DNA of 40,446 bases from NCBI GenBank assembly GCA_021776345.1, contig JAJFGC010000121.1, positions 1 through 40,446 of the forward strand. Reading direction: 5' to 3'. Source of the stretch: Hyphococcus sp. GTDB lineage: Bacteria; Pseudomonadota; Alphaproteobacteria; Caulobacterales; Parvularculaceae. Under the pieces are notes generated by a model. It did not search any database. It had not been told where the DNA came from and worked only from the letters and a program-made list of their open reading frames with translations. Position 1 is the stretch's first letter, and each line of letters starts with the position of its first letter. Shown here in pieces: positions 1 through 40,446 of this stretch. Made by a program: the position numbers and the translations under genes.

Positions 1-1170
1 CGCCTGTGGCTCGTTGCCGAGGCCTTTCTCCGTACCGGCAACTTTCGCCGTATAGCCGGAGAGAAACATATACATCGCCTGCGCCGGGGTCAGCTTTGCA
101 ATTGGCGGCATTACGCCGAAGGCATCGCAGGTGAGCATGATGATGTTATTTGGATGACCCGTGCGTCCATCAAGGCTCGCATTCGGGATAAAATCGATCG
201 GGTATGCGCCGCGGGAATTTTCCGCAAGACTTGCATCATCAAGATCAAGCTCGCGCGTCACCGGGTCCATCACAACATTTTCAAGCACCGTCCCGAAACG
301 CTTTGTCGTCGCGTAGATTTCCGGCTCTGCCGATGGCGACAGCCGGATCATCTTCGCGTAGCAGCCGCCTTCAAAATTGAAGAGGCCATTCGGGCCCCAG
401 CCATGCTCATCATCGCCGATTAGGGTGCGGTTTGGGTCAGCGGAGAGCGTCGTCTTGCCGGTGCCGGACAAGCCAAAAAAGATCGCCGGATCGGCGCTCT
501 CGCCAACATTGACCGAACAATGCATCGGCATGACAGCTGCTTTCGGCAACAAATAATTCAATATGGTGAATACGGACTTTTTCATCTCGCCCGCATAAGA
601 CGTGCCGCCAATCAGAACCAGCCGGCGAACAAAATCGACGGCAATGACGGTCTTGCTGCGACACCCATGAACAGTCGGATCAGCTTCAAACCCCGGTAGA
701 TCGACAATCGTGAAGTCCGGCGTGACGCCGCGCTCTTCCATCGGCGGGCGCACCAGCAAATGCTGTATGAACAGGCTGTGCCAGGCATATTCGGTGAACA
801 CGCGAACCTTGATGGCGTAATGCTTGTCGGCGCCGCCGCGCAAATCCTGGGAGAAGAGCGCGCGCTCATTCGCGTAAACCAACATGTCTTGATGCAATCG
901 GTCGAACTGCTCGGACGTGATCGCCTGGTTCGCGTCCCACCAGATGGTGTTTTCGGTCTCGCCCTCGCGGACGATAAACTTATCCTGCGCCGAGCGACCG
1001 GTGTGCTCGCCGGTTTTAACAACCAACGGACCGTCCTTAGCGATCTCGCCTTCGCCGCGGGCGATTGCGTGTTGATAGAGACTGGCGGCGGTAAGATTTG
1101 TGAGGTCTTGCGGGGCGCATACCTCAAACGACTTCGCGACGGCTGGCGCCGGCGAAACAGAAACACTCAT
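1..1170 (-). CDS. pckA: Phosphoenolpyruvate carboxykinase (ATP), 3' end outside window
   Basis: This gene encodes the cytosolic gluconeogenic enzyme that converts oxaloacetate plus ATP to phosphoenolpyruvate, CO2 and ADP. The reading frame is open from the ATG at 1170 to the window edge, giving 390 residues of a family that is usually about 530 long, so the C-terminal part is missing. The nucleotide-binding loop GLSGTGKTT lies near residue 236, followed by DDEHGW (about 252), both diagnostic of the ATP-type enzyme. The N-terminal [13 protein letters not shown] stretch is also typical. A clear GGGAGGA ribosome site precedes the ATG. It is divergent from the M28 peptidase gene with about 200 bp between them. 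No regulatory motif was recognised there. Confidence 0.96.
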
Positions 1171-1377
1171 CAATTTTCCTCCCGATGCCTCAAGACGTTG
1201 AGGCGATACGCCCGCCATGGATCAACGACACCCATATCAGTCGCGATAAGGGCTTTAATCCAAAAATCGGGCCATGGCCACAGCCATATTAACGCCGCAG
1301 GAAACGCTCCTCCGGGTTGTCTAAACTACCATGCTATGCGACATCGCGCGCTACTGATGGTTCGGAGGAATTCCATA

Positions 1378-3108
1378 ATGAGATTCAACCAATTGGCGAT
1401 TTTGACGCCGTGCCTCGCGTTGTTGACTGCCTGTGGCGGCGACAAAGAGGTGAGCGATAAAGAGACGACGCCCGAGGCCGCAGGCGTCGAAGAGGCGCAT
1501 GCAGGCTCAAGCAAGGAGACGGCTTACCAGACGAGTCCGGCGATTACAGGCGATGACCTCGCCCATCATATCACCATCCTCTCCTCGGACGGGTTTGAAG
1601 GCCGGGCGCCGGCAACGCCAGGCGGCGGAAAAACCCGCCAATACATCGCCGGGCAGTATGAGCGCCTCGGCATGAAGCCGGTCGGCGACAGCTATTTTCA
1701 GCGCGTGCCAATGGTTGAGGCAACACTCAACCCTGAAACATCTTTTTTCCGCATCAATACGGAATCGGAAACCAAAGACCTCGAATACAAGAAAGATGTC
1801 GTTTACTGGACCAAGCGGGTTGAAGAAAACCTGTCTTTTGAAAACTCAGAAATGGTCTTTGTCGGCTACGGTGTTGTCGCGCCAGAATATGGCTGGAACG
1901 ATTATGAAGGCGTTGATGTTACCGGCAAGACGGTTGTGATGCTGGTCAACGATCCCGGCTTCGCCACGCAAGACCCCGCGCTTTTTAACGGCAACGCCAT
2001 GACCTATTACGGGCGCTGGACGTACAAATACGAAGAGGCTGCGCGGCAAGGCGCCGCCGCCGCATTGGTGATTCACGATACAGCGCCGGCTGCCTATGGT
2101 TGGGGCGTTGTTGAGGGCTCATGGTCCGGTCCGCAACTTGATCTTGAGCGCCCCGATGGCGGTGCGACACGCGCGATCGCAGAAGGGTGGCTATCCAATG
2201 AGATAGCGCACGACCTTTTCGACGCCGCAGGCCTTGATCTGGGCAATCTACAAACCCAAGCGATTTCACCCGATTTCAGCGCTGTCGCCATGACCGGTCT
2301 CAGCGCCTCAGCTGAACTCAACACCGGCATTCGCCGCAGCGAAGACGCCAATGTGATTGGCGTCATCGAAGGCGCTGAACGCCCTGATGAGTATGTTCTT
2401 TACATGGGTCACTGGGATCACCTCGGCACTAATCCGACGACGGAAGGTGACGACAAAATCTATAATGGCGCCGTTGACAATGCGACCGGCATTGCCGCCA
2501 TGCTGGAGATTGCAGAGAGCCTTGCCAATGCGGAAACACCGCCTGCACGCTCAGTTATGTTCGCCGCCGTGACTGCAGAAGAATCAGGACTTTTGGGCTC
2601 GGCCTATATGGCGGAAGATCCGCCGGTGCCGCTTAAAAATATTGTCGGCGGCATAAATATCGACGCCATTCTGCCGGTTCCGCTGGCGAAAGACATCATT
2701 GTTGTCGGCTATGGCGCCTCGGAACTGGAAGATGTGTTGAAAGCCGCTGCCGATGAGCATGACCGTTATTTACGGCCTGATGCGGAACCGGAAAAAGGTT
2801 ATTTCTACCGGTCCGACCATATCTCGCTCGCTAAAAAAGGCGTGCCGATGCTTTATGCCGATTCAGGCTTTGATCTGCGCGATGGCGGCGAGGAAGCCGG
2901 TAAGAAATACGGCGAGGACTACACCAAGAACGACTACCACGCGCCAAGCGACGAATTCAGCGAAGACTGGAATCTCGAAGGCATGGTCGACATGGTCGAA
3001 ATTCTCCACAAAACTGGCGCATCGATGGCCTCTTCCGATGATTGGCCGAACTGGTATGACGGCAATGAGTTTCGCGCGCTCCGCGACGAACAACGCGCCG
3101 GTGAATAA
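1378..3108 (+). CDS. M28 family metallopeptidase, lipoprotein with PA domain
   Basis: A 576-residue secreted zinc aminopeptidase-like protein. The N-terminus is a lipoprotein signal ending in LTAC (Cys at about 20), so it should be lipid-anchored in the periplasm or outer membrane. A protease-associated (PA) domain fits roughly residues 150-300. The M28 catalytic part has the expected ligands: MGHWDHLG (about 342), DNATG (about 365), TAEESGLLGS (about 398), NIDA and a C-terminal RSDH. The open frame extends far upstream to 760, but that part is the antisense of pckA. The ATG at 1378 with GGAGGA about 10 bases upstream is the convincing start. The peptide substrate cannot be told from sequence. 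A 12-bp-stem hairpin follows the stop. Confidence 0.93.
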   Translation: MRFNQLAILTPCLALLTACGGDKEVSDKETTPEAAGVEEAHAGSSKETAYQTSPAITGDDLAHHITILSSDGFEGRAPATPGGGKTRQYIAGQYERLGMKPVGDSYFQRVPMVEATLNPETSFFRINTESETKDLEYKKDVVYWTKRVEENLSFENSEMVFVGYGVVAPEYGWNDYEGVDVTGKTVVMLVNDPGFATQDPALFNGNAMTYYGRWTYKYEEAARQGAAAALVIHDTAPAAYGWGVVEGSWSGPQLDLERPDGGATRAIAEGWLSNEIAHDLFDAAGLDLGNLQTQAISPDFSAVAMTGLSASAELNTGIRRSEDANVIGVIEGAERPDEYVLYMGHWDHLGTNPTTEGDDKIYNGAVDNATGIAAMLEIAESLANAETPPARSVMFAAVTAEESGLLGSAYMAEDPPVPLKNIVGGINIDAILPVPLAKDIIVVGYGASELEDVLKAAADEHDRYLRPDAEPEKGYFYRSDHISLAKKGVPMLYADSGFDLRDGGEEAGKKYGEDYTKNDYHAPSDEFSEDWNLEGMVDMVEILHKTGASMASSDDWPNWYDGNEFRALRDEQRAGE

Positions 3109-3148
3109 GCGCATCACTGGAACATTTTTTCAAATGCCTGGATTCTAA

Positions 3149-3185
3149 AAACGCTCACCCTGGACACTATCCGGGGTGAGCGTTT
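3149..3185. terminator. Hairpin, likely terminator after the M28 peptidase gene
   Basis: Perfect 12-bp inverted repeat AAACGCTCACCC / GGGTGAGCGTTT with a 13-nt loop, 40 bases after the stop at 3108. On the plus strand the U-run is only three residues. On the minus strand the stem is followed by TTTTT. It could work in both directions, although no minus-strand gene ends here. Confidence 0.7.
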
Positions 3186-3210
3186 GAGGACAGTCGAAAA
3201 ACGACAGGTT

Positions 3211-3225
3211 TTAACGCCATATTAA
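3211..3225. promoter_or_regulatory. Candidate CtrA box (TTAA-N7-TTAA)
   Basis: TTAA CGCCATA TTAA matches exactly the full CtrA recognition pattern known from Caulobacter and relatives. It lies 63 bp upstream of the TTG start at 3288 and is followed by TATAGG, which could be a -10 element. The regulator itself is not in the window. The assignment rests on the motif, its intergenic position and the probable lineage. Confidence 0.45.
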
Positions 3226-3287
3226 CTATAGGGCGTACGTGTTTTCTTAACCACGAAGCGCCAATCTTCCGCCAAGGAGATGGGTTC

Positions 3288-3539
3288 TTGGAAACAGTTT
3301 TTGATTTCTTATCGGTGATGCTCTTCGTCGCGACCGCAGGTCTGTTCTTCCTGCGCTTTCGCCACGAAGCCCCGCCGCTTTCACCCTATATTTTGGTGAG
3401 CCTCGTCGCCGCGGTCGGCAACTGGCTTGGCAATCATGGCGGCGGCCTCGCGGCGGTCGCGTTACTTGTCGCCGGCGCTTTTTTGACGCTGCACCTAGCG
3501 AGCGAACCCTATCGCGAGACACCTGAAGAGAAAAACTAG
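3288..3539 (+). CDS. Small membrane protein, XrtV-sorting-accessory-like
   Basis: An 83-residue protein with an N-terminal hydrophobic helix (about residues 6-23) and one or two further helices (about 35-70), ending in a charged tail. The layout METVFD, a PPL.PY segment, VGNWLGN and a hydrophobic C-terminal helix resembles, from memory, the small accessory proteins found with XrtV-type exosortase systems. I could not test this by search. The start is TTG at 3288 with AAGGAGA seven bases upstream. The nearby ATG at 3280 is out of frame. A perfect CtrA-type box lies 63 bp upstream. No exosortase gene is in the window. Confidence 0.7.
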   Translation: METVFDFLSVMLFVATAGLFFLRFRHEAPPLSPYILVSLVAAVGNWLGNHGGGLAAVALLVAGAFLTLHLASEPYRETPEEKN

Positions 3540-3653
3540 CGACAAAAGCGGGTGCGCCCCTTTTTCCGGTTTCATTTTCGCTTTTGACCTTCGCAAAAAT
3601 ACGTTTAGATTCAGACCTATATTGCAGTCTCGCGAAGGTGGAGCGCAGCCCTT

Positions 3654-4571
3654 TTGGATTCGTCCATGATTACAGCTTCAGGCGCCGATAAAACGCCTGA
3701 TGACGCCCCCGATCAGCATATCGTCGATGTGCTGATCGAAGAACGCGCGCATAAATTACGGCACTCGAGACTATGGCCGCTCTACAAAGCCGTTCTTTAC
3801 CCAATCCTTTTGCACCAACAGGCGGTTAAACTCACCGATAAAATAGCGCCCCTTTCGGCAAAGGAAATCTTCGATCATGTCAGCGACCTGTTGACGATCG
3901 ATCTAAAAATTACCGGTATTGAGAACGTCCCCAAACAAGGCCGTGTACTGATTGCATCCACCCACCCCACCGGCATCCCCGACGGCATTGCGATGTATGA
4001 CGCCCTTAAGGCCTGGCGTCCTGATATGACGTTCTTCGCCAATCGTGACGCCATTCGCGCAGCGCCGAATATCGAAGACATGATCATTCCGGTTGAATGG
4101 GTCAAGGATAAGCGCACGCGCCTGCGCTCCCGTGAAACACTTGTCTCCGCAATCAGGGCCTTTAATTCGGAAAAATGTGTGGTGCTTTTCCCGTCCGGGC
4201 GGCTCGCCTATATGGATGAAAACAAGGTTCAGACCGAACAGGAATGGCTACAGTCCGTCGCGATCTTTGCGCGGAAATATAACTGCGCGATTGTGCCGAC
4301 CCATATTAAATCGCGCAATTCCTGGATGTATTACTGGTTCTGGCGGGTCAACACAGAGCTGCGCGACATCACGCTCTTTCATGAATTGCTGAACAAGAAA
4401 AACAAACCTTATGAGGTCACCTTCGGGCCGCTGATCGACCCCGACCAACTTCAAGGCGAGCCGGTTGAAGTCGCGGCGGCGCTGCGTGAGCACGCCGCCC
4501 ACGAAGTGACCGCCGGCGTTCCCTGGACGCCGATAGAACAACGCCCCGTAAAGCCCACCGAGAAGCGATAG
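3654..4571 (+). CDS. Lysophospholipid acyltransferase family protein (PlsC-like)
   Basis: A 305-residue protein of the glycerolipid acyltransferase fold, expected to transfer an acyl chain to a lysophospholipid or related acceptor at the inner membrane. The catalytic block reads STHPTGIPDG (about residue 103), where the usual NHx4D is replaced by H-x5-D. FANRDAIRAAPN follows as block II and FPSGRLAY (about 181) stands for the usual FPEGTRS. A WMYYWFWRVNTE segment may contact the membrane. The start is TTG at 3654 with a GGTGGAG site about 10 bases upstream. ATG at 3666 is an alternative. The gene converges on the VWA gene with 3 bp between stops. Acyl acceptor unknown. Confidence 0.82.
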   Translation: MDSSMITASGADKTPDDAPDQHIVDVLIEERAHKLRHSRLWPLYKAVLYPILLHQQAVKLTDKIAPLSAKEIFDHVSDLLTIDLKITGIENVPKQGRVLIASTHPTGIPDGIAMYDALKAWRPDMTFFANRDAIRAAPNIEDMIIPVEWVKDKRTRLRSRETLVSAIRAFNSEKCVVLFPSGRLAYMDENKVQTEQEWLQSVAIFARKYNCAIVPTHIKSRNSWMYYWFWRVNTELRDITLFHELLNKKNKPYEVTFGPLIDPDQLQGEPVEVAAALREHAAHEVTAGVPWTPIEQRPVKPTEKR

Positions 4572-4574
4572 AAG

Positions 4575-6803
4575 TTACTCCGCCGCCGTCACCTTGATCG
4601 GCCGACGGGCCAAAATCTTCTTATTGCCCTGGATATAGCGTAGCTCGTAGTCGCCTGGCTCTGTTGGCATACGAACCCGCGCAGGACTGCCTTTAGCGAC
4701 ATAGCCATAGGTCTCATATTTGTTGTCCGGGGCGCCAACTTTGGCGACGGCGACATAGTCGCCGCTTCCCGCCGGCGGTCCGGTGAATGCAACTTCGATA
4801 TAAGCCCTGGCCTTGGCGCTGCCCGGCGCATCTAACGTCGCGGTTGCTGGCGTTACCTTGATCGCTTTGCGCGCAAGCACCTTTTTGTTGCCCTGAACAA
4901 ATCGGACCTCATAATCGCCAGGATCGAGCGGCATACGGATTTCCGCAGGGCTTCCCTGTTTCGTATAGGCGTAGTCATTGTATTTGGTCGCCGGCGCGTC
5001 TAGCGCCGTTACCGTAATCCAATCGCCGGACGCCGGCGCCGGGCCAGTGAACTCAACGCTGACCGTCTCACCTGCGATCGCTGTACCCTTAACCGTTAGC
5101 GTCGCCGTTGCCGCTGTCACGGTCACGGCCTGTCGGGCGAGAACCTTTTTATCGCCTTGGACAAAACGATATTCATAGTCACCCGGCTCCAGCGGCATGC
5201 GCAGCTCCCCGGGGCTGCCCTGTTTGGTGTAGTGATAGTCGTTGTATTTGTTAGCCGGCGCATCCGGTGTTGTAATCGTAATCCAATCGCCTGACTCGAC
5301 CGGACCGGTGAACTGAACTTCAACATTGGCGCCGGCGACGGCAGTTTCCGGTCCTGAAACTGTCGCGGCGGCGGCAAGGACGGTGATCGGTTGGCGCGCC
5401 AGCACGGCTTTATTGCCTTGCACGAACCGCAGCTCGTACGCTCCTGGCTCCAGCGGCATGCGCAACTCTGCCGGACTGCCCTGCTTTGTATAGTGGTAAC
5501 TCAAATAAGCCGTATCTTTGGCGTCGGGCTTAACGATGGTGACCCAATCGCCGGATCCCGGCGGCGGGCCGGTAAACTCAACTTCTATTGTTTGGCCTGC
5601 AAGCGCTTCGTCGGGACCGGAAAGCGTCGCGGACGCTGCCGTCGCGGTAATGTCCACGCTCGCCAATGTCCGGATCGGCCGTCCAAGCATGTAGCGAACT
5701 TCATAATCGCCAACCTCTACCGGCATCCGCAGCTCCGCCGGGTCACCATGCGTCGTATATGCATAAGTTCCGTATTGACCCTGATCGGCGCCTTTTTCGA
5801 CGATCGTTATATAGTCGCCCTTGCGGTTGGGACCGGTCCAATGAACGAGAATATTGGTTCCCGCCATCACCGCCCCAGCCGGGTCAGGCTGTACTGTTGC
5901 TTCGACAGGAAAGGTCAAGGCGATGGTGATCGTCTTCCACGTATTCTCGCGGATAACGACACGCTCCTGTTTGCCTTTGAGCCCATCGGAGGAACGCTCG
6001 ACCGCAATATCATAAGCGCCGGGCGCGATCGCCACATCCAGAACGCCGGCGTTCGTTTCTGAAACGACTGGATCGCCGCCGAGACGCGGCGTCACCGTCC
6101 AGGTCAATCCATCTTCGATCACAAGCCCGCCCTCAAGCTCAGTGGCGCGTAAGCGGATTTTGGTTTCGGTTACCGCTTCCGGCGCTGCAACCACGGTTTT
6201 TTCAAGCGCTGTGTTCAACTCTTCTGCATTGCCGGCGGAAACATATTTGCCGCCAGTGTTTTCGGCGAGACATTGCAGCTGCGCCTGGGCGTTTTCTTCC
6301 GTGACATCAAAGCCAACAACGTGAACGGTAAAATCAACGCCCGCCTGTTCCAGCGCCGCGGCAACGCCGCAAGGGTCGGGCTCGCAGGTTTCAATCCCGT
6401 CGCTGATGAGAATGACGGTGGCTTTGTTCTCCGTGTATTTCAGCTTTTCCGCGGCAAGCTTTACCGAGTCGGCCATTGGCGTCTTGCCTTTGGGGCTAAG
6501 CGCGTTGACCGCCTCGCCGATAGCGGCGCGGCTGGCGCCGACTGCAGCCACTTCCTCAATATCGGTGCAGTCGCCTTTGCGGCGATGACCATAGGCGATA
6601 AGCCCCAGACGGCGCTCAACCGGCAAGTCTACAAGCAACTCACCAAGCACAGTTTTCGCGATGCTGATTTTCGCCTCGCCCTCAATCTGCCCCCACATAG
6701 AGCCCGACGCATCAAGAACGAGAATGGAATCGCCCTCCTCGGCGGCGGCAAGCGACACAACCGAAAACAAAGCGGCAACAACCGCAACCAGCATCTGGCG
6801 CAT
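4575..6803 (-). CDS. Exported VWA-domain protein with five tandem C-terminal repeats
   Basis: A 742-residue exported protein. A Sec signal peptide spans about residues 1-21 (cleavage after SLAAA). A von Willebrand factor A domain follows (about 25-210) with a complete MIDAS motif: DASGSM at 31-36, TPMADS near 108 and an SDG.E loop near 133. The loop CEPDPCG carries two Cys that could form a disulfide. After a linker (about 215-297) come five repeats of roughly 86-92 residues, each with a xFTGPxxSGDWI, Y.YTKQGSPAELRMPL and PGDYE.RF.QGNKK.LAR pattern. These look like small beta-sandwich domains. A GGGGAG site precedes the ATG. Probable role is metal-dependent ligand binding in the periplasm. 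The ligand is unknown. Confidence 0.9.
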   Translation of the reverse strand: MRQMLVAVVAALFSVVSLAAAEEGDSILVLDASGSMWGQIEGEAKISIAKTVLGELLVDLPVERRLGLIAYGHRRKGDCTDIEEVAAVGASRAAIGEAVNALSPKGKTPMADSVKLAAEKLKYTENKATVILISDGIETCEPDPCGVAAALEQAGVDFTVHVVGFDVTEENAQAQLQCLAENTGGKYVSAGNAEELNTALEKTVVAAPEAVTETKIRLRATELEGGLVIEDGLTWTVTPRLGGDPVVSETNAGVLDVAIAPGAYDIAVERSSDGLKGKQERVVIRENTWKTITIALTFPVEATVQPDPAGAVMAGTNILVHWTGPNRKGDYITIVEKGADQGQYGTYAYTTHGDPAELRMPVEVGDYEVRYMLGRPIRTLASVDITATAASATLSGPDEALAGQTIEVEFTGPPPGSGDWVTIVKPDAKDTAYLSYHYTKQGSPAELRMPLEPGAYELRFVQGNKAVLARQPITVLAAAATVSGPETAVAGANVEVQFTGPVESGDWITITTPDAPANKYNDYHYTKQGSPGELRMPLEPGDYEYRFVQGDKKVLARQAVTVTAATATLTVKGTAIAGETVSVEFTGPAPASGDWITVTALDAPATKYNDYAYTKQGSPAEIRMPLDPGDYEVRFVQGNKKVLARKAIKVTPATATLDAPGSAKARAYIEVAFTGPPAGSGDYVAVAKVGAPDNKYETYGYVAKGSPARVRMPTEPGDYELRYIQGNKKILARRPIKVTAAE
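4578..5912 (-). repeat. Five tandem protein-level repeats inside the VWA gene
   Basis: About 445 codons are made of five copies of a roughly 89-residue unit. The middle units (2-4) are the most alike: TKQGSPAELRMPLEPG, TKQGSPGELRMPLEPG and TKQGSPAEIRMPLDPG. The first unit is most divergent (TTHGDPAELRMPVEVG) and the last intermediate (VAKGSPARVRMPTEPG). The gradient suggests growth by internal duplication. Limits are approximate. Confidence 0.88.
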
Positions 6804-6897
6804 TTTGGAACTCCCCTTAGATCGTCAGTGACCGGCGCTATAGCGCGTTTTGGGTCGCGCGAAAACAGAGCCGCAATTGGCGAAAGCTTTCAGGGAC

Positions 6898-7851
6898 TTA
6901 CCCGGCGCGCCGGTATGTCAGCTCAAGGAAGACATCTTCAAGATCAGATTCGACCGTCGACAGATCTTTCACGCCGATGCCGGCCGCAGAAACTTTTTCA
7001 AGAATTTCTGCAACCTGCGCCTTGCTAGGCTGATAAGGGATTGCGAGGCGTCCATCGCTTTTTAATTCGGCTTTGTACGCGCCAAGATCAGGAAGCGCTG
7101 TAATCTCCGACACGGGTGTCACCATCAGCGTTTTCTGATCAAGCGAAGCGACCAGTTTTTCTGTTGGTTCGCAGGCAACCACATCACCTTCATGAATAAT
7201 CGCGATCTCTTTGCAAAGCTCCTGCGCCTCTTCAAGATAGTGCGTGGTCAGAACGATTGTAACGCCCGATGCATGAAGCTCCAGCACATAGTCCCAAAGC
7301 TGTTTGCGCAATTCAATATCAACGCCGGCGGTCGGTTCATCAAGGATCAAAATCGGCGGCGAGTGAACCATCGCCTTGGCCATCAAAAGCCGCCGTTTCA
7401 TCCCACCCGATAGCTGGCGCACATAAGCGTCCGCTTTATCGCCAAGGCCGAGGGCGTTCAAAATTTCCATGGTGCGGCGTTTTTCTTTCGGCACGCCGTA
7501 AAGACCGGCTTGTATCTCCAGCGCCTCTTTTGGCGTGAAGAAGACATCCATGTTGATTTCCTGGGGCACAATACCGATAGAGGCGCGGGCCTGTCGGGAA
7601 TTTTTATCGATGTCAAAGCCCCAGACGGAAACGGAGCCCTCCGTCTTTCGCACCAGCCCCGCCAGAATATTGATAAAGGTCGATTTGCCGGCGCCGTTGG
7701 GCCCAAGAAGACCGAAAATCGTGCCCTGCTCAATCGAAAGGTCGATGCCCTTCAACGCCTCTTTCGCCGGTGACTTTTTGTTACCGGCGTATGTTTTGCG
7801 CAGGCCGCGAGCGGCAATAGCGTATTTGGTTGGTTCGCTGGGCTGGGTCAT
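6898..7851 (-). CDS. ABC transporter ATP-binding protein (ABC-2 type), no adjacent permease
   Basis: A 317-residue cytoplasmic ATPase that would energise an ABC-2 type exporter. Walker A GPNGAGKST is at about 50-58, the Q-loop at IVPQEI, the signature LSGGMKRRL near 145, Walker B LILDEPTAG near 167 and the switch His in TTHYLEEA. The C-terminal 80 residues are an accessory region usual in this subfamily. It resembles YadG-type proteins, but no YadH-like permease is next to it. The neighbours are the VWA gene (same strand, about 95 bp downstream) and a divergent zinc-finger gene. The ATG at 7851 has only a weak GAAAG site. Substrate unknown. Confidence 0.88.
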   Translation of the reverse strand: MTQPSEPTKYAIAARGLRKTYAGNKKSPAKEALKGIDLSIEQGTIFGLLGPNGAGKSTFINILAGLVRKTEGSVSVWGFDIDKNSRQARASIGIVPQEINMDVFFTPKEALEIQAGLYGVPKEKRRTMEILNALGLGDKADAYVRQLSGGMKRRLLMAKAMVHSPPILILDEPTAGVDIELRKQLWDYVLELHASGVTIVLTTHYLEEAQELCKEIAIIHEGDVVACEPTEKLVASLDQKTLMVTPVSEITALPDLGAYKAELKSDGRLAIPYQPSKAQVAEILEKVSAAGIGVKDLSTVESDLEDVFLELTYRRAG

Positions 7852-7980
7852 GAAAGAGCTTTCAACATCAAGCCCGGCTCATACCACAAGACTAGCGGAC
7901 TGCGTCAACGCCCTATTGCTCTTGACGAACAGATTAGGCCACGGCAATGCATTAAAGCCCAACGACAAACGAGTTTTCTC

Positions 7981-8166
7981 ATGAGCGACAAGACGACAAC
8001 CGTAACGCCTGATCCGGAAATCATTTATGTGGATAAACGCCGCATCTCCTGCAATGGCAACGGCGGCGCGCTCGGCCACCCGGTCGTCTGGTATTCGCTC
8101 GATGATGGCGAGGCCGAATGCGGCTATTGCGACCGTAAGTTTATTTATAAAGCCGGCGGCGAATAA
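7981..8166 (+). CDS. Zinc-finger domain protein (zf-CHCC, NDUFS6-like)
   Basis: A 61-residue protein with the C-x8-H-x13-C-x2-C zinc site (C24, H33, C47, C50) and the sequence HPVVWYSLDDGE. This matches the short alphaproteobacterial proteins homologous to the C-terminal domain of mitochondrial complex I subunit NDUFS6. A role in NADH dehydrogenase assembly or as an accessory subunit is known for the mitochondrial relative and inferred here. It is single-standing between two ABC genes and converges on the permease gene with 7 bp between stops. No strong ribosome site is visible before the ATG. Confidence 0.88.
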   Translation: MSDKTTTVTPDPEIIYVDKRRISCNGNGGALGHPVVWYSLDDGEAECGYCDRKFIYKAGGE

Positions 8167-8173
8167 TCTCACC

Positions 8174-9700
8174 TCAATCAGTTTCCTTACGCGCCAGACG
8201 CCAGACTTCGCGAAATTTTGGCGGCGAGGCTTGCAAGATCGCCTGACGGAAAATCCGGCCCATAATCCGCATCAGGAAGATCGTAAAAGCCAGCATCAGG
8301 GCTGTCGCGCCGAGCACTTCCCATAAGGGCGGGTCAGCGGCTGCACGCATCATGATGGCGTAGGGCGTATAAATCGGTATCCATGTGAGAATGCTGGCGA
8401 CCAGCCCGTTCGGGTTCTGGAACACCATGATCATGAAAGGCAGCGGCGCGAAGACCAAGAGCATCACTGGGCCCATATAGGATTGGGCGTCCTGCAGTGA
8501 GTTCGAGACGGCGCCGATCGCCAGAAAGATCATGGAAAAAATCAAATAGGCGCAGAGAAAATAGAAAAGATAGATCGCGAGAAGATTAGTTGAGAACAAA
8601 GTTCCGACAGCCATCCCCATCACGTTGTCATTGCCGCCATTGGTCGCCGCCAGGACGAGGCTGCCGAACAGAAAAATCGCTGGCATCGTCAGGCCAACCG
8701 CAGCAATGCCCATGAGTTTGCCCATCATCAATTGGTTGGCGGTGACGGAAGACAGTAAAATCTCAACGATCTTGTTCGAGCGCTCTTCAATCGTATTGGT
8801 GAGAAGGAGATTGCCAACGCCAAAGATGATGACCAGCAACATATAGGTGAGCCCCGCGGGCAAGGCTGTTTCAATTCTGTCTTGCAGGCCAAGCTCGGCT
8901 TTTTCCGACGTCCGATCCGGGCGGAATGCCGAGACCGGCGCATTAATCGCCGAAACCTCTTCCAGCGCTTCTCGAGGAAGTCCAAAATCAGTGATCAGCT
9001 GACGGCGCAACGCCCGGTTGAGGGCCGATCTTGTAATCGACTGGAGCGTCTGATCGGTAAGGTTGCGGCTCCAATATTGCGCTGGCGCGGCGTTTTCACC
9101 GGGGCCAAATTCAGCGGGAATTAAGATCGCCGCAAATAGTTGTTTGGCGCGACCGCCGCCGGATCGCACCAGACGCTCTTCCATCAGATAGGGGCGAAGC
9201 ATCTCTTCCGCCCCGGAAAGAGTGCCCGACGCGGCAATGTCGTCAGGCAAGTCAAGGCGGTAAAACGTTTGCTTCGGCGGTGTGAACGCGACAGCGCCAG
9301 GCTTTATATGAGGCGCCGCCGCTGCGGCAGCCGCTTCAAAGCCGCCCGCATTTTCGAAAGCGACCACACGCCTGTCCGTCAACTCAGCTGGACCGAAGGG
9401 CGCCGGGATCGCCTTATCATCAATTGCCTCGGCGTCTGCCGCGATCGATAAATACAAATCCCAGGCGGCAATTGAGGAGCGCAAATGACGGCGCTCAATT
9501 TCGCGATCTATTTCTTCTGTATAGGAACTTGTTTCATCATAAACGACGAAATAGCGCGTCGGCTTTGTCCGCTCGAGCAGACCCAATGCCGCGCCGACAA
9601 ATACCATACCAAGGGGAAACATCACTAGGAAGAGTAAAAAGCCCCGGGAAAAAATGTACTGCTTGTACTCACGCCAGGCGATGAGAAATATCTGGTTCAT
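8174..9700 (-). CDS. ABC-2 type transporter permease (NatB-like)
   Basis: A 508-residue inner-membrane permease. One helix near the N-terminus (about 18-40) is followed by a long, presumably extracytoplasmic region (about 45-285). Then come about five or six helices, beginning with ALPAGLTYMLLVIIFGVGNL and including the family-typical NTIEERSNKIVEILLSSV segment. This is the architecture of NatB-type sodium/drug exporters and related ABC-2 permeases. Its start overlaps the stop of the upstream ATPase gene by ATGA, so the two are translationally coupled and surely form one exporter. Substrate cannot be assigned. The name NatB is by resemblance only. Confidence 0.9.
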   Translation of the reverse strand: MNQIFLIAWREYKQYIFSRGFLLFLVMFPLGMVFVGAALGLLERTKPTRYFVVYDETSSYTEEIDREIERRHLRSSIAAWDLYLSIAADAEAIDDKAIPAPFGPAELTDRRVVAFENAGGFEAAAAAAAPHIKPGAVAFTPPKQTFYRLDLPDDIAASGTLSGAEEMLRPYLMEERLVRSGGGRAKQLFAAILIPAEFGPGENAAPAQYWSRNLTDQTLQSITRSALNRALRRQLITDFGLPREALEEVSAINAPVSAFRPDRTSEKAELGLQDRIETALPAGLTYMLLVIIFGVGNLLLTNTIEERSNKIVEILLSSVTANQLMMGKLMGIAAVGLTMPAIFLFGSLVLAATNGGNDNVMGMAVGTLFSTNLLAIYLFYFLCAYLIFSMIFLAIGAVSNSLQDAQSYMGPVMLLVFAPLPFMIMVFQNPNGLVASILTWIPIYTPYAIMMRAAADPPLWEVLGATALMLAFTIFLMRIMGRIFRQAILQASPPKFREVWRLARKETD

Positions 9701-10662
9701 TCCGCTGCCGCCTTATGCATCGCCGTTTCAACCGGCGCCTCGCCATCCCCGGCCAACGTGACAAAAATATCGTGGAGTGTTGCGCCAGCCTGTTCAAAGC
9801 GGGAAATTGAAATACCGGCGGCAATCGCGCTTTTCAAAAAAACTTGCGGATCAGCATTATCTTCAAGTTCAATTTCAAAGGTGCTTTCTTCATCGTCGCG
9901 GCCCGCCTCTTCGATACGGATCCGCAAGACGTCCCCAAGCGCGGTGAGCGCCCCCATCGGCGCGCTCGTGCGCACATGCAGCCGTTGTGAAAATGACGCC
10001 CGCGCCTCATTGAGCGTGCCTTCAAACCGTTTCTTTCCTTCCGCGATAATCAAGAAGCGATCGCAAAGCCGTTCCGCATGTTGCATCACATGGGTTGAAA
10101 AAATAATGGTGCGTCCGCTGTCGCGCTGCGTTCGGATCAAATCTTCAAGGGTTTGCTGGTTGATCGGATCGAGGCCGGAAAAGGGCTCGTCCAGGATCAA
10201 AAGCTCAGGCTCATGCGCGATGGTCGCCAGCAGCTGAACTTTTTGCGCCATGCCTTTTGACAGCGCCTCATTTTTCGACCGGGCAAATTTCTCCAGACCG
10301 AACTGCTCAAGCAGCTCATTGGCCTTCGCTTTGGCGTCGCGGCGAGACAGCCCCCGTAACTGCGCAAAATAGGCGATCGATTCCGCCGCTTTCATTTTAC
10401 GGTAAAGTCCGCGCTCTTCGGGAAGATAGCCGATACGCCGGCGCACCGGGATCGCCGATGCCGACCCGAGAATGGAGATGTCGCCTTCGCTTGGGGTGAT
10501 GATGTCGAGCATCATTCGGAGCGTGGTGGTTTTCCCCGCGCCGTTTGGTCCCAAAAACCCGTAGATTTCGCCCTTGGTGACCTCAAAAGACAGATCATCA
10601 ACTGCTGTAAAGCTGCCATATCGCTTAGTGACATTACTTAAGGAAACGGGCAATTCCGTCAT
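9697..10662 (-). CDS. ABC transporter ATP-binding protein (NatA-like)
   Basis: A 321-residue ATPase subunit for the permease encoded immediately downstream. Walker A GPNGAGKTT lies near residue 38, the signature LSKGMAQKV near 135, Walker B LLILDEPFSGLD near 155 and the switch His in FSTHVMQHAE. LSKGM instead of LSGGM is normal in the NatA group. The C-terminal third is an accessory domain ending in an Ala/Glu-rich tail. I prefer ATG at 10662; a TTG two codons earlier (10668) would also fit. Neither has a strong ribosome site. The 4-bp ATGA overlap with the permease gene shows an operon. Confidence 0.9.
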   Translation of the reverse strand: MTELPVSLSNVTKRYGSFTAVDDLSFEVTKGEIYGFLGPNGAGKTTTLRMMLDIITPSEGDISILGSASAIPVRRRIGYLPEERGLYRKMKAAESIAYFAQLRGLSRRDAKAKANELLEQFGLEKFARSKNEALSKGMAQKVQLLATIAHEPELLILDEPFSGLDPINQQTLEDLIRTQRDSGRTIIFSTHVMQHAERLCDRFLIIAEGKKRFEGTLNEARASFSQRLHVRTSAPMGALTALGDVLRIRIEEAGRDDEESTFEIELEDNADPQVFLKSAIAAGISISRFEQAGATLHDIFVTLAGDGEAPVETAMHKAAAE

Positions 10663-10745
10663 CGGCAAACTTTCATGAGGTACTTGGTCTTTATTGACTT
10701 ACTTTTTGGCGGCGCCCCGTTAATGAAGCAATAATAAAAGACCGC

Positions 10746-11186
10746 TCACCAGCTCCCGGTGTTTTCCATACTAACCCAGGGCTCGACTGGCGCCAGGGCC
10801 TCACCCTTTTGCAACAGCTCGATCGATACGCCATCGGGCGATCGCACAAACGCCATATGGCCGTCGCGAGGCGGTCGGTTAATCGTGACGCCGCCATCCA
10901 TCAAATGCTGGCAGGCCGCGTAAATATCATCAACGCGATAGGCGAGGTGACCAAAGTTGCGCCCGCCATCATAGTCTTCCGTATCCCAATTATAGGTGAG
11001 CTCAACAAGCGGGGCCTTATCGTCTGTGGCGCGCGCAACATCTTCCGGCGCCGCCAGAAAGACAAGCGTGAACCGGCCCTTTTCGTTTTCGTAGCGATTG
11101 ACTTCGCGAAGTCCCAGCTTATTGCAGTAAAAATCCAGCGATTGATCGAGATCCTTAACGCGGACCATGGTGTGAAGATATTGCAT
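10746..11186 (-). CDS. gloA: Lactoylglutathione lyase (glyoxalase I)
   Basis: A 146-residue cytosolic metalloenzyme that isomerises the methylglyoxal-glutathione hemithioacetal to S-lactoylglutathione. The two beta-alpha-beta-beta-beta modules carry the four expected metal ligands: H5 (YLHTMVRV), the Glu in PLVELTYNW, the His in NFGHLAYRV and the Glu in [10 protein letters not shown]. Length and the DLDQSLDFY motif are typical. The ATG at 11186 follows AGGAG by five bases, which decides the start over a TTG one codon upstream. It stands 20 bp after the next membrane-protein gene and may share its transcript. Confidence 0.94.
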
Positions 11187-11207
11187 CAAAACTCCTAACC
11201 TTCTTGT

Positions 11208-11750
11208 CTATTCTTTTGCGCGAATAATTTCATCGCGCAGATAGCCCGGGCGGCGGGCATGATAGCGGCGTGTGAAAAATGCGACGATGGCGAGCCAGAC
11301 GCCAAGCACACCGAAGAAATAGTAAAATCCGGCAAGGTCACGAAGATAATAGAGCGCTGCTTCCGGCGGCGTATCTTTAAAAAAGACGAGCTTGCCGTCC
11401 TCCAGAAATAAACGATCGGCGACCGTGACCGGCTCTGGCGTCGCGCCGAGGCTTTGCGCAACCCAAAGCGCAACCGCAAGAAAAATGAACGTCACCGGCA
11501 ACGACCCGAAAAAAGTCGCGCCCATCGCCAGCGCATAGCCGGGGAAACGAGGCGTATGCACCAGCGCATAGATTTCACGAAACTTCTCTTCTGATATGCC
11601 TTCAAGAAACTCGGGCTCCTGTTTTTGCAAATGCGCCCACTCGATCGCAGCGCCTTCAGCAACTTCCACGTCGATCTTTTGCCGCCAGCGCCAGTAAAGT
11701 CCGCAGGCGGCGGCGATCACAAGCGCAATAATGAGAAAAAACCAGATCAT
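11208..11750 (-). CDS. Membrane protein of unknown function
   Basis: A 180-residue protein that I do not recognise. It has an N-terminal helix (about 2-19), a charged cytoplasmic stretch that includes EEKFREIYALVHTPRFPGY, a second helix (about 82-100), a short loop and a third helix (about 143-162), with a basic C-terminal tail. The upstream DUF2244 gene ends 15 bp before it and gloA starts 20 bp after it, so these three minus-strand genes are probably cotranscribed. Family assignment needs a profile search. Confidence 0.75.
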   Translation of the reverse strand: MIWFFLIIALVIAAACGLYWRWRQKIDVEVAEGAAIEWAHLQKQEPEFLEGISEEKFREIYALVHTPRFPGYALAMGATFFGSLPVTFIFLAVALWVAQSLGATPEPVTVADRLFLEDGKLVFFKDTPPEAALYYLRDLAGFYYFFGVLGVWLAIVAFFTRRYHARRPGYLRDEIIRAKE

Positions 11751-11765
11751 CTGCTTATTGCCATG

Positions 11766-12326
11766 CTAGCTGCGCGTCGCAGCGATCGCCGCCCGCAAAG
11801 CATCGGCAAACCGCCCACGTTCGGGGGGTGATAAAAACGAACCGAGGACAAGGGTTTCACCTTTCGAGGTCACGCGCACCTGGCTCTCATGCCTGACGGG
11901 CCGGTCGATGGAAACATCGGTCCAGAAAGGCTGCAATCGCCAGCGGGTTTCATGGCCGGATGGCAAAACCCGCGCGACCCACATCTCATTATTGGTGACG
12001 CGAATGCGCTCCCGCAATCGGCCCTGCCTGTAGCTTACGCGGAAGGCAAGCCAGACCAGGAAAATATCTAGACCGCAAAACCCGATAACCGGCCAGGCGC
12101 CGAGCATATAAAAATAACTCCCAAAAAGAATGTTGGCGCCGATGACAATACTCATGACGATGGCAAAGCCGGTCGGCGGCAAAGACCGGTTAGGTCGCAG
12201 GACAGCATCAAAATGACTGGGGCTGGCGCCGCCCAGATCATCAAGGCCGGACGCGGGCCCGGCGCGCCCCTTGGCAATCGGGGCCATGGTCTCAATTTCG
12301 GATACGCGGCGCATGAGCCTGAACAT
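11766..12326 (-). CDS. DUF2244 domain-containing membrane protein
   Basis: A protein of about 186 residues with the DUF2244 signature FDAVLRPNRSLPPTGF, then two adjacent helices (about 58-100) and a soluble C-terminal part rich in beta strands (WRLQPFWTDV, LGSFLSPPER). The function of this alphaproteobacterial family is unknown. It often sits near respiratory or membrane genes. Start choice is uncertain: ATG at 12326, 12314 or 12287 are possible, and none has a strong ribosome site. The conserved part begins after residue 30 whichever is used. It is divergent from nth. Confidence 0.82.
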   Translation of the reverse strand: MFRLMRRVSEIETMAPIAKGRAGPASGLDDLGGASPSHFDAVLRPNRSLPPTGFAIVMSIVIGANILFGSYFYMLGAWPVIGFCGLDIFLVWLAFRVSYRQGRLRERIRVTNNEMWVARVLPSGHETRWRLQPFWTDVSIDRPVRHESQVRVTSKGETLVLGSFLSPPERGRFADALRAAIAATRS

Positions 12327-12422
12327 AATCACGCCAGACACTCCCGGCAATTCAAGATCACTGAAAATCTTTACCTCTTGGCGGCGTGCGGTATGGTCGC
12401 CGCCGCCACGCAGGAACCGCCC

Positions 12423-13172
12423 ATGCCCCGCAAACTGACCCGCGCGAACGCGCGCACCGTTTTTGAGCGCCTCTCTGAAAAGTCGCCAGAACCGCAGACC
12501 GAGTTATATTTTAAAGACCCTTTTACGCTCGTGGTCGCCGTCGCGCTATCGGCGCAGGCGACCGACGAGGGGGTCAACAAGGCGACAAAGACGCTGTTTG
12601 AGGTCGCCGACACGCCGACAAAGATGGCGGCGCTCGGTGAGAAAAAGCTTGGCGACTACATCAAGACCATCGGCCTGTGGCGAAACAAGGCAAAAAACGT
12701 CATTGCCATGTCGGAAATGCTGCTCAACGACTTTGGCGGCGAAGTGCCGCAAACCCGCGACGCGCTCGAAAAGCTTCCCGGCGTCGGCCGCAAGACCGCC
12801 AATGTGGTGATGAATGTCGCTTTCGGGGCGCCGACCATCGCCGTCGATACCCATATTTTCAGGGTCTCCAATCGCACCGGCCTTGCTCCCGGCAAAAACC
12901 CGCTGGAGGTGGAGCTCGGCCTCGAGAAGATTGTGCCCGAAGACTTTCTACTCCATGCCCATCATTGGCTGATCCTTCATGGCCGCTACATTTGCAAAGC
13001 GCGCACGCCGGAGTGCGACGTCTGCTCGATCACTGATATTTGTCTTTATAAGGATAAAGTGTTCAAAGACGTTGAGGAAAAGCCAAAGAAGGCCATGCGG
13101 AAAATGGCAAGTACGCCGAAGCTGAAGCCTGCAAAGCCGAAACGAAAAACAAAAAAGAAAGCATCATCGTGA
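12423..13172 (+). CDS. nth: Endonuclease III
   Basis: A 249-residue DNA glycosylase/AP lyase that removes oxidised pyrimidines in base-excision repair. The helix-hairpin-helix reads LPGVGRKTANVV with the catalytic Lys inside it. The catalytic Asp lies in IAVDTHIFRV. The 4Fe-4S cluster motif C-x6-C-x2-C-x5-C is complete (CKARTPECDVCSITDIC). The C-terminus adds about 30 residues rich in Lys and Pro. ATG at 12423 follows AGGAA by eight bases. An ATG ten codons upstream lacks a ribosome site. Its stop overlaps the GTG of pyrF (GTGA), so the two are translationally coupled. Confidence 0.96.
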   Translation: MPRKLTRANARTVFERLSEKSPEPQTELYFKDPFTLVVAVALSAQATDEGVNKATKTLFEVADTPTKMAALGEKKLGDYIKTIGLWRNKAKNVIAMSEMLLNDFGGEVPQTRDALEKLPGVGRKTANVVMNVAFGAPTIAVDTHIFRVSNRTGLAPGKNPLEVELGLEKIVPEDFLLHAHHWLILHGRYICKARTPECDVCSITDICLYKDKVFKDVEEKPKKAMRKMASTPKLKPAKPKRKTKKKASS

Positions 13173-13864
13173 GCCTTGACCAGCTGATCATCGCCCTGGA
13201 TCTGTCAACAGTTGAGCAGGCGCAAAAAACCATCGACGCGATTGGCGACGCTGGAGTATTTTATAAAATCGGTTACCAGCTGATGCCGATCGGCGGGCTG
13301 CAGCTCGCAGAACGGCTCAGCGCCGAAGGCAAGAAAGTCTTTCTGGACTTCAAATTTCACGATATTGGCGCAACCGTTGAGCGCGGGGTCGCAAGCGTTG
13401 TGAGCCTCGGCGGCGATTTCCTCACCGTTCACGCCGAACCCGATGTGTTGAAAGGCGCGGTAGACGGGCGCGGCGACGACCCGCGTCTCAAAATTCTCGG
13501 CGTCACCGTTCTAACGAGCCTCAATCAGGATAGCCTTAAAAAATCCGGCATTGATATGCCCATTGAAGATCTTGTTTTGAAACGCGCCGAGTTCGCCGCC
13601 GAGGCGGGCGCTGACGGCGTTGTCGCCTCCGCCAAAGAGGCTGCCGCCATCAAGGCGCGTTTTGGCGACGCCCTCCTCATCGTGACGCCCGGCATTCGCC
13701 CCGAAGGCGCCGCAATCAACGATCAAAAACGCGTGGTGACGCCTGCCGACGCAATCGCCGCCGGCGCTAATTATCTGGTTGTCGGTCGCCCGATCATTGC
13801 CGCAGACGATCCAGCAGCAGCCGCACGCGCAATTTTGACCGAAATCGAGGCCGCCAGGCCTTGA
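13169..13864 (+). CDS. pyrF: Orotidine 5'-phosphate decarboxylase
   Basis: A 231-residue enzyme for the last step of UMP synthesis (OMP to UMP plus CO2). The catalytic K-x3-D motif is seen in FLDFKFHDIGAT. The phosphate-binding parts TPGIRPEG and VGRPI near the C-terminus are intact. Length is normal for the bacterial short type. Translation starts at GTG 13169, overlapping the nth stop by four bases. A small dyad, GGATCA-TC-TGATCC (13879-13892), lies after the stop but has no U-run. Confidence 0.96.
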   Translation: MSLDQLIIALDLSTVEQAQKTIDAIGDAGVFYKIGYQLMPIGGLQLAERLSAEGKKVFLDFKFHDIGATVERGVASVVSLGGDFLTVHAEPDVLKGAVDGRGDDPRLKILGVTVLTSLNQDSLKKSGIDMPIEDLVLKRAEFAAEAGADGVVASAKEAAAIKARFGDALLIVTPGIRPEGAAINDQKRVVTPADAIAAGANYLVVGRPIIAADDPAAAARAILTEIEAARP

Positions 13865-13954
13865 TCCGCCTTTGCGCAGGATCATCTGATCCGCTACCTT
13901 AATTGAAACGGCCTGACGTAAAATGAGCCGGAACCGGGACGGAAGGCAAGGATC

Positions 13955-15715
13955 ATGGGTAATCCCATTAGACGCATTGAGCGGCGATCGAAGCGCGCCA
14001 TTTTTCAGGCTTATCTCGAAAGCGCCCGTAAGAACGGGGCCAACACAGTTGCGCTCACCGATGGCGACGGCAAGAAGTTCACCTTCAAAGAGTTGACCCG
14101 CGCGGCCTTTGCGCTGGGCGGTGCGCTCGCCCGCAAAACGGCAAAAAAAGAACGAACAGGCATTTTACTGCCAACCGGCGCCGGCGCGCTGATCGCCTTT
14201 TTCGCGCTGTTATCGCGCGGCCGTGTTCCCGCCATGCTCAATTTCACCTCGGGCTCGCGTAACTTGTTACTTGCCTGCAAAGCAGCAGAAGTCAGCCAGA
14301 TTGTGACGGCGAAAAAATTCGTTGAGATCGCCGGCCTTGAAAAGCTGATCGAGGAACTCTCAGAAGCGGTCGATATTATTTATCTCGAAGACGTCAAGGA
14401 AGAGCTGACCTGGCGCGACAAAGTGTTGGCGGTTGCCGGTCCGATGATCCCGAGCCTCCTGGCAACGCCGCCGCATTATGACCAACCCGGCGTAATTCTC
14501 TTTACCTCCGGCACCGAAGGAACGCCCAAAGGCGTGGTTCTTTCCCATCGCAATATCCTCGCCAATATCGAACAGATCTCCGCCCATGTGGAACTGTTGC
14601 CAACCGACATCTTCTTCAACCCGCTGCCAACATTCCATTGTTACGGGCTGACCGCCGGCGCCTTATGGCCTGTTCTGAACGGCCACCCGGTAGTTCTTCA
14701 CCCGTCGCCTTTGCAGACAAAAATCATCTCTAAACGGATTTTTGACAGCGGCTCGACTGTGCTTTTCGCGACCGACACGTTCCTGTCGCAATATATGCGC
14801 GCAAGCGCCGACGGGGCGATGTCGTCCTTGCGGATCGCTGTGTGCGGCGCGGAGCGGGTGCGTGACGAGACACGGCAGGCGGCGGAAAAGCGGTTTGGCT
14901 TTGAAGTGCTTGAAGGCTATGGCGTGACCGAAGGCTCGCCGGTTCTCGCGGCGAACCAGCCGGGTGATATCCGCGCCGGCACGGTTGGCAAAATGCTGCC
15001 TGGTATTGAGACGCGCCTCGACCCGGTTGAAGGCCTTGAAAACGCCGGGCGCCTTGTGGTGCGCGGGCTCAACATCATGAAAGGCTATCTCACCGCTGAC
15101 GAGCCCGGGGTCATCAAGCCGCCGGCAGACGGCTGGCACGATACAGGCGATGTCGTCGCAATGGATGAAGACGGCTATGTCTCTATTCGCGGGCGACTGA
15201 AACGCTTTGCAAAAATTGGCGGTGAGATGGTCTCCCTCATTGTCGTTGAAAACTGCGCGTCCGCCGTTTGGCCGGATAATCTTCACGCCTGTGCGATTTT
15301 GCCGGACCCGAAAAAAGGCGAGCAGGTTATTCTCGTAACCGACCGTCAGGATGCGCCTCGCAGTCTCCTCCTTGCCTGGGCGCAGTCCCACGGCGTCGCC
15401 GAGCTCGCGGTGCCGAAAAAGATTGTTACGGTCGAGGAAATCCCTGTCCTCGGCACCGTCAAGATTGATTACCTCAAGATCAAAACCCTCGCCGAAGAAG
15501 GGCTCGAGGCAATGGCCGCAAAGGCTGCCGAACCGGCGCTTGAGCTTTCCAAAAAAGAGCTGAAAAAACGCGCAGCCGAGGAGCGCGCGGAGAAAAAACG
15601 ACGAGAAAAAGAAGCAAAAGCGGCGGACAAAGCGAAGCGCGCAGTGGAAGCCGCCGCCGAAACGCCAATTGCGGCCAATGACGATTCTGAAGATTTCAAA
15701 GACGCGGCCGAGTAA
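13955..15715 (+). CDS. AMP-binding acyl-ACP/acyl-CoA synthetase (Aas C-terminal-like)
   Basis: A 586-residue adenylate-forming enzyme that would activate fatty acids with ATP and load them onto ACP or CoA. The motifs are in order: TSGTEGTPKGV (about 187), GYGVTEGSP (about 325), WHDTGDV (about 394), GRLKRFAKIGGEM (about 412) and a C-terminal PVLGTVKIDY with the expected Lys. It resembles the synthetase half of Aas. The acyltransferase half is absent, and a separate PlsC-like gene sits at 3654. Residues from about 520 to the end form a Lys/Glu/Ala-rich, probably coiled extension not normal for the family. The ATG at 13955 follows GGAAGG. It converges on hemY with 3 bp between stops. Confidence 0.9.
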   Translation: MGNPIRRIERRSKRAIFQAYLESARKNGANTVALTDGDGKKFTFKELTRAAFALGGALARKTAKKERTGILLPTGAGALIAFFALLSRGRVPAMLNFTSGSRNLLLACKAAEVSQIVTAKKFVEIAGLEKLIEELSEAVDIIYLEDVKEELTWRDKVLAVAGPMIPSLLATPPHYDQPGVILFTSGTEGTPKGVVLSHRNILANIEQISAHVELLPTDIFFNPLPTFHCYGLTAGALWPVLNGHPVVLHPSPLQTKIISKRIFDSGSTVLFATDTFLSQYMRASADGAMSSLRIAVCGAERVRDETRQAAEKRFGFEVLEGYGVTEGSPVLAANQPGDIRAGTVGKMLPGIETRLDPVEGLENAGRLVVRGLNIMKGYLTADEPGVIKPPADGWHDTGDVVAMDEDGYVSIRGRLKRFAKIGGEMVSLIVVENCASAVWPDNLHACAILPDPKKGEQVILVTDRQDAPRSLLLAWAQSHGVAELAVPKKIVTVEEIPVLGTVKIDYLKIKTLAEEGLEAMAAKAAEPALELSKKELKKRAAEERAEKKRREKEAKAADKAKRAVEAAAETPIAANDDSEDFKDAAE

Positions 15716-15718
15716 TCC

Positions 15719-17251
15719 TTAAGAGACTTCTCGCGCCGCGGCGGCAACGCGTTCGGCTTCCTCATCATTGTGAATATGCTCGTCATCATCGTCGTCGACG
15801 ATAGATGGTGCATCCTTAGCAACCGGGCCTTTCGGCTCAATAGCGCCGTCATCGGCTTGCTCATCGTCCGCGGCGACACCCGCCGATGCCTCCTCGGGCG
15901 GTGCGTCCGGCGGCGGCGGCGCCGTCAACAGACGAATTTCTTCAGCGGAGACACCGGCCGCGATGTCTTCCAACGGCGGCGGCGACAGCCGGGCGTGGTT
16001 CATATATTCATCGACAAGCCGCGCCCAGCCTTCCCTCGTAAAGTGAAACTCCCCGTCTGCGCCAGGCCTCGGGTCAAGCGGGGCGGACGCGGCCCGCTCA
16101 AGCCAGACCCGGCCGGCAGCCTCGCCGTTCAGCCCGGCCACCGCTTGGGCCATCAGAGCATATTCCGGCGCCGTTGGCGCTGTTGTCAGCAATGGCTCCA
16201 GCTTGGTGATCGCGCTCGCCCATTCTTCGAGCAGAATATGGGCCCGCGCGGCAAGCAACTGCGCCTCGCGCGACGTAGGGTTTTTAGCGCCAAGCTTTTG
16301 TAGCCTCTCCGCGCGTCTCGCCGGCTCTTCATCCTTGTAAAGAGCATCATAGATCTTAATGAAAGCCGGATGCGCCGCGCCGGTAAAGGCAAGCTCGATT
16401 ACTTTCGCCGCCTTGCCGGTTTTACCGTCTTCAGCATAAAGCCGTGCTGCAAGCACCGCCGCCGGCGCAAAAGACGGCGCAAGTTTCAGCGCTGCCTCCG
16501 TTTCGCTGAGAGCGGTTTTTTTGTCGCCGCTCGCCGAGACCGCAAAAGCATCCGCCGTTAATAGCGCCGCCGTCCCCCGATCGGCCTTGTCAGCCGGGGT
16601 CAAATTATTGCGTTTGCCCTTGGCGATGACGTCTCGGACCTCACCCCAGGCGCCGCGCTCAAGCCCAAGCTCAATCACGCTATCAAACGCCCATTTGGCA
16701 TTCGACCGCAAGCGAAAGGCGCGCTCAGCATGGCCGCGCGCGGTCGCGCGGTCGCCCTTGGCCATCGCCTGTAAATAAAGCCCTTTAAGGCCTAAAAACT
16801 CGGTTTCCGGCGCTTCGAGCATTGCTGTGTAACTTTGCGTGGCCGCGAGTTCATCACCGCTCATTTGGGCGGCTTGCGCCGATAAAAGCCGGGTCAACGC
16901 CATATCGTCGAGATGGCGCTGGGCGACTTTGGCGTGGTGGGATGCGTCCGCCGCATCACCGACCGCCACCGCCTCAAGCCCACGGGTCAATGCCGCCATG
17001 CCGCGATCGCGTTTCACTTGCCTGTCCCTGGCTTTGATCTTGCCCGGCAGCGCCATGATGTCTTTGGCTTTGTGGGTGAGATAAATAACGATCAGGAACG
17101 CGGCGAAGAGCCCGCCCATGATTAATCCGGATGGGCCGTCAAATTTAACGCCGAAGGCTTCACCCGTGATGCGGCTATCGAGGGCGGCAAAATAGGTGAT
17201 TGTCCCGGCCAGGAGGATTACGCCCAACAAAAAGATCAATATACGGATCAT
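15719..17251 (-). CDS. hemY: HemY-type TPR membrane protein
   Basis: A 510-residue inner-membrane protein with two N-terminal helices (about 2-22 and 45-62, the latter LIMGGLFAAFLIVIYLTHKA) followed by TPR-like helical repeats (about 90-390) and an acidic, Pro-rich tail. This is the HemY N-terminal domain architecture of proteobacteria, encoded with heme biosynthesis genes. Its molecular role is still unclear. It is not the protoporphyrinogen oxidase of the same name. The start overlaps the stop of the mitofilin-like gene by one base (TAATG), showing coupling in a hemD / mitofilin-like / hemY operon. Confidence 0.88.
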   Translation of the reverse strand: MIRILIFLLGVILLAGTITYFAALDSRITGEAFGVKFDGPSGLIMGGLFAAFLIVIYLTHKAKDIMALPGKIKARDRQVKRDRGMAALTRGLEAVAVGDAADASHHAKVAQRHLDDMALTRLLSAQAAQMSGDELAATQSYTAMLEAPETEFLGLKGLYLQAMAKGDRATARGHAERAFRLRSNAKWAFDSVIELGLERGAWGEVRDVIAKGKRNNLTPADKADRGTAALLTADAFAVSASGDKKTALSETEAALKLAPSFAPAAVLAARLYAEDGKTGKAAKVIELAFTGAAHPAFIKIYDALYKDEEPARRAERLQKLGAKNPTSREAQLLAARAHILLEEWASAITKLEPLLTTAPTAPEYALMAQAVAGLNGEAAGRVWLERAASAPLDPRPGADGEFHFTREGWARLVDEYMNHARLSPPPLEDIAAGVSAEEIRLLTAPPPPDAPPEEASAGVAADDEQADDGAIEPKGPVAKDAPSIVDDDDDEHIHNDEEAERVAAAAREVS

Positions 17252-18798
17252 TACTTCTTCGCCTGGTTTGCCGCCGCTAGAAATTGCTCGCCGATCGCAT
17301 CCGCCGCCGCCTCTGCGCTGGCGCGATCCTCGGCCTTTTCAAGCCAGTCGCCCATGGCCTCGCGCACAGTCGCGGAAAGCCCGCTGAGCTCATTTAACGC
17401 CGCCGATATTTCATTATTCTGAACAGCGCTTTCCGCCCGTGAAATAATCGCCGCCGCGCTGTCGCCCGTCTGGGGCGTGGCGGGCCGAACACTGACGAGG
17501 TTTTTTGCCCTGGCGCCAAGGGCGGCTAAAGGGCCGCCGGCCTCTTCTTGACCGGCGACAGCAAGGCCTTTTCGGGCCGCCTCGCCAAATGTCGCCTTGA
17601 GGGCTTCAAGGGTCGGCACGCCGGTCTTTGCCTGCGGTTGAAGCACCCGCAACAAAGGCGCGCCGGGCTCTATTCCTGCCAGCGCATCAAGCTCCGCTTC
17701 AAACGGCGCGCCGGTCTCCATCGCGCGCTTCAAGGCGCTAAAGGCAATGGCGCCGGCCGCCAGTTTCGCTGGCGAAACGCCGCCGGTGTTTTCGATTTTT
17801 TTGAGATCAGCACGCATCGCAGACAACGCCGCGGCCGCGCGTTGATCGCGGGCGGCGAGCGCCGCCTCAAACTCGCGCCGCATGGTCTCAATCTCTGTTT
17901 CCAGCGCCGCCCGGCGATCTCGCTCTTGATCAAGCGCCGCCCTGAAGGCTGCTGTTTCGGCCCGTACAATATCCTTGATCGCGTCCATATCATTGGCAAT
18001 TTTCGTGTCCGCGCTGAGCGCTTCTTCGGCGCTTACAGGCAATGAGGCTTCCTCAATCACCGTTTCGCGGGGGGCGTCTGAGGCCGCCAGATCGTCCGCA
18101 CGATTTTCATCCGCCGTTGCGTCATCCGCACCGGTTTCGTCGTCGCGCGATTGTTCACCATCCTCTACACTGAAAGAAAATGGCGCATCAGCTGGATCGC
18201 CTTCTTCTGGCGTGGCGGCAGGGCCCGCCTCTTGCTTCAGCGTGTCCTTCAGTTGCTCGCCAAATGTCCGGTCGGGCGCCTGGTCGCTTTCGGATGGCAA
18301 AGCCGGCAGGAATGTATCGTTCGTTTGCAGACTATCAGGTGACGGCACCGGCGGCTCAATCGCCGAAAGGGCGTCGTTACGGATTTTACCAGGGTCCGTT
18401 GTCACCTCGGGGATACCAGCTGGACTTGTCCCAACCTCGGGCGGAACGTCAGGCTCTACCGGCGGTGCAAGCGGTGCGTCATCGGGCGCTTCATTTTGCG
18501 GCGTGCTGACGGCTGACGGCGATAGCGCTTCATCATCTCCCTGAAATCGCCAAAACAAAAGAGCGGCAAGGACAACCGCCGCCAGCGCTATGAACACCAT
18601 AGCCCCGGGGGTTAACGCCGGTTTTGGTTTTTGAGATGAGGCTTCTTCTGGCGTCGGCCCGTCCTCAGGCTGATCATGCTCAAAGAGAGCGCCGATGTCC
18701 GGCGGCGCATCATCTTCAACGATTTCCGCTTCCACTTCCGGAACTGATGGTGTTTCCGAAGCGGTGTTTTCGTCGGGCTTGTCTTTTTTCTCAGCCAT
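17251..18798 (-). CDS. Mitofilin-like membrane protein (COG4223 type)
   Basis: A 515-residue protein with an acidic cytoplasmic N-terminus, one membrane helix (about 68-86, MVFIALAAVVLAALLFW), a long disordered Pro/Asp/Glu-rich segment (about 90-240), a coiled coil (about 255-330, ETEIETMRREFEAALAARDQ) and a helical C-terminal domain. This is the layout of the alphaproteobacterial homologues of mitochondrial Mic60/mitofilin, encoded between hemD and hemY. In other alphaproteobacteria this protein shapes intracytoplasmic membranes and binds outer-membrane partners; that is family knowledge, not shown here. The gene starts 55 bp after hemD and is coupled to hemY. Confidence 0.85.
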   Translation of the reverse strand: MAEKKDKPDENTASETPSVPEVEAEIVEDDAPPDIGALFEHDQPEDGPTPEEASSQKPKPALTPGAMVFIALAAVVLAALLFWRFQGDDEALSPSAVSTPQNEAPDDAPLAPPVEPDVPPEVGTSPAGIPEVTTDPGKIRNDALSAIEPPVPSPDSLQTNDTFLPALPSESDQAPDRTFGEQLKDTLKQEAGPAATPEEGDPADAPFSFSVEDGEQSRDDETGADDATADENRADDLAASDAPRETVIEEASLPVSAEEALSADTKIANDMDAIKDIVRAETAAFRAALDQERDRRAALETEIETMRREFEAALAARDQRAAAALSAMRADLKKIENTGGVSPAKLAAGAIAFSALKRAMETGAPFEAELDALAGIEPGAPLLRVLQPQAKTGVPTLEALKATFGEAARKGLAVAGQEEAGGPLAALGARAKNLVSVRPATPQTGDSAAAIISRAESAVQNNEISAALNELSGLSATVREAMGDWLEKAEDRASAEAAADAIGEQFLAAANQAKK

Positions 18799-18853
18799 GA
18801 TCGGCTTACTCCAACCTCACTACCATTCGTGTTACGCGTGCGGGGCCGGCCCC

Positions 18854-19546
18854 TCAAGCTTTCTCAACCATCAACGCAACCATTGCAGCAGAATTGCGAC
18901 ATTCGGCGACATGAATGGAGCGCCAGGCGATAGTTTTGGCAGCATCTGCAACCGCTTCGCTGAGACAGGCGAGCCTGGTTTGAGCATAATAGTCTGGATG
19001 CGGGCTCGCTTGCACTAGAGTTGTAAACAGCACGGCCGTTCGCGGCGAAAACAGCGTCACCCAATCCGGTGCCATGAACGCAGCGTCAGGCAGCTTCGTC
19101 GCCTCATCCATTTGGTAGACAACGTGACGCGTCGCGGCCATGTTTTGCGATTGCAGCGCAGCCAGAAGATCACCGGCGCGACGCGAACCGGCAATATGGA
19201 CAATTTCGCCTGCAACGATCGCTTTATCGGCGGCAATCAGCGCCGCCAGGCTTTCAACCTCGCCTTTTGCGGTTTTAACATTTTCGAAGCCTAGGTCACG
19301 GGCCGTCGCGGCGGTCGCTTCTCCCACGGCGTAAACCGGCAGTGATTTTTCCGCGTTGCCCTTCGAAAATGCGCGCACGCCATTCGCTGAGGTAAAGGCA
19401 AGCGCCCCGGCGCCAGACAAATCGACCGCCGCCGCGCTAAAAATGACCCGCATCAACGGCGCAATGATCGGGTCCAGCCCCGCCGCCCGGCACGACTTAG
19501 CGAAATCACTTGCATCCGGTTCCGGACGCGTCACCAACACCCGCAT
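18854..19546 (-). CDS. hemD: Uroporphyrinogen-III synthase
   Basis: A 230-residue enzyme that cyclises hydroxymethylbilane to uroporphyrinogen III in heme synthesis. The N-terminus MRVLVTRPEPDA and the segments FTSANGVRAF, YAVGEATA and LFSPRTAV are the usual weakly conserved landmarks. The open frame extends upstream to 19825, but ATG at 19546 with AAAGGA six bases upstream is the right start. In many alphaproteobacteria hemC lies directly before hemD and divergent from tsaD. Here hemC is absent and only 169 bp separate hemD from tsaD. Confidence 0.9.
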   Translation of the reverse strand: MRVLVTRPEPDASDFAKSCRAAGLDPIIAPLMRVIFSAAAVDLSGAGALAFTSANGVRAFSKGNAEKSLPVYAVGEATAATARDLGFENVKTAKGEVESLAALIAADKAIVAGEIVHIAGSRRAGDLLAALQSQNMAATRHVVYQMDEATKLPDAAFMAPDWVTLFSPRTAVLFTTLVQASPHPDYYAQTRLACLSEAVADAAKTIAWRSIHVAECRNSAAMVALMVEKA

Positions 19547-19576
19547 TGCTTTCCTTTGTTTACCAGCGACCTCAAA

Positions 19577-19593
19577 GGCTTTTATTAAAAGCC
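19577..19593. promoter_or_regulatory. Palindrome between divergent hemD and tsaD
   Basis: GGCTTTTA-T-TAAAAGCC is a perfect 8-bp inverted repeat around one central base. It lies 30 bp upstream of the hemD start and 122 bp upstream of tsaD. It may be an operator. I do not recognise the binding protein, and chance is possible for an AT-rich dyad. Confidence 0.3.
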
Positions 19594-19715
19594 ATCGTTT
19601 TGCTCTCACAACGATCAACGCGTTCGCGCCAAGTCCCTTCCTCCTCTTGCATTCGTGGCGCTTTCGATGTCCATGCGCCGTAACGTGAAACGAGTAACAA
19701 TAGGAATAGCACGAC

Positions 19716-20828
19716 TTGGCAAAGGCATTGTCATCGAATGATCTGGTGGTCCTCGGGCTTGAGACAAGCTGTGATGACACGGCCGCGGCAATTGTTCGCC
19801 GCGGCGGCGACGGTCGGTGCGACATTCTCTCAAATGAGGTCTGGACCGATCATGACGACCATGCCGCCTTTGGCGGTGTCGTGCCGGAGATCGCCGCGCG
19901 CAGTCATGTAGAGCGCCTCGACGCGACCATCGAAAAAGCAATCGCCAACGCCGGTATGGCCTTTGACGATATTGACGCCATCGCCGCGACCGCCGGCCCT
20001 GGCCTTGTTGGCGGGGTGATGGTGGGGCTGACCACTGGCAAGGCGATCTCAATTACCCACAAAAAACCGTTAATCGCCATTAACCATCTTGAGGGCCATG
20101 CACTATCGGCGCGTATGACCGAGCCCGCCGATTTCCCATATCTCTTATTACTGATTTCCGGCGGCCATACCCAGCTCATCTTGGTCGAAGCACTGGGCCA
20201 ATATCAACGACTGGGTGCCACCATTGATGACGCCGCCGGCGAGGCGTTCGATAAAACGGCCAAGCTCCTTGGCCTCGCCCAGCCCGGCGGCCCGGCGATA
20301 GAAAAGGCCGCTGCGATCGGGGACGCCCGAAAGTATGACTTCCCCGAGCCGCTGAAAAAAAGGGACGGTTGCGATTTCTCATTCTCGGGGTTGAAGACCG
20401 CCGTGCGCGAGGCGGTTCATGGCCTGAAAGATCCGGGTTCGCAGGATGTTGCTGATTTAGCCGCGTCCTTTCAATATGCAGCCGCGCGGCACCTGGTCCA
20501 GCGTACAGATCGGGCGATGGACAAGGTCCATAATAAAGATTCTGGTATGCGCCTGGTGGTCGCCGGTGGTGTTGCTGCGAACCGTGAAATCAAATCTACT
20601 CTGAATTCGCTATGCGAACTCAAGAATTGGGTATTACTGGCGCCGCCAGTGAAATACTGCACTGATAATGGCGCAATGATCGCCTGGGCCGGCGCTGAAC
20701 GGCTGGCGGCCGGTATGACCGAGCCTCAAGCCGACATTTTGATGATGGCGCCGCGGGCGCGATGGCCCCTCGCCCCGCCGTTGGAAGGGCAAGAAATCGG
20801 CGGCGGCCGGAAGGGTCCAAAGGCTTAA
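19716..20828 (+). CDS. tsaD: tRNA N6-adenosine threonylcarbamoyltransferase
   Basis: A 370-residue ASKHA-fold enzyme that, with TsaB and TsaE, transfers threonylcarbamoyl to A37 of ANN-decoding tRNAs. GLETSCDDTAAAIV, FGGVVPEIAARSHVERL, the metal-binding NHLEGHALSA and the C-terminal YCTDNGAMIAWAG are all intact. The C-terminus carries a family-variable tail. The start is a TTG; 19716 with TAGGAA nine bases upstream is preferred, and a TTG at 19728 is possible. Its last four bases overlap the stop of the oppositely oriented Rrf2 gene. Confidence 0.95.
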   Translation: MAKALSSNDLVVLGLETSCDDTAAAIVRRGGDGRCDILSNEVWTDHDDHAAFGGVVPEIAARSHVERLDATIEKAIANAGMAFDDIDAIAATAGPGLVGGVMVGLTTGKAISITHKKPLIAINHLEGHALSARMTEPADFPYLLLLISGGHTQLILVEALGQYQRLGATIDDAAGEAFDKTAKLLGLAQPGGPAIEKAAAIGDARKYDFPEPLKKRDGCDFSFSGLKTAVREAVHGLKDPGSQDVADLAASFQYAAARHLVQRTDRAMDKVHNKDSGMRLVVAGGVAANREIKSTLNSLCELKNWVLLAPPVKYCTDNGAMIAWAGAERLAAGMTEPQADILMMAPRARWPLAPPLEGQEIGGGRKGPKA

Positions 20829-21262
20829 TTCTCTGCGGCCATACCGTCAGCTTTGACCTCACGCACAATCTCTTTGAGGCTTGAAGATTTAAGGGTCTCG
20901 AAAAAAGCCGCTTCTGCTTTCAGGGTCACCCGACGCAATGCCGGCTGGACATTCCGGCCGACGACACATTGCTGGTCAGCAGCGCCGCGGGGCGGCTTAA
21001 CAATCCCCGGCTCTTCCACCGCTTCGTAGATATCCAGCAGGGATATCTTTTTTGGGGCTTTGGCGAGAACGGCGCCGCCGCCCTTGCCTAACCGCGACGT
21101 CGTCAATCCTGCTTTTGCAAGGTCACAGAGAATGCGCCGCACAAAAGCAGCGTTGGTGTTCACGCTTGCGGCGATCTGATCTGAGGTGACCGCTTCGTTG
21201 CGATTAATCGCGAGCGCCGCAAGAATGTGCGTTGCAACACAAAACCTGGTTGATGTCGCCAA
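20825..21262 (-). CDS. Rrf2 family transcriptional regulator
   Basis: A 145-residue winged-helix regulator. The DNA-binding part (STRFCVATHILAALA, then TSDQIAASVNTNAAFVRRILCDLAKAGL) and the wing region with GKGGGAVLAK match the YwnA-like branch of Rrf2. The three-Cys iron-sulfur set of IscR/NsrR is not present; a lone Cys lies in the QQCVVGRNV stretch where thiol sensing could occur. I place the start at TTG 21262 because GAGG lies six bases upstream. A longer frame begins at TTG 21274. A palindrome sits about 30 bp upstream. An SDR gene remnant beyond it was perhaps once a regulated target. Confidence 0.86.
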   Translation of the reverse strand: MATSTRFCVATHILAALAINRNEAVTSDQIAASVNTNAAFVRRILCDLAKAGLTTSRLGKGGGAVLAKAPKKISLLDIYEAVEEPGIVKPPRGAADQQCVVGRNVQPALRRVTLKAEAAFFETLKSSSLKEIVREVKADGMAAEN

Positions 21263-21290
21263 AACTGGCCTCAATGTTCGTCATCTCAAG

Positions 21291-21319
21291 TATATATGTG
21301 TTACTGGCACAGATATATA
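21291..21319. promoter_or_regulatory. Imperfect palindrome, candidate Rrf2 operator
   Basis: TATATATGTG and CACAGATATATA form an inverted repeat with one unpaired base around a TTACTGG centre. It lies 29-57 bp upstream of the preferred Rrf2 start, where the promoter should be. Autoregulation is common in this family, so it is a reasonable operator candidate. Confidence 0.45.
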
Positions 21320-21334
21320 AACGATCCCTTAAAG

Positions 21335-21511
21335 CTAGGTCACCCCGCCATCGGCTATTTACTCCGTGCCAATGACGCAAGACGCGTCCGCAGACAAGAC
21401 AAACGCAACAACAGCGTCGACCTTATCGGGCATGCCAAAGCGCCCTAACCCTACCTGAGCAACGACTGCCTCACCGAAATCCGAAATTGCTTTGTCCCAT
21501 GCACCAATATG
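21335..21511 (-). pseudogene. Remnant of a short-chain dehydrogenase/reductase (C-terminal end)
   Basis: Only the last 50 or so codons are recognisable. On the minus strand they read AWDKAISDFGEAVVAQVGLG, then RFGMPDKVDAVVAFVLSADA, then SCVIGTE, an in-frame TAA at 21361-21359, then IADGGVT and a TAG. This matches the typical SDR ending (PLGRFG.PEE.A.AV.FL.SD.AS.ITG.....DGG) interrupted by a stop. The Tyr-x3-Lys active site and the Rossmann part are missing. Upstream of about 21511 the similarity ends, and the terminator at 21535-21566 follows. It is a dead gene fragment, probably a former neighbour of the Rrf2 regulator. Confidence 0.7.
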
Positions 21512-21531
21512 CGCGTTGGCATTTGAGCAAG

Positions 21532-21640
21532 AAAAAGCGCGAAAGCCGGGGTGGGCTTTCGCGCTTAAAATCGCTGCGGCGTTAGGGAGGTGCGTCCATA
21601 CAGGGGGGAGGGACAACCGCCGCAGCGACCAGGGGTTCTT
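21532..21640 (-). ncRNA. Candidate 3'UTR-derived small RNA with C-rich loops
   Basis: Between the stop of the 39-codon gene and the terminator the minus strand forms a perfect 11-bp stem, TCGCTGCGGCG/CGCCGCAGCGA (21618-21628 with 21571-21581). It encloses a 36-nt loop with two anti-Shine-Dalgarno-like stretches, CCCTCCCCCC and CACCTCCCT. The terminator hairpin follows directly and its loop reads CACCCC. Such CCUCC-loop RNAs, made from the 3'UTR of a small-protein mRNA, are known in Rhodobacter (the CcsR RNAs). I infer a similar type here. Homology is not claimed, and the 5' end is a guess. Confidence 0.5.
21535..21566 (-). terminator. Strong rho-independent terminator
   Basis: Perfect 13-bp stem AAGCGCGAAAGCC / GGCTTTCGCGCTT with a six-base loop. 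On the minus strand it is followed by a run of U (stem plus TTTC, five Ts in all). It ends the transcript that begins at the promoter near 21861 and carries the 39-codon gene. On the plus strand it is followed by AAAA and would not act. Confidence 0.88.
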
Positions 21641-21653
21641 TGTTTGCGTTCTG

Positions 21654-21773
21654 TTAGGCAATAACGCCTTGTGTGGCGAAATCGGCGACGCCAAACAGGA
21701 CGGCGCCAAGGATGCCAGTCAACGTCAACGTGATGGCGGCTTGGAGGGCAATATTTTTAAATGATGCGGTCAT
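21654..21773 (-). CDS. 39-residue single-helix membrane peptide
   Basis: A small gene of 39 codons, ATG at 21773 to TAA at 21654. The peptide begins MTASFKNIALQ, continues with a hydrophobic helix (AAITLTLTGILGAVLFGVA, about residues 12-30) and ends DFATQGVIA. It has one Lys before the helix, giving an N-in orientation. Support comes from its own promoter 88 bp upstream, a plausible GAGATTGAG ribosome region, the strong terminator downstream and isolation from other genes. I do not recognise a family. It may mainly serve as the mRNA part of a locus whose 3'UTR yields a small RNA. Confidence 0.6.
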   Translation of the reverse strand: MTASFKNIALQAAITLTLTGILGAVLFGVADFATQGVIA

Positions 21774-21860
21774 GGCTCAATCTCTTTTCATTCTGATCTA
21801 AGGCGTTTCTTGTTTTTGTCGCCGTCGTTCCTGCGATCAGGTATCTGCGGCGATGAGAGG

Positions 21861-21889
21861 GAGATAGGGTTTCATTGAAAACTTGTCAA
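21861..21889 (-). promoter_or_regulatory. Promoter of the small-peptide/sRNA transcript
   Basis: On the minus strand TTGACA (21889-21884), a 17-base spacer and TATCTC (21866-21861). The -35 is perfect and the spacer ideal. The -10 is preceded by CCC, which also fits heat-shock-type (RpoH) promoters. Transcription would start near 21854, giving an 80-nt leader. The remaining AT-rich bases up to 22047 hold nothing I can name. Confidence 0.55.
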
Positions 21890-22047
21890 TGAACGATATC
21901 GTAAATATTCATTTTTTGGCCCCGTTTTTTCTAACACAAACCGTAGATTAGCTTAAAACATATAATTTTCAGTGCCTTAAAGGAAAAATTCAATTTACAG
22001 AAATACCGGTCATAGGCGATACACTAGCAAAAACTTGACTAATTCGG

Positions 22048-22689
22048 CTAAGTTACAGCAACATTCGCGGGTGGTTTTCCATGTTGGTGGCGCGCGGCGC
22101 GCCAGGAAAAGCCATCGAGAACAAGATCGATCACGCCATTGAGCTCGGTTGCCAGGGCGTCATAATCGCCCTCATGGAAAACCGCAGGACTGGTAAAGCG
22201 ATAGCCTGCATCTTGAAGGATTTTCGCCATCGCCGGCGCATTATCTACGGCAAAACTTCCATCGGCATCGCCCTCAGCCAGGATCTCCGCCAGCACTCGC
22301 CCCTCTGCGCTTTCCCACTCAAGCGCAACTTTGGGGCGCTCCGAAATCAGCTCCGACGACAATTCATAGGCCTTTGGCTTATCGTGAAAGCGCTCATAAG
22401 CGATCTTGAACTTTAGCAGAAAGAAGTCCCGAAGTTTTTGAGATGGCGTCCGGCCCGGCGCATCCACCACCGATCGGAGCGTCGCCACCTGCTCGCCCCG
22501 GAGGACACGTACGAACATTTCGGCGATATCAAGCTTAGACGGGAAGTAGCGATAAAGATTGCCAGTGGACATGTTGCAGTCATCTGCAATCTCCGACATG
22601 GTCGTTTTCTTATAACCATAGTAAAGAAATCGCCGGCTTGCGGCGTTCAGGATTTGCTTTGCTGTCTCATCCAGATTCTCAGTCGGCAT
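22048..22689 (-). CDS. TetR/AcrR family transcriptional regulator
   Basis: A 213-residue regulator. The N-terminal helix-turn-helix is typical: AKQILNAASRRFLYYGYKKT, TMSEIADDCNMSTGNLYRYF, PSKLDIAEMFV (about residues 9-60). The remainder is the helical ligand-binding/dimer domain, which is too variable to name a ligand. ATG at 22689 follows AAGGA by five bases. A perfect TATAAT (minus strand, 22717-22712) lies upstream, although no matching -35 at normal distance is seen. It is divergent from gpsA with 71 bp between starts. Its target may be elsewhere, since the nearest gene on its 3' side is the small peptide gene. Confidence 0.9.
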   Translation of the reverse strand: MPTENLDETAKQILNAASRRFLYYGYKKTTMSEIADDCNMSTGNLYRYFPSKLDIAEMFVRVLRGEQVATLRSVVDAPGRTPSQKLRDFFLLKFKIAYERFHDKPKAYELSSELISERPKVALEWESAEGRVLAEILAEGDADGSFAVDNAPAMAKILQDAGYRFTSPAVFHEGDYDALATELNGVIDLVLDGFSWRAARHQHGKPPANVAVT

Positions 22690-22760
22690 AGCATTCCTTA
22701 GATGGCTGATTATTATATAAACTGTTCAATCGTCATTCTGCAAGAAGTCTTAAGGAAGCT

Positions 22761-23771
22761 ATGAGAAACGCGGCGCCGTTTTCCTCCATTGGCGTGATCG
22801 GCGGCGGCGCCTGGGGCACGGCGCTCGCCAATCTTTGCACTCATAACGGGGTCGAGACGGTCCTTTGGGCAAAAGAGCCATCGGTCGCGAAAGCGATCAA
22901 TGAGCACCATGAAAATACTGAGTTTCTGAATGGCGCGCCGCTTTCCCCGTCGCTCCGCGCAACCAATGATCTGTCGCTGGCGGCAGCGCGCGACGCTTTC
23001 ATCTTTGCCGTTCCGGTTCAGCATAGCCGGCCGATCCTTGCCAAGCTGAAGGCGCTGACGACCGGTAAAAGCCCGCCCATCGCCCTTTGCGCTAAGGGTG
23101 TTGAACGCAAAACCAACCTATTGATGACGGAAATGCTCGCAGAGATCTGGCCGCAAGCGGCGCCTGCGGTTTTATCGGGCCCGAGCTTTGCCCGCGATGT
23201 CGCCAAGGGGATGCCAACCGCGGTGACCCTCGCGGCAGCGGACAAAATGCTTGGCGCAAGATGGATCGCCACCATCGGCGCCGCACATTTCAGGCCTTAT
23301 CTCTCAGATGATCTAATCGGCGCTGAGCTCGGCGGCGCCGTCAAAAACGTGCTCGCAATCGCCGCCGGCGCGGTCAGCGGCAAAGGTCTGGGGGAAAGCG
23401 CCCGGGCGGCGCTCATTGCCCGCGGCTTTGCGGAGTTCCTGCGGCTCGGCGTTGCGCTGGGGGCAAAACAGGAAACGATGGCTGGGCTTTCCGGCCTCGG
23501 CGATCTCATTCTCACCGCCTCCTCGCCGCAGTCGCGCAATATGTCTCTTGGATTTGAACTGGGCAAAGGCCGAACGGCCAAAGAAGTGCTGGGCGAACGC
23601 AATACCGTGAGCGAAGGCGCCGCTAGTGCAGAGGCCATCATGGCGCTTGCACAAAAAGCTGGCGTTGACATGCCGATCTGCGCCGCTGTCGCCGTCCTTG
23701 TTCGCGGTGAAAAAACCATCGACGGTGTGATCGCCGATCTCCTCGCACGCCCGTTCAAAACGGAAGCGTAG
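22761..23771 (+). CDS. gpsA: Glycerol-3-phosphate dehydrogenase [NAD(P)+]
   Basis: A 336-residue cytosolic enzyme that reduces dihydroxyacetone phosphate to sn-glycerol 3-phosphate, the backbone of phospholipids. The dinucleotide-binding motif GVIGGGAWGTALA is at about 11-23. SGPSFARDVAKGMPTAVTLA and the catalytic-Lys segment GAVKNVLAIAAG follow, and the C-terminal GLGDLILT..S..SRN..LG block is intact. In many alphaproteobacteria gpsA lies directly after tsaD. Here an Rrf2 gene, the peptide/sRNA locus and a TetR gene have come between them. ATG at 22761 follows TAAGGA. Confidence 0.95.
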   Translation: MRNAAPFSSIGVIGGGAWGTALANLCTHNGVETVLWAKEPSVAKAINEHHENTEFLNGAPLSPSLRATNDLSLAAARDAFIFAVPVQHSRPILAKLKALTTGKSPPIALCAKGVERKTNLLMTEMLAEIWPQAAPAVLSGPSFARDVAKGMPTAVTLAAADKMLGARWIATIGAAHFRPYLSDDLIGAELGGAVKNVLAIAAGAVSGKGLGESARAALIARGFAEFLRLGVALGAKQETMAGLSGLGDLILTASSPQSRNMSLGFELGKGRTAKEVLGERNTVSEGAASAEAIMALAQKAGVDMPICAAVAVLVRGEKTIDGVIADLLARPFKTEA

Positions 23772-23846
23772 GAAGACGTCTTTCAAGGCTTAGCAACCGG
23801 GCCGTTTGAGATAAGCTTTGATGACTTCGGTCGGGTGTTGGCGGGG

Positions 23847-24230
23847 TTAGCTGCGGCGTTTATAAGCTTTGCAACTCGCCTCGTAAGGCTTTGCCGACAG
23901 TCGCGCATTCCACCCGGCAGTCCACGCATCGCCGCCATCAACACCGCCGCGCGCACGGCACTGTTCAAAACCGGTTCGGTATTCCGGTGAAATGACTTTG
24001 ACTTTGCCCGCAAGGTCAAAACCCTTGTCATAACATTCGCAGATCAAATCCTGGCCGGTGGAAGACGCGTTCAATACAACAGGCTCGCCGCTCACCGTGA
24101 CAATTTGAGGCTGACCGCTCCCGCCATCAGAGGGACCAAAAGTAGTGTTGGCGATGGCGTAAACAGCAACGCCCAAAACCACGAGCGCCAGAACGCCCCC
24201 AAACAACGCTTCGATCTGCAAGTTTCGCAT
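23847..24230 (-). CDS. Unknown single-helix anchored protein with four Cys
   Basis: A 127-residue protein that I do not recognise. A short N-terminus (MRNLQIEAL) is followed by one membrane helix (about 10-28), so the remaining 100 residues should be periplasmic. Four Cys occur: a CEC pair in DLICECYDKG, one in GFEQCRARGG and one in EASCKAYKRR, compatible with two disulfides or a metal site. A perfect CtrA-type box lies 89 bp upstream of the ATG. The gene stands alone, converging on gpsA. Confidence 0.72.
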   Translation of the reverse strand: MRNLQIEALFGGVLALVVLGVAVYAIANTTFGPSDGGSGQPQIVTVSGEPVVLNASSTGQDLICECYDKGFDLAGKVKVISPEYRTGFEQCRARGGVDGGDAWTAGWNARLSAKPYEASCKAYKRRS

Positions 24231-24555
24231 GACGACCCCTCGTTACGCCACTCCGTAATTGCTGCGCCGAATGACGGTCGCAACCACACCAACGTCCAGC
24301 ATAGCGCGAAGCGGCGCCTTAAAAAAGGGTTAATTGCGTGGCGGCGCAGGCGGGGCCCACCCGGCTTAGGCTTTGGTATTATGGGGTTATTCGCCCAGCC
24401 CCTCGCTGACCGGTGGCCAGGCGGCCTTCTTTTTTGCCCCTAAAATGGTGGTGGGGCGAAGCAAGATCATAAGCTTTTTATATGGGCCAGAAAGCTCAGG
24501 ACCATTCTCAACGCCCCTGACCAGGCCACGCCGCCGCACAAGCGGCACGCAACCG
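24231..24555. other. Intergenic stretch without a recognisable gene
   Basis: About 325 bases between two minus-strand genes. Apart from the CtrA-type box at 24319-24333 I see no convincing gene. Open frames on both strands here are short, rich in Pro/Arg and lack ribosome sites. GGCC-AGGC-GGCC followed by TTCTTTTTT (about 24418-24435) might be a weak plus-strand terminator, but no plus-strand gene precedes it. Confidence 0.5.
24319..24333. promoter_or_regulatory. Candidate CtrA box (TTAA-N7-TTAA)
   Basis: TTAA AAAAGGG TTAA is a second exact match to the full CtrA pattern. It lies 89 bp upstream of the Cys-containing anchored protein gene. The spacing is far but within a plausible promoter region. 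Confidence 0.38.
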
Positions 24556-25581
24556 CTAGTCCGCAACCTCGTATGGTCCAAGCCTGGAAGCAATGGCATT
24601 CATCAGTTGAATTTCATCCGTATCATGAGTTTTCTTTATGTGCTCGGAAAGGTAAAACACCGCCGCTTCCCATGCCCATTTTTCATCACCAAGCGCCGCC
24701 TGAACAAGCTCATACTCAAACTTCTTGTCCGGCTTGCGAGCCACGCTTGCATTCGCGGCCATGGCCGCCGTTTCTCCTAATTCGGTCGTCACTTCAACGT
24801 CAGCGCCAAGAGCCGTCAGAACCGCGCTTTCTTCATATCGAAGCCAATGCGCAGCCAGCATAAGCGCCGTCATGTTTTGATCTTCCGGATGAAAGCGTTC
24901 TCCACGTGGCGTTGCAAAATTGAGATCTCCGCCAGCCTCCAGAACCAACAAGAAACAAACCCATTTTTTATTTTTTGATTGATCATGCACCACAGAAGCC
25001 ATTAACGGTGTAAGCGATCCCCGGCCAGGTTTATTGACATCAGCCCCATATGACAAAAGCATTTTTAACGCGCCGCTGTGACCATTATAGGCGGCGACAG
25101 CCAACATTGTGTAACCGCCAAATCGATGAAAAGGATTTCTGTCGTAAATGAGGCGGCTTTCCTGATCGGGGTTTGCGCCAGCCTTCAACAATACTTCAAC
25201 GATATCGGTATGCCCGCCAGCCGTCGCGAAATAAAGAGCAGAGCCGCGATCATAATTGGCTGATTTGCGCGCATAAGAACCAAAGAGCGATGCCTTATGA
25301 GACAGGTCAACATCTGCCCCGCTTTCAATTAATAGCGAGACAACAGGCACGCAATTTAAATTTGCCGCAACTTTCAAAGCGGTCGACTGGCCTGTTCCAA
25401 CCTTATTTATATCAGCGCCAGATTGAATCAGTCGCCTCACCTCACCGACGTCGCATAAGGCGGAGGCAGCCGCGAGAGGCGCCAATTCTGATTTTGCATG
25501 GGCGCTTTCAAGGCTGCACCATACAAAAAACACTGCAATTATCGCTACTAATCTATTCGGAACAGATAGCGCGCCCATCAT
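24556..25581 (-). CDS. Exported ankyrin-repeat protein
   Basis: A protein of about 341 residues with a signal peptide (helix VAIIAVFFVWCSL, cleavage likely after ESAHA). Ankyrin repeats follow: GEVRRLIQSGADINKVGTG, VPVVSLLIESGADVD, HTDIVEVLLKAGANPD, SGALKMLLSYGADVNKPGRG and a last degenerate copy with LTALGADVEVTTELG. Such proteins bind partner proteins in the periplasm. The partner is unknown. I choose ATG 25581 because GGAG precedes it at normal distance. ATG at 25593 or 25602 would lengthen the signal peptide. Base composition is somewhat more AT-rich than its neighbours. Confidence 0.85.
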   Translation of the reverse strand: MMGALSVPNRLVAIIAVFFVWCSLESAHAKSELAPLAAASALCDVGEVRRLIQSGADINKVGTGQSTALKVAANLNCVPVVSLLIESGADVDLSHKASLFGSYARKSANYDRGSALYFATAGGHTDIVEVLLKAGANPDQESRLIYDRNPFHRFGGYTMLAVAAYNGHSGALKMLLSYGADVNKPGRGSLTPLMASVVHDQSKNKKWVCFLLVLEAGGDLNFATPRGERFHPEDQNMTALMLAAHWLRYEESAVLTALGADVEVTTELGETAAMAANASVARKPDKKFEYELVQAALGDEKWAWEAAVFYLSEHIKKTHDTDEIQLMNAIASRLGPYEVAD

Positions 25582-25685
25582 GAGCCGCTCCATGAAAGCC
25601 ATTCATTAGAGTGACTTCTCATAGCAATGTTGTGCAATAGTTTGGCCGCTCACCTTCTCGTGAGAGAGGCTAAAGCCATCACTAT

Positions 25686-26213
25686 TCAAGGCTTATTTGC
25701 GCTCATGCCTTTCAATATTAGCGCTTCCGCCTCGTCCCGGTCACGCCAACCGACAAGCTTGACCCATTTCTCCGGCTCAAGATCCTTATAATGCTGAAAG
25801 AAATGACTGATGCGTTCAATCAGAATTTCCGGAAGATCCGTGTACGCTTCAATATTGGAGTAATACCTGGTTAGGCGTGCGCTTGGCACAGCGAGAATTT
25901 TTTCGTCAAGACCCGCCTCATCCTCCATGAGAAGAACGCCAACCGGACGAACAGCGACGACAGCGCCCGGAAAAAGCGGGCGGTTGCCGACGACCATAAC
26001 ATCGACCGGATCACCATCATCAGCGAGCGTGCCGGGGATAAACCCGTAATTACACGGATAGCGCATCTCCGTGTAGAGAAAGCGATCGACGAACATCGCG
26101 CCAGAGGGTTTGTCTATTTCATATTTGATCGCGTCACCGCCAAGCGGTACTTCGATCACGACATTGACGTCTTTTGGCGGGTTTTCGCCGGTGGGGATTT
26201 TTGAAAGATCCAT
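25686..26213 (-). CDS. ppa: Inorganic pyrophosphatase (family I)
   Basis: A 175-residue cytosolic enzyme that hydrolyses pyrophosphate to phosphate and drives biosynthetic reactions forward. The metal-binding signature DGDPVDVMV (about 68-76) is intact, as are KYEIDKPSG and YPCNYGFIPGT. Length is that of bacterial hexameric enzymes. It lies six bases after argG on the same strand. Because argininosuccinate synthase releases pyrophosphate, the pairing makes metabolic sense. Confidence 0.96.
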   Translation of the reverse strand: MDLSKIPTGENPPKDVNVVIEVPLGGDAIKYEIDKPSGAMFVDRFLYTEMRYPCNYGFIPGTLADDGDPVDVMVVGNRPLFPGAVVAVRPVGVLLMEDEAGLDEKILAVPSARLTRYYSNIEAYTDLPEILIERISHFFQHYKDLEPEKWVKLVGWRDRDEAEALILKGMSANKP

Positions 26214-26219
26214 GGGAGA

Positions 26220-27443
26220 CTAGCTCACATTCTGATTACGTCGCGCCAACAATTTTAGCCGCAAGGCATTGAGCTTGATGAAGCCCTCCGCATCTTTTTG
26301 GTCATAGACCGCATCTTCTTCAAAGGTGACATGGGCTTCGGAATAAATCGTATGCTCGGACTGGCGAGCGATAACATTGACTGAGCCCTTATAGAGCTTG
26401 AGCGTGACTGCGCCGGTGACATGTTCCTGGCTCTTATCTATTGCGGCCTGCAGCATTTCCCGCTCCGGTGCGTACCAGAAGCCATTATAGATAAGCTCAG
26501 CATAACGCGGCATCAGCTCATCTTTTAAGTGTCCGGCGCCGCGATCCAGCGTGATCTGCTCGATCCCGCGATGGGCGGCGAGAAGAATGGCGCCGCCGGG
26601 CGTTTCGTAAACCCCACGGGATTTCATCCCGACGAAACGGTTTTCCACGAGATCAAGTCGGCCAACGCCATGCGCGCGGCCATACTCATTAAGCTGGGTC
26701 AACAACGCCGCCGGCGACAGCGCTTCGCCATTAATCGAGACCGCATCGCCGCGCTCAAAGCCGACTTCAATCATCTCTGCAATATCCGGCGCATCTTCCG
26801 GATTGACCGTACGCTGATAAACATAATCTGGCGCAACCTCGCCCGGATCCTCCAGCACTTTACCTTCCGAAGAGGTGTGCAAAAGGTTGGCGTCGACGGA
26901 AAACGGCGCCTCGCCGCGCTTATCTTTCGGAATTTCAATCTGATGTTTTTCGGCAAAAGCGATCAGTTTCTCGCGCGAATTCAGATCCCATTCCCGCCAT
27001 GGCGCAATCACATGGATGTCCGGGTTCAGGGCGTAGGCGTTTAGCTCAAACCGCACCTGGTCATTGCCCTTGCCGGTCGCGCCATGAGCAACCGCATCGG
27101 CGCCGGTTTTCCTGGCAATCTCAACCAGCCGTTTTGCGATAAGCGGCCGCGCGATCGAGGTGCCCAGGAGATAAAGCCCTTCATAAACCGCATTGGCGCG
27201 GAACATCGGGAAGACAAAGTCACGCACGAATTCCTCGCGCAGATCGTCAATATAAATCTCTTTGATCCCGGCGCGCTCAGCTTTGCGCCGCGCTGGCTCC
27301 AGCTCCTCGCCCTGCCCGAGGTCGGCGGTGAAAGTCACGACCTCGCAGTCATATTCGACCTGCAGCCATTTCAGGATCACCGATGTGTCGAGCCCGCCGG
27401 AATAGGCAAGGACGACTTTGTTGATGTCTTTTTTCTCGGGCAT
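26220..27443 (-). CDS. argG: Argininosuccinate synthase
   Basis: A 407-residue enzyme joining citrulline and aspartate with ATP to form argininosuccinate, the penultimate arginine step. The ATP pyrophosphatase loop AYSGGLDTS lies near residue 12, followed by [10 protein letters not shown], the LLGTSIARP segment, [14 protein letters not shown] and [20 protein letters not shown] at 27443 gives a family-normal N-terminus. An ATG three codons upstream (27452) is an alternative, and the frame runs further to 27491 without support. It is probably cotranscribed with ppa. A divergent TetR gene starts about 110 bp away. Confidence 0.96.
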
Positions 27444-27524
27444 GGCGATCATCTTTCTTTCTGCAGCGCAGCATATACCTCGCTGGCGCAAAGGTGGCCA
27501 TAGGGGTCATGCATAGGCATACGC

Positions 27525-27556
27525 TTGACAAATAGAATAAGAATTCGTATTCTATT
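27525..27556 (+). promoter_or_regulatory. TetR promoter fully covered by a perfect inverted repeat
   Basis: TTGACA (27525-27530), a 17-base spacer and TATTCT (27548-27553) form a good promoter. The spacer and -10 are covered by a perfect inverted repeat, AATAGAATA and TATTCTATT (27531-27539 and 27548-27556) around an eight-base centre with GAATTC. Binding of the downstream TetR protein here would block transcription. The -10 ends six bases before the ATG, so the mRNA should start at or next to the start codon. Confidence 0.72.
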
Positions 27557-27559
27557 TTT

Positions 27560-28180
27560 ATGAAAACCGCTTCCCAAAACCGCAGTCGAGCCAGCCATGA
27601 AGCTATCCTCAAAGCTGCAGAGCGCCTCATTGAAGAAAAACCGTTTGCGAAACTGTCTGTAAACGAGATCACGAAATCAGCGGGAGTATCCGTTGGGTGC
27701 TTTTATGGACGCTTTGAATCCAAGACAGCTCTACTGATCGCCATGCATTCACGATATGAAGAGTATCGGAACACATTTCTCGCAGAAGCTCTTTGTGAGG
27801 ATAATTGGCGAAACGCACCTCTCCGAGAACGCGTCCGCGGTGTCGTATCGGCATTCATCTCCCTGATGCGGGCACGGCGTGGCTTATTGAAATCATTTTT
27901 ACTCAGATACTGGGCGCACCCGGAAGACATGACAGAACTTTTTAAAGGGCGCCTCGGCAATAATTATCAAATGGCCGGCGCCCTCATCCTTTCCGCAAAA
28001 GATGAGATTACCGCAGAAAACCCTGAAAAGGCGTGCCGGCTGGCCATCTCGATCCTGGCAGGCGCCTGCCGCGATATAATTATTATGAAACCTGCGGACG
28101 CGCCTGGCGCAGCTGATGCGGATGACAAACAACTGACAGATGCGCTCACTGACGCAGCGCTCGGAATTCTTGCCGCCTAA
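27560..28180 (+). CDS. TetR family regulator, probably leaderless and self-repressing
   Basis: A 206-residue regulator with the helix-turn-helix AILKAAERLIEEKPFAKLSV, NEITKSAGVSVGCFYGRFES, KTALLIAMHSRY (about residues 15-65). The C-terminal helical domain carries no recognisable ligand motif. The ATG has no ribosome site; the -10 of its promoter ends six bases upstream, so leaderless translation is likely. A perfect inverted repeat in the promoter is the expected operator. The exported hydrolase gene begins 21 bp after the stop, so both are probably one transcription unit and the hydrolase is the likely regulated function. Confidence 0.9.
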   Translation: MKTASQNRSRASHEAILKAAERLIEEKPFAKLSVNEITKSAGVSVGCFYGRFESKTALLIAMHSRYEEYRNTFLAEALCEDNWRNAPLRERVRGVVSAFISLMRARRGLLKSFLLRYWAHPEDMTELFKGRLGNNYQMAGALILSAKDEITAENPEKACRLAISILAGACRDIIIMKPADAPGAADADDKQLTDALTDAALGILAA

Positions 28181-28201
28181 ACAAGTTTCAAGAGTAACAT
28201 T

Positions 28202-29662
28202 ATGAAGATCTTGCTATTCATTATCTCTTTTTTTATTGGTGGTTGCGCCGCCATAAATGATGCCCATACAGATTTTAGTGGACCAGCGCCGACAAAACCC
28301 TGCCCTCAATTTGACGCTACTGGGGACTATCTCTGCTACGCCATTGATGTCGCGGAAAACCCTGAACAACAAAACGGCAGGCGGTTGTCGCTCGAAGTGA
28401 TCGTATTACGCGCCCATAACCAGGAAGGCGCCGAAGATCCGCTATTCGTCATTCCTGGCGGCCCGGGACAGTCAGCGACGCGCGCGGTCGGCGCGCGTAA
28501 TTATTTTATAAGCGTCTTTGACGGCGTCAGACGCAATCGCGACATCGTTTTGATTGCGCCGCGTGGAACGGCTGGTGCAAATGAGTTGCGCCTCAGCCCA
28601 AATGCTGAAGCGCTTTTTGATCATCTCGATACAATCATCCCCGCCACATGGGCGCGAGACGGCCGGCGGGCGCTGTCGGCGAAGGCAGAGCTGTCACAGT
28701 ACACGACATCGCGCATTGTCGACGACCTTGAGGCGACACGGCGCGCAATTGGCTATAAGAAAATAAACCTCTACGGCACATCCTATGGTTCGCGCGTCGC
28801 ACAGCTCTACGCCATTCGCTACCCGGAGAACGCACGCGCCATTATATTGAAGGCGCCCCTGCCGCCATCAGTTCCGATCCCGTTATCTTATACTGCTAAT
28901 TCCGAGCGGGCATTGCGCCTCCATTTCGACCATTGCCGGAAAACGCCAACCTGCGCTGCTGCTTTTCCAAACCTCGACACCGACTTCTCCCGGTTGATGG
29001 AAACGCTTGCCGCCAGCCCTGCGCGCATTGAGATTACCAACCCGATGACGGGCGAAGCGCAAAATATTACTGTCTCTGATACGGCATTCGGATTATTATT
29101 GCGCAGTATAATGATGAATGCTGGAGCCGCGACAAATATACCCGCCCTTATTCACAATGCCGCAAATGGCGATTTCGCCATGATTAGTCAGTTGGTCCCA
29201 ATCATACGGAGCAGCTACGCAACGCAGCTCGCCAGCGGGATGGCGCTTTCGGTAATCGCCGCAGAAGACATTCCGCTGATGGAGCCAAAAGCGGTTGCGC
29301 AGGATGCAAATGCTGGATTCTTAAAAGGCGCTGTCGGACGCGGCATTCAGGAAGCAGCAAAAGATTGGCCGGCCGGAGCGCCAGGCCCCGACCGCTACTC
29401 ATTCATGGAAGGTGACACGCCGACGCTGATCATTGCTGGTGAACTGGACCCTGCCACACCGCCAGAATATGGCGCGCTTATTGCGGCTGCCCTTTCCAAT
29501 GCAAGGCTTGTGGTTTTTTCGGGCGGCGCGCATTCCGCGTCCAACTTCTCGGGTATCGACAGGATGATGACCGACTTTATCGAAAGCGCCGATCCTTTCA
29601 CCGTCGATATCTCCCCGGCGACCGACAATAAACTGTTGCCGCCGGTTACACCCGAATCCTGA
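28202..29662 (+). CDS. Exported alpha/beta hydrolase (tripeptidyl aminopeptidase-like), lipoprotein
   Basis: A 486-residue alpha/beta hydrolase. The N-terminus MKILLFIISFFIGGC is a lipoprotein signal with Cys at 15. PGGPGQSA supplies the oxyanion-hole region, GTSYGSRVAQ the nucleophile elbow, GELDPATPP the acid and GGAHSAS the His. This order matches TAP/proline-iminopeptidase-like exopeptidases (family S33). One oddity: the conserved DQRGTG after the hydrophobic strand is APRGTAG here. It lies 21 bp after the TetR gene and is probably controlled by it. The stop is 23 bp from the convergent amidohydrolase gene. Substrate could be a peptide or a small ester or amide. Confidence 0.86.
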   Translation: MKILLFIISFFIGGCAAINDAHTDFSGPAPTKPCPQFDATGDYLCYAIDVAENPEQQNGRRLSLEVIVLRAHNQEGAEDPLFVIPGGPGQSATRAVGARNYFISVFDGVRRNRDIVLIAPRGTAGANELRLSPNAEALFDHLDTIIPATWARDGRRALSAKAELSQYTTSRIVDDLEATRRAIGYKKINLYGTSYGSRVAQLYAIRYPENARAIILKAPLPPSVPIPLSYTANSERALRLHFDHCRKTPTCAAAFPNLDTDFSRLMETLAASPARIEITNPMTGEAQNITVSDTAFGLLLRSIMMNAGAATNIPALIHNAANGDFAMISQLVPIIRSSYATQLASGMALSVIAAEDIPLMEPKAVAQDANAGFLKGAVGRGIQEAAKDWPAGAPGPDRYSFMEGDTPTLIIAGELDPATPPEYGALIAAALSNARLVVFSGGAHSASNFSGIDRMMTDFIESADPFTVDISPATDNKLLPPVTPES

Positions 29663-29685
29663 TAGACTTAACGTTGAAGGCAGCC

Positions 29686-30999
29686 TTAATCGCCATCAAA
29701 TAGCGCCATCGCTGCGGTCACCATCGCTTCGGTACCCATCTTGATGACCGGTTCAGGCTCGATTTTGAAGAACGGCGAGTGGTGCGACGGTGCGCTTGCG
29801 ACGTCGCCTGCCGGCGTGCCGCCAACGTTAAAATAAACGCCCTTAACACCGGTCTCTGGCGTAATAAAATAGGCAAAATCCTCCGCCCCCATGCCTTCGC
29901 GCGGCTGATCGAGTAAAACACCCTCGCCCATCTGATCGGCGATGGCGGTGCGCACGCGCATTGCCGTTTCGCGGTCATTAATGGTCGGCGGGGTTGTTTC
30001 GGTTTTTGAGCGGATCACCTCCGGCATCAGTTTTTTCGGGACGCCCAGAGAGATCGCAACGCCCTCGGCGACGCGATCAATCGCGTCCAGCAATTGCGTG
30101 CGCACTTCTGGATTGTTTGAGCGCACAGTCAGCTGCATCTCGACTTTGTCGCTGATAATATTGTGCTTGGATCCGCCGTGAATAGCGCCGACCGTGATGA
30201 CGCCAGCCTCTTGCGGGGCGATGGTGCGCGAGACTACGGACTGCAGCGAGACGACGATTTGCGAGGCGACCAGAACGGGATCAATGCCTTTATGGGGCGA
30301 GGCTCCATGCGCGCCGACGCCATGCACGATAATATCGACGCTGTCCGAAGAAGAGGCGCGGATGCCGAGCGGCACTTCGATGCGCCCGCTTGGCTTTTGC
30401 GCCGACACATGAAACGCGAGCGCATAATCCGGTTTTGGGAAACGCTTGTAGAGTCCGTCCTCCAACATAGCGCGGGCGCCGGATATGCGTTCCTCTGCAG
30501 GCTGCCCAATCAGGACGAGCGTTCCCGACCACTGACCCCTGCGCGCCACCATCTGCCGCGCCGTTCCTACCAGTGAAGTAATGTGGGTGTCGTGTCCGCA
30601 GGCATGCATCACAGGCTTCACCTTGCCGTCAATGTCTTCTTGCGACGCCGTGGAGGCGTAAGCCAACCCTGAATTCTCCAGGATTGGCAGGCCATCCATA
30701 TCCGCGCGGACGAGCACTGTTGGCCCCAGGCCATTTTCAAGAACCGCGACAATACCGGTCCCCCCAACCCCCTCCGTTACATCATACCCAAGCGCGCGAA
30801 GTTCGGCCGCGAGGCGTTTTGATGTTTCAAATTCACGATGAGAAAGCTCGGGATTGGCGTGGAAATGGGTGAACAGCGCCGCCAAATTGGCGTCATAGTC
30901 GGCAGCAATAGCCTCTTTAAGGCTTGATTGCGCCGACGCTGAAACTGAGAAAAGCAAGGCGCCTATCGCCAGTGCCGACATTCGAATGAGCTTGTTCAT
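29686..30999 (-). CDS. Exported M20D amidohydrolase (hippurate hydrolase-like)
   Basis: A 437-residue zinc-dependent amidohydrolase. A Sec signal peptide (about 1-23, ending SASA) is followed by the M20D domain with RADMDGLPI, MHACGHDTHITSLVG (metal-binding Cys and His), GQPAEE and ALAFHVSA. The dimerisation domain around VHGVGAHGASPHKGIDP is complete. Relatives remove N-acyl groups from amino acids or conjugates. Periplasmic location is unusual for the classical cytosolic enzymes but known in marine alphaproteobacteria. It lies 17 bp downstream of the carboxylesterase gene on the same strand, so the two are likely cotranscribed. Confidence 0.92.
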   Translation of the reverse strand: MNKLIRMSALAIGALLFSVSASAQSSLKEAIAADYDANLAALFTHFHANPELSHREFETSKRLAAELRALGYDVTEGVGGTGIVAVLENGLGPTVLVRADMDGLPILENSGLAYASTASQEDIDGKVKPVMHACGHDTHITSLVGTARQMVARRGQWSGTLVLIGQPAEERISGARAMLEDGLYKRFPKPDYALAFHVSAQKPSGRIEVPLGIRASSSDSVDIIVHGVGAHGASPHKGIDPVLVASQIVVSLQSVVSRTIAPQEAGVITVGAIHGGSKHNIISDKVEMQLTVRSNNPEVRTQLLDAIDRVAEGVAISLGVPKKLMPEVIRSKTETTPPTINDRETAMRVRTAIADQMGEGVLLDQPREGMGAEDFAYFITPETGVKGVYFNVGGTPAGDVASAPSHHSPFFKIEPEPVIKMGTEAMVTAAMALFDGD

Positions 31000-31016
31000 G
31001 CGGTCGCCTTATCAGA

Positions 31017-32726
31017 TTATTGTGCAGCTAAGGCGCACCCTATCTCGCGCGCCATATCCCCGGCAAGCGCTGGCAGCCAAACGCCTGCCGCCTCGACTAT
31101 GGCACAGCGTTCTTCGTCGTCCAGACGCTGGTCCATCTTAAGCTCCGAGACCAATCTCTCGACTGTATAGACATCGCGCAGCACCTCGACGCCGCCGTCA
31201 TTTGCGGAATCAAAACGCATCAAGGACCCGCCGTTTTTTTGCCATTGGGGCCAGATTAGCAACCCGTCGCCGCCGCCTGACGGATCGCCGCCGCGCGCAA
31301 ACTCGGCCCAATAGGAGCCCATTCTGTCTGCAAGTTCCTGCCGGGTTTTGAGTGTGTTTTTCTTGAACAGGGTTTTGTCGAGCGGCCCCAGCAATTTGAA
31401 CCGGTTAAACACGAACGGAATTTCAACAGCATGCCCGGCGCCCAAAAGACGGCCAAGATCAGTGAAAAGAAAACGCCCGCCCTCGTCCCAGTCAAAGCGA
31501 TAGGCGTAAACCTCATCATGACCGGCCGCCGCCATCATCGCCGCCGGCTGATCAACCGAACGGATACGCCAGATCCGGCTCAGATAATCTGACACCGCAT
31601 CGTAATAATCCTTATCGCGCGGAACCAGGAAAATACCGAAAATTTTCTTGGTCAATTCCGGGCTCGCAATATGGAAGAATTTCATTTCGTCGCGGTTGGT
31701 TCCGGTAATGATCGGAACCGCGTTAAAGGCTCCATTTGTCCCGAATGCCTCACGCAATGGATAAAGCGGCAACGTAACGCCGTCCTGGATTACCGTCGGC
31801 AGCGCCAGGCGGTCATATTCGTCCTTGCCATAGGCAATAAGCAAATCCTCGGCGGAGACAGCGCGCAAATCCGCCGCGCTCGTTGCGCCAAGGCGTTCAA
31901 CAATCACTTTCGAAGGGTTATCTCCGCTCTCTCCCATCTCAGCGTCAGCCAGCGCCACACTGTCAAAACTGCCTGACTGGATAATGGCGCGATCAAACGA
32001 GCCCGCTGCGAGCGGCGACGCCATTAACGCGGCGACATTGTGCCCGCCGGCGCTTTCGCCAAATACAGTGATGTTTTCCGGGTCACCGCCAAACGCGGCA
32101 ATATTTTCCCGCACCCATTTCAAGGATGCGATGAGATCAAGCAAGGCAAAGTTTGCGGCGGCGTCTTCGCCGACATCGGCGCTATCGCGCACCCATTCCT
32201 GTGCGAACCATCCGAGGGGACCGAGACGATATTGCACCGGCACGATAATAACGCCTTCGTTGAGAGCGAGATTTGATCCATCATAGGATGACGCTCGGCC
32301 CCAGACATTGGAACCGCCGTGCACCCAAACCATAACGGGCAGTTTTTTGCTTTGCGCATCGGGCGGGGCGTAAATATCGAGATACAGACAATCTTCCGAA
32401 CCGATATAAAGGCCGGGATCAATGCCTTCGCTGACATTAAGCCCATTGGTCATCTGCATGCAGCGCTCGGCGAAGCGGGTTGCATCGCGCCGTCCATCCC
32501 ATGCCGCCGGCGGTCTTGGCGCACGCCAACGCAAATCACCTTGCGGGGCCGCCGCGAAGGGAAGACCGCGCCAAGCATGGGCTCCGGCGGCGGTTGTCAG
32601 ACCAATAATTTCACCACCCGAAACGGTGCGCATGGTGGCGTCGTCAGGCTGCGCCGGGACGGGCTCATCTTCGCTCGCACAAGCCGCAATGGCGAGCAGT
32701 ATGACCACCCACAAAATCTGTTTCAT
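31017..32726 (-). CDS. Carboxylesterase family protein (type B), lipoprotein
   Basis: A 569-residue esterase. A lipoprotein signal (MKQILWVVILLAIAAC) puts it on the periplasmic side. The nucleophile elbow is GESAGGHNVAAL, the acid is probably the Glu in GTNRDEMKFF, and the His is in GAGHAVEIPFVFN. The oxyanion-hole segment WVHGGSNVWG and EDCLYLDIYAP are typical of type B carboxylesterases. I take ATG 32726, with GAGG five bases upstream. A TTG at 32750 would add eight codons. Neighbouring exported hydrolases suggest a local scavenging set. The substrate is unknown. Confidence 0.93.
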   Translation of the reverse strand: MKQILWVVILLAIAACASEDEPVPAQPDDATMRTVSGGEIIGLTTAAGAHAWRGLPFAAAPQGDLRWRAPRPPAAWDGRRDATRFAERCMQMTNGLNVSEGIDPGLYIGSEDCLYLDIYAPPDAQSKKLPVMVWVHGGSNVWGRASSYDGSNLALNEGVIIVPVQYRLGPLGWFAQEWVRDSADVGEDAAANFALLDLIASLKWVRENIAAFGGDPENITVFGESAGGHNVAALMASPLAAGSFDRAIIQSGSFDSVALADAEMGESGDNPSKVIVERLGATSAADLRAVSAEDLLIAYGKDEYDRLALPTVIQDGVTLPLYPLREAFGTNGAFNAVPIITGTNRDEMKFFHIASPELTKKIFGIFLVPRDKDYYDAVSDYLSRIWRIRSVDQPAAMMAAAGHDEVYAYRFDWDEGGRFLFTDLGRLLGAGHAVEIPFVFNRFKLLGPLDKTLFKKNTLKTRQELADRMGSYWAEFARGGDPSGGGDGLLIWPQWQKNGGSLMRFDSANDGGVEVLRDVYTVERLVSELKMDQRLDDEERCAIVEAAGVWLPALAGDMAREIGCALAAQ

Positions 32727-32909
32727 CATCCCCTCAGAGGTTGCCGTCAAAAGATAGCTTTTCCGCTATTTTTCTGTGCTGGAACAGATATTTTTGCAGC
32801 GCCTGCTGCGGTGGGGCGGGCGCCTCGCGCGGCAAAGCGCATTGGCGCCGCCCGCTACAGGGCGTACCATATCCGCCAATTTCAGAATGAATAGTGGAAG
32901 GCGGGCATT

Positions 32910-33953
32910 ATGACTTTTTTCAAAACATCAACACTGGCGGGCGCCGCAATGGCGGTCATCGCGACTGCGGCGCTCGCAGCGGACACGTCCGATTTCATCA
33001 ATGTGACAACGATCGACATCGAAGATTTTATCGGCACGGTTGAAATCAAAACCGGCAATCAAACGAACGTCTCTGTCCTGAAAACCGATGGCGCCAACGC
33101 CGCCTACCCCGTGCGCATGGACGCAAAAAGCGGAACCCTCACCATCCAAAGCGATGAAGACCCCGACCGGACGCGCTGGTGGGACGAGGTCAGCTGGCGC
33201 AAGCACCATGAAAATGCATTCAAGATTTTTCTTGAAGATTACCCGACGATTGTCATCACCGCGCCAAAAGGCACGGCGCTGTCTTTTGACAGTGCGGTCG
33301 TGCAGCTCGGGGCGGGCGACACCAACGGCGCATTGAAAGTGAGCGGCGGCTATGTCGAAGGTGAAATCGGCGATGTGGAAACGGCGGACATTAAAATCGA
33401 CGGGTCAGCCCATTTGAGAATAGGTGATGTCGCCCAGGAGTTGGGCGTGATGATCCGCGGCTCCGGTGACGTTATCGCCGGTACGGTAAAAACTGCCGCG
33501 ATTAATATTCAAGGGTCCGGTGATGTGACCGTGGGCGATGTTGATGGTTCTGCGCAAACACGCATCCGTGGCTCCGGCGACGTCCAGTTTGGCGGTATTG
33601 ACGGCGCCGCGACATTTCAAATTGGCGGCTCCGGCGATATCAAAACCGGCGACATTAAAGAAGGCGCCGACGTTTCCATCAACGGGTCCGGCGACGTCAT
33701 TCTTGCGAGCGTGAACGGCGCAACCACTGTCAGCGTGCATGGCAGCGGCGACACGCGGATCAATGGCGGTCGGTCGCAAGATTTAAAAGTCCGCGTCCAT
33801 GGCTCCGGCGAATTCCGCCATCAGGGCGTGGCCGTTAATCCGGACATTGCGGTTTACGGATCGGGCGACGTTTATGTTGCAGATTACGAAGGGAACATCC
33901 GCACCAGCGGCGACGGCGATATTCGTATTGCCGGGCGCAACTATGGCGATTAG
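32910..33953 (+). CDS. DUF2807-type exported beta-helix protein
   Basis: A 347-residue exported protein with a signal peptide (about 1-23, ending ALA). From about residue 175 it consists of a ladder of roughly 20-residue turns, each containing GSGD (seven GSGD, one GSGE and a final SGDGD). This is the putative auto-transporter adhesin / head-GIN (DUF2807) pattern, expected to form a right-handed beta-helix or prism. No outer-membrane barrel is present, so it is not a classical autotransporter. The function of the family is not established; surface or periplasmic adhesion is only suggested. A strong terminator follows. Confidence 0.88.
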   Translation: MTFFKTSTLAGAAMAVIATAALAADTSDFINVTTIDIEDFIGTVEIKTGNQTNVSVLKTDGANAAYPVRMDAKSGTLTIQSDEDPDRTRWWDEVSWRKHHENAFKIFLEDYPTIVITAPKGTALSFDSAVVQLGAGDTNGALKVSGGYVEGEIGDVETADIKIDGSAHLRIGDVAQELGVMIRGSGDVIAGTVKTAAINIQGSGDVTVGDVDGSAQTRIRGSGDVQFGGIDGAATFQIGGSGDIKTGDIKEGADVSINGSGDVILASVNGATTVSVHGSGDTRINGGRSQDLKVRVHGSGEFRHQGVAVNPDIAVYGSGDVYVADYEGNIRTSGDGDIRIAGRNYGD

Positions 33954-33999
33954 GCGTCCTGCACGTCAAAACCCTTTAATATCAGTCTGTTCTAACCAG

Positions 34000-34024
34000 A
34001 AGGCGGTCCCCACCGGACCGCCTT
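34000..34024 (+). terminator. Rho-independent terminator after the DUF2807 gene
   Basis: Perfect 10-bp stem AAGGCGGTCC / GGACCGCCTT with a five-base loop and a run of four Ts running on from the stem. It lies 46 bases after the stop at 33953. Confidence 0.9.
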
Positions 34025-34142
34025 TTGTATTGCCTGATTGAGTTATTCTTAAATTCTGGAAACGGCTGATTAACGAAAACCCCTTAGAGTTGCGCCATGT
34101 GCTAAGCACAACTTATCGATCCTTAGAAGAGGAACGTAGTCA

Positions 34143-34664
34143 ATGCATTCGGGAACAATACCGTCCGGGCCAAAGTCATTCGCGCAATCAATGAGCCGTA
34201 TCAAGAAGACCAATGGCGACGGCGACGGCGCCGACGACGGCGCGTTCACCATCCTTATCGCTGAAGACAGCGATGTGAATATCGAAATCCTCAAAGCGAT
34301 GCTTTCCAAGTTTGAGACAAACCTGGTGATCGCCAAGGATGGCCGCAAAGCGCTTGAGTTTTACAAAGCGCGCAGGATCGACCTGATCCTGATGGACATC
34401 AACATGCCGGTGATGGACGGGCTTGAGGCGACGAAAGAAATTCGACGTTTCGAGCGCGCCGAGAACCGTGGACAGACGCCAATCATCGCCGTCACCGCCC
34501 ATGTCAAACCGGGCGACCAGCATCTGTGCATCGCCGCCAGCATGAATGACTACCTGCACAAGCCGCTCAAGATCAGCGATCTTCAGCGCGCCTTCAAAAT
34601 CTGGGCGCCGCGTCTGTCTTACACACGACCAACAAGGGATGCTGGCGATGTAACCGCCGCCTGA
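34143..34664 (+). CDS. Single-domain response regulator
   Basis: A 173-residue protein with one CheY-like receiver domain (about 35-158) and no output domain. Phosphorylation residues are complete: acidic pair in AEDSD, acceptor Asp in LMDINMPVMDG, Thr in AVTAH and Lys in YLHKPL. The 30-residue N-terminal extension is low-complexity (NGDGDGADDG). The receiver most resembles those attached to hybrid histidine kinases, so it may be a phosphorelay intermediate. No kinase is adjacent. ATG at 34143 follows GAGGAA. ATG at 34191 is an alternative. Confidence 0.9.
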   Translation: MHSGTIPSGPKSFAQSMSRIKKTNGDGDGADDGAFTILIAEDSDVNIEILKAMLSKFETNLVIAKDGRKALEFYKARRIDLILMDINMPVMDGLEATKEIRRFERAENRGQTPIIAVTAHVKPGDQHLCIAASMNDYLHKPLKISDLQRAFKIWAPRLSYTRPTRDAGDVTAA

Positions 34665-34768
34665 GCAGCCTTTTCACCTACGAAACAACCAAGCAATGAG
34701 TGGCGCTTTGGCGCCAAGGCGCGGCCGCGGCTGGCTTTTTTGGGCGGGACAAAACGTTTGATTCCAGT

Positions 34769-34786
34769 TTGGTACCATGGTACCAA
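34769..34786. promoter_or_regulatory. Perfect 18-bp palindrome upstream of the RHH-like/SRPBCC operon
   Basis: TTGGTACCATGGTACCAA equals its own reverse complement over all 18 bases and ends six bases before the ATG of the regulator-like gene. A weak promoter reading (TTGATT 34758-34763, 17 bases, TACCAA 34781-34786) would put the -10 inside the palindrome and the mRNA start at the ATG. It is a strong candidate operator, likely for the adjacent small protein. Confidence 0.6.
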
Positions 34787-34792
34787 GTTAGA

Positions 34793-35062
34793 ATGATAGA
34801 ACCAAAAAAGACCATCACCCGGGTTCAAACCGGGGTGCGGATTGAAAAACGCATCCTCAAGGTCCTCAAAACCGTGGCGGAACACCACGATATCGGGCTC
34901 GGCGATCTTATTGAAGGAATTTGCCTCCACGCCTTTGAGGGCAAGCAGCCCTTTGGCGACGCGTCGCTGGCAATGATCGCCGACGCGAAAAAGCTGTTCG
35001 GCCTCGACCTCACCGCCGCCGACAGCCACCGCCTTCAGGAGAGCGAGGGAGGAACATCGTGA
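34793..35062 (+). CDS. Small ribbon-helix-helix-like protein, putative regulator
   Basis: An 89-residue protein without a name I can give. Residues 8-42 (TRVQTGVRIEKRILKVLK, then TVAEHHDIGLGDLIEGIC) have the strand-helix-helix rhythm of ribbon-helix-helix regulators. The rest is helical. The perfect palindrome just upstream supports DNA binding and self-control. The ATG at 34793 has no good ribosome site. Its stop overlaps the GTG of the SRPBCC gene (GTGA), so the two are translated together. An RHH fold is an inference; a helical binding partner of the SRPBCC protein is the alternative. Confidence 0.65.
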   Translation: MIEPKKTITRVQTGVRIEKRILKVLKTVAEHHDIGLGDLIEGICLHAFEGKQPFGDASLAMIADAKKLFGLDLTAADSHRLQESEGGTS

Positions 35063-35550
35063 AGATCGAACGCCCCTACAGACAGAAAAGAACGCAAACC
35101 GTGAATGTCGCCGCGGCGGCGGACGATGTCTTCGCCCTGATGTGCCCGGTGCGGGAATATGACTGGATCCCCGGCTGGAAGACCAATCTCATCCTGTCGT
35201 CATCCGGCGTGGTCGAAGAGGGTTGCGTCTTCACGACGCCGGCGGGCGGATCGGAAACCGGCGGGCTCAATGGCGGCGAAGCGATCTGGATAACGCCGGT
35301 CCACGACCCGGAAAACCGCCGGCTGATGATGATCAAAGTAACGCCCGGCGAAGGCGTCACCCGCCTCGACATCGCCATCGACGAAACGCCGGACGGCTCA
35401 GCCGCGACCATTTCCTACGAACACACCGCGCTCAGCCGAGACGGTCGCGGCGCCGTCGATCAGCTTACGGAGGAAAGCTATGCGAAGATGATGGCGGGGT
35501 GGAAGGCGGCGATTGAGGCGTTTTTGTCGGCGGATAAGGCTGTGGCTTAG
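35059..35550 (+). CDS. SRPBCC (START/Bet v1-like) family protein
   Basis: A 163-residue protein of the hydrophobic-cavity SRPBCC fold. Early VNVAAAADDVFALMCPVREYDWIPGW is the usual family opening (polyketide-cyclase/AHSA1-like). The last helix MAGWKAAIEAFLSAD closes the cavity. These proteins bind or act on small lipophilic ligands, and no catalytic residue can be named. The GTG start overlaps the upstream RHH-like gene by four bases. A regulator plus SRPBCC pair resembles ArsR-SRPBCC pairs in layout, with a different regulator type. A good terminator follows. Confidence 0.85.
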   Translation: MKIERPYRQKRTQTVNVAAAADDVFALMCPVREYDWIPGWKTNLILSSSGVVEEGCVFTTPAGGSETGGLNGGEAIWITPVHDPENRRLMMIKVTPGEGVTRLDIAIDETPDGSAATISYEHTALSRDGRGAVDQLTEESYAKMMAGWKAAIEAFLSADKAVA

Positions 35551-35624
35551 GGGTGGGAATTGCTGCATCGCAGATGTAAGCTGATGTCTTGAGATAAGTA
35601 TTCGATAAGTTTGCGGCGCAGCAT

Positions 35625-35657
35625 CTGACACTATTCAGGAATAGCGTCAGGTTTTTT
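35625..35657 (+). terminator. Rho-independent terminator after the SRPBCC gene
   Basis: CTGAC-A-CTATT / AATAG-C-GTCAG forms an 11-position stem with one A-C mismatch and a four-base loop, followed by G and six Ts (35652-35657). It closes the palindrome/RHH-like/SRPBCC unit. Confidence 0.85.
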
Positions 35658-35741
35658 GCTACTGCAAAACCATCGTTGCACGACTTTGCTTAGCTAGGCA
35701 GGGGCAATATCTGACAGAATTACCAATAGTGTTAAATCGAA

Positions 35742-35906
35742 CTACCCGCGATTGCCCTTAGGATTGCGGGAATGTTCCTCGCTTTTGTCATGGCCAACGT
35801 TGCGCTCGCGCTCACCGTCATTTCGTTGCGGTTTTTCGCCTGCTTTGCGTCCACGAGACTGCTGATAGCTTTCGTCTTTGTCATCATTCACGTGCTTCTT
35901 GCCCAT
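35742..35906 (-). CDS. 54-residue hydrophilic protein
   Basis: ATG at 35906 to TAG at 35742, preceded by AAGGAG at good distance, one of the best ribosome sites in the window. The product is very polar (MGKKHVNDDKDESYQQ at the start, GNRG at the end), rich in Lys, Arg, Asp, Glu, Gln and Asn, without hydrophobic core, so it is probably disordered. Such small hydrophilic proteins are often stress-related, but I recognise no family. It is divergent from the membrane protein gene at 36034, with a perfect palindrome between them. The 190 bases between it and the SRPBCC gene hold only the terminator. Confidence 0.7.
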   Translation of the reverse strand: MGKKHVNDDKDESYQQSRGRKAGEKPQRNDGERERNVGHDKSEEHSRNPKGNRG

Positions 35907-35955
35907 CTTATTGCTCCTTCAAAATGCCCTGCCTTTTAAATAAATGCGCACGTTT

Positions 35956-35971
35956 TTATTGAATTCAATAA
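35956..35971. promoter_or_regulatory. Perfect 16-bp palindrome between divergent genes
   Basis: TTATTGAATTCAATAA is its own reverse complement. It lies 50 bp upstream of the hydrophilic small-protein gene and 63 bp upstream of the membrane-protein gene, where one regulator could control both. Binding protein unknown. Confidence 0.4.
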
Positions 35972-36033
35972 TTCAGAGATGACAATTACGGCTCAAAGTC
36001 GCATATTTCCGAAAATACGAGTGGGGCAAATCA

Positions 36034-36693
36034 TTGAGCGACAAACCCGAATTCAACCGTGAAGTATTCTCGAACACCTATCTAACGATTATCGGCATCA
36101 TTCAAGCTGCTGTTTTTACGTACCTAATTCAAAACACAATAATCTATACGTCCGAGGCCTTTGCTAACCAGTCGTTCCCGGGGCTCATTTTTGAAGTTGT
36201 TAAGGACATATATATGTGGCGGGTATTCGCCACTCTGGCGGCAATCGTTCTCATTACATTCGAATACTCATTTTTTGTGCTTCTATTTCATAGGCCAATA
36301 CATGTGCTCGACATATCCATATTGTTCCTTATAGGCACTGTAGAGTTTTACATCGCTGCCCACGTCGGTTCAGCTTCCGGTTGGTGGTGGGCAAATGTGG
36401 CCTTCGCTGTGATGGGGCAGATTGCATTTCTCAACACACTGACATTTAATTTGCCGGATATATTTGGTGACGATCGAGCAAAGATCAAAACTGCCCGGTG
36501 GCACACAGCGCGAGAAATGCTCTTCGTGGCCTTCGCGGGCGTATTTGCTTTTTTTGTCGCAACAGCTCTGCAGGCGGGACACATCGATGAAACACTAGAG
36601 CTGTATTTAACTGCAGCTTGGCCGCTCGGTTTTGGTGTGGTGATGCTTGTTAATGGAACATTTTATGTGAATAGAATGACGCAGCACTCTTAA
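36034..36693 (+). CDS. Polytopic membrane protein of unknown function
   Basis: A 219-residue protein that I do not recognise. About six hydrophobic segments are visible: 15-35, 62-85, 90-108, 113-135, 161-181 and 190-210. Between the fourth and fifth lies a charged loop (DDRAKIKTARWHTARE). The start is TTG at 36034 with GTGGGG about 8 bases upstream. Codon use is more AT-rich than in the neighbouring trp genes, which may mean later acquisition. It stands alone, converging on trpB. Confidence 0.75.
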   Translation: MSDKPEFNREVFSNTYLTIIGIIQAAVFTYLIQNTIIYTSEAFANQSFPGLIFEVVKDIYMWRVFATLAAIVLITFEYSFFVLLFHRPIHVLDISILFLIGTVEFYIAAHVGSASGWWWANVAFAVMGQIAFLNTLTFNLPDIFGDDRAKIKTARWHTAREMLFVAFAGVFAFFVATALQAGHIDETLELYLTAAWPLGFGVVMLVNGTFYVNRMTQHS

Positions 36694-36765
36694 TTGTATT
36701 GCTGCCAAAAAATTCGGCAGAATTTGCGACAATCTAAGTTGTCGGACGACCGGTTGCCCCGCCCC

Positions 36766-38010
36766 CTACGCCTCCAGCGCATCCATCACTGAGAAGATAT
36801 CCTTGTCGCCTCGTCCACACATGTTCAGCAGTAAAATCTGGTCGCGGTCCATGCTGCTTGCCTTGTCTAACGCGCGGGCGAGCGCGTGGGATGGCTCCAG
36901 CGCCGGGATGATGCCTTCGAGCTTTGAGCAGAGCTGGAACATTTCCAGCGCCTCGGCGTCAGTCGCCGAGAGATAGGTGACGCGCCCCGTTTCATGCAGC
37001 CAGGCGTGCTCCGGGCCGATGCCGGGATAATCGAGCCCGGCGGAGATTGAGTGCGCCTCCTGAATCTGCCCGTCCTCATCCTGCAAAAGATATGTCCGGT
37101 TGCCATGCAACACGCCGGGGCGGCCGCCGGTGAGCGAGGCGGCGTGTTCGTCCGTCTCGACGCCCTTGCCCGCCGCCTCAACACCGATGATCTCCACATC
37201 CTTGTCGTCGAGGAAGGGATGGAAGAGGCCAATCGCATTCGAGCCGCCGCCGATGCAGGCCATGATCACGTCCGGCAGGCGCCCTTCGGCCTCCATCATT
37301 TGGGCTTTGGCCTCCTCGCCGATCACCGACTGAAAATCGCGCACCAGCTCCGGATAGGGGTGCGGGCCCGCCGCCGTGCCGATGATGTAAAAGGTTGAGT
37401 CCACATTAGTGACCCAATCTCTGAGCGCCTCGTTCATCGCGTCTTTGAGGGTCGAGCGGCCCGACGTGACCGGTATGACCTCGGCGCCCAGCAGCTTCAT
37501 GCGGAAGACATTGGGGCTTTGCCGCTCAACGTCAGTGGCGCCCATATAAACCACGCAAGGCAGACCGAAGCGGGCGCACACCGTCGCCGTCGCGACGCCA
37601 TGCTGCCCGGCGCCGGTTTCGGCGATGATCCGGGTCTTGCCCATGCGCCGGGCGAGCAGGATCTGCCCCAGGCAATTGTTGATTTTATGAGCGCCCGTAT
37701 GGTTTAGCTCGTCGCGCTTGAAATAAATCTTCGCGCCTTTTTTCCCGGTACTACCGGCGATTTCATCGGCCCTACCGCGGCAATACCCGGTTAACCGCTC
37801 GGCAAAATAGAGCGGCGACGGGCGGCCGACATAATGCTTCAGGTAGTGCGCCAGCTCATCGCGAAAGGCAGGGTCATTTTTCGCCGCCGCGTATTCTTTT
37901 TCCAGCGCCAGCACCAGCGGCATCAGAGTCTCGGCAACGAACCTGCCGCCGAATTTGCCAAAGCGGCCCTCGGCGTCGGGGCCGGTTCGGTAAGAGTTTA
38001 CGTTTTCCAA
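36766..38010 (-). CDS. trpB: Tryptophan synthase beta chain
   Basis: A 414-residue PLP enzyme that condenses indole and serine to tryptophan. The PLP lysine lies in [12 protein letters not shown], the phosphate-binding loop in [10 protein letters not shown], and the substrate loop in [12 protein letters not shown]. TrpB opening [12 protein letters not shown] is present. I place the start at TTG 38010 because GAGG lies seven bases upstream; the frame runs on to 38037 without support. trpA, normally directly after trpB, is missing: the next gene is convergent and unrelated. The upstream phosphatase gene ends 38 bp away, so trpB should be in the trpF operon. Confidence 0.96.
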
Positions 38011-38048
38011 AATAAGGCCTCGATTACACGCGCACAAAACCGGTTGGC

Positions 38049-38765
38049 TTAGTCACTAACGCATTTTCCATGTGCATCAAACGAGACATGCTCACTATAG
38101 CGGCCCATCTGGAGCCAGCCCGTTGCCGTGGGCCTGAAAATACGAACTTCGCCGAAACACTGGCTCATAGGCCATGGCTCGGCGCCCACTGTTCCGACGA
38201 TCGTTCGGATGCTGATGTCGTCATCAAGCAGCGTCTCGATCCAGTCAGAGTGGATCGCGACAAGAATATTTTTGCCGTCCGCACCCGCCGCTAAGGCTGC
38301 CTTATCAAGGTTTTGGCGAAAGTTGAGGGCGGTTTCAGCCTCTGCTTCGGTAATCTTATCATAGGGATGGCCCGTAGTGATGGCGCTACTTTCATCAGGC
38401 TTTTCATCGCCGGAAGCATAATGGGCGGTGTGCGCTGTCCGGCAAAGGGAGCTGGAAAACGATTCCGCGAACGCGACTTTGGGCAAGCGGGTGGAAAAAT
38501 CCGCGCCAACTGCTTTTGCGCGGGCTTCACCGGGCGCCGTCAATCCCGCTTTCAGCGTACACGCGCCTTGATAATCGGCCGGCGGCGCCTCGCGGGGTGA
38601 GCCTGACGTTACCTTGTCGGTATGACGCATCAAAAAAATAAGACCGCCCTCATCGCTCGCCGTCTGTCGCCAGCCAGTATCCGCATCGTCAACATCCGAT
38701 GCCAAAGCGCCTTGTTGGGCGGCGGTAAAAAATGCTGCACAAATTGTTGCGCACAAAAATCGCAT
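38049..38765 (-). CDS. Exported histidine phosphatase family protein
   Basis: A 238-residue protein with a signal peptide (about 1-22, ending GALA). The phosphohistidine motif is LMRHTDK (RH plus T rather than the common RHG/RHA). A second Arg lies in [10 protein letters not shown] and the second His in [12 protein letters not shown]. These fit the branch-2-like or periplasmic histidine phosphatases. Four Cys could give disulfides. ATG at 38765 has GGAGA upstream; the frame begins earlier at 38804 within trpF sequence. It lies 16 bp after trpF and 38 bp before trpB, an unexpected guest in a tryptophan operon. Confidence 0.85.
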
Positions 38766-38781
38766 TATGTAGTCTCCAAAA

Positions 38782-39450
38782 TTAGTTTTTTGCAGCAGAA
38801 ACAAAGGCTTTGATCATCGCCAGATCTTTTTCACCGGGCGCGGTTTCAACCCCGGAAGAGACATCCACGCCCAAAAATGCTGCGCTTTTTTGTGCAGCAA
38901 TTGCTGCAGCAACATTGTCCGGATTGAGCCCGCCCGCGACGAGATACGGCGTCTCGCCTTTGTAAGCGTCTATCAGCGACCAGTCGAATGGGTCGCCATG
39001 GCCGCCTGGCCGCGCCGCGCCGGGCGGCGGCTTGGCGTCAAAAAGCAAAAGGTCCGCCGCGTCGCCATATTCGTCCGCCGGGGCAATATCGCCCACCGCC
39101 GCGACCGGTATCGCCTTGATGACATCAACCGCGAAATCAGCGCCCATTTCGTCGCAGCGGGCAGGGTTTTCGTGACCATGAAACTGGAAATGGGTGAGGA
39201 AGGGCGCGGCTTCCGCAAGCTCCTTCTCACCAGCGTCGACAAACAGTCCGACCAGTTTCGGCAGCTCAAAACCGTCTTCGTAGCTGGCTTGTTTGAGCTC
39301 AACAACGATCTCCGCGGCGTCCTCCGTGGAGAGAAAGCGCGGGCTTTTGCGGAAGAAAACAAAGCCAAGATAGTCCGCGCCGGCCGCTGCCGCCGCGATC
39401 GCCGCATCAGGGGTGGTGATCCCGCAGATTTTAACCGCTGGCTTGGTCAT
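38782..39450 (-). CDS. trpF: Phosphoribosylanthranilate isomerase
   Basis: A 222-residue TIM-barrel enzyme for the third step of tryptophan synthesis. The catalytic Cys is in KICGIT near the N-terminus and the catalytic Asp in LLLFDAKPP. GADYLGFVFFRKSPR, LVAGGLNPDNV and the C-terminal GVDVSSGVET phosphate-binding loop are intact. The segment HFQFHGHE replaces the usual QLHG. ATG at 39450 is preferred over a GTG one codon earlier. It starts 15 bp after lapA. Confidence 0.95.
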   Translation of the reverse strand: MTKPAVKICGITTPDAAIAAAAAGADYLGFVFFRKSPRFLSTEDAAEIVVELKQASYEDGFELPKLVGLFVDAGEKELAEAAPFLTHFQFHGHENPARCDEMGADFAVDVIKAIPVAAVGDIAPADEYGDAADLLLFDAKPPPGAARPGGHGDPFDWSLIDAYKGETPYLVAGGLNPDNVAAAIAAQKSAAFLGVDVSSGVETAPGEKDLAMIKAFVSAAKN

Positions 39451-39465
39451 CACATATCAAATGGC

Positions 39466-39837
39466 CTAATCATCGGCGTCAGCGCTTTCCAGCAAGGGCG
39501 GTTCAGCCGGTTTTTCGGCCCGCATTTCAGCAGCGCGAAGCTTGGCCGTCGCATCGGCCAGCTCAGCGCGCAGAGCTTTTAATTGCTTATGCTCGTGATG
39601 CGCCTTTTGGCGTTTCGACCTGCCGGAAAGCCACATACCAACTGATCCGGCGGCCAGCCCAAGAAACAGCATCACCATCAACCACAGCCATAATGGCAGG
39701 GCGGGCGTCGTTACCGCCGGCGCCGCCGCTGAAAACGGATCAAGGCTGATCGAGACAGGGGCGCGGTTCGCCACCAGAAAGAGAACGGCGATCGCCAGCG
39801 CCGGGACCCAGAGAATGCGGAACAGCCACTTCTTCAT
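39466..39837 (-). CDS. lapA: LapA family (DUF1049) membrane protein
   Basis: A 123-residue inner-membrane protein with two helices (about 5-23 and 48-68) and a cytoplasmic C-terminal coiled coil (about 75-110, HKQLKALRAELADATAKLRA). It is the alphaproteobacterial form of lipopolysaccharide assembly protein A, located between ihfB and trpF as in many relatives. In E. coli LapA/LapB control LpxC turnover; whether that holds here is unknown. LapB is not in the window. Confidence 0.82.
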   Translation of the reverse strand: MKKWLFRILWVPALAIAVLFLVANRAPVSISLDPFSAAAPAVTTPALPLWLWLMVMLFLGLAAGSVGMWLSGRSKRQKAHHEHKQLKALRAELADATAKLRAAEMRAEKPAEPPLLESADADD

Positions 39838-39879
39838 GACCGTCCTTGTCTCATATTAAGCATGCACCGCGCAACGAAA

Positions 39880-40209
39880 TTAGCCCTCGCCTGAACTGCC
39901 GAGTTGCTGCGCCCCATCAGAAAAGCGCCCCTCATTATTCAGCCGATCACGAAGCTCTTTGCCAGCCTTAAAAAAAGGCGACCATTTCTCTTCGATGCTG
40001 ACCGCCTCGCCGCTACGCGGATTGCGCCCGACGCGGGCCGGCCGATGTTTTACCGAGTAAGCGCCGAAACCGCGAAGCTCCACCCGGTCGCCGCGGGCCA
40101 GCGCATCTGTAATCTCGTCAAAAACGATCGACACGATCCGCTCCACATCCCGGTGGAAAAGGTTCGGATTCTCGTCGGCGAGCTTTTGAACCAGTTCTGA
40201 TTTTATCAT
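39880..40209 (-). CDS. ihfB: Integration host factor beta subunit
   Basis: A 109-residue DNA-bending protein of the HU/IHF fold. The sequence [32 protein letters not shown] and the beta-arm RNPRSGEAV with [10 protein letters not shown] are characteristic of IHF-beta. It pairs with IHF-alpha (not in the window) to bend DNA at replication, recombination and promoter sites. ATG at 40209 follows AAGGGGAA. The open frame extends to 40278 without support. It heads the ihfB-lapA-trpF series. Confidence 0.94.
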
Positions 40210-40365
40210 TTTTTCCCCTTCTCTCCCGCCGTAAACACGGGTTCCCCCCTGAAACGGCCCTATTCTTGGAAAAAACACACGAATTCAATTGCTTAACAGT
40301 GGCAAAACGCCCATGCGGCGTCAAGGCCGGTTCTCTCATAAACATAAGAAATGTAAGGACAAATT

Positions 40366-40446
40366 ATGACGCAACGCAATGAAGATGAAACCAGCTTTGG
40401 CTTTCGCACCGTGAAGGCGGACGAAAAGGCCGGACTTGTGCGCGGC
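40366..40446 (+). CDS. ubiE: Ubiquinone/menaquinone methyltransferase UbiE, first 27 codons
   Basis: The frame from ATG 40366 runs off the window. The visible N-terminus (MTQRNEDETSFGFRTVKADE, then KAGLVRG) matches the conserved UbiE opening (FGFRTV..EEKAGMVRGVF), a C-methyltransferase of ubiquinone synthesis. AAGGA precedes the ATG by seven bases. It is divergent from ihfB. The short length limits certainty. Confidence 0.8.
   Translation, partial: MTQRNEDETSFGFRTVKADEKAGLVRG

Follow-up and report, generated by a model that had tools for sequence, protein, structure and literature searches.

A putative TetR-controlled transcript in Hyphococcus with a predicted membrane micropeptide and a C-rich 3′UTR RNA

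Layout of the unit

We analysed a 40,446-nt stretch of Hyphococcus sp. DNA (the window; GenBank assembly GCA_021776345.1, contig JAJFGC010000121.1), in which a short unit lies among the neighbours tetR, rrf2, tsaD and gpsA. The original prediction had placed a promoter, a leader, a 39-codon frame, a hairpin and a terminator on the minus strand of positions 21532–21889, and all of them are present there. The features, in the order of transcription, are as follows.

22048–22689, minus strand: tetR, a TetR-family regulator (TetR_N + TetR_C_27), the proposed repressor of the unit
21888–21913, no strand assigned: 26-bp palindrome AATGAATATTTACGATATCGTTCATT, the proposed TetR operator, extending over bases 1 and 2 of the −35 box
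21884–21889, minus strand: −35 box TTGACA, conserved in alignment A2 (rows anchored on TTGACA)
21861–21866, minus strand: −10 box TATCTC, separated from the −35 box by a 17-nt spacer
21774–21854, minus strand: leader of about 80 nt, from a putative start site near 21854 to the ATG
21654–21773, minus strand: 39-codon ORF for a 39-aa hydrophobic-helix peptide, MTASFKNIALQAAITLTLTGILGAVLFGVADFATQGVIA
21569–21630, minus strand: two-tier hairpin, from folding and covariation
21618–21630 with 21569–21581, minus strand: outer stem of the hairpin, 36 nt between the arms
21611–21614 with 21594–21597, minus strand: inner stem of the hairpin, GUCC with GGAC
21603–21612, minus strand: C-rich stretch 1 (CCCUCCCCCC), which begins with two bases of the inner stem and continues into the apical loop
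21584–21592, minus strand: C-rich strand 2 (CACCUCCCU), on the 3′ side of the internal loop
21535–21566, minus strand: intrinsic terminator with a 13-bp stem and a CACCCC loop, followed by a T-run

The leader holds a ACAAGAAACG box and an A-rich ribosome-binding region, GAAAAGAG. By eye, the ACAAGAAACG box was seen about 40 nt 5′ of the ATG in many of the 26 related loci that we compared.

The hairpin had been described as having an open 36-nt loop with C-rich stretches. Its size and its C-rich stretches stand, but the loop is not open, as a conserved inner helix lies inside it. This GUCC/GGAC helix divides the 36-nt loop, and with it the C-rich stretches: the 13-nt apical loop contains CUCCCCCC, and the internal loop carries CACCUCCC in its 3′ strand. 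The terminator loop, CACCCC, is the third C-rich segment of the 3′UTR.

The adjacent TetR gene and its palindrome

The tetR product matched Pfam PF00440 (E 9.2e-13) and PF17935 (E 4.5e-12), and its AlphaFold model (mean pLDDT 89) found QacR first in a PDB comparison, with fatty-acid regulators lower. Both hallmarks of the family, the TetR_N HTH and the TetR-type all-helical fold, are thus present. Relatives at the 26 loci are 60–80% identical to the TetR of the window, with a nearly invariant HTH region. A TetR search among named genomes gave 30 loci, in Marinicaulis, Parvularcula/Parvularculaceae, Amphiplicatus, or genomes named as Alphaproteobacteria only, and a search of plasmids with the TetR gave no match.

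The gene order is well kept. Immediately upstream of the unit, all 26 loci have the tetR gene on the same strand; tsaD lies downstream in 25 (L015 ends before it), and gpsA is found on the far side of tetR in 23 (of the rest, L002 and L007 lie at contig ends, and L004 has no gpsA in 579 nt). In 19 of the 26 loci an Rrf2-family regulator (20825–21274 of the window, minus strand) separates the unit from tsaD; it is probably an independent neighbour, since the other 7 are without it.

TetR regulators ordinarily repress by binding a palindrome over the −35 box. Here, a palindrome AATGAAY-N12-RTTCATT abuts or overlaps the −35 box, and most rows of the promoter alignment carry it exactly or nearly so. 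Searching nine genomes (our own and eight relatives), we found one exact match per genome in 9/9, always at this promoter; places with one mismatch numbered 2 in our own genome and 6 in the eight relatives. Thus, the unit, which had been called self-contained, is tied to the adjacent TetR gene through the palindrome over its −35 box.

TetR and the RNA of the unit also occur together. Within the family, 22/22 TetR-bearing genomes have the RNA and 0/19 listed genomes without TetR have it, a count in which 14 loci trained the RNA model and which is inflated by the relatedness of the genomes. One genome that is 100% complete (G020) lacks the peptide, the RNA and the TetR together. In another (G065; L188/L189), the gpsA-tetR pair lies about 13.5 kb away from the unit and tsaD, and the palindrome, with one mismatch, is at the promoter of the unit. 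Comparison of the genomes therefore shows TetR and unit to be inherited together and the palindrome to be conserved, and unique as an exact match. Control of the unit by TetR is well supported by this comparative evidence, and we infer repression by the adjacent TetR with release by an inducer.

A profile search of 289 genomes across the class detected the TetR in 32 (E 1e-30 or better), and we read the 31 loci besides our own. A palindrome with at most two mismatches occurred within 750 nt downstream of tetR in 23/31 of them, against 1.8 expected from shuffles, although for some single palindromes with one or two mismatches as many as 4 of 40 shuffles did equally well. Downstream of tetR, L133 has a palindrome with three mismatches, and seven loci (L123, L128, L129, L136, L137, L139 and L140) have none. 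A hydrophobic frame of 30–60 aa followed the palindrome in 17/23 loci by script (0.9 expected; 1 antisense), and 17 frames had a start 50–145 nt past the palindrome, against 0.2 expected. By eye, L117 also has such a frame after its palindrome, and L133 has one too; the contig of L130 ends before the hydrophobic frame is reached. At L141 and L144 other frames, not the micropeptide, follow the palindrome. This TetR type can thus have other targets, since 7 of the 31 loci are without a downstream palindrome and L141–L144 have the palindrome before other frames. At L142 and L143, which have the same TetR type and a downstream palindrome, the next gene is epimerase-like by eye and there is no micropeptide in that place.

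Either gpsA or tsaD, or both, lay beside the TetR in 25 of the 31 fetched class stretches, and both in 14. Within the same order, the TetR was found in 95/200 genomes at E 1e-25. From 73 loci in two of its families (f2 and f4) we hand-picked 20, of which 18 had a palindrome with at most three mismatches and 16 had the hydrophobic peptide as well; at most two mismatches were found in 15/20, against 1.1 expected. A palindrome (at most two mismatches) was also present in the 160 nt 5′ of tetR itself at 10/31 class loci (0.7 expected) and at 9/20 order loci (0.2 expected). This suggests autoregulation at those loci and ties the site to this TetR. Scanning 385 class genomes with a strict promoter pattern, which misses most true loci, we obtained 5 matches, all adjoining this TetR. 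At some loci (L118–L122, L131, L133 and L163–L165) two successive small hydrophobic frames were seen instead of one.

The peptide and the structured 3′UTR

The peptide is present in 25/28 genomes of the genus (our own being one of them) and, outside it, in a single other genus of the family (G031, E 2.9e-5). The three misses are G020 (100% complete), G005, where a tetR fragment lies at a contig end, and G018 (76% complete). Matches at E 0.4–0.7 were treated as chance, and two weak peptide matches, L027 (E 0.013) and L028 (E 0.14), were left out. Mean pS was 0.62 against a mean pN of 0.29, and the median dN/dS was 0.27 over 269 unsaturated of 325 pairs, which are not independent. By this comparison the peptide is shown to be coding, conserved and under purifying selection. 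In the sister genus (g6) it has diverged, with its size and place kept at the 5 loci read beside TetR and in G065.

The frame had been read as a membrane helix and not a DUF1127 protein, and a hydrophobic helix without a DUF1127 match is what we found: the window peptide had no Pfam match at E 0.1, and DUF1127 was absent among 30 peptides at E 0.01. We set aside, as unconvincing, the candidate families from Pfam and NCBIfam, namely a SecE model (E 0.026), DUF5665 (1 of 30 peptides, E 0.005) and an archaellin model (1 of 30 peptides, E 0.004). Homology of the peptides across orders was likewise rejected on sequence, as alignment A7 gave 24% mean column identity and zero conserved columns. A7 being too divergent, we judge relatedness across orders by position, size, hydrophobicity and context. 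The single hydrophobic helix would probably place the peptide in the inner membrane.

The 3′ part of the transcript is strongly structured. Its 116 nt had a folding energy of −51.7 kcal/mol, where shuffles gave −29.4 ± 3.2 (z −7.0; 0/200 reached it). When the 3′ part of each locus was folded singly, the fold had C-rich loops in 26/26 loci and showed an outer stem, an inner stem and a terminator, or near variants of these. MAFFT alignment A1 misaligned the hairpin. For this reason we used A4 (14 of the 26 rows, picked for good alignment) and A6 (model-fitted from A4), a choice that leans towards structure and with which the single folds of all 26 agree. In the 14 well-aligned rows, 15/28 pairs changed on both sides. 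The 33 model-aligned rows (32 distinct), in an alignment that was fitted to the structure, had 21/28 pairs changed on both sides and 96.1% of cells paired. Not one of the five measures was reached in 500 shuffles; the slid controls were 35–45% paired. Comparison thus shows the RNA structure to be under selection, and conservation of stems and C-rich loops in relatives, on which the original prediction had staked itself, is borne out by the covariation and the loop counts.

A scan with the RNA model found the element in 34/62 genomes of the family (genus 25/28, g5 1/1, g6 8/9, elsewhere 0/24), 14 of the found loci having trained the model. Matches on the opposite strand were terminators read backwards and were treated as chance. 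The scan also gave a second, weaker C-rich two-hairpin element (32.5 bits, E 0.005) at about 656–739 of L190 (G014:C104:20155-20238); the palindrome was not found within the 1401 bases fetched there. No Rfam 15 family reached the cut-off in the window or at 20 distant loci, and one match at E 2 was dismissed as chance.

To follow the C-rich segments across lineages, we counted C-rich 8-mers without G, sense versus antisense, within 200 nt past the last peptide. The counts were 48:3 for the 26 g1/g5 loci, 14:0 for 5 sister-genus loci and 31:0 for 18 loci of other orders, where 16/18 had at least one and nine had two. At 17 f2/f4 loci the count was 8:6, so that the strand bias is absent though the peptide and the palindrome remain, which means that the RNA does not belong to every version of the module. 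The constant core is therefore TetR, palindrome and peptide, the C-rich RNA being a frequent, non-universal companion. When 14 loci were folded, the C-rich 8-mers lay mostly in stem loops; at L121, 2/5 C-rich 5-mers were unpaired, and L131 had no C-rich 8-mer in the folded 175 nt, its own being located just beyond. L132 (1338–1440) and L134 carry four tandem hairpins with CCUCCC-type loops 3′ of the peptide, the first being CCUCCUCCC; those of L132 were folded and those of L134 were read from the sequence.

Proposed action and alternative readings

We favour, at a probability of roughly 0.6, a TetR switch that governs one transcript with two products, a membrane micropeptide and a C-rich 3′UTR RNA that probably occludes Shine-Dalgarno sites. 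As long as no inducer is present, a TetR dimer made from the adjacent gene would sit on the palindrome over the −35 box and block the promoter. A ligand would free TetR from the palindrome, and one transcript of about 320 nt would then be made. Its 5′ part would be translated into the 39-aa micropeptide, whose one hydrophobic helix would probably lodge in the inner membrane and act there. Meanwhile, the two-tier hairpin and the terminator would expose three C-rich single-stranded segments in the 3′UTR. The RNA, either within the mRNA or processed from it, would probably base-pair with other mRNAs at their G-rich Shine-Dalgarno sequences and lower their translation. By analogy with known RNAs, such pairing by the C-rich segments is plausible and is the hypothesis that first suggests itself; processing of the RNA and its action in trans are inferred. 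Against this pairing, a perfect 8-nt complement in the arrangement AGGGAGGT-N3-10-ATG occurs at only 2 places in the 3.6-Mb genome.

The peptide might instead be the sole functional product, and the hairpins a stabilising 3′UTR and a terminator without any action in trans. Consistent with this, TetR, palindrome and peptide are the broadest constant, as in 16/20 hand-picked loci of f2/f4, two families without the C-rich bias, and the dN/dS of 0.27 points to the peptide. But C-rich sequence is kept in the loops of unrelated stems across lineages, and the four tandem hairpins of L132 and L134 exceed the needs of a terminator. We consider a peptide acting alone rather unlikely.

Heat-shock control, which the original prediction had raised from the CCC before the −10 box, is not indicated. 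A simple sigma-70 scan of the window did not list the promoter because it demands a final T, which TATCTC does not have; support for the promoter is comparative. The −35 region reads ATTGACA across the 26 aligned loci, whose rows were anchored on TTGACA, and TTGTTT, TTGATT or others elsewhere. The CCC 5′ of the −10 box is not constant among the loci. Housekeeping promoters of alphaproteobacteria read CTTGAC-N17-CTATAT, which the promoter of the unit resembles, and nothing calls for an RpoH reading. Of an RpoH-type promoter, what we observed, from sequence alone, is the TTGACA −35 with a CYTAT-type −10, and a −10 of this type fits alphaproteobacterial RpoH promoters. The locus could then be one for heat-shock or oxidative stress driven by an RpoH-type factor, as in ccaF1/CcsR, whose account gives a precedent for such a reading (PMC8625941). 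With TTGACA in the genus-level loci, other −35 sequences elsewhere and a palindrome covering the promoter, this is improbable.

Returning to the TetR switch with a trans-acting RNA, weak pairing of the RNA with its own message would be expected if the RNA spares it. Comparing the C-rich loops with the ribosome-binding region of its own peptide, the region to which this comparison was confined, we found a median rank of 22 among 30 background ORFs at 25 of the 26 loci (L022 unscored), the background being 30 mechanical ORFs of at least 200 aa from this window for all loci. The window locus ranked 28 of 30. Five of the 25 loci (L004, L013, L014, L017 and L018) ranked 7 to 12, pairing better than most background ORFs. 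Poor self-pairing is thus a tendency, compatible with self-avoidance and mildly against an antitoxin acting in cis. A type I toxin-antitoxin pair, with a membrane-damaging peptide toxin and the C-rich RNA as antitoxin, is very improbable: the size and hydrophobicity of the peptide are like those of small membrane toxins, but RNA and peptide share strand and promoter, the loops are mostly poorly complementary to the peptide's own ribosome-binding region, and the peptide without a C-rich RNA is common in f2/f4.

A wider version of the preferred reading, a TetR switch over peptide and RNA, is tentative and to our mind falls short of even odds. It would make the unit an ancient alphaproteobacterial signalling module, often between gpsA and tsaD, whose TetR responds to a ligand that is membrane-active or lipid-like and controls, in essence, one target only. 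The transcript would answer twice, with the membrane micropeptide and with a 3′UTR anti-Shine-Dalgarno RNA that holds translation down. Lineages would have elaborated or lost the C-rich RNA again and again, while repressor, palindrome and peptide stayed.

The analysis brings three things together as a unit that can be tested: an unnamed TetR regulator, widespread micropeptides without annotation, and a structured RNA that Rfam does not contain. Should the RNA act in trans, it would be an anti-Shine-Dalgarno regulator governed by a repressor for which there is apparently one strong site, and a cultured strain would allow a direct search for the inducing signal and the targets. Among the papers listed in a search of an open-access library, none described a TetR-peptide-RNA unit, which is no proof of novelty.

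Several known RNAs resemble the unit in part. The alphaR8 RNAs (SisA-D, MmgR), as described in PMC12559287, have an anti-Shine-Dalgarno seed and an intrinsic terminator, with pairing tested for SisA, and lie beside the gene for FGase (N-formylglutamate amidohydrolase) in most, not all, species. The unit shares the intrinsic terminator and, as a candidate only, the seed. However, its neighbours are tetR, rrf2, tsaD and gpsA, with no N-formylglutamate amidohydrolase gene, and the alphaR8 core 10-mer UUUCCUCCCU was found in 0/192 loci searched. UdsC (PMC9779115) is a 67-nt RNA from the 3′UTR of the hypothetical-protein mRNA RSP_7527, and in this origin it resembles the proposed RNA of the unit. 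It differs in being RpoHII-dependent, and a check of that paper's text for C-rich, CCUCC and TetR found none of these terms.

The 'cuckoo' RNAs SmelA075 and SmelA099 of Rhizobiales are described in PMC3927594 as CCUCCUCCC hairpin modules with proposed anti-Shine-Dalgarno loops. Hairpin modules with candidate anti-Shine-Dalgarno loops are common to them and the unit, and the first hairpin of L132 carries CCUCCUCCC itself. The unit differs in its inner GUCC/GGAC helix and in its neighbours tetR and tsaD.

CcsR RNAs have C-rich loops, and a DUF1127 small protein is their usual upstream neighbour. In Rhodobacter sphaeroides, ccaF1 (RSP_6037) is described as a small-protein mRNA whose 3′UTR is processed into several sRNAs, CcsR1-4 (PMC8625941). 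The likeness to CcsR that had been proposed for our locus holds in kind, as both pair a small-protein gene with a structured, C-rich 3′UTR and have C-rich loops on stable stems that end a small-protein mRNA. They differ in that the peptide of the unit has no DUF1127 match, in that a TetR palindrome lies at the promoter of the unit, and in that the unit has one two-tier hairpin where CcsR has four homologous RNAs. By analogy, the unit may work like the CcsR and cuckoo RNAs, but it carries neither of the marks of membership, a DUF1127 protein and CCUCCUCCC, the loop 9-mer of cuckoo/CcsR, which had 0 matches in the window and is present in the C-rich hairpins of the distant L132 and L134. The tandem hairpins of those two loci resemble the four-copy arrangement of CcsR.
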